64,000 bases of DNA, taken from positions 310,001 through 374,000 of the forward strand of contig NZ_JAVJSQ010000005.1 in the NCBI RefSeq assembly GCF_040219335.1. Reading direction: 5' to 3'. The DNA comes from Gimesia sp. Lineage in GTDB: Bacteria > Planctomycetota > Planctomycetia > Planctomycetales > Planctomycetaceae. Below the pieces are notes generated by a model. It saw only the letters and a program-made list of their open reading frames with translations, was not told the DNA's origin and did no database searches. The position numbers and the translations under genes are program-made. This document shows positions 1-64,000 of the stretch, piece by piece (position 1 is the stretch's first letter; every line of letters starts with the position of its first letter).

Positions 1-2868
1 GACCTGGGAGGAACACGGGCGATTGTCGCCGGCAAGGCCGATGAGAGCGAACTGATCCACCGCATCACTGCCAGCGATGAAAGCCTGTTGATGCCCCCGG
101 CTGAGCATGGCAAGCCTTTGAGCAAGGCTGAAATTGAACTGCTGCGGAAGTGGATCAATCAGGGGGCAGCCTACCAGCGGCACTGGTCCCTGACACCCTT
201 GGTAAAGCCTGCTGTGCCTGAGCTGAATGAGAAGCAGACTCTGCATCCGATTGACGCTTTCATCCAGCAACAACTCAAGGAAAATGGATTTGCTCCTTCA
301 CCGGAGGCGGAGCCGAGAACGCTGGTCCGCCGCCTGTCTTTTGATCTGACCGGACTGCCTCCCGATCCATCGGTAGTGGCAGCCTATACTGCGCATCCAG
401 ACGACGCAGCATACGAAAAACTGGTGGATGACTATCTGGATTCTCCCCATTATGGTGAGCGACTGGCACTCTACTGGCTGGATCTGGTGCGTTATGCGGA
501 TTCTCTGGGGTATCACGGCGATCAGGTCAGGAGTGTGTCCCCGTATCGAGATTATGTCATCAACGCGTTCAACAGCAATAAACCCTTCGATCAGTTTACG
601 ATTGAGCAACTGGCAGGTGATCTGCTGCCTGAAGCTACGCTCTGGCAGAAGGTGGCTTCGACGTATAACCGGTTGAATCGTGCTTCTGGAGAAGGGGGAG
701 TGCAACCTAAGGAATACCTGGCGAAATATTCTGCCGATCGAGTACGCACCACGGGCTCCGTCTGGCTTGGTTCCACGGTCGGGTGTGCGGAATGCCATGA
801 TCACAAATTTGATCCTTTTACGACGAAAGACTTTTATCGGTTCGCTGCTTTTTTTGCGGACATTAAAGAGCAGGGGATTGTGAGTGGTGCCCGACACATC
901 GAGCAGTTGCCGGTGCCGAATCCGGAACAGGCTCGCCTGTCAAAAGAATTAGAGGCTGCAATCAAACAGGCGGAACAGAATTATAATCGGGAAACCCTCG
1001 AATTAACCGCCGCCCGACAGGAGTGGGAACAACAGGTCCAGGCCGATTTCGAGCGCTGGACACTGCTTAAGCCTCAGGAAGTGCGCTCAACAGGAGACGC
1101 GAAACTAAAAGTGCTCGAAGATGGCTCGATTCTGGCCAGTGGCAAGAATCCGGATCAGGATGAATATGTGCTGGAAATCAGCGACAGCCCGGTTCCTGTC
1201 ACAGGCCCCGTAGCGCTGAAACTGGAGCTGTTGCCTGATCCTTCTCTTCCTCGCAAGGGGCCGGGACGTGCTGGGAATGGGAACCTGGTGGTCAACGCAG
1301 TGCAGTTGATGGTGGGGAAGCAGAAAGTCAAATGGGAGAAAGCCGTCGCTGCTCATTCACAAAATGGGCACACTCCTCAGAATGTCGCTGAGGAATCTGG
1401 GACCGGCTGGGCGATTCTACCGCAAATTGGAAAACGGAATCACCTGCTGCTGTCAGGGACGGTTGCCGATTCCAGTGAGAAACGACCGGGAGAAGGGACT
1501 CCTTCCTGTCAGATTCGCATTATTCAGCGGCATGGAAACGGGCATAACCTGGGGCGGTTTCGATTGTTTATTTCCTCTGATTCGAGTGTGATTCAATCAG
1601 GATTCGCATTGTCTGATGAAATCCAGAAAGTGTTGAAAGTCAAACCTGAAGCGCGTTCCGCTGAACAGCAAAAACAACTGGATACTGCGTTTCGAGAATC
1701 AACACCACTGTTAAAAGAGAGCCGTGAACAACTGGCTCGATTAAGACAGCAGCAGGCGCAGTTAAAGAATCAGATTGTCACGACGCTGGCGACAACAGCC
1801 ACGACGCCGCGTACCATGCGGGTCCTGCCACGCGGAAACTGGATGGATGATTCCGGCGAAATTGTGGATCCCGGTGTGCCTCACTTTTTGTCACAGCTTG
1901 ATTTGCCGGAGAAGCAGCGGGCGACCCGCCTGGATCTGGCACGATGGATGACATCGCGCAAGAATCCGCTAGTAGCACGCACCTTTGTGAATCGACTGTG
2001 GATGCTCCTGTTCGGACAGGGACTGGCTCGTACGGTTGATGATCTGGGTTCACAGGGAGAGATGCCGACACATCCTGAACTGCTCGACTGGCTTGCCTGT
2101 GAATTTATTGACAGTGGCTGGGATGTTAAGCACATGGTACGGCTGATCGTGACTTCGCATACCTATCGTCAGTCTTCTTCCTGGGCAGACGCATTACGGG
2201 AGCGTGATCCGTATAATCGCATGTATGCACGTCAGTCGCGCTGGCGATTGGAAGCGGAAATGATTCGCGATAATGCCCTGCAGGTCAGTGGACTTCTAAA
2301 TCTGCAAATCGGAGGCGAGAGTGCCAAACCTTATCAGCCAGCCGGCTATTGGGCACAATTGAATTTTCCCAAGCGGACCTACCAGGCAGACAAGGGAGAC
2401 CAGCAATATCGTCGGGGGTTATACACGCACTGGCAACGCACGTTTCTGCATCCCAGTTTACTTGCATTCGATGCGCCAGCACGTGAAGAATGTACGGCGC
2501 AGCGTTCCCGATCCAATACGCCACTGCAGTCGCTGGTATTATTAAATGACCCGACTTTTGTGGAAGCGGCCCGGGTACTGGCGACGCGCGTGATTCAGAA
2601 ATACCCGGAGAAACAGTTTGACTCACAGTTGAAGTGGCTGATGCAACAGGCGTTGACGAGGGAACCACGGCAGGTCGAAATCAAGCTGTTGAAGAATCTG
2701 TATGAGGAAGATCTGCAGGCATATCGTCAGTCCTCAAAAGCGGCAGAAGAGATTCTGTCTGTCGGTTTAAATCCTGCGCCTGAGAAAATCGATCAGGCGG
2801 AACTGGCTGCCTGGACGAGTGTGTCACGCGCTGTTTTGAATCTGCATGAATTAATCACACGTTATTAA
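1..2868 (+). CDS. DUF1549/DUF1553 (PSCyt1-PSCyt2-PSD1) protein, 5' partial
   Basis: The reading frame is open from base 1, so the true start lies upstream and about 955 residues are visible. The first ~50 residues are the end of a planctomycete cytochrome-c-like PSCyt1 domain (MPPAEHGKPLS followed by the LLRKWINQGA helix). DUF1549 follows, with a canonical haem-type CAECHDH motif at visible residues 262-268. A charged, coiled-coil-like linker comes next, and then DUF1553, recognisable by NPLVARTFVNRLW and by the SNTPLQSL segment near the C-terminus. These proteins are abundant in planctomycetes, are probably exported, and have no firmly assigned reaction; a role in handling polymeric substrates has been proposed. 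The DUF1501 gene starts 15 bases downstream, the usual partner arrangement, so the two are probably cotranscribed. The family call is secure; the function is not known. Confidence 0.93.
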   Translation, partial: DLGGTRAIVAGKADESELIHRITASDESLLMPPAEHGKPLSKAEIELLRKWINQGAAYQRHWSLTPLVKPAVPELNEKQTLHPIDAFIQQQLKENGFAPSPEAEPRTLVRRLSFDLTGLPPDPSVVAAYTAHPDDAAYEKLVDDYLDSPHYGERLALYWLDLVRYADSLGYHGDQVRSVSPYRDYVINAFNSNKPFDQFTIEQLAGDLLPEATLWQKVASTYNRLNRASGEGGVQPKEYLAKYSADRVRTTGSVWLGSTVGCAECHDHKFDPFTTKDFYRFAAFFADIKEQGIVSGARHIEQLPVPNPEQARLSKELEAAIKQAEQNYNRETLELTAARQEWEQQVQADFERWTLLKPQEVRSTGDAKLKVLEDGSILASGKNPDQDEYVLEISDSPVPVTGPVALKLELLPDPSLPRKGPGRAGNGNLVVNAVQLMVGKQKVKWEKAVAAHSQNGHTPQNVAEESGTGWAILPQIGKRNHLLLSGTVADSSEKRPGEGTPSCQIRIIQRHGNGHNLGRFRLFISSDSSVIQSGFALSDEIQKVLKVKPEARSAEQQKQLDTAFRESTPLLKESREQLARLRQQQAQLKNQIVTTLATTATTPRTMRVLPRGNWMDDSGEIVDPGVPHFLSQLDLPEKQRATRLDLARWMTSRKNPLVARTFVNRLWMLLFGQGLARTVDDLGSQGEMPTHPELLDWLACEFIDSGWDVKHMVRLIVTSHTYRQSSSWADALRERDPYNRMYARQSRWRLEAEMIRDNALQVSGLLNLQIGGESAKPYQPAGYWAQLNFPKRTYQADKGDQQYRRGLYTHWQRTFLHPSLLAFDAPAREECTAQRSRSNTPLQSLVLLNDPTFVEAARVLATRVIQKYPEKQFDSQLKWLMQQALTREPRQVEIKLLKNLYEEDLQAYRQSSKAAEEILSVGLNPAPEKIDQAELAAWTSVSRAVLNLHELITRY

Positions 2869-2883
2869 ACTGAGGAATTCTCC

Positions 2884-4290
2884 ATGTCAAATCTGGATGT
2901 TACACGACGGAGTTTTCTGCGTCAGTCTGCGCTCGGAATCGGGCCGGCGGCTTTATTGTCGTTGTTATCACAGGATGCCCAGTCCAGTGATCTGGGGCAG
3001 GGGGTGATCGGGAAACCGCATTTCCCACCGCGGATCAAACGAGTTATTCATCTCTGTATGGCGGGAGGACCGTCTCATCTGGAAACATTTGATGACAAGC
3101 CGACGTTGCGCGAGATGCACGGCAAACCGATGCCGGAATCCCTGACGAAGGGGCAGCAGGTTGCACAGTTGCAGGGACGCGAACTCAAATGCTTTGCTCC
3201 GCAATTCGAATTTAAAAATTTTGGCGAAAGTGGCCAGCGGGTCTGTAGTCAGTTCCCCCAGATTGGATCTGTGGCGGACGACCTGTGTATTATCCGGTCG
3301 ATGTATACGGACCAGATTAACCATGATCCCGCCCATACGCTGTTCAATACCGGTTCCTCGCAGGCAGGACGCCCCAGTATGGGGTCGTGGCTTCTGTATG
3401 GCCTGGGACAGGAATGTGATGATCTGCCCGGTTATGTTGTGTTGACCAGTGTCGGGAAGGGGGGACAGGCACAGCCGATTGCTGCCCGGCAATGGCACAG
3501 CGGGTTTCTCCCCTCACGCTTCCAAGGCGTTCAGTTTCAGTCGACGGGGGCATCGGTACTTTACCTGAACCGACCTGATGGCGTGTCGATGCAGCAGCAG
3601 AAGCGACTCGTGCAGACGGTCAACCAGTTGAATCACAGCTTTGATGATCTGGTGCAAGATTCGGAAATCGCCACCCGGATCGGGCAGTACGAAATGGCAT
3701 TTCGAATGCAGACCAGTGTGCCGGGATTGATGGATCTGGGGAGTGAAACCAAAGAGACCTTAACAGCCTACGGGACTGAAGGGGGCGATGGAACCTATGC
3801 TTCCAACTGTCTGCTTGCAAGGCGACTGCTTGAACGTGGTGTGCGTTTTGTGCAGTTATATCACCGAGCATGGGACCATCATGGCGGGATCAAACGTTCG
3901 ATCGAGATTACGGCGAAAGAAGTCGACCAGGCGACCGCAGCTCTGATTCGCGATCTGAAACAACGCGGCCTTTACGATGATACACTGATTGTCTGGGGCG
4001 GTGAATTCGGCAGAACCCCGATGGCCCAGGGATCCGGGCGAGATCACCACATCAAGGGGTTTTCTCTGGTACTGGGCGGGGGAGCCATTCAGGGCGGTAA
4101 AAGCCATGGCACGACAGATGAATTCGGATATGCGGCGGCTGAAAATCCCGTCCATGTCCGTGATTTTCATGCGACCTTACTCCACCTGTTCGGCATCGAC
4201 CACCGTCGGTTCAGTTACCGTTTTCAAGGACTGGATTTCCGTCTGACCGGTGTGGAAGAGGCGCATGTGATCAAGGACATCATTGCCTGA
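2884..4290 (+). CDS. DUF1501 family protein, Tat-exported
   Basis: This 468-residue protein starts with TRRSFLRQSALGIGPAALL, a twin-arginine signal (RRSFLR plus a hydrophobic stretch), so export in folded form is likely. The body has DUF1501 hallmarks: HLCMAGGPSHLETFD near residue 55, a DHHGG motif in the middle, and GGEFGRTPMAQGSGRDHH in the C-terminal third. The family has an alkaline-phosphatase/sulfatase-like fold with probable metal ligands among these Asp and His residues; its reaction is not established. A good ribosome site (TGAGGA) precedes the ATG. It lies directly behind the DUF1549/DUF1553 gene, the standard planctomycete pairing. Confidence 0.93.
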   Translation: MSNLDVTRRSFLRQSALGIGPAALLSLLSQDAQSSDLGQGVIGKPHFPPRIKRVIHLCMAGGPSHLETFDDKPTLREMHGKPMPESLTKGQQVAQLQGRELKCFAPQFEFKNFGESGQRVCSQFPQIGSVADDLCIIRSMYTDQINHDPAHTLFNTGSSQAGRPSMGSWLLYGLGQECDDLPGYVVLTSVGKGGQAQPIAARQWHSGFLPSRFQGVQFQSTGASVLYLNRPDGVSMQQQKRLVQTVNQLNHSFDDLVQDSEIATRIGQYEMAFRMQTSVPGLMDLGSETKETLTAYGTEGGDGTYASNCLLARRLLERGVRFVQLYHRAWDHHGGIKRSIEITAKEVDQATAALIRDLKQRGLYDDTLIVWGGEFGRTPMAQGSGRDHHIKGFSLVLGGGAIQGGKSHGTTDEFGYAAAENPVHVRDFHATLLHLFGIDHRRFSYRFQGLDFRLTGVEEAHVIKDIIA

Positions 4291-4326
4291 GGCATGAGGC
4301 TTCCTGAAAATGTTCGCTGGATAGGT

Positions 4327-5100
4327 TCAGGGTAACATGCAGCGTCCGCCGCTGATGACAACGGTCTGGCCGGTGGTAAAGCTGCTTTCTTCAGAGAGCA
4401 GAAAAGAGACCATCGAGGCGACCTCCGAGGCCTTACCCATGCGTGGGATAGGGGTGGCCTGAATGATTTTGTCGAGATCATCCTGATTGACACCAGAGAG
4501 GATTTCAGTGTCAATCAGTCCTGGGGCGATGGCATTGACGCGAATGTTTTCGCCTGCCCAGGCGACGGCAGTGCTCTGGGTGAAGGAGACGACGCCTGCT
4601 TTACTGACTGCATACGCGATTGACATGGGGCGCGGCATCAGTCCGGAGAGGGAACTCATGTTGACGATCCGTCCGAATTTCCGTTGCAGCATGCCCTCCC
4701 TGACGCGCCAGGTGACCAGAAATGTTCCTGTCAGGTTTACTTCCAGCATCTGCCGCCATGCCTCTTCGGTTAACTCAGTATGCGGCTCGTAACTGAAGAT
4801 GCCGGAGTTATTGACCAGCAGTTCCACCTGCCCCCATTCGGCTTCGATCTCGCTGACCATTTTATCGACCTGTTCGCTCGAAGAGACGTCGGCCTGCACG
4901 AGCATGCCGGTTCCACCAACGGTCCGAATCTGCTGCAGTGTCTCTTCTGCGTCCTCCTTTCCCTGGCGATAGTTAATGGCGACGCGGGCTCCTTCTTCCG
5001 CCAGACGCAGGCAACAGGCCCGCCCGATTCCCCGTGAGCCGCCTGTGACCAGGGCGATACGATTCTCAAATCTTTGCGGGTGGGTGGTGGACGCTGACAT
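4327..5100 (-). CDS. SDR family NAD(P)-dependent oxidoreductase, FabG-like
   Basis: The 257-residue length is typical of classical short-chain dehydrogenases. The Rossmann cofactor motif TGGSRGIG is at residues 19-26, NNSG at 97-100, and the catalytic triad is Ser150, Tyr163 and Lys167 (YAVSK). The C-terminal SGG-containing segment is also usual for the class. The enzyme should reduce a carbonyl or oxidise an alcohol using NAD(P)H. FabG (3-oxoacyl-ACP reductase) is the closest look, but no acyl-carrier or fatty-acid genes are nearby, so the substrate stays open. AGAGGT sits upstream of the ATG. It converges on the DUF1501 gene and lies behind the phosphodiesterase gene on the same strand. Confidence 0.92.
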   Translation of the reverse strand: MSASTTHPQRFENRIALVTGGSRGIGRACCLRLAEEGARVAINYRQGKEDAEETLQQIRTVGGTGMLVQADVSSSEQVDKMVSEIEAEWGQVELLVNNSGIFSYEPHTELTEEAWRQMLEVNLTGTFLVTWRVREGMLQRKFGRIVNMSSLSGLMPRPMSIAYAVSKAGVVSFTQSTAVAWAGENIRVNAIAPGLIDTEILSGVNQDDLDKIIQATPIPRMGKASEVASMVSFLLSEESSFTTGQTVVISGGRCMLP

Positions 5101-5166
5101 GGTTACCTCTGGACTGATTGACTGTGATTTAAGGATAGAAGAAGCCCTGGAGATTGAGTGGGGAAC

Positions 5167-6543
5167 TCAATCGTCCAGCAGCGCAGGCATCAATGGCTTT
5201 CCCTGAGCCGTAGGCAGTTCGACACCCAACAGGCGAGCCATTGTAGGGGCGACATCCAGGCTCTGAATTTTGCCCAGGTTGGTTCCGGGTTTAATGCCAT
5301 ATCCGGAGATAACCAGTGTAGCCAGCATGTCTGGCTGGTCCGGGAGATACCCGTGTGTTCCGCCTGGTGTTTTCCGGGGGACAACGGGTTCATCGCCGGA
5401 ATCACTGTTGGTGAATGAGTAACCGGACTTTGCCGCCAGCCACAGATCGGGCGCGTGCGGGTCTTCAGCGGGGGTCGGCTGACCCAGTTTTGTGTACTCC
5501 TCTTTACCCAGTACAGCCTGGATCCCTTCCAGCTTAGCCAGTTTCTTGCGAAGTTTTTCGATTGTCTGTTCGCGATGATTGTCATCCAGAACATAGACCA
5601 TACAGCCGCCGCCCTGAGACAGACAGTAAGCCTGCTTTTTATCTTTAGTAATCAGACCTTCCTGTTTGAGGAGCACATTCGGGCGGATGTCTTTCGAGAT
5701 CGGGAAGAACCCGTGATCGCTGGCCACAACGAGTGTCGTTTTATCTGCGTGTGGGGAAAGTTTGATGGCTTCGACAATATCACGCAGGCGATCATCGGCG
5801 TAGCTCACGGACCAGTAGGCTTCCGTGCTGCGGGGACCATGCTTGTGCTCCACATGGTCAACTTCAACCAGGTGAATGACCAGCAGATTGGGCGGATGTT
5901 TCTGGAACAGATGGCGAGCCATCCGGGTATAGAGCCAGTCGCGTTTGACACCTCCACCGCTTTCACCAGTCCAGGCACCATGTTCGTCAACAGGGAGACC
6001 GTCCTGACGCAGTTCTTCCAGCCAGATCTGGGTGCCGTACTTAGGCCAGGCTTCTTTGCCAAACATGTCGGGTACGGTCCAGTCCAGCGTCCGGGCATTG
6101 CGGGACGCTGGCCAGATGATGCCGGCGGTGACCAGACCAGCCCGATGGGCTACGTCGTAGATGGTCGGAACTTTGACAATCTGATCTTTGTCGAACAATG
6201 GATCTGGAATGAAGGGGACGGGAGTTGCACTTTTCCGATCGAGGTAATTGTTGCCGATGACACCGTGTTTCGCTGGTGTCGCACCAGTGACCAGGGTCGT
6301 ATGGTTAGGCCAGGTGACAGTGGGAAAGGAGCAGACCATACCCTGAGCACGAGCTCCATCTCGAGCGAGCTTGCGTAAAGTCGGCATGTCTGCTTTGGGA
6401 TCGTCCAGGTAGAAATTTGCCAGGCCATCCACACTGACCAGGACCACACAGCGATCCGAATGCGGTTCCGCAGCAGCACAGGTTTGTGGCAGATAAGACA
6501 GTATCGTGCCAGTCAGAATGAAAGCGAAAAGCATCACGCGCAT
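5167..6543 (-). CDS. Alkaline phosphatase superfamily protein, NPP-type phosphodiesterase
   Basis: This 458-residue protein has a signal peptide (hydrophobic residues 3-24, ending near AAAEP) and the features of nucleotide pyrophosphatase/phosphodiesterases. The first metal-binding Asp is in VLVSVDGL. The Thr nucleophile is in PTVTWPNHTTLVTG. The remaining metal ligands lie in DHVEHKHGP, ASDHGFF and GGTHGYLP. NPP-type enzymes cleave phosphodiester or phosphonate bonds in the periplasm or at the surface; the substrate cannot be read from sequence. GGAG precedes the ATG. The gene diverges from the PPC-domain gene across a 391-bp intergenic region. Confidence 0.92.
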   Translation of the reverse strand: MRVMLFAFILTGTILSYLPQTCAAAEPHSDRCVVLVSVDGLANFYLDDPKADMPTLRKLARDGARAQGMVCSFPTVTWPNHTTLVTGATPAKHGVIGNNYLDRKSATPVPFIPDPLFDKDQIVKVPTIYDVAHRAGLVTAGIIWPASRNARTLDWTVPDMFGKEAWPKYGTQIWLEELRQDGLPVDEHGAWTGESGGGVKRDWLYTRMARHLFQKHPPNLLVIHLVEVDHVEHKHGPRSTEAYWSVSYADDRLRDIVEAIKLSPHADKTTLVVASDHGFFPISKDIRPNVLLKQEGLITKDKKQAYCLSQGGGCMVYVLDDNHREQTIEKLRKKLAKLEGIQAVLGKEEYTKLGQPTPAEDPHAPDLWLAAKSGYSFTNSDSGDEPVVPRKTPGGTHGYLPDQPDMLATLVISGYGIKPGTNLGKIQSLDVAPTMARLLGVELPTAQGKPLMPALLDD

Positions 6544-6934
6544 GATGAGGACTCCAGTTCGAATAATGAAAATGCCCGGCTTTTCAGGATGGAAAGAAAA
6601 CAGCCAGGCGGAGGCAGGTTTCTATTTATTGTGCTCTCCACATCACGGCAATGCAACCGTATTGGTGTTAAACGGAGTAGTGATCTAGCTGGGGCTCTAC
6701 ATCACGTTGAGTCTGCCATCTCAGATTGAACATTTGCAACGGCATTGTTCGATAATGACCCGCTTGAACTGGATCACCACCTTGACTAAGCATAGTACTG
6801 TCGCATAAACTAACGTTTATGGAATGTTTGTTCCAGAGATAGAAAACTTGCGCCAGTTAGGCTGAAACCAATTCTTTCATATCTCAGCGGCGGATATGTG
6901 AAGATGCTTCAGAAATCTAAGGGAAGAGCGTGCT
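6544..6934. other. Divergent intergenic region
   Basis: This 391-bp stretch separates the minus-strand phosphodiesterase from the plus-strand PPC-domain gene. No convincing gene is present. It contains one good plus-strand promoter candidate, listed separately, and must also hold the minus-strand promoter, which I could not place. Confidence 0.6.
6782..6811 (+). promoter_or_regulatory. Sigma-70-type promoter candidate for the PPC-domain gene
   Basis: TTGACT (6782-6787) and TAAACT (6806-6811) are separated by 18 bp. They lie about 125 bp ahead of the GTG start of the PPC/DUF1549/DUF1501 module, giving a moderately long leader. Confidence 0.45.
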
Positions 6935-9493
6935 GTGAAACGACCGGGTCGAGTCAGTCTGTTTGCGCTCTTGTTCCTGCTTCAGGTGCTGGCATCATCT
7001 GCTTTGACCGCAGCCACTTCTCCCGTTTTGAATTCCGTTTTTCCTTGTGGAGGACAACAGGGGAGTAGCCTGGAACTCAAGGTTGCTGGCATGGGGCTGG
7101 ATGATGTAACCCGCCTGATCTGCAGTCATCCCGAGATCGCTGCTGAGAAAATCGGTAAGGATCAGTTTCGAGTTTCGATCCCTGCCAGTGTTCCTGTTGG
7201 CACATATGATCTGCGCGTTCTCTGTCGCAACGGTTTGAGTTCCCCCCGGTCATTTGTGGTGGGGAATCGGTCTGAAGTACTCGAAACTGAGCCGAATGAA
7301 ATGCTGAAATCAGCACAGGACGTTTCAATGGATGTCTCGATCAATGGCTGTGTCAGCCAAAAAGGGGACTTGGATGTCTATCGATTTCAGGCCAGTCAGG
7401 GACAACGGGTCGTCCTTGAGTGCCGGGCAGAACGCATCGATTCAAGCCTGCGTCCCATTCTGGAAGTCTTCGATTCCCGGGGGCGCCGCCTGGCGGTCAA
7501 TCGTGGGTTCTTTGGCAATGATCCTTTGATTTCGTTCCGAGTTCCTGCGGACGGAAGTTATGCAGTCAAAGTCTTTGATCTGATTTATTCCGGCAGCCCA
7601 AATCATTTTTATCGACTGGATATCGATACCGGGCCCCGCATGCTGTTTACCGTTCCTGCCGTCGTGCAATCTGGGGTGACCGCTCAGGTTTCAATCTACG
7701 GCTGGAATCTTAATCGGTTGAAAAGTAGTCCTGAGCAGCAACTCGCACAGGACGCAGTTGTGGAAGCAGCACGGCGGTCGCTTGAACTGGGAGAGGACAG
7801 CAGCAATGTTCAGCCACTGTTAAATCATAGTAGCCCCACCGTGGGAAATGCTCTCGAGCGGCTGGACTTGACGATCAAAGCGCCGGCAGACAGCGATTCT
7901 ATGCTTGTTCCTTTGCGCAGGGCGAGCGAACAGACTGATCTGGAATGCTTTGCGCTTCAGTTAGAAAAAAGTCACGCACCACTGTCAATCAGTCTGACTG
8001 ATTTACCGGTCGTGCTGGAGCAGGAAGAACATCAGACATCGCAGACGGCTCAACAGCTTGCTTATCCCACAGAAGTCAGCGGTCAGTTGATAGCCGGCGA
8101 CGAACAGGATTGGTACGCCTTTCAGGCCCGGCGGGGGGAAGTACTCTGGTTCGCGGCCTGGGGACAGCGGATCAATTCTCCCGTGGATCTTGATATCAGC
8201 CTGCTGGATGGAGCGGGGCAGAAGGTCCTGGCACGATTTACGGATCACATCAGTAACAGCGGGAGCAGGCAGTTTTCTCTGAGTCATCTCGACCCCGTCG
8301 GTAAATGGGTGGTGCCGGAAGATGGACGCTATCTGATCATGGTCCGCAATCTGCGCGGTGGTCTGGATGATGACCCGCGTCGTGTGTACCGCTTCAGTCT
8401 CAGACGACAGGAACCGGAGTTTCACCTGGCGGTCGTCCCGCACTATCAAAAGCAGGCCTCGCTTAATATTGAGCGTGGAGGACGCGCGTTACTGGATGTG
8501 TATGCCATCAGAAAACGGGGGATGACAGATTCCATACGAGTAAGTGCTGTTAATCTTCCCCCGGGAATTGAGTGTCCCGATGTCTGGCTGGGGCCCCATA
8601 CAGAGCGGGCACTGCTGACCGTCAGCGCTTCCGAGTCCGCACCTGCTTTTGTTGAAAATCTGCAGCTGAAAGTCAGTTCTGCACAGGGCGCGGGCGGGAG
8701 AATCAGCGGTGGAACTCTGGTCAGAACGGATTTACCGAACGCCACAAGTCGATTGACGACAGGCATTCCCCTGGCTGTGACCGACACAGCGCCGGTTAAG
8801 ATTACTGCCAGCCCCCAGTTGACCCGTAAGCATGATCTGTTTGGTGAGATGAAACTGCGGCATGCTCCCGGTTCGGTACTGGATGTGGCGGTCCAGGTTG
8901 ACCGGCGTGATCTGAGTGATCAGGCGGAGGTGAAGCTGCAGGGAGTGCGGCTCCAGCAAATGATTCAAAATCAGAGTGCCGTGATTCCTGCGGGAGTGAA
9001 TAAGGGTTATCTCAGTTTTTACCTGCCACCTTATTTTCCAGAAGGGCGCCACACGCTGACGATTCAGGCAGAGACGGAGGTGACGAACCCCAATACGAAA
9101 AAGAAGACGTCTGTCATGCTGTTCAGCAATCCTGTCAGTTTCGTGATAAAACCGGCTGCGTTTGTGGTTGCCGTGGATACAGACGCTCCCAGGAAGATCC
9201 GCCGCGGTGAAACGATTCAGGTGAAATATTCGGCCCGGCGGATTAATGGTTTCATCAGTAAAATTCATACCGAAGTGGAAGCCCCTGCGGTCAAGGTAGA
9301 CGGGCTGCGCGTGCGGGGCGTGACGTTTGTCGGACAGACCGAAGAGGGGACTCTGCAGATCATTGCCAATGAGGATGCTCCTTTAGGGAAACAGCCTTTC
9401 ATACGTCTGTCTGCGGTCGGTGTTGTGGAAGATCAAGCGGTCTTTCATGGAAGCTGTTTCCTGAATCTGGAAATCACCAATTCAACTGAGTAA
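6935..9493 (+). CDS. PPC-domain (pre-peptidase C-terminal) secreted protein
   Basis: The 852-residue protein starts at GTG (GGAAGAG upstream) with a signal peptide ending near LTAATSP. An Ig/IPT-like module follows (residues ~28-110, SVFPCGGQQGSSLELKVAG). Two bacterial pre-peptidase C-terminal modules come next, one at ~115-215 (DLDVYRFQASQGQRVVLE) and one at ~370-490 (DEQDWYAFQARRGEVLWFAA), and then several beta-rich, probably Ig-like modules. No catalytic motif is visible, so a binding or structural role is likely. The next gene starts 17 bases after its stop. A PPC protein, DUF1549/1553 and DUF1501 set is a recurrent planctomycete arrangement, so these three probably act in one exported assembly. 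Confidence 0.87.
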   Translation: MKRPGRVSLFALLFLLQVLASSALTAATSPVLNSVFPCGGQQGSSLELKVAGMGLDDVTRLICSHPEIAAEKIGKDQFRVSIPASVPVGTYDLRVLCRNGLSSPRSFVVGNRSEVLETEPNEMLKSAQDVSMDVSINGCVSQKGDLDVYRFQASQGQRVVLECRAERIDSSLRPILEVFDSRGRRLAVNRGFFGNDPLISFRVPADGSYAVKVFDLIYSGSPNHFYRLDIDTGPRMLFTVPAVVQSGVTAQVSIYGWNLNRLKSSPEQQLAQDAVVEAARRSLELGEDSSNVQPLLNHSSPTVGNALERLDLTIKAPADSDSMLVPLRRASEQTDLECFALQLEKSHAPLSISLTDLPVVLEQEEHQTSQTAQQLAYPTEVSGQLIAGDEQDWYAFQARRGEVLWFAAWGQRINSPVDLDISLLDGAGQKVLARFTDHISNSGSRQFSLSHLDPVGKWVVPEDGRYLIMVRNLRGGLDDDPRRVYRFSLRRQEPEFHLAVVPHYQKQASLNIERGGRALLDVYAIRKRGMTDSIRVSAVNLPPGIECPDVWLGPHTERALLTVSASESAPAFVENLQLKVSSAQGAGGRISGGTLVRTDLPNATSRLTTGIPLAVTDTAPVKITASPQLTRKHDLFGEMKLRHAPGSVLDVAVQVDRRDLSDQAEVKLQGVRLQQMIQNQSAVIPAGVNKGYLSFYLPPYFPEGRHTLTIQAETEVTNPNTKKKTSVMLFSNPVSFVIKPAAFVVAVDTDAPRKIRRGETIQVKYSARRINGFISKIHTEVEAPAVKVDGLRVRGVTFVGQTEEGTLQIIANEDAPLGKQPFIRLSAVGVVEDQAVFHGSCFLNLEITNSTE

Positions 9494-9510
9494 GAGCGAA
9501 GTGAGATTTC

Positions 9511-11790
9511 ATGTTCCGTCTCCTGTATGAGCAGAATTCAATAACACGAAGTTATCAGCTGATCTGGATGATCGTCTGCCTGTTGGTTTCAGGACAGGGC
9601 ATGCTGGACGCTGCTGATAAGACGCCAGCTCTGGCTGCGGATTCAGCGAAACGGAAGGTGTATTTCACTACGGATGTGGTACCTCTGTTGACCAGGTTGA
9701 ACTGCAACAGTGGGGGCTGTCACGGAAAATCGACTGGGCAGAATGGGTTTAAAATCTCCCTGCTCGGTTTTGATCCTGCCATGGATTATTCTGCAATTGC
9801 GCGGGAATCACGGGGGAGGCGAATCTTTCCCGGTGATCCTGACCGAAGCCTGCTGCTGCTCAAGGCGACGGGGCTGGTGCCCCATGGTGGAGGGCGGTTA
9901 CTGGAAGCAGATTCCGCGGACTATGCGTTGCTGTATGACTGGATCGAACAGGGAGCCATCGGCCCACATCCGGATGATCCTAAAATTAACAAAATTGAAC
10001 TGTCGCCCGGTAACCGTGTATTTCAGCAGCGCTCCAGTCTGAAGCTGCAGGTGACAGCTCACTTTTCAGATGGGACTCAGCGTGATGTCACGCACCAGTC
10101 TATTTACGAATCAAACTATCCGGAAATCGGCAAGGTTGATCAGGAAGGCCTGATTACCACCCAGTCGCGTGGCGGAGTTTTTGCCGTGATGGCTCGCTTC
10201 GGAGAGAAGATTGCTGTTTTCCAGGGAGTGGTTCCCTATCATTCCACGGGGCAGAAAAAACTGACAGGGTATCCCTCGGAAAAACAACTCTCGAAGCTCG
10301 ATCAGCACCTGGTAGCCCAATGGAAAAAACTGGGGATTCTACCCTCGAAACCAGTAGATGATGCGACCTTCATCCGCCGGGTCACTCTGGATATTTGTGG
10401 TACCTTGCCTACGGTTGACGAAGTCAGACAGTATCTGGCAGATTCCCGAGCCGACAAACGGGAGCGATTGATCGATCGACTGCTGGAACGTCCCGAGTAC
10501 GCCAGTTTCTTCGCTTTGAAATGGGCTGATATTTTACAGAACCGGGGGAGCGGCTATGGCACTCGCAATCAACGGGCGGGGACGATGTTGTTCTCTGCCT
10601 GGATTCGTGATTCCATCGCAGCCAACAAGCCCTACGATCGCTTTGTGACTGAGTTACTGACTGCCACTGGCAGACAGGCTCAGAATCCGCCTGCGATCTG
10701 GTACCGTTCGGTCCGTTCGACGCCTGATTACGTGGAGTCGGTGGCACAGGCGTTTTTAGGTGTCAGGGTTCAATGTGCCCAGTGTCATCATCATCCCGCA
10801 GAACGCTGGAGCGAGGACGATTACTATTCTTTCGCTGCCATCTTCAGTCGCGTGGGACGCAAGGGGGGCTTTGCTGATGCCGAGGTGCCTACCAATGAAG
10901 TGATTTATCTCAAAGATGAAGGCGAAGTACATAACCCACGGAGCGGAAAACTGATGCAGCCACGTCCGTTGGGAGGTCCTGATTTTAAGGTGTCACGTTT
11001 TGACGACCCCCGCCGCAACCTGGCAAAATGGATGACCAGTCCGGAGAATCCCTTTTTCGCCAGGACGATGGTGAATCGGATGTGGGGACATTTTTTCGGG
11101 CGTGGAATTATTCATCCGATCGATGATGCCCGCAGTACGAATCCGCCAACGAATCCGGTTCTGCTCAATGAGCTGGCCTATGACTTTGCAGTGAATGGGT
11201 ATGATGTGAAGCAGCTGATTCGAGAGATTACGAATTCCTATGCCTATCGGCTCAGTGCGAATCCGAATGAGACCAATGCCGAAGACCGTCAGTGTTTTGC
11301 CCGTTATTACCCCAAGCGACTTTCTGCGGAAGTACTGCTGGATGGGATCAGCCAGGTTTTAGATGTGCCAACTGTTTTCCCCGGAGGGCCGGGGGTGTTC
11401 CCTGAAGGAATGCGGGCGGTGAATCTACCCGATGAAAATATACGTTTCAATTTCCTGGATGTCTTTGGGCGACCTGCCCGTACTTCGGCTTGTGAGTGTG
11501 AACGGACCGTGGATCCCGCCTTGTCTCAGGCACTCGAACTGGTGAATTCGAAGGAGATCCAGCGAAAACTGACCGACAAAAACGGTTACATCGAACAGCT
11601 GGCATCGAATCAGAAAACGCATTCAGAGAATGTTCGTGAGATCTTTGTACGGACTTTGTCTCGGCCCCCGAGAACATCAGAAGTCAAAACGGCTGTGAAA
11701 TATCTCAATAGCGAAAAGAACCGACATGAGGCGTATCGTTCACTGGTCTGGGCGCTCCTGGCCACGAATGAGTTTATGATGAATCATTGA
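9511..11790 (+). CDS. DUF1549/DUF1553 protein with Ig-like (Big2) module and CX4CH motif
   Basis: This 759-residue protein has a signal peptide ending near residue 35. A PSCyt1-type segment follows with CNSGGCH at residues 65-71, four residues between the cysteines instead of two. A bacterial Ig-like module (residues ~165-245: LKLQVTAHFSDGTQRDVT) comes next, then DUF1549 with a canonical CAQCHHH motif near residue 425, and DUF1553 (NPFFARTMVNRMWGHFFGRG). This order matches planctomycete exported DUF1549/1553 proteins with an inserted Ig domain. It lies between the PPC gene and a DUF1501 gene. Haem binding by either motif is an inference from sequence. Confidence 0.93.
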   Translation: MFRLLYEQNSITRSYQLIWMIVCLLVSGQGMLDAADKTPALAADSAKRKVYFTTDVVPLLTRLNCNSGGCHGKSTGQNGFKISLLGFDPAMDYSAIARESRGRRIFPGDPDRSLLLLKATGLVPHGGGRLLEADSADYALLYDWIEQGAIGPHPDDPKINKIELSPGNRVFQQRSSLKLQVTAHFSDGTQRDVTHQSIYESNYPEIGKVDQEGLITTQSRGGVFAVMARFGEKIAVFQGVVPYHSTGQKKLTGYPSEKQLSKLDQHLVAQWKKLGILPSKPVDDATFIRRVTLDICGTLPTVDEVRQYLADSRADKRERLIDRLLERPEYASFFALKWADILQNRGSGYGTRNQRAGTMLFSAWIRDSIAANKPYDRFVTELLTATGRQAQNPPAIWYRSVRSTPDYVESVAQAFLGVRVQCAQCHHHPAERWSEDDYYSFAAIFSRVGRKGGFADAEVPTNEVIYLKDEGEVHNPRSGKLMQPRPLGGPDFKVSRFDDPRRNLAKWMTSPENPFFARTMVNRMWGHFFGRGIIHPIDDARSTNPPTNPVLLNELAYDFAVNGYDVKQLIREITNSYAYRLSANPNETNAEDRQCFARYYPKRLSAEVLLDGISQVLDVPTVFPGGPGVFPEGMRAVNLPDENIRFNFLDVFGRPARTSACECERTVDPALSQALELVNSKEIQRKLTDKNGYIEQLASNQKTHSENVREIFVRTLSRPPRTSEVKTAVKYLNSEKNRHEAYRSLVWALLATNEFMMNH

Positions 11791-11844
11791 CAGATTGTTG
11801 TCCCAGGCAGAATCCGCCTGGGACAGCTCTGGGAGACGCGTTTG

Positions 11845-13173
11845 ATGTTATCCTTATCAGGAAATCAATATTCCAATTGTGACGGCGTGAGTCGTCGTAA
11901 TTTCCTGCAGTTGGGAGCACCCCTGTTAGGACTGGGGCTGTCTGACCTGTTTCAGGCCCGTGCTAATGCAGCAGAAAAGGTGCGGCCGAAGTCCAATAAA
12001 TCGTTGATCGTCTTCTGGACTCATGGGGGCATGAGCCAACAGGATACGTACGATATGAAACCGCATGCTCCGGCTGAATATCGTGGGATGTATCGCCCCG
12101 TTTCCACGTCCGTACCGGATATTCATGTGACGGAACGTTTTCCCCGGCAGGCGAAGGTGATGCATCACATCTCTCAGGTCAGGTCGGTGCATCATGAAAA
12201 CGGAATCCATGCGCCCTCTGCGCACTGGATGCAGACAGGATATTTCGGTCCAACCCTGGCGCGGAATGCGCCTCAGAAACCATCTTTCGGTTCTGTGATC
12301 GCGCGAACTATCGGTGCGCATTCCGAGCACATGCCCCCCTATGTCACCATCCCAAAGTCAGAAGCCTTTGGCTATCAGGGGGCTGTGTACCTGGGAAAAT
12401 CCTATAACCCGTTTGAAGTGGGTACGGATCCGAATTCCAAAAACTTCAAAATTCCCAACCTGGCTCTACCCGACGGTCTGACTTTAAAAAGTGTCGAATC
12501 GCGGCGGGAACTGCTGAAGCAATTTGACACTCTGAATCGCGAGGTTGATCAGTCGGGAGTTATCGAGGGACTGGATACCTTTAAACAGCAGGCACTGGAA
12601 ATGGTAACGGGAGAACGGGTGCGTAAAGCCTTTGATTTGAATAGTGAAGACAATCGGTTGCGAGATCAATATGGTCGGCATCAGTATGGTCAAAGCGCAT
12701 TACTGGCAAGAAGGCTAGTCGAGGCAGGCAGCAGTTGCGTGACCATCAATACAGGCTATTGGGATCATCATAACGATATCGAAAAAGGGCTGGAGACACA
12801 TCTGCCTCCCCTCGATCAGGCGATGGCAACGCTGATCGAAGATCTGGAAGCACGAGGTATGCTGGATGATGTGATGATTTTCTGCGCGGGTGAGTTTGGC
12901 CGGACGCCTATGATCAACGGCCACGCGGGACGGGATCACTGGTCAAACTGTTTCACCGTGATGTTCGCTGGCGGCGGCATCAAAGGAGGACGCGTGGTGG
13001 GGGCCAGTGAAAAATTCGGTGGTGCTGTGGTCGAACGCAAAACGACTCCCCTGGATCTGCTGGCAACAATTTATCAAAAAATGGGGATCTCTCTGGAAAC
13101 TCACTTCGATGATGCCTCAGGCCGACCGACCAGCATTGTCGGGACCGGAAAGCCGGTTCACGAACTTTTCTAA
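11845..13173 (+). CDS. DUF1501 family protein, Tat-exported
   Basis: I take the start at ATG 11845, with GGGAG eight to nine bases upstream; a TTG immediately before it is also in frame. The 442-residue product has a twin-arginine signal (SRRNFLQLG plus LLGLGLSDL). Its conserved blocks are FWTHGGMSQQDTYDMKP, YWDHHNDIEKG and AGEFGRTPMINGHAGRDHW. It is paralogous to the DUF1501 protein at 2884-4290 but clearly diverged, and each follows its own DUF1549/1553 partner. The molecular activity is not established. Confidence 0.93.
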   Translation: MLSLSGNQYSNCDGVSRRNFLQLGAPLLGLGLSDLFQARANAAEKVRPKSNKSLIVFWTHGGMSQQDTYDMKPHAPAEYRGMYRPVSTSVPDIHVTERFPRQAKVMHHISQVRSVHHENGIHAPSAHWMQTGYFGPTLARNAPQKPSFGSVIARTIGAHSEHMPPYVTIPKSEAFGYQGAVYLGKSYNPFEVGTDPNSKNFKIPNLALPDGLTLKSVESRRELLKQFDTLNREVDQSGVIEGLDTFKQQALEMVTGERVRKAFDLNSEDNRLRDQYGRHQYGQSALLARRLVEAGSSCVTINTGYWDHHNDIEKGLETHLPPLDQAMATLIEDLEARGMLDDVMIFCAGEFGRTPMINGHAGRDHWSNCFTVMFAGGGIKGGRVVGASEKFGGAVVERKTTPLDLLATIYQKMGISLETHFDDASGRPTSIVGTGKPVHELF

Positions 13174-13620
13174 CTAGATGAGACTCAGAAAGTCTGTCTG
13201 TCCTTCCTTCACACAAGCTTCATAAGCATACCAGTCTGTCCATCATTTTCTAAAAAGCTTTTCAAATTTCATCTGGACACAGGGGAGGGGTACCTGTTTA
13301 AATCGAATTGTTCTGAGCCTGGATTGGTTCCAGGTTAAAAGCATATCTAAAAATCGGACATTGCTGTTTGTTCTGGGCCGAAACAGCTTCCGCGCCAAGA
13401 GAATCGCGGGAACCTATAGAGCATGTGGCCGACTGATTCCCTTCAGGTCTTCTGCTCACGCCCGACGATAAGCAGTGTTGCGATGAGTCTTGCACGTTTC
13501 AGTTTCATCTGATTCCTGAAGCCGTGCCAACTTCATTGTTTTCTTATGCTGGCCTGCTGCATGAGAAAAGCACTGTCCTGGCACAGACTGAAAGGGCTCT
13601 GTATTCGCAGAGCAGATGAA
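13174..13620. other. Intergenic region before the large cellulase
   Basis: About 450 bp without a supported gene. The cellulase frame is open back to an ATG at 13546, but residues from there lack a signal-like character and neither start has a strong ribosome site. No promoter or terminator stands out. Confidence 0.4.
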
Positions 13621-16600
13621 ATGAGACGACTTTATGCGACCCTGCTGCATTGGTTCTCTACACAGCACTCTACCCCCCGGCGGTCTCGCGCCACAATATC
13701 TCAACAGACCGAATCGCTTGAAGTACGAACGCTTCTGGCTGCGCATCCGCTGGCCGATGCGCCTGATATCCAGTTCGAAGTTGATAATGACTGGGGCTCC
13801 GGTCGAACCGCGATTCTGACTTTGAACAATGATGAATCTACTGCTTTCACGGACTGGAAACTGGAATTCAAATACAGTGGCACGATTGAGTCACTCTGGA
13901 ACGCCGAGGTACAGAACCTGGGTGGAGGCCAGTACCGGATCACACCTCCCAGTTGGGATGATACTTTAGATCCTGGAGAATCACTGGCGATCGGATTTGT
14001 CGCCAGAGGAACTCACAGTGAACCCACTGATTTTGTATTTATGGGAAATGGTGATCCAACGGATCCGAACGACCCAGGTGATCCTGATCCGGTCATCAAT
14101 GCACCCAATAAACCGAGTGTCAGTGTGCTGGCGGACGCCGGTTCCGGAGGATTTCGAGTGACGATGAATCTATGGGCCGGGGATGCGGCAGATCACTGGA
14201 AGCTGTATGAGAACGGGACGCTGATCTACGAGGCAGACTTGTCAGGCAGTTCCACGCCTCAGACCGACAGCTTGTTGCTGACGGATCGGGATTATGGAGT
14301 ATTCAGTTATCAGGTTGAAGTCAGTAACGCAGCTGGAACTGCGCTGAGTGATGAAGTCGTCTACGTTGCCGGAGATGCCAGTGAAATCGGAATTCAGGGC
14401 GTGGATCTGGCAGGGCAGGCCTTGCAGGTAACGATCGATCAGGCGGCCTATGATTATACTTTGACCTCACCTAACCAGGCGGCGCAATTCAGCGTGGTGA
14501 CAAATAATTCACGCGTGATCCAGGCCGAGATGGTGGACGGGGACACGTTACGGATCACCGGACTGGAGGCGGGCAGAGCTTCGCTGCGCATCATGGATCT
14601 TGAATCCGGTGAAGAACGGTTTATCGGGATCCGTGTGCGGACTGTCGATGGTCAGCTTCCGGGCCTGCCGGATTATGTATCTATTGGCTCAGTGAGTGAA
14701 GATACTTCTGGCGACCTCTCGTTCTGGCAGGATTTTGGTAACAGTGATGAGACCAACAAGTATGTAGACTCGCGTTATATCTATCTCAATGGGGGGCCAA
14801 TTGCGGGATGGCGCAGTTGGGATCCGGACCGGGTCAGCAGTTACGTGCGCGAAAGTATGAAGCTGGGCATGATACCTCAGTTCGTGTACTACAACATTCC
14901 GGATGGCGGAGAAAGTTATACGACTGATCTGGCGCATATCCAAAGCCTGTCGTATATGGAAAGCTATTTCCAGGATCTGAAATTTGCATTAGATACCATT
15001 CGCACCGAAGCAGGGGACGAACTGGTACAGATGATTATGGAGCCTGATTTTATTGGGTACCTGATGCAAAACGCAGGTACCTCTGCGAGTAGTATCTCCG
15101 CGATGACGAGTGCCGCATACAGTAGTGGTGTCCTGCAATCAGGTGTGGATCCGCAATTCGCTAATACGGTAACCGGGTTGATCGAAGCGATCAATTACAG
15201 CATCAGCAAGTACGCGCCAAATGTGGAATTCGGCTGGCAGTTTAACCTCTGGGCGTCACCGGGAATTGAAACACCGATTCCCGGTACAGGTATCGTGCAT
15301 CTGACTGATACGCTGGGTATCGAAGCCGGACGAGCCGCGATCGCCCGCGAAGCGGAACTGATTGCCCAGTATTATATGGATGCAGGTATACTCAGTTATG
15401 GGGCCGGATATATCTCACTGGATAAGTATGGACTGGATGCCGGGGCGCAGAATGGTGCGGCCGACGATCCGGCAGGCAGTACCTGGTTCTGGAACAATGA
15501 TCACTGGCATAATTATCTGTTGATCGTCCAGACACTCACGCAGACAACAGAGCGTGAAATGGTGCTCTGGCAACTTCCGGTCGGGCACATCAACGACAGC
15601 CTGGCCGATAATCCGTATGATGAGAATGGTATCTTCGATCCACTTACCAACACGACTCGTCAGTATGAAGATTCTGCCCCTACCTTTTTCCTGGGGGATA
15701 CGTTTACGGCAAGTGGAGATCGTCTGGCTTACTTTTCCACCAATGCATTGAATGACAGCAAACTGACGGTTGATGGTAACACGATTACCTGGGGTTCGCA
15801 TGTGGAAGAGGCGCGGGCGGCAGGAGTCCGGCAGATTCTCTTCGGGGCGGGTGTCGGGATCAGTACTGATTCCATAGGTAGCGAGCCGACCGACGATTAC
15901 TGGTGGATTACCAAAGTGCAGGAGTATTATCAGGATCCCGTCGCCTGGGAGGGACTCGTAGGGCCTCCTGAAGAGGTAACGCCTGTGGTGAGTATCGCTG
16001 ACGCTACGGTTGTGGAGGGCGAAAGTGGTTCTGTGCTGGCGACTTTGATCATCTCGTTGTCTGAGGCGGCAACACAACCTGTTACGGTTAATTATCAAAC
16101 CTCCAATGGAACTGCGACTGCAGGAGTAGACTATGAAGCTTCCAGCGGACAGATCTCATTTGCTGTGGGGGAGACTTCGAAAACGATCTCGATTCGCATC
16201 TATGGTGATACACAGGTGGAAGCGGACGAGCAGTTTTATGTGACCCTGAGCAGTCCCGTCGGTGCGGTACTGGATGGGGGGACTGCAACCGCAGCTAGTA
16301 CGATTACCAATGATGATGTAGTGACCAATGAAAATGAAATATCAGTGACAACTCCCTTTGAATCATCTGTCACGATTTCGATTGGAACTTCGACTGGTGA
16401 TCCCGATTTTGGCAGTCACGTTCAGCAATATGTGGATGGAACGCTGCTCCCCAGCCAGTATAGCCAGGAGCAACTGGATCAGATTGTGGCCAACTACTAC
16501 GACCAATGGAAGTCGGACTGGCTGCGAGTCGATCCAGGCGGGAATAGCTATCGGGTAGTGATGGATTCACAGGGACGCACTACTTCTGAAGCGCAGGGCT

Positions 16601-18390
16601 ATGGAATGCTGGTTCTGTCGCATATGGATGGTTACGACCCGAACGCCCAGACCATTTTTGATGGTCTGTTCCGTTATTCCCGCGCCAACCCCAGCGAGGG
16701 TAATCCGGACCTGATGGACTGGGCACAGCCCGATGCGTATGGAAACAGCAGTGCCTTCGACGGCGATGCCGATATTGCCTATGCTTTGCTGGTGGCTGAC
16801 GCACAATGGGGCAGTGATGGTGAGATTAATTATCTGCAGGAAGCGATCACCATTATTAATGCGATGTACGAATCGACGATCGGTCCGCAAAGTCATCTGC
16901 CGATGCTGGGAGACTGGGTTGATCCCAACGGCGGTCAGCGGAATCAATGGTCAGTGCGTACCAGCGACTTCATGTATGGTCATTTTCGGGCTTTTGAAGC
17001 AGCGACTCAGACCGGAGCCTGGGACGCAGTTATTTCAGCGACACAGGACGTAATGACGAAGCTGCAGGAGCAATCAGGGACAGGACTCGTTCCGGATTTT
17101 GTGATCGTTGATCCTCAGACTGGTGCAGTGTCACCGGCTCCTTCTGGATTTCTTGAGGTCAACGATCAACACTACTGGTATAACGCGGGACGTGTGCCCT
17201 GGCGTTTAGGTACGGATGCCGTTTTCAGTGGTGATTCTGTTTCGCTGGCACAGGCACAGATGCTTTCTGAGTTCTTTCAGCAGTCATCGGGAGGGGATCC
17301 CTCTCAGATTCTGGGGGGATACCAGCTGGATGGAACACCATTGAATAACTGGAGCGATCCCTTCTTCAGAGCAGCGGTTGGCGTTTCAGCCATGACTGGT
17401 TCTGATGCGGCAGACCAAACCTGGCTGAACTCTGTGTTTGACAGTGTGGCTACGACACACTCGAATTACTATGCAGATTCAGTTTCGATGCTGAGTATGC
17501 TGGTCATGTCCGGGAACTACATCAATCCCGTCAACGGGATGGGAAGTAACGGATTGACGCTGCAGTCGTTTACTCAGCCAGCGCATGGTGAAGTTGTCGA
17601 CAATCAGGATGGCACGTTGACCTATACTCCGGATGCTGGCTACTCGGGGGCAGACAGTTTTGTTTATACGACCGTTTCCGAGTCGGGGAGTGTTACTACG
17701 ACGACTGTGTCAGTGACCGTCGAAGAGGATGTTGCTGCCGTTCCCGAGATGTTCATCAATAATGTGACAGTCACGGAAGGGGATGCCGGCACCGTTCAAG
17801 CAGTATTTACAGTTGCGTTGAGTGAGCCTGCCACAGAGACTGTTGTGGTACAGTTCAATACTCAGGATGGAACTGCAATTGCAGGCATGGACTATCAGTC
17901 TGTCAGTGGTCAGCTGATCTTTCAGCCTGGAGAAACTCAGAAAACGATCACAGTTCCGATTCTGGGGGATGTGGTGATTGAATCTGGAGAAGAATTCCAG
18001 GTGGTGCTTGATAAGGTTGTGGGAGCGACTCTGATTACTGATACGGGGATTGGATCCATACAGGACAATGATGCTCCCGCCCCCTCTGCTGAAGTGGACT
18101 TTACCAACGTCAATGACTGGGGCAGTGGGTTCCAGGGGGCGATTGAGATTCGGAATGAGAGTGATGACATCCTGGAAGAGTGGACGCTGGAGTTCACTTT
18201 TGCAGGGGACATTACTGATATCTGGAATGCTGAAATTGTCTCGCATGTGGGGGATACCTACGTCATTCGTGGGGCCTCGTGGAATGAAGATATTTCAGCC
18301 GGCGGGATGGTCTCCTTTGGTTTTATTGCTTCACCAGAGGGACTGAATGAGCCATTGTCGGATTTCATTCTGAATGGATCTCCGATTTGA
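13621..18390 (+). CDS. Multidomain cellulase: CBM2, barrel-like domain, Calx-beta, GH8, Calx-beta, CBM2
   Basis: From ATG 13621 the product has 1589 residues. It opens with a basic N-terminus and the planctomycete export-type motif ESLEVRTLLA. The modules, by residue, are: CBM2-like (~48-142; DNDWGSG and a SLWNAEV core), FN3/Ig-like (~159-250), a Big2-like segment (~254-343), an unassigned ~430-residue domain (~349-776), Calx-beta (~787-898), glycoside hydrolase family 8 (~930-1300), a cadherin/Big-like segment (~1307-1368), a second Calx-beta (~1375-1483) and a C-terminal CBM2 (~1486-1589). The GH8 call rests on SEAQGYGM and on AFDGDADIAYALLVADAQW, which fits the GH8 signature except for Phe in place of Ser/Thr. 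GH8 enzymes cut beta-1,4-glucans, lichenan or chitosan. The two CBM2 modules point to cellulose or a similar glucan. It is exported or surface-bound. ATG 13546 is an alternative start. Confidence 0.9.
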   Translation: MRRLYATLLHWFSTQHSTPRRSRATISQQTESLEVRTLLAAHPLADAPDIQFEVDNDWGSGRTAILTLNNDESTAFTDWKLEFKYSGTIESLWNAEVQNLGGGQYRITPPSWDDTLDPGESLAIGFVARGTHSEPTDFVFMGNGDPTDPNDPGDPDPVINAPNKPSVSVLADAGSGGFRVTMNLWAGDAADHWKLYENGTLIYEADLSGSSTPQTDSLLLTDRDYGVFSYQVEVSNAAGTALSDEVVYVAGDASEIGIQGVDLAGQALQVTIDQAAYDYTLTSPNQAAQFSVVTNNSRVIQAEMVDGDTLRITGLEAGRASLRIMDLESGEERFIGIRVRTVDGQLPGLPDYVSIGSVSEDTSGDLSFWQDFGNSDETNKYVDSRYIYLNGGPIAGWRSWDPDRVSSYVRESMKLGMIPQFVYYNIPDGGESYTTDLAHIQSLSYMESYFQDLKFALDTIRTEAGDELVQMIMEPDFIGYLMQNAGTSASSISAMTSAAYSSGVLQSGVDPQFANTVTGLIEAINYSISKYAPNVEFGWQFNLWASPGIETPIPGTGIVHLTDTLGIEAGRAAIAREAELIAQYYMDAGILSYGAGYISLDKYGLDAGAQNGAADDPAGSTWFWNNDHWHNYLLIVQTLTQTTEREMVLWQLPVGHINDSLADNPYDENGIFDPLTNTTRQYEDSAPTFFLGDTFTASGDRLAYFSTNALNDSKLTVDGNTITWGSHVEEARAAGVRQILFGAGVGISTDSIGSEPTDDYWWITKVQEYYQDPVAWEGLVGPPEEVTPVVSIADATVVEGESGSVLATLIISLSEAATQPVTVNYQTSNGTATAGVDYEASSGQISFAVGETSKTISIRIYGDTQVEADEQFYVTLSSPVGAVLDGGTATAASTITNDDVVTNENEISVTTPFESSVTISIGTSTGDPDFGSHVQQYVDGTLLPSQYSQEQLDQIVANYYDQWKSDWLRVDPGGNSYRVVMDSQGRTTSEAQGYGMLVLSHMDGYDPNAQTIFDGLFRYSRANPSEGNPDLMDWAQPDAYGNSSAFDGDADIAYALLVADAQWGSDGEINYLQEAITIINAMYESTIGPQSHLPMLGDWVDPNGGQRNQWSVRTSDFMYGHFRAFEAATQTGAWDAVISATQDVMTKLQEQSGTGLVPDFVIVDPQTGAVSPAPSGFLEVNDQHYWYNAGRVPWRLGTDAVFSGDSVSLAQAQMLSEFFQQSSGGDPSQILGGYQLDGTPLNNWSDPFFRAAVGVSAMTGSDAADQTWLNSVFDSVATTHSNYYADSVSMLSMLVMSGNYINPVNGMGSNGLTLQSFTQPAHGEVVDNQDGTLTYTPDAGYSGADSFVYTTVSESGSVTTTTVSVTVEEDVAAVPEMFINNVTVTEGDAGTVQAVFTVALSEPATETVVVQFNTQDGTAIAGMDYQSVSGQLIFQPGETQKTITVPILGDVVIESGEEFQVVLDKVVGATLITDTGIGSIQDNDAPAPSAEVDFTNVNDWGSGFQGAIEIRNESDDILEEWTLEFTFAGDITDIWNAEIVSHVGDTYVIRGASWNEDISAGGMVSFGFIASPEGLNEPLSDFILNGSPI

Positions 18391-18923
18391 TCCCGCGATT
18401 ATTCTCTCTTTGGTGAGACGTATTCTTCTCTGACTTTCTGAGCTGAATCCCGTTTGAAACTCTGTTCCAGACGGGATTCAGTTACGTTAACAGGCAGCGG
18501 GTTGAAAAGTTTAAGACAATCATCGCCGGCGCTCAGGGCCGTACTCTGACATGCTCCAATGAATGACAGCCGACGCATTACACTGTATTCTATTATTCTT
18601 AAGACAGAAGCTGTCAATGAGATTATCCAGAACTGCCAGGCTATGATGGGGATTAGTCATGTAAGATAGAGTAGATGGTGCGACTGAGATTAATATTCTG
18701 CAAGACTTTCAATTTTGAACTCTCATGCTGAGTTTTAGGATTGAGCTATTTTAGTTTTCCTTGGTGGCATCCAACTTACACACTGATGCGGTGCGAATAC
18801 TACATGCCTGTGCTAGAATGCAGGGAGTAGAATCTGCGACTTTGTCCTTGCAGGTCCGATACAAATAATGTGACTGATGAAAATGAACTGATGTCAGCCA
18901 GAGTGGGCACAGGTGGAAGAGTG
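18391..18923. other. Intergenic region with one long hairpin
   Basis: No supported gene. Just after the cellulase stop there is an 11-bp perfect inverted repeat, CTGAATCCCGT (18443-18453) and ACGGGATTCAG (18471-18481), with a 17-base loop. It is not followed by a T run, so it is a terminator-like or mRNA-stabilising hairpin rather than a clear intrinsic terminator. The rest is A/T-rich and unassigned. Confidence 0.45.
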
Positions 18924-21545
18924 ATGAAGTTATTTGATCTAAAACAGTTTGTCTTTCTATTGATTTTAACGACTTTAGTGAGTTCTGCAGCCCGGGCGGA
19001 AATCGTGATTGAGGTTTCACCAGACGGGCCGATTCGATCTCTTACCGCGGCCCGTGACGAAATCCGAAAGCGTCAGCCACAAGAACCAGTTAAGGTAATC
19101 GTGCAGGACGGCGTTTATCCTGTTACGAAACCTGTTCTGTTTACTCATGAAGATTCCGGTACCGAGAAAGCCCCCATCATATATCAGGCGGCTCCGGGAT
19201 CTCACCCTGTCATTTCGGGGGGAAAGCAGATTTCCGGATTCAAAGTTGATCCGGATGGGGTCTGGTCTACGACTGTCGATCCCGATTGGAAATTCGAGCA
19301 ACTCTGGGTCAATGGACAGCGGGCTGTGCGGGCTCGGGAACCGGATGAGTTTTTCTTTTATCTCCGGAACAGCCGGGAAAAAATGGGAAAAACAGATGCC
19401 CCCAGACCTCAGAAAATTGCCCGGCAAACGCTCTACGCTGATCCTGCAGATCTGGTTTCCCTGAAACAGGTTCCGGAAGCGGAACGAAGTGGAATTCAGG
19501 CACTCTTCTTTCATAAATGGGACAATACCCGTAAATTTCTAGACGGGTATGATGTACCGTCGGGTAAGCTGCTCACTTCCGGTCGGCAGATGAAGCACTG
19601 GAATCCGCTCACCCGAAATACAGCCTATTACCTCGAGAATTATCGGGCTGCACTCGATACGCCGGGCGAATGGTATCTCGCTCCCGAAGGTAAGCTGTAT
19701 TATTGGCCCCGCAAAGGAGAGACTCCTGATGGGGCTCAAGTATTTGCACCTGTGGCTGAAAAACTGCTGGTTTTGCAGGGAGACTCTGCCACCGATCAGT
19801 TTGTGGAACACCTGACTTTTCGAGGCCTCGCGTTTCGCTTTACTGACTGGAAGACGCCTCCTCGCGGGTTCGAACCCTCCCAGGCTGCTTCACCGATTGA
19901 GGCTGCAGTCATGATTGATGGCGGGCGTTCCATCGCATTCGAGGATTGTGAAATTGGACATGTCGCCACTTATGGGCTCTGGTTTCGCAAGGGGTGTAGT
20001 GAGAGCAGTGTGACACATTGTGATCTGCACGATCTGGGAGCTGGGGGGATCCGGATTGGCGAAACCCGGATTGCCTCCAAGGCAGAGGAACGCACGCAAA
20101 AGATCAATGTCGACAATAATCTGATTCGGCACGGAGGTCGATTATTCCCCTGTGCGGTTGGAGTCTGGATTGGTCAGTCCGGCGATAACTCGGTGACCCA
20201 TAATGAAATCGCGGATTTCTTTTACACAGGAGTTTCAGTCGGTTGGCGATGGGGCTACACGGACAGTCTCGCTGTTCGCAACAAAATTGAATTTAACCAC
20301 ATTCACCATCTGGGCTGGGGCTGGTTGAGTGACATGGGGGGCGTTTACACTCTCGGTCCTTCATCTGGAACCACCGTCAGTAACAATGTCATTCACGATA
20401 TTCTCTCCTGGAGTTATGGTGGTTGGGGGCTTTACAACGATGAGGGCAGTACTGATATTCTGATGGAAAACAACCTGGTGTATCGTACCCGGTCCGGTGG
20501 CTATCATCAGCATTACGGTCGAGAGAACCTGATTCGAAATAATATCTTCGCCTTCTCTCGCGAGTACCAGGTAAAACGCAGTCGGGTCGAAGAGCATCTT
20601 TCCTTTACCTTCGAACGCAATCTCGTCATCTTTGATTCAGGAGAACTCTTTCATGGCAACTGGTCTGATAAGAATGTCAGGCTGAATCATAATCTCTATT
20701 GGCGCACCGATGGGGAACCGATTGATTTTCAGGGAAAGACCTTTGCGGAATGGCAGGCTACCGGAAAGGATCAGGGTTCCATCGTTGCCAATCCCCATTT
20801 CATTGATCCCGCAGATGGGAACTATCACCTGGCACAGAATTCACCGGCTTTCAAAATCGGATTCAAACCGTTTGATTACGGACGGGCAGGACTTTATGGA
20901 GATTCAGACTGGGTGAATCAGGCGCGGTCACTGAAATATTCTGAAATGAAAGAACCCCCGCCCACGCCAGCGTTGGCGTTCGTGGAAGACTTTGAAGAGG
21001 GGGGGCTGCCTCCCGGAACTTCTGTCGGACAGGACGAAAAACGGGGAGGCGTCGACATCGTGGAAATCGCTGACGCACCATCTGGTCAACACGCACTGAG
21101 GCTTAAAGACACTCCCGGACAACAGCGTCGTTATTACCCCATGATTACGGTTGCCCCCAAATATACTGAGGGCAGAGGACGCTGCGCTTTTGCGTTCAAG
21201 TTAGGACCAGGGGCTGTGTTTCAGCATGAGTGGCGCGATCATGCGAATCCCTATCGAATTGGTCCCACACTCTGGATCGAGCAGGGGAAACTCCGCGCGG
21301 CAAACCGGCAGACTTTGATGGAACTTCCTGTGGGGCAGTGGGTCAACGTGGAAATCGCCGCGCCGCTGGGAGATAAGGCTGGCAAGTGGGATCTGGTCGT
21401 CACGCTTCCCGGGCAGCAACCACGTCACTTCAAGAATCTCCCCTGTCTTCATCCTGAATGGCGAACTCTCGACTGGATTGGTTTCATCAGCCAGGCTGAC
21501 GTTGATGCGGAGGTCTGGATTGATGACCTCCAGCTCTCGCAATGA
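18924..21545 (+). CDS. Right-handed parallel beta-helix protein, GH141-like
   Basis: I choose ATG 18924, preceded by AGGTGGA and followed at once by a signal peptide (residues 1-24, ending SSAARA); 873 residues. The N-terminal part ([15 protein letters not shown], then [35 protein letters not shown] and [13 protein letters not shown]) resembles the opening of GH141-type beta-helix enzymes, a family that includes a fucosidase and xylanases. Residues ~280-570 carry a run of beta-helix turns with Asn-rich rungs ([32 protein letters not shown]). The last ~180 residues form a lectin/LamG-like beta-sandwich. It should be secreted and act on, or bind, a polysaccharide. The GH141 assignment is from memory of the family pattern. 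Confidence 0.8.
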
Positions 21546-21600
21546 TGTTCCATTGCTGGATCCTGATATTTCCGAATGGAAAATAATCAGATTTGCCATG

Positions 21601-21643
21601 AAAAAAAAGCTCTCGTGTTTCCAATGGGACTCACGAGAGCTTT
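21601..21643 (-). terminator. Intrinsic terminator of the tRNA-Arg unit
   Basis: A perfect 12-bp stem (AAAGCTCTCGTG at 21606-21617 with CACGAGAGCTTT at 21632-21643) is followed on the minus strand by a run of eight T. It ends the leftward tRNA-Arg transcript about 20 bases past the tRNA. It could also act weakly on the converging beta-helix gene. Confidence 0.85.
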
Positions 21644-21661
21644 CTCAGTTTTATGGTCAAG

Positions 21662-21735
21662 TACACCCGAAGGGATTCGAACCCCTAACCCCCGGTTCCG
21701 AAGACCGGTGCTCTATCCAGTTGAGCTACGGGTGC
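21662..21735 (-). tRNA. tRNA-Arg (anticodon UCG)
   Basis: The 74-nt minus-strand cloverleaf has a 7-bp acceptor stem (GCACCCG with CGGGTGT, one G-U at the end), a D-arm TAGCTCAACTGGATAGAGC, an anticodon stem CCGGT/ACCGG with loop CTTCGGA giving UCG, and a T-arm containing GGTTCGAATCC. The discriminator is A and CCA is not encoded. UCG reads CGA-type arginine codons. It forms a stand-alone unit with its own promoter and terminator. Confidence 0.95.
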
Positions 21736-21753
21736 AGATCTGATGGATTAGAC

Positions 21754-21782
21754 CAGATAAATGCGACACAGGTTACTGACAA
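21754..21782 (-). promoter_or_regulatory. Promoter of tRNA-Arg
   Basis: Read on the minus strand, TTGTCA (21782-21777) and TATCTG (21759-21754) are separated by 17 bp. The predicted transcription start falls about 10 bases ahead of the tRNA 5' end, which fits a tRNA gene. Confidence 0.55.
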
Positions 21783-22217
21783 AAACGGAAAGTTTCTCTT
21801 TCCGGCTGTCGCATCTATGGTGATTCAGATGCAACCTGTTATCTCAGCTTATGTTACTGAAATGTGATCTGGTTGCAACTGTCGTAGGGACGGATTCTAG
21901 CAATCCCAGCATAAAAAACAAGCCGCTGGCGCGATCACAGGTGGTCGTACTTTGGATGGATCTCGTCATTGTGACAGGTAATGAATGACGTTCTAAGCAG
22001 GGCAGCAGGCTCTCCTGAATACAGATCAATTCAGCGCCGCCTGGCTCCTGCTGCTTGACTAAACTGATCGATTCCGTTGAGATAGTACTAATTACGTAAG
22101 AAAGTTAAGTTGTGCTTTCTCAGTGATTTCCTGCAATCTGATTGTGAGGATCGACGTTGTTGTTCGGGTCCTCAGTCCTGCAATCCGCTTTTCTGTTCAA
22201 GAGAGGTCCTGCCTGCC
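21783..22217. other. Intergenic region
   Basis: About 435 bp with no supported gene between the tRNA-Arg promoter and the next beta-helix gene. It has a small inverted repeat (GGAAAG/CTTTCC near 21788-21804) and a wider imperfect one (CAGATGCAACC near 21826 with GGTTGCAACTG near 21871). Neither can be assigned a role. The frame of the next gene is open upstream of its start, but the signal peptide begins at 22218. Confidence 0.4.
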
Positions 22218-23468
22218 ATGAAGTGTTTACAACGAACTGTACTGTTTTTGATGCTGACTTTAACATTCAATTTTCAGCTGAATTTCGACCCGGTTTCAGC
22301 AGGAGCGGCAGAGCCGAAACTGGTTGGTGCTCGACCGGTGATCCAGGCAATCAATTACTCCACAATTCAGGAAGCCATTGATGCGGTTCCTGTTGAGGGG
22401 GGGATTGTGATGCTGCCTCCCGGTAAATTTGAAATCGATAAACCACTTGTGATTACCAGTGGCGATTTTATGCTGGTCGGTGCTGGGGGAGCAACGCATA
22501 TCCATAACAAGAATGAAGAGGGCCTGGATGCGATTCAGATCCACCCCCCGGCTGATATGAAACTGCCCGATGGGAAAAAAGACCCGAAACCCCGTATCTG
22601 GCGTGTGCAGTTGCAGAACTTTCGAGTGACGGGAAATGAGAAGAGTGGGCGGGGAATCAATGCCAAGTGGGTGCAGGAAATCTTTATTCATGGAGTTACC
22701 AGCAGCTATCACGGCAGTGATGGGATTTTTCTGGACTTCTGTTTTGAAGATCCGCGTATTTCAGACTGTCTGATTACCTACAACAAGGCCGTTGGACTGA
22801 ACCTGATCGGCTGTCACGATATTGTGGTTTCAGCGAATCACTTTGAAGAGAACCAGGACGCCCTGCGTTGCGACGATGGTTATAACCTGTGTATGAGCGG
22901 AAATAATCTGGATGACCATCTGCGACATGGCGTGATCATTGAGAACACCTATGGCTCAATCGTCAGTGCCAACATGATTGAAGAATGCAACGGGAGTGCC
23001 ATTATCCTCGACCGTGAATGCTATGGCATTACGATGTCAGCGAATGTGATCGCGCATAATGGTAGAGGGATCATTCTCAAGGATGCGCATGGTTGTGCTG
23101 TGAGTGCGAATACTTTCACACTACTCGCAGAAGATGCGTTGTGGATAGGTCCTCAGTCCGGCCGGATTACAGTGACAGGCAATAACTTCTCCAACAGTTA
23201 CATCGGAAAGGGACAGGTTAAACGCCGCACCAACGATCTCAAAGCCGCCGGTCTGACACTGGATAAGACTCGGGGAATTACGGTCTCCGGCAACCTGTTC
23301 TCTTCTGTGCGTCCCAAGGCCGTGGAAGTGATCGAACCGACCACACATGTCATCTTCGGGAATAACCTGCTGATCGATGTCGAATCAGACCACAAACTGC
23401 TGAAAGAATCGATTGTAGAACATGTTCTTGAAGCGGCTGCAGAACCGGTGAAGCCGGATTCCAAGTAG
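22218..23468 (+). CDS. Secreted right-handed parallel beta-helix protein (NosD/pectate-lyase-like fold)
   Basis: ATG 22218 has AGAGGT upstream and starts a 416-residue protein with a clear signal peptide (hydrophobic residues 7-20, cleavage near SAGAAEP). Residues ~45-100 match the entry to a pectate-lyase-like helix (STIQEAIDAVPVEGGIVMLPPGKFEI). Residues ~130-370 are regular beta-helix turns with the rung pattern VSANHFEENQDALRC, MSGNNLDD, VSANMIEECNGSAI, MSANVIAHNGRGI and VSGNLFSS. No catalytic set is obvious, so a carbohydrate lyase, epimerase or binding protein are all possible. Confidence 0.83.
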   Translation: MKCLQRTVLFLMLTLTFNFQLNFDPVSAGAAEPKLVGARPVIQAINYSTIQEAIDAVPVEGGIVMLPPGKFEIDKPLVITSGDFMLVGAGGATHIHNKNEEGLDAIQIHPPADMKLPDGKKDPKPRIWRVQLQNFRVTGNEKSGRGINAKWVQEIFIHGVTSSYHGSDGIFLDFCFEDPRISDCLITYNKAVGLNLIGCHDIVVSANHFEENQDALRCDDGYNLCMSGNNLDDHLRHGVIIENTYGSIVSANMIEECNGSAIILDRECYGITMSANVIAHNGRGIILKDAHGCAVSANTFTLLAEDALWIGPQSGRITVTGNNFSNSYIGKGQVKRRTNDLKAAGLTLDKTRGITVSGNLFSSVRPKAVEVIEPTTHVIFGNNLLIDVESDHKLLKESIVEHVLEAAAEPVKPDSK

Positions 23469-23528
23469 CCGTCTGTTTTAATGGCAAATGTAATCTGCGA
23501 GAAACTTCTATAGAAAGGCGGATCAGAA

Positions 23529-24632
23529 ATGCTGCGGCTAAGTGGATGGATGATGTGTCTGTGGGGATGTCTCTCCGGGTTACAGGCGGCAGAACAGCAG
23601 TCTGAGACAGAACAGGGTGCTCCCGTTTATCGGGAGCACCTGGATCTGTCTTACTATCTGGATCAGAATAATGAGAAACAGTCGGTCAAAACCTGGGACG
23701 ACTGGCAAACACGGAGACAGCACATCCTGTCCAATATGCAGACCGTGATGGGCGAAGTGCCCCAGCCGAAGCAACCAGTGCCCCTGGAGATGAAAGTGCT
23801 GGAAGAGACGGATCTAGGCAAGGTGAAGCGACTGAAAATCTCGTATCACACTGACGATCTGCATCAGCGGGTCAAGGCATATCTGTTTATTCCTCCGGAT
23901 GCCTCTGCCGACCATCGAGTGCCTGCCATCCTCTGCCTGCATCAGACGAATTCGCAAATCGGAAAAGAGGAACCGGCGGGGATTCGGGGACTGCCCAATC
24001 TGAAGTATGCGATCGAACTGGCAGAGCGGGGCTATGTCACACTCGCCCCCGATTACCCTTCGTTCGGCGAGTATCCGTATGACTTCAAGGCGCATCCCGA
24101 ATACCGTAGTGGGACCCTGAAGGCGATCTATGACAATATGCGGTCCATTGATCTGTTGCAGTCACTGGCTTATGTCAGCGCGGATCAGATCGGTTGTGTG
24201 GGGCATTCACTGGGGGGACATAATACGATGTTTACCGCGGCCTTTGATACTCGCATCAAGGCCCTGGTATCAAGCTGTGGCTTCACCCGTTTCCATAAGT
24301 ACTACGGTGGAAAGCTGAAAGGCTGGACCAGTGACCGCTATATGCCGTTGATCAACAGTAAATATCAAAACGATCCGAATCAGGTTCCCTTTGATTTCAC
24401 CGAGATCGTGGCCAGCTTTGCGCCGCGGGCATTTCTGGCGTGTGCTCCCGTGAGCGACAGTAATTTTGAGGTCTCGGGGGTGAAAGATGTGATTCGGATC
24501 GCGCAGCCAGTCTATCAGTTATCAGGACACCCAGAGAATCTGCAGGCCACTTATCCGGAAGCACAGCACGATTTTCCACCTGCGACGCGTGAAACAGCCT
24601 ACCAGTTTTTTGATCGGCACCTCAAAAAATAG
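23529..24632 (+). CDS. Secreted alpha/beta hydrolase (dienelactone hydrolase/acetyl-xylan-esterase-like)
   Basis: This 367-residue protein has a short signal peptide (residues 1-21). The alpha/beta-hydrolase core begins near residue 115 (VKAYLFIPPD, VPAILCLHQT). The nucleophile elbow GHSLGG is at 225-230, making Ser227 the nucleophile, and the probable catalytic His is in QHDFPPATRE near the C-terminus. The PDYPSFGEYP segment and overall layout resemble prolyl-oligopeptidase-related esterases that deacylate plant or algal polysaccharides. It sits between a beta-helix protein and a serine hydrolase, in line with glycan deacylation; the substrate is not known. Confidence 0.87.
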   Translation: MLRLSGWMMCLWGCLSGLQAAEQQSETEQGAPVYREHLDLSYYLDQNNEKQSVKTWDDWQTRRQHILSNMQTVMGEVPQPKQPVPLEMKVLEETDLGKVKRLKISYHTDDLHQRVKAYLFIPPDASADHRVPAILCLHQTNSQIGKEEPAGIRGLPNLKYAIELAERGYVTLAPDYPSFGEYPYDFKAHPEYRSGTLKAIYDNMRSIDLLQSLAYVSADQIGCVGHSLGGHNTMFTAAFDTRIKALVSSCGFTRFHKYYGGKLKGWTSDRYMPLINSKYQNDPNQVPFDFTEIVASFAPRAFLACAPVSDSNFEVSGVKDVIRIAQPVYQLSGHPENLQATYPEAQHDFPPATRETAYQFFDRHLKK

Positions 24633-24649
24633 AGGTGTACCATAGCGAT

Positions 24650-26737
24650 TCAATCTTCTCGAAACTGATCTTTTTCAGGCCAGTCTTCAATCTGGTTGAT
24701 CCAGCGATGCATGGGGGCATCGATCAGATTCGATAGTCGTTTCTGGTCGGCACCCTGGTGGGTATTGAACAGAATGGCCCAGTTTATTCGATCCAGTCGT
24801 CTGACGAGTAAGGTTGAAGTGCCATCCAGAGCTCCCATATGCCAGTGGTTTGCGTTACCTGCAGTGTCGATGGGCCGCACCATCCAACCACAGGCATAGT
24901 AAGCAACTTTGGGGACGCCATCTTCTGTAAAGCCCGCACTCCCTTCAGGACGGGCAGACATCTGAGAGAGGGCAGGAGCCTGCAGGATCGGGCATTCATC
25001 CGGCAGGTTGAACGCAGTCGCGAAGCGTACCAGGTCCGGGGCAGAAGAAATCCAGCCTCCATGTGAGTCCATTGCTTCCAGATACCAGGCACCATACGGA
25101 CGCGGCACTTCGGAGAGCGTATTATTCGAATAGACTGTACTACCAACATCGCCGCTGTAGTATTTGACCTCATTGGGACGTCGATTGATGAGTAGTGTCC
25201 TGCCGAGTTCTGTGTCTTGCATACCCAGTGGCTGGCAGATCGTCTGCTCCACATATTCTGCGTAAGGCTGTCCCGTCACTTCTTCGATCACTCGACCCAG
25301 CAGGCAGTAGCCAAAATTGGAGTAGGCATACTTTTCACCGGGGGCAAAATCGAGTGGTTTCTGTACCATGATGCGAATTACATCGTCCGCTTCGGCGGGA
25401 GGTTGCTTGCCCAGTTGTCTGGCGAAAGCAACCGAACGAAACATGGGGTCAAAGGAGGTATCCCGGTCCCAGCCTCCGGTATGATTCAGCAGGTTTTGAA
25501 TCGTGATAACTTTCAGTCGCGAATCGACTTCTGGAGCTGCCAGTTCCTTCTGGTAATCTTTCAAGACTGAAAAGACCTTCGTGTCCAGCTGCAATTTTCC
25601 CTGTTCGATGAGCTTCATGATGGCTACGGCTGTGATAGGCTTAGAGAGGCTGGCAATCCGAAACTGGCTGTCTGGCTGGACCTTTTTCTTTTGCTCAACA
25701 TCGGCGTAACCAAAACCGCGCGCATAGACGAGGCGACCGCGATAGCTGACCGCGACAGAGGCCCCCGGGGGATGGTGTTCGAGCAGGAACTCTTTGATTG
25801 ACTGGTCCAGTGAGGCGAGTTCCGGTTGTTCCAGACCGGTAACCGGAATGTCAGCGGCGGTCTGCCAGCGGATCGGTGAGGGAGTCATGCGAGGTCTCTG
25901 CTCCGGTTTTCTCCAGATGGCATTGAAAAAAGTCTTGCCATTTACCTGGTAGCCATCCAGGTAAGCCAGTTCCAGATTCTCGGTTCTGCGTTTCTTGTCG
26001 ACTTCCTCTAATTGATTGGCAGTAGAATGAAATCGTGCCTGCCAGATCGGGCCGGAAACTTTGGACCAGAGGGCATGGTAAAAGGGAGTGTTACCAATAC
26101 TGAACCCGCAGAGTTCTTCCAGGCGATAGCCACGCGCGATAAACTCGTCGTAGGTCTGAGGAAAACTGTCTGCGGGGACATTACATTCTGCTTCCCAGGC
26201 GTTTGCCTGCTGTTTCACCCAGATCCCCGCATGGGAGGCTTTATTGCGGAGAGCAAATCCATCCAGGGAAAGCGGACTATAGCCCTGTTCTTTCAGTGTC
26301 TCCAGAGTTTCCTTGAGCTCAGCATCATCGAGGGAATGTTTCAAAACGAAATCGGGAGCAGCCCCTTTTTCCCAGATGACAGCATAACGGGCTGAGCCTC
26401 TTAGTTCACATCCGCTGATATCCACGGGTTGAAAACCATCTGCAGCATATTCTTCTAATTTCTGATTCAGCTGACCGATCGTCAGCCCGTGATGTGCTTT
26501 CCAGTCGCGCTGGCTCGTGCGAGGGACGGCGATTGCTGCAAATTCAATGGAGCGCTGTCCTGGAAAAACACTGACTTCAGCAAGAGCCAGATCCTGCTTT
26601 CCGAGACCTGAAACAAAACGCTGGTACTCTACCGCAGACATTTTCAGTTCAAAAGTTGTTTCGGCAGCCCGCAGTAAGCTGGTTGTAAAACAGAGCAGGA
26701 GCAGCAGGAAGATTCTCAAAGGCATGAGTGTTACCAT
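24650..26737 (-). CDS. Beta-lactamase-fold serine hydrolase with N-terminal tandem repeats (polyglycine-hydrolase-like)
   Basis: The 695-residue protein has a signal peptide (residues 1-24). Residues ~30-280 carry four related ~50-60-residue repeats, each with a GY/GF element, a short strand and an ending like YAVIWEK, HAGIWVK, YHALWSK or FNAIWRK. This resembles bacterial tandem repeat domain 1, found at the N-terminus of polyglycine hydrolases. Residues ~305-690 form a class C beta-lactamase/DD-peptidase domain with the S-x-x-K motif at 363-366 (SLSK) and a YSN motif in EKYAYSNFGY. It is an exported peptidase, esterase or amidase; the substrate is not readable. Confidence 0.87.
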   Translation of the reverse strand: MVTLMPLRIFLLLLLCFTTSLLRAAETTFELKMSAVEYQRFVSGLGKQDLALAEVSVFPGQRSIEFAAIAVPRTSQRDWKAHHGLTIGQLNQKLEEYAADGFQPVDISGCELRGSARYAVIWEKGAAPDFVLKHSLDDAELKETLETLKEQGYSPLSLDGFALRNKASHAGIWVKQQANAWEAECNVPADSFPQTYDEFIARGYRLEELCGFSIGNTPFYHALWSKVSGPIWQARFHSTANQLEEVDKKRRTENLELAYLDGYQVNGKTFFNAIWRKPEQRPRMTPSPIRWQTAADIPVTGLEQPELASLDQSIKEFLLEHHPPGASVAVSYRGRLVYARGFGYADVEQKKKVQPDSQFRIASLSKPITAVAIMKLIEQGKLQLDTKVFSVLKDYQKELAAPEVDSRLKVITIQNLLNHTGGWDRDTSFDPMFRSVAFARQLGKQPPAEADDVIRIMVQKPLDFAPGEKYAYSNFGYCLLGRVIEEVTGQPYAEYVEQTICQPLGMQDTELGRTLLINRRPNEVKYYSGDVGSTVYSNNTLSEVPRPYGAWYLEAMDSHGGWISSAPDLVRFATAFNLPDECPILQAPALSQMSARPEGSAGFTEDGVPKVAYYACGWMVRPIDTAGNANHWHMGALDGTSTLLVRRLDRINWAILFNTHQGADQKRLSNLIDAPMHRWINQIEDWPEKDQFRED

Positions 26738-26840
26738 TCTACCATTCGAAAGCTGGCGGATAATGATGTGAACTCTTTCGATGATAAAGGGACCAGCGAA
26801 GCTGGTTCAAGCAGATTCTAATCCGGGAGGCTGATTTTAA

Positions 26841-27734
26841 TTGAAAGACTCTGTAAACTGGTTGTCTGGTCTCACTCAGAACCGAATGAAAACAGAATCC
26901 GGAAAGGGCGTTGCTTTGAATTATCTAAAGATGGGAATCGGTCTGCTCTGTACGTTGAGCATCGTCTCTGAGGTTTTATTCGCAGGGGATCCAATCTTAA
27001 TCGCGCATCGGGGGCTGCTGCGCCATGCTCCCGAAAATACGCTCCCCGCATTTTCAACCTGCCTGGATCTCGGGCTGGGTATTGAACTGGATATTCGAAC
27101 CACAAAAGATGGTGAACTGGTCATTATTCACGATGACAGTCTGCAGCGTACAACTGACGGAGGCAAACATTCCATCAGAGACATCACCTGGGCAGAAGCC
27201 CAACAGCTGGATGCTGGAAGGTGGTTTGATCCTGCTTTCGCGGAGACCCGGATTCCCACTCTGGAAGAGACTCTGAAGCTGATCAGGGATCGCAAACGGG
27301 GCGAGACTGTGATCGCCTTGAACATCAAGCAGCTGAATCCGGAAGGTGAACACAAACTGATTCAACTGCTGGAGAAATATGATCTGTTCGGCGAGTGTTT
27401 TGGCTTCGATCAGAGTGCTGAAATGAGTCAGCGTCTGAAAAAGTTGAATCCAAAGTTTCGCGTCGGACAAAATGTCAGCCGGAAGAATCTGGAAGCTCGT
27501 CTCAGTGAGGGAAAACTGGATGTTTTTCTGCTGACCTTTGTTCCCGAAAAGTCAGAAGTTGACTATCTCAAACAGCAGGGGAAACAGGTGCTGTTTAATT
27601 TTGGTGGAGCAGGGGAGGCCCGTCGGAATCCAAAGGTCTGGAATCAGATCCGTGCGGCTGGAGTAGAAGGCATGCTGACCGATTTTCCGCTGGAGTGCCG
27701 TCGCATCTGGAGAGAAGCAGATCCGGGTTCCTGA
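26841..27734 (+). CDS. Glycerophosphodiester phosphodiesterase
   Basis: This 297-residue protein has the GDPD barrel signatures: LIAHRGLLRHAPENTLPAF (catalytic His-Arg and metal Glu), IELDIRTTKDGELVIIHDD (metal-binding Glu-Asp and catalytic His), and DRTTDG-like RTTDGGK. It should hydrolyse glycerophosphodiesters to glycerol 3-phosphate and an alcohol. A hydrophobic stretch near residues 30-46 ends in FAGD and looks like a signal peptide, so it is probably exported. The TTG start has GGGAGG 10 bases upstream; ATG 26886 is an alternative giving a shorter leader. The gene stands alone on this strand. Confidence 0.9.
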   Translation: MKDSVNWLSGLTQNRMKTESGKGVALNYLKMGIGLLCTLSIVSEVLFAGDPILIAHRGLLRHAPENTLPAFSTCLDLGLGIELDIRTTKDGELVIIHDDSLQRTTDGGKHSIRDITWAEAQQLDAGRWFDPAFAETRIPTLEETLKLIRDRKRGETVIALNIKQLNPEGEHKLIQLLEKYDLFGECFGFDQSAEMSQRLKKLNPKFRVGQNVSRKNLEARLSEGKLDVFLLTFVPEKSEVDYLKQQGKQVLFNFGGAGEARRNPKVWNQIRAAGVEGMLTDFPLECRRIWREADPGS

Positions 27735-27765
27735 TTCGAATCTGCTTCAGATGCATCGATCGGTT

Positions 27766-28614
27766 CTATTTCTGAGCGAAGGCATGCGCGATCAGATCAT
27801 GATCGAAGACTTCTGGAACTTCTTCCTCAGCAGCATAGAGGTAGATGGCCGCGATGACGATCGAATGGCAGGCGGAGGAAACTAGGGATGCCAGCAGGAT
27901 ACCGAAAATGGCGACTCCGATCAGAGCTCCACCGAGGGCGACACTTCCTGAACTGATTAAGAAGCCTCCACCCACAATCATCGCAAACAGTGGGATCATG
28001 ACCAGGAACATGATCATGCCGATACCGAAGTTGGCAACCAGTGATTCGCCCCAGGTCTCGCGCAGAATACCGACGGAGCGTTTGATTGACTCAAAGGGGT
28101 TTTTCCGTTCGACTACCAGGACGGGGATCACGAAATAAGTCGTAATCGACCAGGCCATTCCGAGCAGACCGGCGACAAACTGTCCCAGTCTCTCAGAGCG
28201 GGACTCGATCATCTTGATGATGAAACCTACGGTTGCACTTACCAGAGCCCAACCGGCGATTTGCGGCAGGCGGTTGAGGGCGGAGTTGAAACCATCGCCG
28301 ATTCCCGGATTGCCCCCCTTCAGGCGAATGATGGCACAGGACATCAGGGCCGAGTTGAAAAAGATCATCACGAAGTAATTCACGAAATAGAAAGCAAACA
28401 GGATCAGATAGGCGACAGGATCCTGTGGGGCCTGCTGATCGTTCATGATGACATCAACATATTTACTGTTCCACAGAGGCAGGGCAAAGCTGGCCAGTAC
28501 CAGCAGACAGGAAATGCCACTCATGATGGGAAACAGCAGCAGTTCTTTATCCAGCATTAGGACGTGAAAACTCTGTTTTGAGAGCGCCCATCCATTTGAG
28601 ATGCGGGTAAACAT
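27766..28614 (-). CDS. DUF6159-family integral membrane protein
   Basis: The 282-residue protein has about six hydrophobic segments (near residues 27-48, 65-90, 105-125, 140-165, 190-235 and 240-262). The opening, with GWALSKQSFHVLMLDKELLLFPIMSG, matches the family pattern, as does the VVERKNPFESIKRSVGILRETWG loop. AGGAGG precedes the ATG. The function of the family is not known. It ends opposite the GDPD gene, and the next minus-strand gene upstream is 136 bp away. Confidence 0.82.
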   Translation of the reverse strand: MFTRISNGWALSKQSFHVLMLDKELLLFPIMSGISCLLVLASFALPLWNSKYVDVIMNDQQAPQDPVAYLILFAFYFVNYFVMIFFNSALMSCAIIRLKGGNPGIGDGFNSALNRLPQIAGWALVSATVGFIIKMIESRSERLGQFVAGLLGMAWSITTYFVIPVLVVERKNPFESIKRSVGILRETWGESLVANFGIGMIMFLVMIPLFAMIVGGGFLISSGSVALGGALIGVAIFGILLASLVSSACHSIVIAAIYLYAAEEEVPEVFDHDLIAHAFAQK

Positions 28615-28750
28615 GATCTAGAATCCTCCTGATGATCGGGCTGGCAATACAGTGCGACGCTGTCATTAACTGTTGCATTCGTGGCAACTTCCCCAGAGTT
28701 ATAACAGATTGCTGCACGCGGACATAATCGAATCTGATGATTCTCACAGA

Positions 28751-29767
28751 TTATTCATCGGTCGGCAGAGTCAGCAGCAGTGCAACGGTGGCCCAACTGG
28801 CCGCGGTGACCGAGATGAACTGGTCTTTCCCGTGCGGATAGCCAGTTTCGAAGTAAGTCTGGAATGGATTGGCACGCGATTTCACATACCACGAGCCATC
28901 CGCTTGCTGAGTCTCGAGCAGGTATTTTATGCCGCGTTGAATGCTCAGATTGTTTGCCTTCAGTTGCCCCGACCGTAAGAGAGCCACCAGCACGGTCCCT
29001 GTTGCGTAAGCGTCGCTGTTCATCTCGGGGAGTTGAGACCAGCCCCCATCAGAATTCTGCAGCTGTGTCAGTTCCCGGGTTGCCGATTGAATACGTGACT
29101 CTTCAACGCTTAGTTCCAGAAAGGCTCTTAACTGAAAGACCCGTTCTTCGTTGGATGCCGGTTTGAGTTTCAGGAACCAGTCTCGGCTCTGATCGAGACG
29201 TTCCTGGATAAGGGGTTGTTGTTCCTCGGTTCCAAAATTTCTCAGTGCTCGGATCACGAAATAACTGGTGTTGGTATCGCTGGACATGGACGGAGGCCGG
29301 GTAGAATTACGCAGCCAGTGATCGCGGGAGCGGTTGCGTTCCAGCAGATAGCCGGTGACGGCTGCTGTGACTTCATCCGGTTTTCTGCCCGCCATCTCCA
29401 GTGTCCAGAGGGAAAAGCTGGCCATATCAGGACCACCTCCCTGACCCTGTCCCGCCTGATATTTTTCCAGCCCCCGCTTGAGGGCTGCTGCTGTGTGATC
29501 GACCTGTCTTTGAATATTGGTCTGATCTATTTTGAATCCCCGCAGGTGGGCTTCACTGAAAACCAGGACGGCCAGGGCCTGGTTGTGACAGGTGAAACAG
29601 GTTCGTTCGCGGGCTGAACCGGCGGCTGCTTTTTCGATGAGAGGGATGGAACGGGAAATGGCTGATCGAACCAGAGCCGGATCGGGAGCGGTTTCACCGG
29701 CTGGCGATAAGAGTGCGAGATTCAGGATGAGACAGCAGACGCATGCCTGCAGAATCGAGTGGTACAT
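28751..29767 (-). CDS. Secreted terpene-cyclase/prenyltransferase-fold repeat protein with CxxCH motif
   Basis: The 338-residue protein has a signal peptide (to about residue 25, SPAGETA) and AAGGAG upstream of its start. At residues ~57-62 it carries CFTCHN, a haem-c type motif, just before the alpha-alpha toroid. The toroid has squalene-hopene-cyclase-like repeats: QLQNSDGGWSQLPEMNSDAYATG and ETQQADGSWYVKSR, each a QxxDGxW-like element. The DXDD catalytic motif of cyclases is not visible, so enzymatic cyclisation is unlikely; it may be a binding or redox protein. Similar proteins are common in planctomycetes and have no assigned role. Confidence 0.83.
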   Translation of the reverse strand: MYHSILQACVCCLILNLALLSPAGETAPDPALVRSAISRSIPLIEKAAAGSARERTCFTCHNQALAVLVFSEAHLRGFKIDQTNIQRQVDHTAAALKRGLEKYQAGQGQGGGPDMASFSLWTLEMAGRKPDEVTAAVTGYLLERNRSRDHWLRNSTRPPSMSSDTNTSYFVIRALRNFGTEEQQPLIQERLDQSRDWFLKLKPASNEERVFQLRAFLELSVEESRIQSATRELTQLQNSDGGWSQLPEMNSDAYATGTVLVALLRSGQLKANNLSIQRGIKYLLETQQADGSWYVKSRANPFQTYFETGYPHGKDQFISVTAASWATVALLLTLPTDE

Positions 29768-29879
29768 GCTGCTCCTTCACAGGAAACGGACTTAAATCGT
29801 GTACTGCTCGATTGTAGCAGTCATGGGAATGCCGTTTCCAGCAGTTTCTCTTTACAGGAGGACTTCCCTTAGAATAGGT

Positions 29880-31157
29880 TTATTTTACTGGCGCTTCTGC
29901 AGGGCGAGGGGCGCGACTGGGGCATTCGATATGCTCTTGCAGTAAACCGAGTCCGATGATTTTTCCTGCTTTGCGTCTGAGAATCGGGGCAAGCAGCCCA
30001 GCCATTTTCCGTAACGGCCAGGAAATCGAGATCGGTTTACCGGGGATGCTGCTACCGCCGAACAGTCGTTGGTGTGCGAAGACCTGCAGGCGCTGCATAT
30101 GGAGAGCCGGTGGTTCACGCCGCTGTTGTACCCGCTTCAGATCTGACAGAGTCAGGGTTTCATTATAGAGTGGGTCCGCCAGGATATTGGCTGCTGCGAC
30201 CGCATCCTGCACTGCGAGGTTGACGCCAACACCTCCCACAGGAGACATCGCATGGGCCGCGTCTCCAATGAACAGCAGCCCCGGACGAGCCCAGTTAGTA
30301 ATATGATTCAGCTGCACGGTCAGCAGACGGACCTTATCCCACGAGTCGATGTCGTTGATGCCATCAGAGAGAGCGGGCAGAATATCGACGACCCGGTTGC
30401 GGAAGGCCTCGAGGCCTTCCTGCTTTAAGTCATCGAAGGAACCTTTGTGAATGATCATCCCGGTTTGAAAGTAGTCTCCGCGGTCGATGGTGATTAACAT
30501 TCTCCCATCTCGAATGCGGGCCAGTGTGTTGTCGGTGACTTCACCTGCTTTGCTGACCCGGAACCAGAGTACGTCGATAGGAATCCCTTTTTCGACGATT
30601 TCGACACCTGCTTCGTGGCGCATGTCCGATCCTCGACCGTCGGCACCGACGACTAGATCGGCTCGGATTTCATATTCTCCATTCACTCCTTCCACCTTGA
30701 CACCCACGACCTGGTCTCCGTCAAAGATCAGGCCGGTGGCTTTCGACTGCATGTGTACCTGGAAGTTGGGGAATTCAGCGGCATGCCGAGCCAGCATATT
30801 CAGGAAATCCCACTGTGGCGCAAAGGTGATGAATTTGCATTTGGTCGGCAGATGTGTGAAGTAAGGCCCTTCGACATCCTGACCTTCAAAATTGAGTTTC
30901 AGAGATTCGAAGTGTTTGTCCGCGAGGCTCAGGAATTCATCAAGCAGGCCCAGTTCATGCATCAGTTCCAGTGTGGAAGGATGAATGGTGTCACCACGAA
31001 AGTCACGCAGGAAATCTTTGTGTTTTTCCAATACGATGACTTCCACGCCGGCCCGCCCCAGTAGATAGCCGAGAAATAATCCCGCTGGCCCTCCGCCGAC
31101 AACACAACAGCGAGTTGTAATCGAAGCACCGCTTGCCGGTGGTTGAAACTCATCCAT
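29880..31157 (-). CDS. FAD-dependent monooxygenase (aromatic-ring hydroxylase type)
   Basis: The 425-residue protein has the FAD-binding GGGPAGLFLGYLLGRAG dinucleotide motif at residues ~20-36, the DG-type motif (VVGADGRGSDMRHEAG) in the middle, and the second FAD motif LLFIGDAAHAMSPVGGVGVN near residue 300. This is the PHBH/UbiH class of flavoprotein hydroxylases. No ubiquinone or aromatic catabolism genes are adjacent, so the substrate is open. AGGAGG precedes the ATG. Residues ~360-425 are less conserved, ending in a short Pro/Arg-rich tail. Confidence 0.9.
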   Translation of the reverse strand: MDEFQPPASGASITTRCCVVGGGPAGLFLGYLLGRAGVEVIVLEKHKDFLRDFRGDTIHPSTLELMHELGLLDEFLSLADKHFESLKLNFEGQDVEGPYFTHLPTKCKFITFAPQWDFLNMLARHAAEFPNFQVHMQSKATGLIFDGDQVVGVKVEGVNGEYEIRADLVVGADGRGSDMRHEAGVEIVEKGIPIDVLWFRVSKAGEVTDNTLARIRDGRMLITIDRGDYFQTGMIIHKGSFDDLKQEGLEAFRNRVVDILPALSDGINDIDSWDKVRLLTVQLNHITNWARPGLLFIGDAAHAMSPVGGVGVNLAVQDAVAAANILADPLYNETLTLSDLKRVQQRREPPALHMQRLQVFAHQRLFGGSSIPGKPISISWPLRKMAGLLAPILRRKAGKIIGLGLLQEHIECPSRAPRPAEAPVK

Positions 31158-31219
31158 GGCCCGTAACCTCCTGTAAAAAGAATTGCATCCTGGCGGGTAA
31201 TACTGAGCGCGAAACAGAT

Positions 31220-31381
31220 TTAAGTTGTGTTTTGATCCGAATCTGACGGCGGTTGTTCGGTCGCCTGATTCTGTGGGGCCTGCGAATCTGACACAGTTTT
31301 CCGTTTAAAGCTTCGGCGGGAGATGATCACAATGACGAAGAGAATCATCAGACTGCCGATGACTTGAGCATAACCTTCCAT
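31220..31381 (-). CDS. Small single-pass membrane protein (53 residues)
   Basis: This short gene starts at ATG 31381, 36 bases after the glgX stop on the same strand. It has one hydrophobic helix (residues ~8-20, GSLMILFVIVII), a positive cluster directly after it (SRRSFKRK), and a Gln/Pro/Ser-rich acidic tail ending in TT. By the positive-inside rule the tail should lie in the cytoplasm. Codon use resembles neighbouring genes. No function can be given, and the ribosome site is weak. Confidence 0.5.
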   Translation of the reverse strand: MEGYAQVIGSLMILFVIVIISRRSFKRKTVSDSQAPQNQATEQPPSDSDQNTT

Positions 31382-31417
31382 ATTTCGTCTCATCTTTCGC
31401 AGCTGAAGAGTGACTAT

Positions 31418-33484
31418 TTATAAGATACGCTTTTGCCTGATCAGAATGACAACCGACCGTGCCTGCACATCATAGGTTGCTGCGGAAACCGGCTTCAGGG
31501 ACTCTGGTTCCAGCACATCTTCCGGGCTGGGCAGGGCCGTGTCGACCACCCGCTGCCATTCTCCGGGAGTTCCTTCATGAATTCCAAAAATGCAGGTGTT
31601 GGCGGCAGCATTGATCATGACATACAAATCGACGTCCGCTTCACTCTGACCATGCAGACAGAACGCCAGCGTTTTCGCGGCAGGCGTCAGATCGACATAG
31701 CGTGTAACTCCATACCATTTTACATCTTCTCTCCAGAAATGGGAACGGCAGACTGTCGAGTGCCGTTTTCGGAAGGCGATCATCAGTTTGACGAAACGAA
31801 AGAAATCCTGGTGCGTCTCGAGTCGATCCCAGTCGAGCCAGGTCGTTTCGTTGTCCTGGTTGTACGGATTGTTGTTGCCCTCCTGGGTCTGTAGGAATTC
31901 GTCACCCATTCGAAACATGGGCGAACCATTAGAGACCATCAACAGCGCAAACAGGTTTTTGGCCTGCTGCTTTCTGAGCTGTTCGACTTCGGGAGGTGCG
32001 TCTGCGCCTTCCCAGCCGCAGTTCCAGCTGTAATCGTTGGTTCCATCGGTATTGTTGTGACCGTTGGCCCAGTTCTGTTTGCTGTTATACGAGACCAGAT
32101 CATACAGGGTAAAGCCGTCATGCGAAGTGATATAGTTGACGCTCTGGTATGGTCGCAGGGCGTGCAGGCAGTCATCGGGAAACAGGTCACAACTGCCGTA
32201 GATGCGAGTCATGAGGTCTGCGACTTTTCCAGAATCCCCTCGCACGAACTGTTGCACGGTATCTCGGTAGGCGGCATTCCATTGCATCCAGCGATGACCG
32301 GGAAAACGGGAGCCGAGCTGAAACTCTCCCGCGGCATCCCAGGGTTCTGCGATGAAGCGGCGGTCCGTCAGGGTATTGTCTGAACCAATCTGTCCAATCG
32401 TGGTCGGGTTCGATTCATCAATGCTCCCATCCAGTCGGCGGGTGAGGATGCTGGCCAGGTCAAAGCGGAAACCGTCTACGTGCATCTCCTTGACCCAGTA
32501 GTGCATACTGTCGACGATCATCTTCCGGACGGCCCGGTTGGCGGTATGGAGTGTGTTGCCCGATCCTGAATAATTGGCGAACGGATCTCGGGGGTTGTCA
32601 GTCAACGTGTAATAGGTGGTGTTGTCGATTCCTTTGAAACTGTAGGTGGGGCCCTGTTCGTTTCCCTCGCCGGTATGGTTGTAAACCACATCCAGGATAA
32701 CTTCGATGCCGGCTGTGTGCAGGGCTTTGACCATTTCACAAAATTCGATGTGGCGTTCGCAGGTGTCGTCTGATTTGCAGTACGCATCATGCGGCGCGAA
32801 GAAGCCCAGGGGCATGTATCCCCAGTAATTACCATCGTCGTCGTCGAACTGATAGACGGGCATCAGTTCAACCGCGGTCACTCCCAGTTCCAGGAGATAC
32901 GGGATTTTTTCGATCACACCCGCGAACGTACCCCGGGCATCAGCCGAGACTCCAGAGTTCTCACGTCTGGTAAACCCCTTGACGTGCATCTCGTAGATGA
33001 CCAGGTCAGAAGTGTGATGGATATGCTGGTCGTCATCCCAGTTAAAGGCGCATTCAATCGACTGTAATACCGAGAGCGGGGCATGTCCGATGTTGGAGCC
33101 CGGCAGGCAGGCTCGCTGACGATCAAACAGGGGGGGGAAGAAAAGGTTGTGGGAATAGGGGTCAAACAGCAGCTTATCCGGATCAAAGGCATGCCAGTCA
33201 TATATGCCATCCGGCGCGGGACCGTCGATCTGGTAGGCGTAGTATTTTGCAGATATGATCTTCTCTTTGGGAATCCGGCAGTGCCAGATTTCAGCAGACT
33301 TATTGCGCAGATAGTCGAACGCAAATTCGTAGACCGGTTCGAACAGATTGTCCTCGGTGAAGAAGAGCAGCTTCACCTGTTCGGCGTGTTTCGAATAGAT
33401 GGCGAAGTTATAAGCGTTCTCTGAGGGAACCCAGGTTTCTCCCAAATGTACGGGAGAGCCTTCTCTTTTATCCCAGTGGTCCAT
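31418..33484 (-). CDS. glgX: Glycogen debranching enzyme / isoamylase-type GH13 (GlgX-like)
   Basis: I choose ATG 33484 (MDHWDKREG), with GGAGAT upstream, over an in-frame upstream ATG; 688 residues. The N-terminus is a CBM48-like domain (ETWVPSENAYNFAIYSKHAEQVKLLFF). The GH13 barrel follows, with conserved regions VILDVVYNHTGEGN, DGFRFDLAS (nucleophile Asp), EPWDAAG (acid/base Glu) and YITSHDGFTLYDLV. This is the debranching class that hydrolyses alpha-1,6 links in glycogen-like polymers. It begins 17 bases inside the end of the mprF-like gene, so the two are translationally coupled. No glycogen synthase is in the window. Confidence 0.93.
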   Translation of the reverse strand: MDHWDKREGSPVHLGETWVPSENAYNFAIYSKHAEQVKLLFFTEDNLFEPVYEFAFDYLRNKSAEIWHCRIPKEKIISAKYYAYQIDGPAPDGIYDWHAFDPDKLLFDPYSHNLFFPPLFDRQRACLPGSNIGHAPLSVLQSIECAFNWDDDQHIHHTSDLVIYEMHVKGFTRRENSGVSADARGTFAGVIEKIPYLLELGVTAVELMPVYQFDDDDGNYWGYMPLGFFAPHDAYCKSDDTCERHIEFCEMVKALHTAGIEVILDVVYNHTGEGNEQGPTYSFKGIDNTTYYTLTDNPRDPFANYSGSGNTLHTANRAVRKMIVDSMHYWVKEMHVDGFRFDLASILTRRLDGSIDESNPTTIGQIGSDNTLTDRRFIAEPWDAAGEFQLGSRFPGHRWMQWNAAYRDTVQQFVRGDSGKVADLMTRIYGSCDLFPDDCLHALRPYQSVNYITSHDGFTLYDLVSYNSKQNWANGHNNTDGTNDYSWNCGWEGADAPPEVEQLRKQQAKNLFALLMVSNGSPMFRMGDEFLQTQEGNNNPYNQDNETTWLDWDRLETHQDFFRFVKLMIAFRKRHSTVCRSHFWREDVKWYGVTRYVDLTPAAKTLAFCLHGQSEADVDLYVMINAAANTCIFGIHEGTPGEWQRVVDTALPSPEDVLEPESLKPVSAATYDVQARSVVILIRQKRIL

Positions 33485-36035
33485 CGTGCGATCTCCGGAT
33501 CGAATCAGTGTGGGGTTTACCAATCAGGGCAACCAGGTCTCGTAAGATCTGAGGTAGTGCCAGTCCGCCGGGCGCTGCCAGGTACTTGGGAGTCCAGACC
33601 GGATCGAATTTTTCTTTGTAGCTGCGCAGACCTTCAAAGCGGTAGAAATGATCGCCATAGCGGAAGATCAGGTTCGCCGTCCGGTTCCAGACGGGGGACA
33701 GTGGACGACTTTCGATCCCGGAAAGGGGAGCCATGCCGAAATTGAACCAGGCATAACCTTCTGTCTGTCCCCAGAGCATCAGTTTCACAAACAGGTATTC
33801 CATCACACCCGGAGGCGCTGTCTGATCGTAACGCATCAGGTCGGCTGAGAGTTCTTCTTTGTCGGCGCCTTCGAGGATATTCGTGAAGGCAATGATCGTT
33901 CCCCGTTGTTTGACGACAGCGATCGGGAATTGCGACAGATAGGTTTCGTCAAAGTAACCCAGGGAGAATCCTTTTTCCTTCGTGCTCTTAGACTGCAGCC
34001 AGTCATCAGAGATCCGTTTCAGTTCCGGAAGGATGGCAGGAACCTGCTCCCGGGGGATGATCGTGAATTCACATTCTGCCTGTTCACAGTGATTAATTGC
34101 CTGACGGAGCTTTCGTCGTTTCCCGCCGGAGAGTTCAAACTCGGTTAAAGGGACCCGTGCCTCTTCGCCCAATTTGAGGATTGTCAGCCCCTGGTCGAGA
34201 TATATTGAGAGGTTTTCCGGTCTGATCTGATAGAAGACGGGCCAGCCATCGTAGAGGTCCACGAGTTCGCGAAACTGCCAGACCAGTTCGGCCCGGTCCG
34301 CTTCAGGCCCGACTGGATCTCCCAGGCTGATCCAGGACCGTTTTTGGATGCCATACATAATGAACGCCGTCTGCTGTGGATTGAACAGCAGGGATTTATC
34401 TCCCAGTAATGCCAGCCGTGTAGACGTGACTGGTGAGGCTGTCACGAGTTGTCTGACCAGTGCCAGTTCGTCCGTTGTTGGCGGGTGTGCCTGGGGACGC
34501 TGGGCGGAGGTTAATTTCGCAAAGGAGAAGAGCAGCACCACCGAGATCGCACCGATGCTGCCCCGCATGAAACGTGAAGCGTCGCCTTTGATTGTAAACG
34601 CCCACCAGAGTTCGTGGGAATATTCGATGTTCCGATAGGCAAACAGTCCGAGCCAGAGCGAACAGAGTACGATGCTCAGGATGGTAGCCGCCCAGGGAAG
34701 ACTGAAGCGGTCGTGAATCAGGGTTCCCTTGCGATAATACTGTCGTCGGCTGAGGAGCAGGGCCAGCAGAATGATGCCCAGGAGAATCGCTTCTTCATAG
34801 TCGAAGCCTTTCAGCAGAGAGACCAGGATCCCCAGGCTCAGCAGGCCGGTAATCAGCCACCAGGCCGAATCGAGTCGCCGCTGGAGTCCCCGGGCCAGAA
34901 CCAGCAGGGCTGCACCGATCAGACTCCCCAGGAAATGTGAAATCTCGACCAGGGGCAGGGGGAGCGTCTGCTGCAGGTGACCCAGGCGGGCTGTGACGAT
35001 GGGGGTGGCACCCGAAAAGAGCAGGACAGCCCCCGCCAGCAGCGTGCACCAGGAAAGAATCAGGGGGGCGATTGCCGCCGACCAGCGATTCGCCTGCTGC
35101 AGTGTGCGTCGCGCCAGGCCGCGATTGAGGGAGAGCTCATGCAGGCCCATCAATATCACAGCGAAAAACAGGGGGATCAGGTAGTAAATCACCCGAAAGA
35201 CCAGCAACCCTGCCAGGATTTTAGCCGAAGAAGGGGAGGCGACGAGTGTGAGAATTACCAGTTCAAAGACGCCGACCCCTCCCGGTACATGGGAAAGTAC
35301 CACAGTCACTGTCGCCATCAGGAAGATGCCCAGAAACTCCCCGTAGCCAATGGTGAGATTATGCGCGAGCAGGGTATACACGATCGCGGCGACCAGCAGC
35401 AGGTCTCCCGCCGAGACGGCCAGCTGTAATAAGGTCATCCTGGTGCTAGGCAGACGCAGTTCAATGCCTTTGACCCGGATGGGTGATTTGCGGATAAGTG
35501 TCAGCGAGGCATAAACAATCGCAACAGCCAGTAACAGTCCCCCCAGTGGTTGAACACTGGAAAAGGGAAGGTGTAACGATGCGGGGATCGGGAAAGGATG
35601 GGAAAGAAAAACGACCCCGGCCAGTGCAAACACGCCGACCCAGTAGGTCGTTCCCAGCATGAGCATCAGCTGCAGGATTTCCATCGCCGTCAGACCCCAG
35701 GCGGAATACAGACGATAGCGAACCGAGGTCCCTCCCAGCAGGGCGCCGAAATTGTAGCTGGTGACAAAACCGGTAAAGGAAGCCAGCGAGATCTTGCCCA
35801 GAGAAAGTGGATGCTGAATTGCCCGGACTGCCAGATAGTCATAACCGATCAGCAAGACGTAATTGAGAACGGTCAAGCCCCCGGCTGCCCAGAGTCGCCA
35901 GGCGGGAATCTGCTCTACAGCCGAGCGGATATCGTGGATGTTGTAATGCTTCAGCTCCCTGACCAGCAGCCAGATGGCTCCCACAAAGATGGTAATCACC
36001 AGCAAAGGAGCGAGTTGTTTAAGGCGGTGCAGCAT
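33468..36035 (-). CDS. mprF: MprF-like bifunctional phosphatidylglycerol flippase / aminoacyltransferase
   Basis: The 855-residue protein has an N-terminal multi-pass membrane domain of the UPF0104/LPG-flippase type (about 13-14 hydrophobic segments to residue ~510), with the signature GVGVFELVILTLVASPS and LLGGTSVRYRLYSAWGLT. A C-terminal DUF2156-type cytosolic domain follows (residues ~530-855; YGIQKRSWISLGDPVG and WFNFGMAPLSG). Such proteins transfer lysine or alanine from tRNA to phosphatidylglycerol and flip the product to the outer leaflet, lowering surface charge. The amino acid used cannot be told. Its coupling with glgX is unusual. Confidence 0.92.
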   Translation of the reverse strand: MLHRLKQLAPLLVITIFVGAIWLLVRELKHYNIHDIRSAVEQIPAWRLWAAGGLTVLNYVLLIGYDYLAVRAIQHPLSLGKISLASFTGFVTSYNFGALLGGTSVRYRLYSAWGLTAMEILQLMLMLGTTYWVGVFALAGVVFLSHPFPIPASLHLPFSSVQPLGGLLLAVAIVYASLTLIRKSPIRVKGIELRLPSTRMTLLQLAVSAGDLLLVAAIVYTLLAHNLTIGYGEFLGIFLMATVTVVLSHVPGGVGVFELVILTLVASPSSAKILAGLLVFRVIYYLIPLFFAVILMGLHELSLNRGLARRTLQQANRWSAAIAPLILSWCTLLAGAVLLFSGATPIVTARLGHLQQTLPLPLVEISHFLGSLIGAALLVLARGLQRRLDSAWWLITGLLSLGILVSLLKGFDYEEAILLGIILLALLLSRRQYYRKGTLIHDRFSLPWAATILSIVLCSLWLGLFAYRNIEYSHELWWAFTIKGDASRFMRGSIGAISVVLLFSFAKLTSAQRPQAHPPTTDELALVRQLVTASPVTSTRLALLGDKSLLFNPQQTAFIMYGIQKRSWISLGDPVGPEADRAELVWQFRELVDLYDGWPVFYQIRPENLSIYLDQGLTILKLGEEARVPLTEFELSGGKRRKLRQAINHCEQAECEFTIIPREQVPAILPELKRISDDWLQSKSTKEKGFSLGYFDETYLSQFPIAVVKQRGTIIAFTNILEGADKEELSADLMRYDQTAPPGVMEYLFVKLMLWGQTEGYAWFNFGMAPLSGIESRPLSPVWNRTANLIFRYGDHFYRFEGLRSYKEKFDPVWTPKYLAAPGGLALPQILRDLVALIGKPHTDSIRRSHDGPLG

Positions 36036-36338
36036 CAGGGGGTCTTATTCACGGGGGCTGATATCACGGTCTGAACTTTGCCAATTTGGCTTGAAGGTCT
36101 TATGACTGAAAGACAGTTGAGAATATTTTTATCTATCCTGGCGTCACGGTCGTAGTTGGTCAGAGAATTACTCCGTTACAGTGAACGGCTCATGAATTTT
36201 CTCGAAGAGATCATAGATTATACGTGCATTATTGAATAGACAGGAATAGAATAAAACCAGGCGCTGTTGGTTGCTGAACAGCGGGTAAACTCTCTCACGA
36301 TCCAAGCAAACGCGAACTCCTTTCTGAAAGACATCAGG
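36036..36338. other. Divergent intergenic region
   Basis: This region of 303 bp lies between the mprF-like gene (minus) and the SnoaL-like gene (plus). The plus-strand frame is open upstream of the chosen start, but the signal peptide starts at 36339. No promoter can be fixed with confidence. Confidence 0.4.
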
Positions 36339-37319
36339 ATGAATCTCTCTCCGTATCTGGCCCGCTGGGGGCTCTTTTTCTCTGTGTTATCTACCGGTCT
36401 GCTGCTGGACTGTTCTGAATTATCAGCACAATATCAGCGGACTCCTGTTTCTGGTGAAGCGGAGGCTGTTGAGAAAGCAACCGCTGCTGAAACCAAGTCG
36501 AAACCATCGGCGGCCGAACAGGCCATTCGCAAAGTTGCGGTGGAATTCAAGAAAGCATTTGATGCGGGTAAGGCAGAGCAAGTCGCTTCCTTCTGGGCAC
36601 CGGAAGGGGAATATGTGGAAGCCAGCGGCATGCGACTGGTAGGCCGCCCGGCGATTCAGAAAGCATATGCAGCGTACTTCAAAGCGAACAAAAAAGCACA
36701 AATTCAGATCTCGGTTGATTCCGTTCGCCAGATCGGTGATGACCTGGCAATTGAAGAGGGCCGCACCATGGTGGCAGTTCCCGAAGGGGCTGCAGACTAC
36801 AGTCAATATACCGCGACCCACGTCAGGCAGAAGGGGAAGTGGAAAATGGTCAGCGTGAAGGAATCGAATCTGATTCCCCCGGCGACGCAGGTGAACCTGA
36901 AGGATCTGGAATGGCTCATCGGCAGCTGGGAAGCTGAGGATGTGGGGGTGACACTCAAGACCGTCTATCGCTGGATGCCGGGCAACAAATTTATCGAACG
37001 CACTTTTACTGCACAGACCCTGTCCGGCGATAAGCCGCAAGTGATGGGCACACAGATCATCGGTGTGGATCCACTTACGGGGGACATCATGTCGTGGACC
37101 TTCAACACCGATGGCAGTCATGCGATTGGAATCTGGTCTCCCGTGGAGAACGGATGGGTGATTGAATCGCGGGGTGTGACTGCAGACGGCATGCTGACCA
37201 GTGCCAACAATGTCATCACCAAAATCGATAAGAACGGCTGCCGCTGGCAATCCGTGAATCGAACAGTGAATGGCGTGGAACTGTCCGATGCACTCGAGGT
37301 TGTTTCGCGACGGCAATAG
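36339..37319 (+). CDS. Secreted SnoaL/DUF4440-like protein with C-terminal DUF1579-like beta domain
   Basis: ATG 36339 begins a 326-residue protein with a signal peptide (residues 1-31: LARWGLFFSVLSTGLLLDC). Residues ~65-185 form a SnoaL-like/DUF4440 NTF2-fold domain (EQAIRKVAVEFKKAFDAG, then a cone-shaped pocket pattern ending THVRQKGKWKMVSV). Residues ~192-325 form a second beta-rich module (LEWLIGSWEAEDVG) resembling DUF1579 or lipocalin-type domains. Proteins of this layout are frequent in planctomycetes. No catalytic residues are evident; ligand binding is the likely role. Confidence 0.8.
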   Translation: MNLSPYLARWGLFFSVLSTGLLLDCSELSAQYQRTPVSGEAEAVEKATAAETKSKPSAAEQAIRKVAVEFKKAFDAGKAEQVASFWAPEGEYVEASGMRLVGRPAIQKAYAAYFKANKKAQIQISVDSVRQIGDDLAIEEGRTMVAVPEGAADYSQYTATHVRQKGKWKMVSVKESNLIPPATQVNLKDLEWLIGSWEAEDVGVTLKTVYRWMPGNKFIERTFTAQTLSGDKPQVMGTQIIGVDPLTGDIMSWTFNTDGSHAIGIWSPVENGWVIESRGVTADGMLTSANNVITKIDKNGCRWQSVNRTVNGVELSDALEVVSRRQ

Positions 37320-37376
37320 GCTCGATAAGGCACTTCGATTTAAGACAATCAAACTTTTTAGTTGAGGATAAATGGT

Positions 37377-39143
37377 ATGAGAATTTTCATCAGTCTCATC
37401 GCAGTCACAGCCCTGAGTTTCGTGTCGGCTGATCTGTCGGTTGCCTGGGCCCGCGGATTTGGTGGCGGTGGTTTCCATGGTGGTGGTGGAGGCGGTTTTC
37501 GCGGCGGCGGAGGTGGTGGCTTCGGAGGCGGAGGCGGCTTTGGTGGAGGTGCCCGTAATTTCAGCGGTGGTAACTTCGGTGGAGGCAATTTCGGCGGCGG
37601 TGGTCGCAACTTCAATGGTGGTAATTTAGGTGGCGGTAATTTAGGTGGCGGTAATTTTGATGGCAGCCGCTTCTCGAATTACGGAAGTCGCTTCGATCAA
37701 CCTGGCCGCTTCAACGATAAAACCGGCTTCGACTCTAATTTCATGAACTCGGTTCGTTCGGGTGACCGGACGAATGGCGATAACTTGAGCCGCTTCAACA
37801 ACGGACAGTTTAACCGGGGTAACCTCAATCAATTGAATGGCGGCCGTGGTCTGCGTAACGATGGTTCGCTCAATATGGGTAACATGAATTTCAATCAGCG
37901 ACCGACGCGTCAGGGCCTGGATAATTTTCTGGGGCTCCCTTCAGACGCCGGTCATAACGCAGTCACCAACTCGCATCCTCAGGTTCAAGACTTTACCGGT
38001 CGCAACACTGTGAACAGCTCGATTGCTAACGGCTCTGGTTCCGGTAACGTCTATCACGGACCAAATGGTGGAATCGCCGGTGAAGGCAGCTATACCGGGC
38101 CGCGGGGAAATACCATTTCAGGCGGTGGAGCGATTGGTCCTGACGGTGGGCATGCCGCGGGCGGAAGTATTACAGGTAACAATGGTGGTTCTGCTACCGG
38201 TGGTCGTGTCGTCGGCCCCGGTGGAGCATCCGCGGCCGGCGGGAGAGTCGTTGGACCGGATGGGGGCAGTGCTGCCGGCGGACGCGTTGTCGGTCGCGAT
38301 GGCGGCTCCGCTGCGGGCGGCCGGGTTGTCGGTCCGAATGGTGGTGGTGCTGCGGGCGGTGTTGTGCGTGGTCCCGGCGGAGGCGCTACCGCAGGTGGTA
38401 TCGTCCATGGACCAAATGGTGGTTATGCTGCCGGCTTCGTGCATGTCCCTCCTTCGACACGTTACTATCATGGTGCTGTGATTCGCGGCGGTTTTTATGG
38501 CTGGGGGATGTATTATCCCGGCTGGTACTCTGCTCACCCTGGTGTCTGGTATGCTCACGGCTGGCCGGCTGGCTACGCCTGGACGGTCTGTACGTGGGGA
38601 GCGATGATGGACTGGTTTGCCTGGTCGAACATGCAGCCGATCTACTATGACTACGGGAATAACGTGGTCTACCAGGACAACAGCGTCTACGTCAATAATC
38701 AGGATGTGGGAACCGCTGAAGAGTACACTCAGCAGGCCAGTCAACTGGCTCAGGCTGGTGCTTCGGCGGATGTCAGTGACCAGGGGAAATGGATGCCGCT
38801 GGGCGTGTTTGCACTCTCACCGACGGGGGAAACCAAGTCGGACAATGTGGTCGAACTGGCTGTGAACAAGGATGGAATCCTGAGAGGGAACTTCACCGAT
38901 ACCAAGACTAAGAAGACGCAGCAGATTCAGGGCTCGGTCGATAAAAAGACTCAGCGGGCAGCCTGGACTGTCGGCGACGATAAAAACACTGTCTACGACA
39001 CAGGGATCTATAACCTCACCAAAGACGAAGCACCCCTGCTGGTTCACATTGGCAAGGAAAAGACCGAGCAATGGCTGATGGTTCGTCTGGATCAGAAAGA
39101 CAAGAACACCGACGGGAGCAGCACCTCTACTTCAGGGAACTAA
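37377..39143 (+). CDS. Secreted Gly-rich, tandem-repeat protein
   Basis: ATG 37377 has GAGGAT upstream and begins a 588-residue protein with a signal peptide ending near VAWARG. Residues ~25-110 are almost entirely Gly/Phe/Asn repeats (GGGGFGGG, NFGGGNFGG). An Asn/Arg-rich part follows, then eight copies of a 13-residue GG-rich repeat, listed separately. A Tyr/Trp-rich segment (GGFYGWGMYYPGW) comes next. The C-terminal ~150 residues form a globular domain (KWMPLGVFALS, and LLVHIGKEKTEQWL) that is probably beta-rich. It looks like a cell-surface or matrix protein. Related planctomycete proteins are often labelled protocadherin-like, which is probably not meaningful. A strong terminator follows. 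Confidence 0.85.
   Translation: MRIFISLIAVTALSFVSADLSVAWARGFGGGGFHGGGGGGFRGGGGGGFGGGGGFGGGARNFSGGNFGGGNFGGGGRNFNGGNLGGGNLGGGNFDGSRFSNYGSRFDQPGRFNDKTGFDSNFMNSVRSGDRTNGDNLSRFNNGQFNRGNLNQLNGGRGLRNDGSLNMGNMNFNQRPTRQGLDNFLGLPSDAGHNAVTNSHPQVQDFTGRNTVNSSIANGSGSGNVYHGPNGGIAGEGSYTGPRGNTISGGGAIGPDGGHAAGGSITGNNGGSATGGRVVGPGGASAAGGRVVGPDGGSAAGGRVVGRDGGSAAGGRVVGPNGGGAAGGVVRGPGGGATAGGIVHGPNGGYAAGFVHVPPSTRYYHGAVIRGGFYGWGMYYPGWYSAHPGVWYAHGWPAGYAWTVCTWGAMMDWFAWSNMQPIYYDYGNNVVYQDNSVYVNNQDVGTAEEYTQQASQLAQAGASADVSDQGKWMPLGVFALSPTGETKSDNVVELAVNKDGILRGNFTDTKTKKTQQIQGSVDKKTQRAAWTVGDDKNTVYDTGIYNLTKDEAPLLVHIGKEKTEQWLMVRLDQKDKNTDGSSTSTSGN
38121..38432 (+). repeat. Eight tandem 39-bp (13-residue) coding repeats
   Basis: Exactly eight in-frame units of 39 bp encode variants of GGRVVGPDGGSAA. 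The central units are nearly identical (GGRVVGPDGGSAA, GGRVVGRDGGSAA, GGRVVGPNGGGAA) and the flanking ones have drifted (GGSITGNNGGSAT, GGIVHGPNGGYAA). The array lies inside the Gly-rich protein and probably expands or contracts by slippage. Confidence 0.85.
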
Positions 39144-39176
39144 CTGTCGATGTTTGACTCTGTATGAACAACCTGC

Positions 39177-39211
39177 AACCGAACTGGTCAACCTGGCCAG
39201 TTCGGTTTTTT
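39177..39211 (+). terminator. Intrinsic terminator after the Gly-rich protein gene
   Basis: An 11-bp perfect stem, AACCGAACTGG (39177-39187) with CCAGTTCGGTT (39197-39207), ends in a run of six T (39206-39211). It sits 33 bases past the stop codon. Confidence 0.9.
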
Positions 39212-39231
39212 ATGCGCTGGATTGGGAAAGA

Positions 39232-40902
39232 CTACGGTTTCTGCAGCGGTGCCAGATAATCGATGCGATAATCCTGAGGGAAGGGCAGCACGAAGTTCTC
39301 CTGTGCCCACTGATCCCACTTTCGGGCAAGTTGCTGAACCCGTTCCGGTTCCGCTTTCGCCAGATCGTTCAGCTCGGTCCGGTCGCGGGAGACATCATAC
39401 AACTCCCAAGGGCCGCCCCGGGTGGCAGCCAGTTTCCAGCGACCCTCGCGAATTGCCCGGTTTCCCTGGTGCTCGAAGTAGAGAGTCCGTTCGGATTGAG
39501 GTTTACCCTGAAGTAACGGCAGCAGGCTGCGTCCTGGCAGGGGAATCGTCGGTATATTATCCCAGCTTTCCGGATATGCGACTTGGGCTGCCTCCAGCAG
39601 GGTGGGAACAATGTCAATAATGTGTGCGGGAGTGGAGATGATTTTGCCGGACTGCTTTACACTGGCAGGCCAGTGGACGATCCCTGGAGAGGCGATGCCT
39701 CCTTCGTGATTATAATGCTTGTAGAGACGCCAGGGGGTGTTGGAGGCATTAGCCCAGCCGGAACCGACACTGTGATGCGTATCCGGGCCTCCCATGCGAT
39801 CAAGCTGATCGCCCCAGTAGAGTGTGTTATTGCGACTGGATCGGATATCAAAGCCAAACGGATCCCACTCGGCACAGGCTCCGTTATCTGACGTGAAGAT
39901 GATCAGCGTGTTCTCCAACTCGTTGTTCTGGCGCAGGCTGGTTAATACGCGTCCTACATTCTGATCCAGACGATCGACCATCGCAGCAAAGATTGCCATG
40001 CGGCGTGCCAGATCTCCTCGGCGGTCAGTGGGGAGTGAATCCCAGGCCGGGTTGACGCGTGCTTCGGCTTCTCCCCAATCCCAGTAACGGGATCGCGGCG
40101 AAAGTTTGGTTTCTTCAGGTACGATCCCCAGTTGTTTCATGCGTGCCAGCCGCTGTTGCCGGACCTGATCCCAGCCGATGTGGTAGCGATCTGCGTATTT
40201 CTCAATTCCTTTTTTGGGGGCATGCAGTGGGAAGTGCGGTGCGTTGAATGCGAGATAGAGGAACCAGGGCTGATCGGGATTCCGTCGGCCCATCCGCATA
40301 AAATCAATGGCATAGTCCCCCAGGGCATCAGTCCCGTAGAACTCTCCCTTAGGATAAGTATGCGTATCGCGGGTGGCGGGGAGACGGGTGAAATGATCGA
40401 CGTCCCAGAACGTTTTGGCGCTGACCAGCGTCCCGTAAAATTCTTCGAAGCCGTGCTTGGTCGGGTCTTCTGTTCCGAGGTGCCATTTACCAGAGAGAAA
40501 CGTGCGGTAGCCACCCTGCTGTAAAATCTGCGCGATCGTAATCGCCTGATCGTCGAGATGTCCCTGGTAGCCGCGCTGATTCAGGCTCCGCGTCATGTGC
40601 CCCAGTCCGACGCGATGCGGGTATTGCCCGGTCATGATCGATCCGCGAGAAGGACAGCAGCGACCGGTATTGTAGAACTGGGTCAGCCGCACACCGTCTT
40701 TTGCCAGGGAATCGAGTTGTGGTGTTTCGATTTCTCCACCAAAACAACCAAGGTCGGAATACCCCAGATCGTCGGCAACAATCAGCAGGATATTTGGCCG
40801 CTGGGCTGCGGACAGATGATCCAGGGGGAGCAGCAGTGCCAGTAGCAGACAGGTCAAGCCGAACAGCGAGTGGCTGATTCGGTCCAGGGGAGCAGAGGGC
40901 AT
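39232..40902 (-). CDS. Arylsulfatase-type sulfatase
   Basis: The 556-residue protein has a signal peptide (to ~residue 32, LSAAQRP). It shows the sulfatase opening NILLIVADDLGYSDLGCFGG (metal-binding Asp pair), the modification site CCPSRG in which the second Cys of the C-x-P-S-R motif becomes formylglycine, GKWHLG with the catalytic Lys and His, and a late TSDNGACAEW metal motif. It hydrolyses sulfate esters, most likely on sulfated polysaccharides. AGGAAG precedes the start. No anaerobic or FGE-type maturase gene is adjacent. It points opposite to the Gly-rich protein gene, with a terminator between. Confidence 0.94.
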   Translation of the reverse strand: MPSAPLDRISHSLFGLTCLLLALLLPLDHLSAAQRPNILLIVADDLGYSDLGCFGGEIETPQLDSLAKDGVRLTQFYNTGRCCPSRGSIMTGQYPHRVGLGHMTRSLNQRGYQGHLDDQAITIAQILQQGGYRTFLSGKWHLGTEDPTKHGFEEFYGTLVSAKTFWDVDHFTRLPATRDTHTYPKGEFYGTDALGDYAIDFMRMGRRNPDQPWFLYLAFNAPHFPLHAPKKGIEKYADRYHIGWDQVRQQRLARMKQLGIVPEETKLSPRSRYWDWGEAEARVNPAWDSLPTDRRGDLARRMAIFAAMVDRLDQNVGRVLTSLRQNNELENTLIIFTSDNGACAEWDPFGFDIRSSRNNTLYWGDQLDRMGGPDTHHSVGSGWANASNTPWRLYKHYNHEGGIASPGIVHWPASVKQSGKIISTPAHIIDIVPTLLEAAQVAYPESWDNIPTIPLPGRSLLPLLQGKPQSERTLYFEHQGNRAIREGRWKLAATRGGPWELYDVSRDRTELNDLAKAEPERVQQLARKWDQWAQENFVLPFPQDYRIDYLAPLQKP

Positions 40903-41080
40903 AATGATTCTTCCTGTTGAGCGTCTTGAGAATGATCTGAAGCCGGGATCCCGACTTTTCTCAGCTTAACCACTCCTCAGGCTGGCTTCCAGAACCAGTT
41001 GTCGATTCGGGGTAATTCCGGTTAGTGGACGTGTGGATAACTGAGTGTTGCCTGGAATCATCATATTTCTGAATCCGTGT

Positions 41081-41108
41081 TTGACAAGGTATATGCGTAA
41101 GCTAGGAT
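41081..41108 (+). promoter_or_regulatory. Near-consensus promoter for the PDZ-protein gene
   Basis: TTGACA (41081-41086) and TAGGAT (41103-41108) are separated by 16 bp. The start of transcription would lie about 105 bases before the ATG. The rest of this 316-bp intergenic region (40903-41218) shows no gene. Confidence 0.65.
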
Positions 41109-41138
41109 AGGGTAAATACGTTGAGTGCGGCGATTGTT

Positions 41139-41171
41139 TGATTGCCCTCAGGTCGAGAAGCTCAGCAATCA
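41139..41171 (+). other. Hairpin in the 5' leader of the PDZ gene
   Basis: TGATTGC (41139-41145) pairs with GCAATCA (41165-41171) across a 19-base loop. The hairpin lies in the leader between the promoter and the start codon and could affect mRNA stability or translation. No known riboswitch is recognised. Confidence 0.35.
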
Positions 41172-41218
41172 GAAATATCATGTGTCTCGTACATATTTTG
41201 AGATAAAGGGTTACCAAG

Positions 41219-41977
41219 ATGAATCTGCAGAAGTCTATAACGAGCAAGGGCTTGCTTTGTCTTCTCACACTCTTTTTGATCGTGAACTACGAATCACAGG
41301 CGCAGGAATCTGCTCCCAATGCTGCTCCCCAAAGTATTGATCCGAATCTGTCTCCCCGCCAGAAGTATGCTGCTCTGATGAGTGAAGCACACAAGGCGCG
41401 GCTGAATCAGCATTATTCGAAGTATTACAAAGCGACCCTGGGGGTTGTTGCCACAGATGCCTCCGGTCCTCTGGCCGCTCATCTGACAAATGGTGCTCCT
41501 GACTGGTGGACTGGTGTCGGAACGAACCTGGATGGCAATCCGGGGTATGGTGTGGTCATCATGCATGTCGCTCCCGGCTCACCAGCCGACAAAGCAGGGC
41601 TGATGAAATACGACATCATTCTTTCGTTCGGCAAGCATCGTCTGGCTTCCGTACGTCAATTGAACGCACTTCTGGCGAAAGCACAGCCGGGGCAGAACGT
41701 GACCCTCTCCGTAGTTCAGGTGGGAGAGAAGGGCGCTGTCAGCAAAGTTAATGTGACACTGGGTTGGGCCGAGCGGATCAATGCTCCTGCTGGTGGGAAT
41801 CCTCCGTGGACCGCCACTCCTCAGTTTCCGAATGCTGCCAACTTTGGTCACGATGATGAATATCTTGCCAACCCGAAAGCACCGATGCAGTATCAGTACG
41901 CGGCTCCTTACGAGTACGCTCCCAAGTTGAACTCTTCGATGCCTATGGACTTCGAAGGCAGCCTCTCTGATAAGTAA
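41219..41977 (+). CDS. Secreted PDZ-domain protein
   Basis: The 252-residue protein has a signal peptide (residues ~8-28: KGLLCLLTLFLIVNYESQAQ). A PDZ domain occupies residues ~100-185, with GYGVVIMHVAPGSPADKAGLMKYDIILSFG followed by QPGQNVTLSVVQVGEKG. There is no protease domain before it, unlike HtrA, so it is probably a scaffold or regulatory periplasmic protein. The C-terminal ~60 residues are Pro/Tyr/Asn-rich and low in complexity. It is a single-gene unit with its own promoter and terminator. Confidence 0.88.
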   Translation: MNLQKSITSKGLLCLLTLFLIVNYESQAQESAPNAAPQSIDPNLSPRQKYAALMSEAHKARLNQHYSKYYKATLGVVATDASGPLAAHLTNGAPDWWTGVGTNLDGNPGYGVVIMHVAPGSPADKAGLMKYDIILSFGKHRLASVRQLNALLAKAQPGQNVTLSVVQVGEKGAVSKVNVTLGWAERINAPAGGNPPWTATPQFPNAANFGHDDEYLANPKAPMQYQYAAPYEYAPKLNSSMPMDFEGSLSDK

Positions 41978-42004
41978 GCGAATCAAGCTTAATCAAGAAA
42001 ATAC

Positions 42005-42039
42005 ACAGGCGATGCTCACCTTGGGCATCGCCTGTTTTT
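42005..42039 (+). terminator. Intrinsic terminator after the PDZ gene
   Basis: An 11-bp perfect stem, ACAGGCGATGC (42005-42015) with GCATCGCCTGT (42025-42035), is followed by a T run (42035-42039). Confidence 0.9.
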
Positions 42040-42285
42040 GTAGTGGTCTGCAGAAATCTGGATGAACCGGACCTTCACATTAAAATCGATTAGCCACTTC
42101 AGAGAAACTATGCGGATCAGAGGGAGAGATTCACCCGCTGGTTTGTCCAGCGATTTCGCGTGAAAGGCAAATTCAAAGCCGGAAATCGCTGAATTCAGGC
42201 GGCTTTACTGGCGATTACACTCAAAGTCATGTAAAATCGAAGGATATTGATCCCTTGAATAACGCAATGGAGGCGATGCAGCGAA
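42040..42285. other. Intergenic region before the RimK operon
   Basis: About 250 bp, no gene. A perfect 9-bp inverted repeat, CAGCGATTT (42148-42156) with AAATCGCTG (42183-42191), lies 95 bp upstream of the operon start and could be an operator or a hairpin. A TAAAAT (42232-42237) might serve as a -10 box, but no -35 at proper spacing is seen. Confidence 0.35.
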
Positions 42286-42768
42286 GTGAGGAAAACACTG
42301 CAGAGCAAGAAAAAACAAAAATCTGACCCCGCAGTGATTGGTTGGCGTGAATGGATCAGTCTTCCAGATCTGGGAATTGGCCTGATCAAAGCCAAAGTTG
42401 ATACGGGAGCACGTTCCTCATCGCTCCATGCTTATGACCTGCACCGGTTTGAGCGAGATCAGGAAGAATGGATTCGCTTCAAGGTACATCCTGTCCAGCG
42501 CCGGACACACGAAGTCGTCGAAGCTGAGGCCCGCATCTTCGAATATCGCTCGGTTCGCAGTTCCAGTGGCAAAGCAACCATGCGACCTGTCATTGTGACC
42601 AATATCGAACTTCTCGGCTTCAACTGGCCCGTTGAACTGACGTTGGCCAATCGGGATGAAATGGGCTTCCGAATGCTGCTCGGTCGCGAGGCGTTCCGTC
42701 AGCGTTTTTTTGTGGATGCGGGAAAATCTTACTATGGCGGTAAGCCTCCTCGAGAGAAACGAACCTGA
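42286..42768 (+). CDS. Retropepsin-like aspartic protease of the RimK-associated family (PF05618 type)
   Basis: This 160-residue protein starts at GTG, with GGAGG 12 bases upstream. It has the conserved start VIGWREWISLPDLGIGLIKAKVDTGARSSSLHA-like sequence; only the key part is VDTGARSS, a retropepsin Asp-Thr-Gly motif at residues ~38-45. The family was once annotated as ATP-dependent zinc protease; members usually sit beside RimK-type ligases, as here (45 bp upstream of rimK). It could process the modified protein or the appended amino acids. The lone DTG implies a homodimer. Confidence 0.9.
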   Translation: MRKTLQSKKKQKSDPAVIGWREWISLPDLGIGLIKAKVDTGARSSSLHAYDLHRFERDQEEWIRFKVHPVQRRTHEVVEAEARIFEYRSVRSSSGKATMRPVIVTNIELLGFNWPVELTLANRDEMGFRMLLGREAFRQRFFVDAGKSYYGGKPPREKRT

Positions 42769-42813
42769 GTGCAGCCGTTTCTGCTGCTGTTTCCGGTTAG
42801 AAAAGGATAACTT

Positions 42814-44058
42814 ATGAAACTGGCAATCCTGTCATGCAGCCCCAGATGTTACAGTACGCGGCGGCTGCGCGAAGCTGCCGAACACCGCGGATTTAAAGTC
42901 AAGGTTCTCAACACACTCAAATTTGCCATCGATCTCAAACAGGCCGAACCCGACCTGTTCTTTCGACAGAAATCGATCTCCGATTACGATGCGGTCCTCC
43001 CACGTGTCGGCGCCTCGATTACCTACTTCGGAACCGCCGTCGTCAGGCAGTTCGAGCAGATGGACATTTTCTGTGCCAACACCTCGGCCGGTATCACCAA
43101 TTCCCGCGATAAACTCCGTAGTCTGCAGATCCTCAGCCGACACCAGATCGGCATTCCGCAGACGACATTCGTTCGCGATAAAAAAGATGTGCTCCCCGCC
43201 ATCGAACGGGTAGGGGGCGCACCGGTTGTCATCAAGCTGCTGGAAGGAACTCAGGGGATCGGCGTTCTGCTGGCGGAATCCGTGAAGTCCGCGGAAGCCA
43301 TCATCGAACTGCTGCAGAACCAGAAGCAGAACGTACTGATTCAGAAGTTCGTCGCGGAAAGTAAGGGACGCGATATCCGGGCGTTTGTGGTCGGGGATCG
43401 TGTTGTCGCTGCCATGCGGCGTGTCGCCCAGGGGCAGGAGTTCCGCAGCAACGTCCACCGTGGCGGTCTGACCGAACCGGTCGTTCTCGATGAAACCTAT
43501 TGTAAAACCGCGGTCCGGGCTTCTCAAATCATGGGTCTGAAAGTCGCCGGCGTTGATATGCTTGAGGGCAAAGACGGTCCCCAGATCATGGAAGTCAATT
43601 CCTCGCCGGGGCTGGAAGGGATCGAAAAATGTACCCAACTGGACATTGCCGGTGCGATCATTGACTACATCGCTGCCCAGGTGGATTTCCCGGAAATCGA
43701 TCTCAGGCAACGACTCACCGTCAGTCGGGGATATGGCGTGACCGAGATTTATATTCCCGAGGGTTCAGAATACGTAGGCAAGACGATCCAGGCTTCCGGC
43801 TTGAGAGATAAGGATATCAACGTCCTGACGCTCTATCGCGGGACGACGGTGATTCCCAACCCCCGTTCAGATCGGGTACTGGAGTCCAACGACCGGCTGC
43901 TCTGTTTTGGAAAACTCGACTTCATGCGGGATCTGATTCCTGCTAAAACCCGTCGTAAGAGGCGGCCCAAAGTCATGGATTTGCCGGATCTGCCGGTGGC
44001 TGAAGAGGTGCTCTCGGAAGCCGGGCACGGAGCAAGCGATGCCTCAGGCACTGAATAA
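42814..44058 (+). CDS. rimK: RimK-type ATP-grasp glutamate ligase fused to an RCK_C domain
   Basis: The 414-residue protein is longer than E. coli RimK (300). Residues 1-298 align along the whole RimK: MKLAILSCSP start, RLREAAEHRGF, VLPRVGASIT, then the ATP-grasp signatures KLLEGTQGIGVLLAE, FRSNVHRGG and IMEVNSSPGLEGIEK. It ligates glutamate to a protein or metabolite carboxylate. Residues ~305-378 form an RCK_C (TrkA-C) regulatory domain (GVTEIYIPEGSEYVGKTI, and SNDRLLCFG), which normally binds small ligands in K+ transport. The last ~35 residues are a charged, probably unstructured tail. It is the middle gene of a tight three-gene operon; in E. coli the substrate is ribosomal protein S6, but here it is not known. 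Confidence 0.92.
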   Translation: MKLAILSCSPRCYSTRRLREAAEHRGFKVKVLNTLKFAIDLKQAEPDLFFRQKSISDYDAVLPRVGASITYFGTAVVRQFEQMDIFCANTSAGITNSRDKLRSLQILSRHQIGIPQTTFVRDKKDVLPAIERVGGAPVVIKLLEGTQGIGVLLAESVKSAEAIIELLQNQKQNVLIQKFVAESKGRDIRAFVVGDRVVAAMRRVAQGQEFRSNVHRGGLTEPVVLDETYCKTAVRASQIMGLKVAGVDMLEGKDGPQIMEVNSSPGLEGIEKCTQLDIAGAIIDYIAAQVDFPEIDLRQRLTVSRGYGVTEIYIPEGSEYVGKTIQASGLRDKDINVLTLYRGTTVIPNPRSDRVLESNDRLLCFGKLDFMRDLIPAKTRRKRRPKVMDLPDLPVAEEVLSEAGHGASDASGTE

Positions 44059-44070
44059 GGCTGACGTTAG

Positions 44071-45204
44071 ATGAAGAAAATCCGTCCGCGTAAATCGATC
44101 GACCAGTGGAATGGCGACCCGATTCCCCCCGGCACTTCCCGTGATGTGAAACTGGCTGTCAGCGAAAGCTACAGCAGTATGAATGTAAAGATTCCGATTC
44201 ATATCCGCCGCGCCAAGGAAGACGGGCCGGTCGTCTTTGTGACGGCTGCGCTGCACGGCGATGAAATCAACGGCACCGGGGCGATCCGGAATCTGATTCA
44301 GGATACGGAATTGCATCTGCTGCGGGGCTCCGTGATTTTCGTACCCGTACTGAATCTGCTCGCCTTTGACCGGCACTCGCGATATCTGCCGGATCGACGC
44401 GACTTGAACCGTTCATTCCCCGGCTCCGCGAATGGCAGTCTGGCCAGTCGCATGGCGCGGATTATCTTCGACGAAATCGTTTCCCGTAGTGACTATGGAA
44501 TCGACCTGCACACCGCTTCGGTGCGGCGGACCAACTATCCCAACGTGCGGGGCGACCTCTCCAATAAGGAAGTTCGACGACTGGCCCAGGCATTTGGCTC
44601 CGAAGTCATCATCAATGGCAAGGGGCCCCAGGGAGCTTTCCGGCGCGAGGCCTGTTCTATCGGCTGTCCGACGATCATCATGGAAGGGGGCGAGGTCTGG
44701 AAGGTCGAGCCGGGCATCGTGGAGTCGGCGGTGCGGGGGGTAAAGAACGTACTCCGCGATCTCGAAATGCTTGAAGGGGAACATGAGAGTCCCGATTACC
44801 AGGTCATCATCGACAAGACCAACTGGGTCCGTGCTGAGCGGGGGGGCTTCCTCAAGTTCCACGTTAAACCCGGGGATATTGTCGAGAAAGATCAGCCCCT
44901 GGCGACCAACACCACGATTCTGGGCCGCGAACGCAGCATGCTGTATGCACCCTTCGATTCGGTCGTCATCGGGATGACCACGCTGCCCGCGATCAGCCCC
45001 GGCGAGCCGGTTTGTCACCTCGGCAAACTGCCTCCCGAGACCAGGCTCTCCCGGATCAGGCGTTCCCGCTCTGAAGAGGACAGCCTGGAAGGACAGGTCG
45101 CCGAAGAGCTTTCGACCAACCTCGTGGTCGAAGAGCCGACTGACGAAGCACAGCAGCTCCGCCAGCACTCGGAAGGCAACGGCGAAGCGACTGCGGCGGA
45201 ATAG
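44071..45204 (+). CDS. Succinylglutamate desuccinylase/aspartoacylase-family zinc hydrolase
   Basis: Located 12 bases after rimK, this 377-residue protein carries the zinc-peptidase core: HGDEINGTGAIRNLI (His and Glu ligands), VPVLNLLAFD, DLNRSFPGS and GIDLHTASVRRTNYPN (third ligand His). Residues ~255-320 form a lipoyl/barrel-sandwich-like domain (FHVKPGDIVEKDQPLATN), usual in the AstE/aspartoacylase family. The last ~50 residues are acidic and Gln-rich. It would hydrolyse an acylated amino acid amide. Together with a RimK ligase, it may remove or cap glutamate residues added by the ligase. The exact substrate is an inference. Confidence 0.9.
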   Translation: MKKIRPRKSIDQWNGDPIPPGTSRDVKLAVSESYSSMNVKIPIHIRRAKEDGPVVFVTAALHGDEINGTGAIRNLIQDTELHLLRGSVIFVPVLNLLAFDRHSRYLPDRRDLNRSFPGSANGSLASRMARIIFDEIVSRSDYGIDLHTASVRRTNYPNVRGDLSNKEVRRLAQAFGSEVIINGKGPQGAFRREACSIGCPTIIMEGGEVWKVEPGIVESAVRGVKNVLRDLEMLEGEHESPDYQVIIDKTNWVRAERGGFLKFHVKPGDIVEKDQPLATNTTILGRERSMLYAPFDSVVIGMTTLPAISPGEPVCHLGKLPPETRLSRIRRSRSEEDSLEGQVAEELSTNLVVEEPTDEAQQLRQHSEGNGEATAAE

Positions 45205-45252
45205 TCGAACATTCCCGCAGCACCGTTTTCAGTCTCCCCCTACAGGGAAACT

Positions 45253-45780
45253 CTACTTGGACTGCAGCTCAAAATCGAACTTGTTTTTGCCTTCGACGAC
45301 CTCTTTTTTCAGTTCGGATTTACTGTTATACCGTTCTGGAATCGGATCTTTCTTGAAAGTGTCCTTGGGAAGTTTCAGCTTGGGCACCCCCTGGTCGGAG
45401 CTGGCAAAGGTGTCAACGGGAATCACTTCCGCAACCCCGGAGTCTTCCGCCTGGCGGGGGCTTTCCGGTGGAGCGGTGATGATGGTGATGCTGTGAGGGC
45501 CTGGAACGGCGCCCTTCAGGTGGTCACGGTAAGTCAGCGTGTAATTCCCGGAGCTGTCAGTACGACCTGACGAGGGATTCCCCTTTTGCGGTGAAAAAAT
45601 CACGACGGCGTTGGTCAGCGGTTTTCCGTCCATCGTCACGACCCCGGAGACCGGGGCCAGTTTGATGTCATCCCCACCCCGGGAGCATCCCAGGCAGACC
45701 AGGGGGACGGTCAAGAATAACAGTGTGAGAACGCGCCTCGGCTGTGCGGCCTGAAGCGTCAGTTTTGTTTCCTGGTACAT
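45253..45780 (-). CDS. Lipoprotein with carboxypeptidase-regulatory-like domain
   Basis: The 175-residue protein has a signal ending in LVCLGCSRGG, so Cys near residue 32 is probably lipidated, although Cys at the -3 position is unusual. Residues ~40-135 form an Ig-like carboxypeptidase regulatory-type domain (VSGVVTMDGKPLTNAVVIFSP and SSGNYTLTYRDHLKGAVPG). Small lipoproteins of this type follow DUF1559 genes in many planctomycetes. It lies 92 bp downstream of the DUF1559 gene and is probably cotranscribed. Function is not known. Confidence 0.87.
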   Translation of the reverse strand: MYQETKLTLQAAQPRRVLTLLFLTVPLVCLGCSRGGDDIKLAPVSGVVTMDGKPLTNAVVIFSPQKGNPSSGRTDSSGNYTLTYRDHLKGAVPGPHSITIITAPPESPRQAEDSGVAEVIPVDTFASSDQGVPKLKLPKDTFKKDPIPERYNSKSELKKEVVEGKNKFDFELQSK

Positions 45781-45872
45781 TAAAATAGCATTCCTGCGCT
45801 GGAGTAATATTGCAAACCCCGGTTTCAGCCAGATGCGGAAACCGGGATCGTCTTGTCATCACGCATTGTCAA

Positions 45873-46811
<939 letters not shown>

Positions 46812-47438
46812 TTTCGTCTCCGAACAAGGATAAAAAGAAAGAAATGGAAAACCAGAATCTTGTATTCTTATCCTGTTTCCGGAGGTTCCGAAAACGTATA
46901 CGCAGCAGGTTTGAGACAGAAATAAGGCTAAAGGGACCTGCCCTTGAGGGGCTCGCAGAATGATGCTGAGTAGTTCGTAAATCTCACGATAAGAACGCAA
47001 AATTTGTGTTGGAACAGCAACTCGTATCAACAGAGCCTGTGCGAGACCAATAGCTGAGCGCCGGGACGAAAAGTAAATGCCTGTTGCGATTGCTTTTTCA
47101 AGCTGACGCGACATTAAACACTCCAAAGTTTAAAAAGCAACGGAAAAAAATTGGAAATTTCTGGAAATTTTTGGGGAATGTCTTACCCGGTGACCGCCGG
47201 CGATACCTAATTCAAATTCGGACAATCTCTTACGTACGGGAAGCCTCCAGGATCGCCAGGCAGGGCACACGCCCCGACCACTTGTTTGCTGGTGAGGCAG
47301 CTCGGAGATTCTCTTTGACCGGTTCGGAGAGATCCGGTATCGTTCGTCTCTCAACGACTCCGCTTGCAGGAAGCCAACGGTCCGGCGGGGTTGGGAAACC
47401 GGAGGCCCCGGTCCACGATCATTCCAGGGAGGACAATC
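46812..47438. other. Divergent intergenic region, 627 bp
   Basis: No gene is supported. Reading frames are open on both strands but lack family patterns. An A/T-rich block at 47135-47174 carries a tandem TGGAAATTT motif (near 47152 and 47162), which also occurs in the repeats before the 23S gene. The region must contain promoters for both the DUF1559 gene and the 47439 gene; neither could be placed. Confidence 0.4.
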
Positions 47439-48428
47439 ATGATCTACCGCTGTCTGCTGTCGCTGCTGCTCCTGTCCAGTCTGACCAGGTTCTTGCAGGC
47501 CGACTCGCTCCCCCTGGAAGCCGTCAAACCCCTGCTGCCAGCCGCCGACGACGAAACCCGGGCCCTCCGGGCCCTGCGGGAGTGGAGCGAGGCCCATCGA
47601 AACTGCACCAGGGTCGAGGGGAAATTCCTTCGTATCTGGTATGACGATGTATTTGAACGCCTGAAAATTTCGGAAGGGGAATTTGCCTACTTTGGTCCCC
47701 GGCGTGCCTTTTGTGAAATCAGGCCCTCGGCCCGTCGTATTGAGGCCGAAAATAGAAAGAAGGATCGCAACGGAGAGCCTTACTCTGATGAGACAGATGA
47801 GTCTGAAGGGACAATCAGATGTTATTGGCAGGCGAAACGCTTTCTGATTTTGAATGATAAGGAACAAACCTTCGAAGCGTATCAGTACGTGAAACGGGAA
47901 GCACGATCCTGGTTTCTTAATTTGAATCTGGAAGCCGATGCACTCTTCCCTCCGTTTCTCCCGGGGAACCCCAATCAGCAATATTTTGATCAATTGACTC
48001 GGAATGGTCATTTTAAAGTCTTTCGCGAGAGTCAGACTCATATCTGGATTGCGGGGAAACCGAAAGAACCAAATCTGGTTCAGAATTGTCAGGAATTTAA
48101 ACTCTATCTGGAAAAGTCGCCCTGGCGTCTGAAGGCCATCCAGCTGATTCACCCGGGGGGAAATCAGTCGACGGTTTATGTTCTCAAAGATGTCGATTTC
48201 AATCCGCCGGAGTGGGATGAGCCAGATCTGACCGGCTATCAGGGACAGGAATTTGGCGGAGAAGAAGTCGAATGGCCCGTCGAAGCCCGCCACCCGGGCC
48301 CGGCCTCGGAGACAAGAGAACGCGGGCCAGTCGAAGCCCTGCGGCCTCAGCAGCCAGGCCCGGATTGGATCCACTTTCTCAATCCAATGTTCACACTGGG
48401 ATTTGCTCTCTGGGAAATGGTCCACTAA
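47439..48428 (+). CDS. Secreted planctomycete protein, LolA/outer-membrane-sorting-like
   Basis: ATG 47439 is chosen because AGGGAGGA lies 5 bases upstream and a signal peptide follows at once (YRCLLSLLLLSSLTRFLQA). The 329-residue body has alternating short strands and conserved features such as VEGKFLRIWYDDVF, GEFAYFGPRRAFCEIRP and VYVLKDVDFNPPEWDEPDL. This pattern resembles a planctomycete-specific domain related to LolA-type lipoprotein carriers, which is from memory. The last ~50 residues are Pro/Gly/Arg-rich. Three small membrane protein genes follow on the same strand, the first 46 bp away. Confidence 0.77.
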   Translation: MIYRCLLSLLLLSSLTRFLQADSLPLEAVKPLLPAADDETRALRALREWSEAHRNCTRVEGKFLRIWYDDVFERLKISEGEFAYFGPRRAFCEIRPSARRIEAENRKKDRNGEPYSDETDESEGTIRCYWQAKRFLILNDKEQTFEAYQYVKREARSWFLNLNLEADALFPPFLPGNPNQQYFDQLTRNGHFKVFRESQTHIWIAGKPKEPNLVQNCQEFKLYLEKSPWRLKAIQLIHPGGNQSTVYVLKDVDFNPPEWDEPDLTGYQGQEFGGEEVEWPVEARHPGPASETRERGPVEALRPQQPGPDWIHFLNPMFTLGFALWEMVH

Positions 48429-48474
48429 GATCAAAGGGTCCCCACGTTCATCCGATTGCCGGAGGATTGCCGCC

Positions 48475-48930
48475 ATGCAGAGGTCCCTTGAAACTGAAAA
48501 GATTGAGAAGCATCTCGATGTGATTGGAATCCTGTTTATGGTACTGGCTGGCTTCAGTCTGCTCATGGTACTGTTTATTCCGGTCCATTTTATGATGATG
48601 CAATCAGTCATGAATATGGATTTTCCGCGCCCTCGTGAGGGCCCCGATCCCCGGAAAATGTTCAGGGAGATGCAGTCTGCATTTATTGTCCTGTATGTTC
48701 TGGTCGGCGTCTTATCTCTTGCCTTCGCTGGTTTTCTACTGGCAACCGGTATCAACATCCGCCGCAAAAGACACTTCACACTCTGCGTCGTCGGTTCGGC
48801 GCTGATCTGTATTTCCTTTCCGCTGGGGACGGCGTTGGGAATCTGGTCCTTACTGACCCTGTATGATAAGTACACCCGCCCCCTGTTTGCTGAGCGGACC
48901 GATCTGGGCGATGCCGACTTTCTGGATTGA
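48475..48930 (+). CDS. Small membrane protein, first of three tandem paralogues
   Basis: ATG 48475 has GGAGG nearby and begins a 151-residue protein. It has hydrophobic segments near residues 16-36, 72-95 and 108-140. A loop between the first and second holds charged and Pro-rich sequence (PRPREGPDPRKMF). Shared with the two next genes are the PLGTxLGIW element and an ending of the form ADFLD. No function can be given. Confidence 0.75.
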   Translation: MQRSLETEKIEKHLDVIGILFMVLAGFSLLMVLFIPVHFMMMQSVMNMDFPRPREGPDPRKMFREMQSAFIVLYVLVGVLSLAFAGFLLATGINIRRKRHFTLCVVGSALICISFPLGTALGIWSLLTLYDKYTRPLFAERTDLGDADFLD

Positions 48931-48950
48931 ATGATTGAGGAATCCCTCTG

Positions 48951-49391
48951 ATGCCCATGACCAAAGCCAGCCAGCTCAACCTGATTGGCACCCTGTTTCT
49001 GATGCTGGGGATTCTGTCGATTTTCAATCTGGTGTTTTTGAGTCAGATCGGAGAGCAGGTTAAGGCGAACTCCCTCGCGAATGCAGATCTCCGTACGCCC
49101 GACGGAAAACCGTATGACGGCTTGAAAGAGCAGCGTGCGATGCAGCAGAGCTTTCTGCTGGGCATGCTGATTTTCTCGATCGGTTTCACCGTGATCAGTC
49201 TCCTGACCGGTACTTTTATCTTGAAACGGTTCAGTCATCGATCCTGTATTGTCGGGGCTGTTGTGACTATGATTGCATTTCCCCTGGGGACCATCCTCAG
49301 TGGCTGGGCATTGTTCGTACTCTGTAACCGGAACACAAAACAGCTGTTCCAGGAACGGGCAGCGCTGCGGGAAACGGACTTCCTCGATTGA
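48951..49391 (+). CDS. Small membrane protein, second of three tandem paralogues
   Basis: The 146-residue protein starts 20 bases after the previous stop. Its layout is the same: a hydrophobic segment near residues 9-28, a charged loop, then two or three more segments (near 62-84 and 95-122). It has PLGTILSGWALFVL near the C-terminus and ends TDFLD, matching the first paralogue. It is probably cotranscribed with the gene before it. Confidence 0.76.
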   Translation: MPMTKASQLNLIGTLFLMLGILSIFNLVFLSQIGEQVKANSLANADLRTPDGKPYDGLKEQRAMQQSFLLGMLIFSIGFTVISLLTGTFILKRFSHRSCIVGAVVTMIAFPLGTILSGWALFVLCNRNTKQLFQERAALRETDFLD

Positions 49392-49458
49392 AATATTTCT
49401 GCTTCTGTGGCAGCACGAACATTGACAGAACGACTCTACCGACCATAATTCTCCGGTT

Positions 49459-49932
49459 GTGAATCTGTCTGCAAATCAAACTCTCGAGGTTCTTTTGAAC
49501 GAACAGAAACAAACGCGGCTCAAGCGGGCCGGTAAGCTGCTGATCCTCTGGGGCGTCCTGCATCTGACTCTGCTGCTGGCTGTGTACCCGATGATCTCCG
49601 CGATGAATGAGGGGATGCAGCAGATCATTGAACAGCCTGCACAGAAGCAGGCGCCGGAACAGGTCTCGGCCCGGTTTCGCTCGATCATGCAGACCGCGGT
49701 CACGCTCGTGGAGATCTGCCTCTGGGCTTATCCCGTCATCTGCCTGTTGACCGGCGTTTGGATTCTGCAGACGCGTCACCTCACCGGGTGTGTTGTCGGG
49801 GCCGCCCTGGTCTGTGTCTCCGTTCCCCTGGGAACCATCCTCGGGATCTGGACGCTGATCCTCCTGCGGGACTCTGAAATCAGAACCCTGTTTGATCCAC
49901 AGACGTCCGCACGGAATCTCAGCGATGCGTAG
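49459..49932 (+). CDS. Small membrane protein, third of three tandem paralogues
   Basis: The 157-residue protein starts at GTG 49459, 67 bases after the second paralogue. It keeps the PLGTILGIWTLILL motif but has a diverged C-terminus (ARNLSDA instead of xxDFLD) and a longer N-terminal basic stretch (NEQKQTRLKRAGK) before the first helix. No better start with a clear ribosome site was seen. Confidence 0.7.
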   Translation: MNLSANQTLEVLLNEQKQTRLKRAGKLLILWGVLHLTLLLAVYPMISAMNEGMQQIIEQPAQKQAPEQVSARFRSIMQTAVTLVEICLWAYPVICLLTGVWILQTRHLTGCVVGAALVCVSVPLGTILGIWTLILLRDSEIRTLFDPQTSARNLSDA

Positions 49933-50065
49933 CAGACTTTCACCTTCAATTTCAATTCTGACGCCCTGTACCCGCAATCTACAAAAACGCCTCTGTTCAA
50001 AATCGCGTTCAGAGAAGATAATAGAGCCGTAAAAGCTGACGCCGAACATTTTAGAAAGATGCATC

Positions 50066-51625
50066 ATGGAACCCCTGGATCTGAAGCAGTTTGAATGGAA
50101 AATCAAAGTTCGCCAGTTGACGATGGACGACTTCGACGAACTGGTGGAAATGGAAAAACAGTGTTTTCCCGGCATGCAGACCTGGGGACGTGAGCACATC
50201 GAGAGCCAGCTCAAGACCTTCCCCGAGGGACAGCTCTGCGTCGAGATCGACGGGCGGCTGGCCGCTTCTTCGTCGAGCCTGATCCTCGACTATGATCCCG
50301 CGCTGGAATGGCACAACTGGAAAGCCGTCGCCGATGACGGCTATATCCGCAATCACAATCCCAAGGGGGATACGCTCTACGGGATCGAAATCATGGTCCA
50401 TCCCGAATTCCGGGGGATGAAGCTTTCCCGTCGCCTCTACGATGCCCGTAAGGAACTCTGCCGGACTAAGAATTTGTCCCGTATCATTATCGCCGGTCGC
50501 ATTCCCGGCTATCACCACTATGCCAAAACCCTCTCGGCACGCGAATACATCGAAAAGGTGGTCGATAAGGCGATTTACGATCAGGTTCTCACCGCACAGC
50601 TGGCCAACGGCTTCTCCGTGGAAGGGCTGATTCCCAATTACCTGCCCTCCGATACCGAATCCTGCGGCTATGCGACCTACCTCGACTGGACCAACCTCGA
50701 TTACGTCCCCGGTGCCAAACGCAAGTTTCACAGCACGGTGGAACAGATCCGCATCTGCGTCGTCCAGTACCAGATGCGTTCCGTCAAAGGCTTCGATGAG
50801 TTCGCCCAGCAGTGCGAGTTCTTTCTCGATACCGCCTCCGATTATAAATGCGACTTCATCCTCTTTCCGGAACTGTTTACTACGCAGCTCCTCTCCTGTG
50901 TGGAACCGACGCGGCCCGGGCAGGCCGCCCGTCGGCTGGCGGAATTCACACCCCAGTATCTCGATTTCTTCACCGAGATGGCGGTCAAGTACAACGTCAA
51001 CGTCATCGGCGGTTCGCAGTTCGTGGTCGAGCACGGCACGCTGTATAACACCTCGTATCTGTTCGGCAGAGACGGTTCGATCGGCAAGCAGTACAAAATT
51101 CACATCACCCCCAGCGAACGTAAATGGTGGGGCGTGAGCCCCGGCGACCGCGTCGAAGTCTTCGACACCGACTGTGGCAGGATCGCCATTCAGATCTGCT
51201 ACGACATCGAGTTCCCGGAACTGACCCGCATCGCGGCTCAGAAAGGGGCGCAGATCGTCTTCGTTCCCTTTAACACCGATACCCGCCACGGCTATCTCCG
51301 TGTCAGACATTGTGCCCAGGCACGCTGCGTGGAAAATCATCTGTATGTCGCCATCTCCGGTTGCACGGGCAACCTGCCTTTCGTGGAGAATGCAGACATT
51401 CATTACGCCCAGTCCGGGATCTTTACCCCCGCGGATGTCGAGTTCGCTCGCGACGCCGTCGCCGCGGAATGTAATCCGAATGTCGAAACCGTGATTATCC
51501 ACGATCTCGACTTCGAACAGCTCAGACGTCACCGTGAGTCGGGCAGTGTCCAGAACTGGAACGACCGCCGCACGGAACTTTATCGGGTGGTATATCAGGA
51601 AGATGGCAACTCCTTTGAAGTCTAG
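50066..51625 (+). CDS. GNAT acetyltransferase fused to a nitrilase-superfamily amidase
   Basis: The 519-residue protein has an N-terminal GNAT domain (residues ~10-190; [16 protein letters not shown], and [24 protein letters not shown] as the acetyl-CoA site). A carbon-nitrogen hydrolase domain follows (~225-515) with a complete Glu-Lys-Cys triad in [21 protein letters not shown] and [12 protein letters not shown]. It would couple acyl transfer with hydrolysis or formation of an amide, possibly for a modified amino acid or polyamine. This fusion is known in several phyla; its substrate is not settled. A 440-bp region of unrelated genes precedes it, and CorA follows 104 bp later. Confidence 0.92.
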
Positions 51626-51729
51626 TGTGCGTTGCAAATCAGGGTTTAATCTCGCGATCAAAGCCGAAATCCTTTAAAATCCAGGGGAACGAAATCAATC
51701 CTGTCCCCGAGAAATAAAGTGTATTTCAA

Positions 51730-52872
51730 ATGGTTATGGAATCCGAACAGAAAGTCCGCGTACAACGGGAACGTGTTATGCTGGAATCTTATAGTGGAAT
51801 CTCCAAAAAAGCGGGGATGCCCCCGGGATCGCTGGTCCATGTGGGAGACTTTGATGAAGAAGACACCCGGATCTCGGTCGTTGACTACTCGCCCGGCGAT
51901 CTGGAAGAGCCGGTGGTCGAAACCGTCGAGGATCTGCTCAAGTTCCGGGACAAAAAATCGATCACCTGGGTTCTTCTGGAAGGACTTAAGAATGTAGAAG
52001 TCACCGAACTCATCGGCAGGCACTTCGACATTCATCCGCTGGTCCTGGAAGACATCCTCAACACGCATCAGCGTCCCAAGTTCGAGGAATACGATGATTA
52101 TCTCTACATTGTCCTCAAAGGGCTGACCGTTGCAGATGAGTCCGTCGCTGACGAGTCCGTTGCCCCCGATAAGTTCGAAGTCAACTACGAACAGATCAGC
52201 ATTCTGGTCCTGAATGACTTCGTCTTCACTTTCAAGGAACAGAAAGACGAACTGTTCCTGCCCCTGATTCAGCGTATCCGCAACCAGACCGGCAAAATCC
52301 GGTCCCTGGGGACCGACTATCTCACTTATGCCATTATCGATTCCATCGTCGACCAGAACTTCGTCCTGCTCGATACCATGGACGAACGCATCGATGCCAT
52401 CGAAGAGGAACTGCTCGACGACCCTGATTCCTGCACACTGACGTCCATCCAGCATCTCAAGCGGGAACTGATCGACATCCGCCGGGCAACCTCGCCGCAG
52501 CGCGAACTGGTCGCCGCGATTCTCCGCTCGGACCATGTTTTGTTCAGCGAGAAGGTCGACATCTATTTCCGCGACGTTTACGATCACGTGCTCCGCATCA
52601 ATGAATCGGTCGATTCCTACCGCGACATGCTGGCCGGGCTGCTGGATATTTATGTCTCCAGTATCAGTAACAAAATGAACGAAGTGATGAAACTTCTGAC
52701 GGTCTTCGCCTCGATTTTCATCCCGTTGACCTTCATCGCCGGTATCTACGGCATGAACTTTGAATACATGCCCGAGCTGAAATGGAAATGGGCCTACCCC
52801 ACGTTGTGGGTCTTCTTCGTGACCATCCCCATCGTGTTGTTGATTTATTTCAAAAAGAAAAAGTGGTTGTGA
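51730..52872 (+). CDS. corA: Magnesium/cobalt transporter CorA
   Basis: The 380-residue protein has the CorA layout: a long acidic cytoplasmic domain (residues ~40-310), a long helix (VDSYRDMLAGLLDIYVSSISNKMNEVMKLLTVFASI), only a part of which is quoted (SNKMNEVMKLLTVF), then the signature YGMNFEYMPE in the loop between two C-terminal membrane helices. The last residues (KKKKWL) are basic and cytoplasmic. It should import Mg2+ and possibly Co2+ or Ni2+. ATG 51730 is used; 51736 is an equal alternative. Confidence 0.94.
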   Translation: MVMESEQKVRVQRERVMLESYSGISKKAGMPPGSLVHVGDFDEEDTRISVVDYSPGDLEEPVVETVEDLLKFRDKKSITWVLLEGLKNVEVTELIGRHFDIHPLVLEDILNTHQRPKFEEYDDYLYIVLKGLTVADESVADESVAPDKFEVNYEQISILVLNDFVFTFKEQKDELFLPLIQRIRNQTGKIRSLGTDYLTYAIIDSIVDQNFVLLDTMDERIDAIEEELLDDPDSCTLTSIQHLKRELIDIRRATSPQRELVAAILRSDHVLFSEKVDIYFRDVYDHVLRINESVDSYRDMLAGLLDIYVSSISNKMNEVMKLLTVFASIFIPLTFIAGIYGMNFEYMPELKWKWAYPTLWVFFVTIPIVLLIYFKKKKWL

Positions 52873-53075
52873 CTTCAAGTTGCTTCCCTGCATCATGACT
52901 GGAAACCGACGGGGCAAACTCCACATCCAGTTCACCGCTTCCCATTTCCACCTGATCTTCGCGCACCCTTTTCGGTGATTTCGCTGAACAGTTTGACCTT
53001 GATCCGCTGTTTCCGAATCGTATCGTTGTGCAATTGTGCTTCGCGCGCGAGGCGGGTGATGCGTGCACTGGAATT
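52850..53075 (-). pseudogene. Possible frameshifted 3' gene remnant, convergent with corA
   Basis: On the minus strand two successive reading frames each look coding but neither is complete. The first (53075-52932) reads RITRLAREAQLHND then IRKQRIKVKLFSEITEK. A one-base shift then gives VREDQVEMGSGELDVEF up to a stop at 52850. Codon use in both (ATC, ACC, CGC, CTC, GAA, GTG) resembles genes of this genome. I recognise no family. It may be a decayed gene end or chance. Confidence 0.25.
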
Positions 53076-53572
53076 TCACGAACAAGTGACGCAGCAGCAC
53101 CTGAATCCTGGTCGATTTCCGACTGTTTTCACCGGAACACGCGGCACCACTTCGCATTGTCTCGTAAGATTTCAAATCATTTCGGAGCACTTTCAGAGCA
53201 TTTCGCAGGCAACTCACTGCATATTCAGAGTGACTCAACTCGATTTCAGCTTGCATTTTCTCTTGACCCCCCCGTGCCGTTCCAGACAATCTCCAACATC
53301 ATCAACAGTGAAACCAAAGCAGACGCTCTTCGGCCCCTCAGCAGAAACGCAGGCGTACCACCGCCACAAAATCAGGCTCAATTCTGCCTGATCACACAAA
53401 CCCGGAATCATACCCGTCGGCACAGCCCGGGCGAGCTGAAAATCAGGCAGCAGTGAACGTCGAGCAGATCACGCGCAGCGAAAGAAGAGGCGGGCAGGGG
53501 ACTCGGGAGGCTTGTGGGGGAGCTGTCGTCTTCTGATACAGCAATGACGATCCACCCATGCGTGGTACCGGC
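52873..53572. other. 700-bp region without an intact gene
   Basis: This gap lies between corA and the ABC permease gene, which converge here. Several overlapping frames are open on both strands, but none has a start with a ribosome site and a recognisable product. The part next to corA may hold a frameshifted remnant, described separately. No terminator with a T run was seen. Confidence 0.4.
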
Positions 53573-55144
53573 TTAGTCGTGACGCAAGGCGGTTATCGGG
53601 TCGATGCGAGCTGCCCTGCGTGCAGGCAGGATCGTTGCCAGGGTGGTGACGAATGTGCTGAACCCCAGCACCACCGCCAGCAGCCACAGGGGAAACTGGA
53701 TCATGTTCTCCTGCGCGAAGGTTTTATTGAACTGGTTTTCCATAATCGAAACGGTCATCATTTCAATCGGTATCTTGATTACCAGGCCAATCACCACCGC
53801 GCACAGGCCGCCTATCAATCCGATTAAGGCTCCTTCGATCAGAAACAGCAGCTGAATCTGTCCCTCGCGCGCTCCCAGCGCTTTCATAATGCCGATTTCC
53901 CGTGTGCGTTCGACGACGCTCATGACCATCGTGTTGGCGATGCCCACTGCAGAGATGACTAACGCAAAAATCGCAACCAGCGAGACGATCAGTGTCACCT
54001 GCCGTACCTGTTCCTGAATGAATTCGACTAAAGAGATCAGTGAATATTCCCGCAGTCCCAGGTCGCGAATCTGTTTTGAGACGGCTTTGAGGTTCGACTC
54101 ATGATCAACCTGCACAGTCGCTTGATAAAAGCCTTCTTTTTCAATGTGCGGTATACGCAGCGCAAATTGTGTGGCGGTTTTGATCGGCAGCAGGAAATCG
54201 GCCATACCGTTGGCGCTGTCGAGTCCCACTTCATCATTGACTTCGCTCTCGGTTGGACAGCGATAGATCCCCACCACTGTAAACTCCTCAGCGATAATTC
54301 GCTCCTGGGGCTCCACTGGTTGAGACGGTTCGGCAGGTGTCGACTGAAATGCTTTCTTCAATGCGGCACGTTCTTCTTCAGAAAAGTCCAGCTGATCGAT
54401 GAGTGTCGGTATGCGATCCAGTGCGCTGTTTAACGCCGTTAATTCTTCTTTATCGAACTCAACTTCGCCGCCACTACGCTGCGAGAGCGAGTACGCTACC
54501 CCTTCCGCTCCCTGGCGGAATTCGATTCTGACTTTGGTGCCGATCAACGCGCGCAGCTGGGCCTCGGAGATGTATCCCCATTTCCAGGCAACAAACTCGT
54601 TGAGCAGAATCGCCGGTTCGTTGTCCGACTCAAAGACCTTGCCCACCAGCATCCGGTCCTGTAAGACTTTTTCATTCACGGCGACCGAATCGCCCATCCC
54701 CTTCATCTCCTGCTCACCCTGGATCATTGACACATAACTGGACATCCTGGGATGGACCGTTTCGACATGTGCGAATGCTTCGATCTTATTAATCCGCTCC
54801 CGTGTGAGTCCGACACTCTCACTGCGATGTTCGAATTGCCAGTGGCGAATCAGCATTCGACGAATCCGGGCACGGCGGGCCTCGTCCAGATCTCCTTCCA
54901 CTTTCAGATCCTCCTCTGGGATCGCTTTCTCGTCAGTGCTCCAGTTCTGTGAAACGTGGATCTGTCGCAACTGTTTGCTCATACTGAAGACCCGCATCAC
55001 GGCCTCCTGGACGCCGCTCCGCGAAGCGAGCGCAAAGAGCAGCATCAGCGAACCAATCACGACGCCCACCAGTGAGAGCACCATCCGGGTTTTCTGCCGA
55101 CGGATGGCCAGCAGGGACATGGAGACCATATCAGAGAACTTCAT
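53573..55144 (-). CDS. ABC transporter permease, MacB/FtsX type
   Basis: The 523-residue protein has one N-terminal membrane helix (ALSLVGVVIGSLMLLFALA region), a large ~320-residue periplasmic MacB_PCD-type domain, and a C-terminal FtsX domain with three helices (VTLIVSLVAIFALVISAVGIANTMVMSV, quoted in part, and ERTREIGIMKALGAREGQIQ). In MacB-type systems the complex exports or mechanotransmits rather than imports. Its ATG shares one base with the stop of the upstream ATPase gene (TGATG), so translation is coupled. No periplasmic adaptor or TolC is next to it. Confidence 0.9.
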   Translation of the reverse strand: MKFSDMVSMSLLAIRRQKTRMVLSLVGVVIGSLMLLFALASRSGVQEAVMRVFSMSKQLRQIHVSQNWSTDEKAIPEEDLKVEGDLDEARRARIRRMLIRHWQFEHRSESVGLTRERINKIEAFAHVETVHPRMSSYVSMIQGEQEMKGMGDSVAVNEKVLQDRMLVGKVFESDNEPAILLNEFVAWKWGYISEAQLRALIGTKVRIEFRQGAEGVAYSLSQRSGGEVEFDKEELTALNSALDRIPTLIDQLDFSEEERAALKKAFQSTPAEPSQPVEPQERIIAEEFTVVGIYRCPTESEVNDEVGLDSANGMADFLLPIKTATQFALRIPHIEKEGFYQATVQVDHESNLKAVSKQIRDLGLREYSLISLVEFIQEQVRQVTLIVSLVAIFALVISAVGIANTMVMSVVERTREIGIMKALGAREGQIQLLFLIEGALIGLIGGLCAVVIGLVIKIPIEMMTVSIMENQFNKTFAQENMIQFPLWLLAVVLGFSTFVTTLATILPARRAARIDPITALRHD

Positions 55145-55854
55145 CAGTGGTCTGCTCCCGAATCGCGGTCCAGTCGACCATCCTGCATGTGCAGCACGCG
55201 CGTGGCAAAACGGTAGGCCAGTTCTTCGTCGTGCGTGACAAGTATCGTCGCTGTCGCAGAAATATCAGTGAAGCGGCGGAGTGATTCGAGGATCTCCCCT
55301 GCGGTCGACGAATCAAGGTTGCCCGTTGGTTCATCCGCCAGCAGCAGCTCCGGCCCGTTCATCAGTGCTCGCGCAATCGCCACCCGCTGCTGCTCACCCC
55401 CCGAGAGTTCACTGGGCCGATGCTCGGTTCGTGCGGCTAAGCCGACAGCCGCTAATGCCTCTTCTGCAGCCATCAAGCGTTTCGACTTTTCCCAGCGGTC
55501 AAATACCAGAGGCAATTCCACGTTCTGTAACGCCGTACGCCACGGGATGAGGTTAAAGGCCTGAAAAATCATCCCCACACACTCCCGCCGATAGTCGGCC
55601 ATCTCCGCCGGGGGAAGCTCAGAGAGCATCTTTCCCGCTACGCAAATTTGCCCGCTCGTGGGACGATCCAGCCCTGCAATCAGATTCAGCAGCGTCGATT
55701 TGCCCGATCCCGATTTTCCCAGCAGGGCCACCCGTTCGCCACGACGCACAGCAAACGAAACGTGACTCAACGCGTTCACAGCGGCCTGTGTTTGACCGTA
55801 TGCCTTCGAGACATCGGTAAGTTCGACAAGAATATCGCTGGCATCGTGCGGCAT
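55144..55854 (-). CDS. ABC transporter ATP-binding protein, LolD/MacB type
   Basis: The 236-residue ATPase contains Walker A GKSGSGKST, the signature LSGGEQQRVAIARAL, Walker B LLLADEPTGNLDS and the H-loop VTHDEE. The LLADEPTGNLD sequence is typical of the LolD/MacB/FtsE group. It is the first gene of the exporter pair with the permease downstream. It is cytoplasmic and drives the permease. Confidence 0.94.
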   Translation of the reverse strand: MPHDASDILVELTDVSKAYGQTQAAVNALSHVSFAVRRGERVALLGKSGSGKSTLLNLIAGLDRPTSGQICVAGKMLSELPPAEMADYRRECVGMIFQAFNLIPWRTALQNVELPLVFDRWEKSKRLMAAEEALAAVGLAARTEHRPSELSGGEQQRVAIARALMNGPELLLADEPTGNLDSSTAGEILESLRRFTDISATATILVTHDEELAYRFATRVLHMQDGRLDRDSGADH

Positions 55855-56162
55855 AAGTATTCAACGATTCAACTGGGACTGCTGATAGATCTCTATCGGA
55901 CCGATTCACAAGTGAATCAGATCAGGATGAAATGACATTCGCTCATAAATCAGGACACTCAGGGCTTCCGGTTTCGTCTGTTCTAATCGGGCCAGAAACC
56001 ATAATTATGTCCAATTCTGGTCGCATGGTCACTACTTCCGCTTATCCTATCGCGAGATTCAGGTATCGCAAATAAATTCAACAGAAAAGAAGAATGCGCT
56101 GCAGGGGGATCGCCCCGGTTGGGCGTCTATGGGGAAAGGCCGCTCGAATCAAGCAACGCTCT
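55855..56162. other. Intergenic region upstream of the ABC operon
   Basis: This region of 308 bp separates the ABC pair from the minus-strand gene ending at 56163. No gene is supported. It must contain the ABC promoter, and I could not place it. Confidence 0.4.
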
Positions 56163-56603
56163 CTAGTATTCCTGGTCAAGCTGGGATTGCGTCAGCATTC
56201 GGTACGACTCAAACTGCTTCCCGAATCGCTCCATTGACTCATGCAGCGGATGCGCGGCCGCAAGGTCAGGTTGTTTGAAGAACAGACTTTTCCAGAATCC
56301 CTGCCAGGGCAGGTAGCGGACCATGATCGAGCGCTGTTCGGCTCCCTTTTCTTCCGGAAAGAACATGATGCCGTATTCGATTCTCTCATCAGCCAGCACG
56401 GTTTCGAAGTAAACGCCCCAATCCTCAGAACATCCCCCTTGATACCATTCCGGTACAGTATGTCCGTCCTGGATCAGGTGTTCTTCCAGCAATTTGCAAA
56501 CGTACGTCGCTGCCTCCAGGCAGATCTCATCCTCATCTGAGAAGTAGTCTTCTGGAATTCTGACCACGACGGCCACGTATGGATCTGTTCGTTCTTCGGG
56601 CAT
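56163..56603 (-). CDS. Hypothetical acidic cytoplasmic protein
   Basis: I choose ATG 56603 (MPEERTDPYVAVVVR), giving 146 residues. The frame opens 30 codons earlier, at a site inside the terminator region of the upstream gene, so the shorter form is preferred. The protein is acidic, has no signal peptide or membrane helix, and contains WYQGGCSEDWGVYFE and VRYLPWQGFWKSLFF. I do not recognise a family. Confidence 0.65.
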   Translation of the reverse strand: MPEERTDPYVAVVVRIPEDYFSDEDEICLEAATYVCKLLEEHLIQDGHTVPEWYQGGCSEDWGVYFETVLADERIEYGIMFFPEEKGAEQRSIMVRYLPWQGFWKSLFFKQPDLAAAHPLHESMERFGKQFESYRMLTQSQLDQEY

Positions 56604-56693
56604 GACTGGAACCGTCTCTGAGATCTGGGAATTTTTCAAGATCGTCGAGTTCCCGATTGTTTTAAACAACCCCGGATTGATGCATGATTCCAC

Positions 56694-56725
56694 AAAAAAA
56701 CGCCCCGGGAGAGTGTCCCGAGGCG
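56694..56725 (-). terminator. Intrinsic terminator of the sialate O-acetylesterase gene
   Basis: Read on the minus strand, CGCCTCGGGA and TCCCGGGGCG form a 10-bp stem with one T-G pair and a 6-base loop, followed by seven T (56700-56694). It lies about 30 bases past the stop codon at 56756. Confidence 0.85.
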
Positions 56726-56755
56726 TATCGTCTCTCTCAAGCAGAGTTGAGTAAA

Positions 56756-58333
<1,578 letters not shown>

Positions 58334-58487
58334 CTGTGGTTCCTTGCAGGATGAGTAAACTGGAGAAGTCATAACAAACAGTTTGCTTCTATAGCTTGAA
58401 CTGAATAGACTGCATTTTCAAGCGATTCCATTCAAATCGTGACAGCAAATCTCTCAATTCATTTCTTCTAAACTGGTATGGTGATTC

Positions 58488-59432
58488 ATGAAACGTAAAA
58501 TGACTGTGCTGTGGTCCCTGGTTCTGAGTTGTAGTTTTCTCCCCCTGGTTCAGGGGGAAAACAAGAAGCCCTCCGAGAAACGCTACGTAATCATTCACGC
58601 CGATGACGCCGGCATGTCGCACTCGGTGAACCTCGCCACTATTGAGGGCATGCAGAAAGGCATCGTCTCCTCGGCCAGCATTATGGTGCCCTGTCCCTGG
58701 TTTAAAGAATTCGCTGCCTATGCGAAACAGAACCCCGAACAGGATTTCGGCATCCATCTGACGCTGAATTCCGAGTGGAAAAACTACCGCTGGGGACCGG
58801 TCGCCTCGCGGGATCAGGTACCGAGTCTGCTCGATGAAGAGAATTATCTCTGGGACAACGTCGGACAGGTGATGCAGCATGTGAACGTCAAGGATGCCGA
58901 GAAGGAGCTGCGGGCGCAGATCGAACGGGCCCGCAAATTCGGCGTCCCCCTCTCACACCTGGATACCCACATGGGAGCAGTCGTCAGTCGGCCTGACCTC
59001 TTGGAGATGTACGTCAATCTGGGCATCGAATATCAGCTGCCGGTCCTGTTTGTGAACAATCTCGATCCGAAAAAGTATGGCGTGATCGCGGAGAAGGGCA
59101 AACAGCTCAAGGAAGTCCTGGAAAAGAACGGGCTCCCTGTGCTCGATGAACTGGTTCAGTTTTATGGCGAACCCGACTACGAAAAGCGGAAGCAGGCTTA
59201 TCTCGAAAAAATTCGTGAACTTAAACCCGGAGTCACGCAGATTATCATTCACTGCGGATTTAACAATCAGGAACTGCAGAACATCACCCACAGTTCCTCC
59301 CGTCGCGATGGTGACCGCCGCGTGTTTACCGACCCCGCGGTCATCAAAGAGGTCAAGGATCTGGGCATCGAAGTTATCACCTGGAAAGAGTTCCACGAAA
59401 TGGCCAAGCAGAAACTCGCCCAGGCCGAATAG
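58488..59432 (+). CDS. Secreted ChbG/YdjC-family carbohydrate deacetylase
   Basis: The 314-residue protein has a signal peptide (residues ~5-24). The YdjC signature is complete: VIIHADDAGMSHSVN with the catalytic Asp and metal Asp, IHLTLNSEW, and SHLDTHMGAV with the two metal His. Near the C-terminus, IIIHCGF is another conserved strand. The E. coli relative removes acetyl from diacetylchitobiose; the planctomycete substrate is not known. It is divergent from the sialate O-acetylesterase and converges, with a 12-bp gap, on the propeller-esterase gene, so the three form a small deacylation cluster. Confidence 0.9.
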   Translation: MKRKMTVLWSLVLSCSFLPLVQGENKKPSEKRYVIIHADDAGMSHSVNLATIEGMQKGIVSSASIMVPCPWFKEFAAYAKQNPEQDFGIHLTLNSEWKNYRWGPVASRDQVPSLLDEENYLWDNVGQVMQHVNVKDAEKELRAQIERARKFGVPLSHLDTHMGAVVSRPDLLEMYVNLGIEYQLPVLFVNNLDPKKYGVIAEKGKQLKEVLEKNGLPVLDELVQFYGEPDYEKRKQAYLEKIRELKPGVTQIIIHCGFNNQELQNITHSSSRRDGDRRVFTDPAVIKEVKDLGIEVITWKEFHEMAKQKLAQAE

Positions 59433-59444
59433 CCGTAATCACTG

Positions 59445-61670
59445 CTATTCGTTGCGTTCAATCTGTGACAGCCAGCCTTCCAGCGTAAACTCTGGTGTGC
59501 CTCGTTCCTCTGGTTTGAGGCACGCCAGCTGGCTGCGATCGATGAGCGACAGTCCAAAATCCGCCAGAGTGGCCCCCCGCTGATGCAGGTCGGTGCCGTA
59601 CAGTCGCTCCAGTTTGATCTGTTGCGCATCACACCAGCGCCCGGAATTGACGGTTGGCAGGGTTTTGATCTGCTGCGCTGTCAGTGCAGGTGTTCCCAGG
59701 TGTTGCTGAATCCAGAGCAGGGCATCCGGATGAGCTATATAGGGGCGATGGCCGCCCCCCGCTTCGAACCAGGCCTTCACCTTTCCCTCAGCTCCCAGGT
59801 TGGCATAGACTCGCCCGGCCTGCTCGACGACAGCCCGCGTCCCGCGCCAGGCGGTCCCGTCGTTGTCGGAGTCGATGATCCAGTCAGCGTCGCCATTCAT
59901 CACCAGGACGGCACAATTCGGGGCAGCCAGTGACAGAAACTCAGGCCAGGTAAATCGCTCCCGCATCTGCTGATTGGGGACTTTCGTGCAATATTTGCTC
60001 CGCAGCGTCACATTGTCATAAGCCCAGCCGGAGACGATGGCCATTTTGATTCGCGGTTCCAGTGCCGCCATCCAGCTCGCGACGGCACCGCCCAGAGAAT
60101 TCCCCGCGACGCCGATCCGGTCTGGATCGACGTCTTTCCGTTCCTGCAGGAAATCGATTCCCCGCATCGTGTCGAAGACCAGCTTACCCATGATCGGACG
60201 CCCGGCATTCCAGGCCCGCTCATGCACAGACTTCGGATCGTGGGCCCGCGTGCCCAGTCGTCCCTGTATGTGCCGCTCTTCTTCACCAATCGGATCCATG
60301 GCCAGGCAGACGAGTCCCGCTTTCGCATAGGCTTGTGCCGCGTAATTGTACTGCCACTGACTCTTGCTTCCCCCATGACCATACGTCAAAACGATCGCCG
60401 GCGCAGGTGCTTTGATTTGTTTGGGGCGATACACGACGGCGGGAATTTTTGACCCCGGTTCGCTGGTGAAGACCCATTTTTCGATGATCAGGCCATCCCG
60501 TTCCAGCTCACCCCGCTTTTCACTTTTCAACGCGACTTTCTGTTCTGGAATTCCCAGTATCGCTTTGAGCTGGGCTCGGCTTTCCGCTTGCGATTCGGGG
60601 AACGCAACCTTCGCTGGACGGCCCGGCGGTTCCGTTTCTGCTTTCTCGGGACCTGCCCAGTGTGCGGTGTTGATGGCGAAATATTTATTCAGAAACGGGG
60701 GCTGCTTGCGGCTGGCGTACCAGATGCGAAAGTGGCCATCGGGCAGCTGCATTACCGACTGACTGGTGACATAATGCGATTCCCAGGGACGCTCAGGGTC
60801 AGGACGCAGCACCGGGTTTTGCGGATGCTTATACCAGTTGAGCCCGTCGATGCTCACCGCGAATCCCAGTGCGGTCGTATTCTCCCGCTCCGTCCAGTAA
60901 CTGCCGTACCACATCAGATAAGCATCGCCCAGCTTGAGAACCGTCGGATAAAACAGCCGCCCTGATTCCCAGTTCTGATCGAGTTCCAGTACCGGATCAG
61001 GAGAGACCCGCCACTTACTTCCATCCAGGCTGGACGCATGCCGGATGCACCAGGGATCCTGCGACACGTCTGTAAACCACATCTGGTACGTCCGTCCGGT
61101 TTTGAGAATGGTCGGTGCGTAAACGTGTTTGAGATTATCAGAACCCGCCTCGCTCCACTCCGACCCGTTCAGGCTGTCCGCTTCGTATAACTGATGCAGG
61201 GCGGTTTCGTCATGGAAGTCTGTCGCAGAGAACCACATCCGCAGTCGCCCGTTTTCACGCAGCGTCTGACCGTTGGCTGAACGGAGCAGGGTGGGCGTTA
61301 ATACGGAGTGCTCGCCATCGCCAAAGGAAAAGACCGGATTCTGCCGGTTTTTGTTGAAATGAATACCGTCATTGCTGTCCGCTCGTCCCAGAACAAACAT
61401 TCGATCCTGCACGGCACCGGTCGAACCACAATACCAGAGAGAATAGGTTCCCTGTTCCAGGCTTACGCAGGGGGCAAAAATGTGTGTATCGTCGTAAGTG
61501 CCCGGGCGTCCCAGTTCCAGGATCGGTCCGTCGGTATCGCGATGCCAGTTTTGAGGAGAGAGCCAGCGTTGTAATTCTCGCGGGATCGGTTCTGCTTGTA
61601 AGAAGAGGGGGCTACTGCCAGAGAGAATGATTAAGGGGAGCAGAACACGACAAACGGACCAACGATTCAT
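59445..61670 (-). CDS. Beta-propeller (GH43/GH32-like) domain fused to an alpha/beta hydrolase
   Basis: The 741-residue protein has a signal peptide (to ~residue 27). Residues ~45-340 form a five-bladed propeller-like domain with regularly spaced YSLWYCGS, RMWFSATD, YQMWFTDVS, YLMWYGSYW and FRIWYASR strands and DGxxF/W turns, resembling GH43/GH32-type propellers. Residues ~370-700 form an alpha/beta hydrolase of the acetyl-xylan-esterase type: GVAGNSLGGAVASW with Ser nucleophile, NGDADWIID with the probable Asp, and the GGGHRPYI His. It probably removes acyl groups from a glycan that the propeller binds or cuts. No propeller catalytic triad could be assigned, so that half may only bind. Confidence 0.85.
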   Translation of the reverse strand: MNRWSVCRVLLPLIILSGSSPLFLQAEPIPRELQRWLSPQNWHRDTDGPILELGRPGTYDDTHIFAPCVSLEQGTYSLWYCGSTGAVQDRMFVLGRADSNDGIHFNKNRQNPVFSFGDGEHSVLTPTLLRSANGQTLRENGRLRMWFSATDFHDETALHQLYEADSLNGSEWSEAGSDNLKHVYAPTILKTGRTYQMWFTDVSQDPWCIRHASSLDGSKWRVSPDPVLELDQNWESGRLFYPTVLKLGDAYLMWYGSYWTERENTTALGFAVSIDGLNWYKHPQNPVLRPDPERPWESHYVTSQSVMQLPDGHFRIWYASRKQPPFLNKYFAINTAHWAGPEKAETEPPGRPAKVAFPESQAESRAQLKAILGIPEQKVALKSEKRGELERDGLIIEKWVFTSEPGSKIPAVVYRPKQIKAPAPAIVLTYGHGGSKSQWQYNYAAQAYAKAGLVCLAMDPIGEEERHIQGRLGTRAHDPKSVHERAWNAGRPIMGKLVFDTMRGIDFLQERKDVDPDRIGVAGNSLGGAVASWMAALEPRIKMAIVSGWAYDNVTLRSKYCTKVPNQQMRERFTWPEFLSLAAPNCAVLVMNGDADWIIDSDNDGTAWRGTRAVVEQAGRVYANLGAEGKVKAWFEAGGGHRPYIAHPDALLWIQQHLGTPALTAQQIKTLPTVNSGRWCDAQQIKLERLYGTDLHQRGATLADFGLSLIDRSQLACLKPEERGTPEFTLEGWLSQIERNE

Positions 61671-61755
61671 GGCTGACCTTCTTTCGGGAGGAGCGTCATG
61701 GGAAATGTCGGTTCTATCGTAGCGCAGCAGTGGGGGAATCTCAAATCGCAGGGCA

Positions 61756-61797
61756 TAAAAAAATCCCCCGCAGGAAGCTTAAAACTGCAGGGGATTT
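61756..61797 (-). terminator. Intrinsic terminator of the small secreted protein operon
   Basis: Read on the minus strand, AAATCCCCTGCAG and CTGCGGGGGATTT pair over 13 positions with one mismatch, around an 11-base loop, and are followed by a run of seven T. It ends the transcript from 62602. Confidence 0.88.
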
Positions 61798-61842
61798 CGG
61801 TGCAAAGATAGAGACGATCTATCTTTCAGGAGGTAGAATGCA

Positions 61843-62151
61843 TCAGCAGGGTGGGCCGTGGGCCAGTGGTCGCTCGATGAGAAATGCGTTTCCCGGTAAT
61901 CGGGTCGCGTTCAGGCTATCCACCCATGTATTCTGGGCTGTTCGGAGTTGCAGGGCCTGCTCACAACAGGCCAGGTTGGTTTTGCAGCAGTCAGGCAGAG
62001 CATGCGTCTGGTAACAATTCGAGCCTGCCTGACAGGATTTCAGATACGGATTGCAGTTTTGTTTCAGGTGAGTGCTGGTCTGCGTACTCGCGGTGGCAGA
62101 CATACTTACGCCGACAGACAATACGGTAGCAGTAAAGATCTTGGTCAACAT
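61843..62151 (-). CDS. Small secreted Cys-rich protein
   Basis: ATG 62151 with AGGAGA upstream gives a 102-residue protein. It has a signal peptide (residues ~4-22, ending SATAST). The mature part holds eight Cys in a tight cluster, NCNPYLKSC then NCYQTH, PDCCKTN, ACCEQ, plus a final Cys. The CC pairs and spacing suggest either a disulfide-bonded helical fold or metal binding; which is not known. It lies 79 bp after the His-rich gene on the same strand and ahead of a terminator. Confidence 0.7.
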   Translation of the reverse strand: MLTKIFTATVLSVGVSMSATASTQTSTHLKQNCNPYLKSCQAGSNCYQTHALPDCCKTNLACCEQALQLRTAQNTWVDSLNATRLPGNAFLIERPLAHGPPC

Positions 62152-62230
62152 GACGGATCTCCTCTGAGTTGATGGTCTAATATGTGTAGGTTGAGATAAT
62201 CGTGGGTCGCCGGAAAGCGAACTCCCATGA

Positions 62231-62602
62231 TCAGCAGAGCCAGACACAATGCATCAGGTGCAGAGGTTGAGCGGAAACGGGGGCATCCAGGCCAGCCAGA
62301 ATCAATTCCTGGGCGGAGTGCGTGCCGGCAGCGATGGTCTCGCTACCCACGAACGGAGCAGAATTGACGGACAGGCGGGATTTACCCGTAGAAGCAAAGA
62401 GCGTTTCATCACAGTGTGGGTGGCTGCCCGTGGTACTTGCCGGCTTTTGATCCTGATCGGTATGGGTCAGGTGTTCCGGTGTAGGGGGGACAGCGGCCTG
62501 CAGATGATGCTGTTCCAGAGCCTGACAGCACCAGCTGCCAGGAAACATCAGGCTGGCTGCCAGCAGCAGCGATAAACTGATTTTAAACAGCGAGCAGCAC
62601 AT
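62231..62602 (-). CDS. Small secreted His-rich protein
   Basis: The 123-residue protein has a signal peptide (CCSLFKISLSLLLAASLMF) and a mature part with dispersed His residues (LEQHHLQ, LTHTDQ, GSHPHCDE) and a C-terminal LHLMHCVWLC, four Met/His/Cys residues in a short span. This hints at copper or other soft-metal handling, but no known family is recognised. It is probably cotranscribed with the Cys-rich gene that follows. Confidence 0.65.
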   Translation of the reverse strand: MCCSLFKISLSLLLAASLMFPGSWCCQALEQHHLQAAVPPTPEHLTHTDQDQKPASTTGSHPHCDETLFASTGKSRLSVNSAPFVGSETIAAGTHSAQELILAGLDAPVSAQPLHLMHCVWLC

Positions 62603-62809
62603 GGTCAGAGCTTTCTATTCTGATGGCTTCTGCAGTTGAAGTTCTCTGTTAAACGCTTCTGCTAACATTACGCCCCGGGAGCAGAAGGCGTTGGATGATT
62701 CCGGGAAAAAAAGAAAACAGCAGGGAAGCTCTGAACCTCGTTGGAGATAGGTGTGTCAGACTACGGTGAAGAAAAAGTAATTTTTTGTAAAAGTAGTGCC
62801 GAAAGTGAC

Positions 62810-62838
62810 TTTACAGCACACACATAAGAAGACAGAAT
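62810..62838 (+). promoter_or_regulatory. Promoter candidate for the tRNA-Ile/tRNA-Ala unit
   Basis: TTTACA (62810-62815) and CAGAAT (62833-62838) lie 17 bp apart. They follow an A/T-rich stretch (62776-62795) that could act as an UP element. The predicted start is about 8 bases before tRNA-Ile. Confidence 0.4.
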
Positions 62839-62854
62839 ACGCGTCCTCTTATTG

Positions 62855-62928
<74 letters not shown>

Positions 62929-62962
62929 TTTTTTCTCTCTCTAAGAGGTATCCCGCTTGTCT

Positions 62963-63012
62963 GGCAAATTTAATTTGCCGCAATGGGATTTGCCGGCAAT
63001 ACTATTGTCGGC
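62963..63012 (+). other. Two hairpins between tRNA-Ile and tRNA-Ala
   Basis: GGCAAATT and AATTTGCC (62963-62979) are perfect 8-base arms around one base. GCCGGCAA and TTGTCGGC (62992-63012) are 8-base arms with one mismatch and a 5-base loop. They are probable RNA-processing elements in the tRNA spacer. Confidence 0.45.
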
Positions 63013-63021
63013 GTCTTTTGA

Positions 63022-63094
<73 letters not shown>

Positions 63095-63157
63095 TTTGTG
63101 TTTTAGAGGACCACGTTTACCTTATGAGGTTTTAAAAAACGGGTCTTAAAAATTCTA

Positions 63158-63308
63158 AAACACTTTCTGGGAATTTTGGTTCCCGTGAGTTGACGAGCGG
63201 TTTCGGAATGGTTAAGATCCCGCTCCTTCACTTGGGTTTAGCAGGAGTTGTTAAGCCTAAGTGGTTGTCGCAAAGAGATTTGCGGCGAAAACTGTCCGGA
63301 GGGATTTG
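63158..63308 (+). repeat. 151-bp direct repeat, copy 1, upstream of 23S
   Basis: This unit runs from AAACACTTT and matches copy 2 at 125 of 151 positions by hand count. It holds a promoter (63190-63218), a conserved block AAGATCCCGCTCCTTCACTT just after the -10, and a hairpin CGCAAA-GAGA-TTTGCG (63269-63284). Confidence 0.9.
63190..63218 (+). promoter_or_regulatory. rRNA promoter P1
   Basis: TTGACG (63190-63195), 17-bp spacer, TAAGAT (63213-63218). It is the first of three promoters spaced exactly 151 bp apart. Confidence 0.7.
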
Positions 63309-63459
63309 AAACACTTTTTGGAAATTTTGGTTTCCATGAGTTGACGGGCAGTTTTGAAAAGGTTAAGATCCCGCTCCTTCACTTGAAGTTAACAAAAGTT
63401 GTTGGTCGCAAGTGGTTGTCGCAAAGAGATTTGCGGCAAAAACAGTTCGAAGAGAATTG
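63309..63459 (+). repeat. 151-bp direct repeat, copy 2
   Basis: It is contiguous with copy 1 and in exact 151-bp register. It carries the promoter at 63341-63369 and the hairpin at 63420-63435. A third, diverged copy follows from 63460: its first 11 bases match 10 of 11, and its promoter keeps register. Confidence 0.9.
63341..63369 (+). promoter_or_regulatory. rRNA promoter P2
   Basis: TTGACG (63341-63346), 17-bp spacer, TAAGAT (63364-63369), identical in both boxes to P1. Confidence 0.7.
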
Positions 63460-63491
63460 AAAAACTTTTTCAAAAAACTTCTCCCGGACGG

Positions 63492-63519
63492 TTGACTCGC
63501 TGAGAGGCGACGATAAAAT
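63492..63519 (+). promoter_or_regulatory. rRNA promoter P3
   Basis: TTGACT (63492-63497), 16-bp spacer, TAAAAT (63514-63519). It is the closest match to consensus of the three and the nearest to the 23S gene, about 335 bp upstream. Its -35 lies exactly 151 bp after that of P2. Confidence 0.72.
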
Positions 63520-63626
63520 GACTCTCTCAGCTGACTTAAGTCGATTGAATCAAATCCAGCACTGCTGGCTCTGATTCAGCTGATTTATGTTGGCTGTTTC
63601 TCTCTGGGGTATGACCCGGAGGGTCG

Positions 63627-63640
63627 ATGATCTTTGACAA
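63627..63640 (+). promoter_or_regulatory. boxA-like rRNA antitermination element
   Basis: ATGATCTTTGACAA followed by TTTGG resembles the bacterial rRNA boxA region (core CTTTxACAA). It lies between P3 and the 23S gene, where a NusB/NusE-dependent antitermination site is expected. Confidence 0.5.
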
Positions 63641-63688
63641 TTTGGTAAAAGTAATAAGTGGCATCTATAAACATAGAGTTCTCAAGTT

Positions 63689-63718
63689 GCAATACCAGTT
63701 CTTCGGAAATGGTATTGC
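63689..63718 (+). other. UUCG-capped hairpin in the 23S leader
   Basis: GCAATACCA (63689-63697) pairs perfectly with TGGTATTGC (63710-63718). After one G-A mismatch the stem continues as TTC/GAA closed by a TTCG tetraloop. This is a very stable structure in the leader RNA, probably part of folding or processing of the 23S precursor. Confidence 0.65.
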
Positions 63719-63851
63719 TGAGCGAGATTTGTTCTTAGGCAAACGATTCAAGTGCAAGGCTGTTATGCAAGGTCTTGTGAATTGAAATCGGGTTGTAATG
63801 TTTTTGGCTCCCACGAGGCAATGTGCCGAATGTGAGGTAAAAATTATTACG

Positions 63852-64000
63852 GCTAAGCTATTAAGGGCGTATGGGGGATGTCTTGGCATCAGATGGCGAT
63901 GAAGGGCGTGGAAGACTGCGATAATCTTGGGGAAGTTGTCAAACGAGCGTTGATCCCGAGGTTCCCGAATTATCATATACTGAATACATAGGTATATGAG
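63852..64000 (+). rRNA. 23S ribosomal RNA, 5' end (continues beyond the window)
   Basis: The sequence from GGCTAAGC at 63852 matches the start of bacterial 23S rRNA: the TAAGGGCGTATGGGGGATG segment, CTTGGCATCAGATGGCGATG and AAGGGCGTGGAAGACTGCGA correspond to the E. coli 5' domain. The gene is cut by the window end. The exact mature 5' end is estimated by that similarity. No 16S gene lies before it. Confidence 0.96.

Follow-up and report, generated by a model that had tools for sequence, protein, structure and literature searches.

Organization of the locus upstream of the 23S rRNA gene

The window, that is, the whole stretch of 64,000 nucleotides of Gimesia sp. DNA that was analysed, ends within a 23S rRNA gene, and the gene order at this locus is tRNA-Ile, tRNA-Ala, promoter units, leader and 23S. 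For comparison, the genus was represented by 17 genomes, in 12 of which the locus was readable; in G003 masking sets in 19 bases after tRNA-Ala, and G005, G007, G010 and G015 yielded no 23S leader. The features, all on the + strand, are the following:

62810..62838, +, promoter-like TTTACA-17-CAGAAT before tRNA-Ile (promoter scan)
62855..62928, +, tRNA-Ile (GAT)
63022..63094, +, tRNA-Ala (TGC)
63158..63308, +, cassette copy 1, 151 bp
63166..63188, +, H0 of copy 1, an inverted repeat immediately 5' of the -35 box
63190..63218, +, P1, TTGACG-17-TAAGAT (promoter scan)
63228..63264, +, H1 of copy 1, hairpin adjoining the predicted start
63265..63288, +, H2 of copy 1
63309..63459, +, cassette copy 2, 151 bp, sharing 125/151 positions with copy 1
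63319..63336, +, H0 of copy 2
63341..63369, +, P2, TTGACG-17-TAAGAT (promoter scan)
63379..63415, +, H1 of copy 2
63416..63439, +, H2 of copy 2
63492..63519, +, P3, proximal promoter, TTGACT-16-TAAAAT, in 12/12 readable genus genomes
63499..63531, +, inverted repeat across the P3 -10 box, retained
63528..63596, +, long hairpin in the leader downstream of P3, with almost no variation of its arms among 11 genomes
63601..63624, +, hairpin directly before boxA, with compensatory changes, boxB-like by position
63631..63666, +, boxA-like block TCTTTGACAATTTGGTAAAAGTAATAAGTGGCATCT, invariant in 11/11 complete leaders
63851..64000, +, start of the 23S rRNA gene, which continues past the window end

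The initial annotation had described two contiguous 151-bp copies followed by a diverged third one, each with a promoter. For the first two, the identity of 125 in 151 positions and the spacing of 151 were borne out, and the promoter scan recovered all three box pairs, TTGACG-17-TAAGAT at 63190 and 63341 and TTGACT-16-TAAAAT at 63492. Using a site rule fixed on TTGAC, the leader from tRNA-Ala to 23S contained 3 promoter sites, as compared with 0.05 on average in 200 dinucleotide shuffles, none of which had more than 1. The -35 and -10 hexamers are conserved and their spacing falls within the 16-18 range of sigma-70-type rRNA promoters, and at least two homologous promoters precede an rRNA gene (23S start at 63851) in the same orientation, as in a tandem duplication. 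Each cassette consists of an A/T-rich upstream part with H0, TTGACG-17-TAAGAT, a C-rich start, and the abutting H1 and H2.

The description of a third copy stood only in part. Similarity to copy 2 is present up to the -10 box, with 31/61 positions equal in register (a value reached by 0/2000 single-register shuffles and by 13/500 when any offset was allowed), while beyond the -10 box 20/91 positions equal copy 2, which is about chance level. A full third 151-bp copy was rejected because the likeness stops at the -10 box, and we regard the third promoter as an element in its own right, which has a leader of its own, rather than as a recent third copy. A coding repeat was also rejected, since 151 is no multiple of 3 (we take a 70-aa ORF over the repeat as a chance frame), as was a dispersed genomic repeat family, since the repeat occurs at one place only. 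Other tandem repeats of the window are found at 38259-38359 (period 39) and 37615-37664 (period 15).

The P3 leader is complete in 11 genus genomes, that of G001 being cut by masking after P3. All 11 complete leaders carry TCTTTGACAATTTGGTA, a boxA with an upstream hairpin, which is the arrangement of an antitermination leader. The name boxA is that of the element in E. coli rRNA antitermination, and Nus-dependent antitermination may act at this site. In 12/12 readable genomes, spacer and start sequence consistently set the unit promoters apart from P3, the unit promoters having a 17-base spacer and a C-rich start, and P3 a 16-base spacer and an inverted repeat over the -10 box. As RNA, this repeat (63499-63531) could form a hairpin only in transcripts starting further upstream. 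The block GACTTAAGTCGATTGAATC, located after P3 at 63533-63551, opens with a perfect 10-bp palindrome and is invariant in 11/11 complete genus leaders. A one-mismatch match to the boxA block in another contig (G004:C53, L095) was rejected, as no rRNA leader is visible around it, and scanning viral contigs for a leader word found none.

Upstream of tRNA-Ile, both hexamers of the promoter-like site, TTTACA and CAGAAT, are identical in 12/12 aligned genus genomes, and the tRNA-Ile/tRNA-Ala pair likely has its own start at this putative promoter. The segment from 62780 to 62850 is strongly conserved in the 12 aligned genomes and includes a T-run, TTTACA-17-CAGAAT and ACGCGTCC; it is likely a tRNA promoter with an upstream element.

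We found no SSU match in the window, which is without any N, and no 16S in the 62.8 kb upstream. The 16S 3'-end word was likewise absent from the window, while it was detected as a control in L018, L025 and L030, three loci from two genomes of other families. With no 16S upstream of 23S, the locus resembles an unlinked 23S locus in this respect. The 16S model gave no match in 17/17 genus genomes, and the 16S sequence is probably missing from these data. The genome of the window, in which parts of the rRNA loci are masked, yielded a single 23S locus, and in the two unmasked relatives scanned, G009 and G011, a full 23S is followed by 5S. According to passages of PMC12603096 (citing Brewer 2020), 16S lies apart from 23S in many planctomycetotal species, and in passages of PMC7761764 (which references Liesack and Stackebrandt 1989) Gimesia is among the genera compared as rRNA-unlinked; another planctomycete has two rRNA operons according to passages of PMC4334474. 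The present locus is like the unlinked rRNA genes of Planctomycetota in that no 16S lies ahead of 23S, and the passages in question of PMC12603096 and PMC7761764 are silent on a 23S promoter or its multiplication.

Promoter units and leader hairpins within the genus

The initial annotation had proposed comparing the number of units among relatives, and in the 12 readable genomes it varied from one to two. One unit plus P3 was found in 6/12 (G016, G006, G011, G013, G004 and G002), two units with a spacing of 151/152 plus P3 in G000 (the genome of the window), G012, G001 and G009, and two units with a spacing of 129/130 plus P3 in G008 and G014, where the first unit stops right after the second hairpin. 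In a tree of the flanking DNA without the units, the genomes with the 151 spacing formed one clade (100/100), and G008 and G014 fell in another clade with G006 and G011 (100/99), three changes being needed to account for all labels. The tree of the units kept the 151 and 129/130 sets apart with moderate support (93/94). Since the two periods (151 and 129/130) fall in two clades, we interpret the pattern as two or more independent duplications within the genus, although one older duplication followed by losses and copy-to-copy homogenisation is a possible alternative.

Over 12 box columns and 18 units from the 12 genomes there was one deviation (unit 2 of G008, TAGGAT), as compared with 3.9 deviations on average in the columns outside the boxes, and when the box pair was slid over 124 registers only the true one had one deviation or fewer. 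The preservation of register and boxes noted earlier for the window is thus also seen in its relatives. Comparing copy with copy in the genome of the window, 0/12 box columns differ against 27/151 overall, which is not significant (P = 0.085). Among 9 copy pairs, P was below 0.05 in three (G009, G014 and G100 u1-u2) and between 0.069 and 0.16 in six. When box sparing was combined over four duplication events, choosing one copy pair per event, Fisher's P was 3e-4 with the favourable rows and 0.027 with the least favourable ones.

H1 and H2 abut in every unit, after C-rich DNA 3' of the -10 box, and the hairpin CGCAAAGAGATTTGCG (CGCAAA-GAGA-TTTGCG), which had been claimed for corresponding positions of both copies, is present there and forms the core of H2. 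In the 18 units, H1 and H2 together comprise 26 pairs with 95.0% of cells paired, and pairing fell to 35-55% with slid partners. We counted 19 double-change cells as compared with a shuffle mean of 10.7 (0/500 shuffles as high), a test that is inflated by related sequences, while the number of pairs carrying a double change was not above that of the shuffles (379/500 as high). The H2 core had 6 double-change cells, all of them in one pair (3/500 shuffles as high). Folds of the two window copies compared with shuffles gave z values of -4.8 (0/200 as stable) and -2.9 (1/200). In H0, 94.4% of the cells were paired over the 18 units, with 18 double-change cells (0/500 shuffles as high), and between copies 1 and 2 of the genome of the window one pair is changed on both sides and still complementary. 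As RNA, H0 is possible only in transcripts from further upstream. H2 was considered as an intrinsic terminator and rejected, given that A rather than T follows it.

23S leaders in other genera and families

A search for the 23S start in 120 family genomes matched 50, five in the genus and 45 others. After G145 had been dropped for having its matches at the ends of contigs, the remaining 44 genomes yielded 46 loci, including second copies in G049 and G125. One promoter was present in 38 of these loci, none in 5 (among them G058, whose leader is limited to 252 bases), two in 2 and three in 1, so that 41/46 loci carry at least one promoter as compared with 0.05 per shuffled leader; by the rule applied, 40 of the 44 genomes showed one or no promoter and no array. 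When this looser family rule was applied to the genus, G011 gained one weak site. At none of the 46 loci was a 16S 3' end found in the available upstream DNA, which mostly covered about 1-2 kb before 23S.

Direct repeats of at least 40 bases occurred in these leaders only in G078 and G100, besides the six two-unit genomes of the genus. The array of G078 (L117) has an offset of 150 and 78% identity, with promoters TTGACC-16-TAGACT and TTGACT-16-TAGACT 150 apart and then TTGACG-17-TAAACT. The array of G100 (L118), with an offset of 164 by BLAST (163 ungapped) and 71% identity, has three units with TGGACA-17-CATAGT, CATAGT and CAGAAT, followed by TTGACG-17-TAAGAT, and G059, of the same genus as G100, has a single promoter without an array. 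Downstream of the start, the G100 units keep a hairpin in which three pairs are double-changed; 79/500 shuffles do as well, and this covariation is suggestive only. We detected no extended similarity among the arrays of G000, G078 and G100. The best match between G000 and G078 covers 28 bases (E 1e-4) and joins DNA upstream of P3 with a G078 unit; CCCGGACG, located before the P3 -35 box (window 63460-63500), resembles the DNA before a G078 unit promoter, hinting that P3 and the G078 units may share an origin.

In other families (16 loci from 12 genomes, leaving aside three additional 23S copies of G035 and G030), one promoter was found in 9 loci (7 genomes) and none in 7, and the 16 loci contained no direct repeat. 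L018 has a 16S 3' end upstream together with a promoter in the 23S leader. A stable leader downstream of the start is no general feature: outside the genus, it was observed at 5/12 sites (z below -2.5), the sequences being unrelated, and it was not seen in three family members tested (G017, G019 and G021).

Proposed role and origin of the repeated cassettes

Given the observed anatomy, conservation, compensatory changes and repeated duplication in relatives, we consider it probable that this is a 23S promoter region in which duplicated cassettes raise or tune initiation ahead of a hairpin-boxA leader. The 23S-dedicated promoter is probably old, because it is widespread in the family. As we read them, the arrays arose when promoter and leader were multiplied in place, in two events within the genus and one each in G078 and G100, with the boxes largely kept. 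In the window, the cassette would have been tandemly duplicated upstream of the proximal promoter P3, and P1, P2 and P3 would each be a site of initiation by RNA polymerase, as predicted transcription starts. All three transcripts would then traverse the same boxA leader and be processed to 23S and 5S, and the extra cassettes would increase or adjust initiation on a gene with a single locus found in this genome, a higher cassette number presumably giving more 23S. The most economical explanation would be that increased or differently regulated initiation was selected for on a 23S gene that no 16S promoter precedes. Against this reading, the boxes of the extra G100 units are weaker (TGGACA, CATAGT or CAGAAT) and those of G078 include TAGACT, so that extra promoters may be weak. 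The array is also not needed, as 40/44 other family genomes show at most one promoter and no array.

Regarding the cause, the initial annotation had attributed the duplication to the loss of a promoter linked to 16S. This step is weakened, because most relatives share the layout yet have one promoter: 38 of the 46 loci from other genera are single-promoter loci without a visible upstream 16S, and L018, with its upstream 16S 3' end, also has such a promoter.

The extra cassette might also be without effect, having arisen by slippage or unequal recombination as a neutral tandem duplication, with P3 or one unit being sufficient. This would agree with the single unit in 6/12 readable genus genomes, with the single promoter in 38/46 other family loci and with box sparing that, taken alone, is not significant in 6/9 copy pairs (P 0.069-0.16; 0.085 in G000). 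However, over four events the extra copies retained their boxes (Fisher 3e-4 / 0.027), and H0, H1 and H2 are maintained by compensatory changes in the 18 genus units; we hold neutrality to be unlikely. A better candidate, although still less probable than the reading we favour, is that differential control rather than strength is at stake, the unit promoters and P3 answering different signals, like P1 and P2 of E. coli, and the unit number tuning the balance between them. The difference in spacer and start between the unit promoters and P3 in 12/12 readable genomes, as well as the retained inverted repeat over the P3 -10 box, are consistent with such control, which, however, overlaps with the proposal that the cassettes raise or tune initiation.

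We also weighed whether the units could be small-RNA genes, producing a folded RNA of ~65-110 nt (H1-H2, with its end near the next H0) that is either set free from the 23S leader or made independently of it. A stable H1-H2 with compensatory changes, and an H0 with double changes at the end of the P1-P2 interval, would fit such a product. Nevertheless, the terminator scan found none within the units on the + strand, and a covariance model of H1-H2 matched the own genome at the two cassette sites only, with no match in 60 other family genomes (under strict filters, and with G003 masked at the locus) nor in 19 other 23S loci. Furthermore, the unit leader matched no Rfam family, only tRNA and LSU reaching the gathering score, and unrelated stable leaders follow some other promoters of this class (the 5/12 sites above), making small-RNA genes a very improbable explanation.

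Returning to cassettes that raise or tune initiation, we put forward a more general proposal with some reserve, as it may well not hold: bacteria with an unlinked 23S would repeatedly amplify a promoter and hairpin cassette, the number of which would be an evolvable dial matching 23S to the 16S made elsewhere, and the 5' hairpins would be a working part (insulating read-through, or protecting or timing the nascent leader) that is duplicated along with the promoter. When 16S and 23S are separated, the cell must still produce matching amounts of both. One or two units plus P3 in the genus, together with the unrelated arrays in two other genera, form a natural series in which promoter number, 23S output and the 16S:23S balance can be compared, and promoter copy number is suggested, beside gene copy number, as a route to altered rRNA output.

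Multiple and tandem rRNA promoters are already known, and arrays of 23S-dedicated promoter-hairpin cassettes appear to differ from the known cases. Among the literature matches listed, which mostly did not include subscription papers, none dealt with the 23S promoters of planctomycetes or with how these were multiplied. In E. coli, rrn operons have tandem sigma-70 promoters, P1 and P2, with a leader hairpin (boxB) and boxA before the rRNA gene, and P1 and P2 are not known to be repeat copies of each other. The present locus is alike in that tandem sigma-70-type promoters, a leader hairpin and boxA precede an rRNA gene, while here P1 and P2 are copies and are placed before 23S rather than 16S. 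The mycobacterial rrnA operon starts with 16S. In contrast, the gene here is a 23S with no 16S ahead of it, each cassette combines a promoter with leader hairpins, and other genera have arrays of unrelated sequence. Tandem rRNA promoters and promoter duplication in mycobacteria are treated in passages of PMC10218544, in which rrnA operons have multiple promoters (P1, PCL1) and 16S was measured from them. Eukaryotic rDNA is multicopy and transcribed by RNA polymerase I, and its spacer promoters share no ancestry with the bacterial cassettes. The likeness lies in the promoter copies repeated upstream of rRNA genes; according to PMC1215480, the number of core promoter copies in eukaryotic rDNA spacers appears correlated with growth rate.
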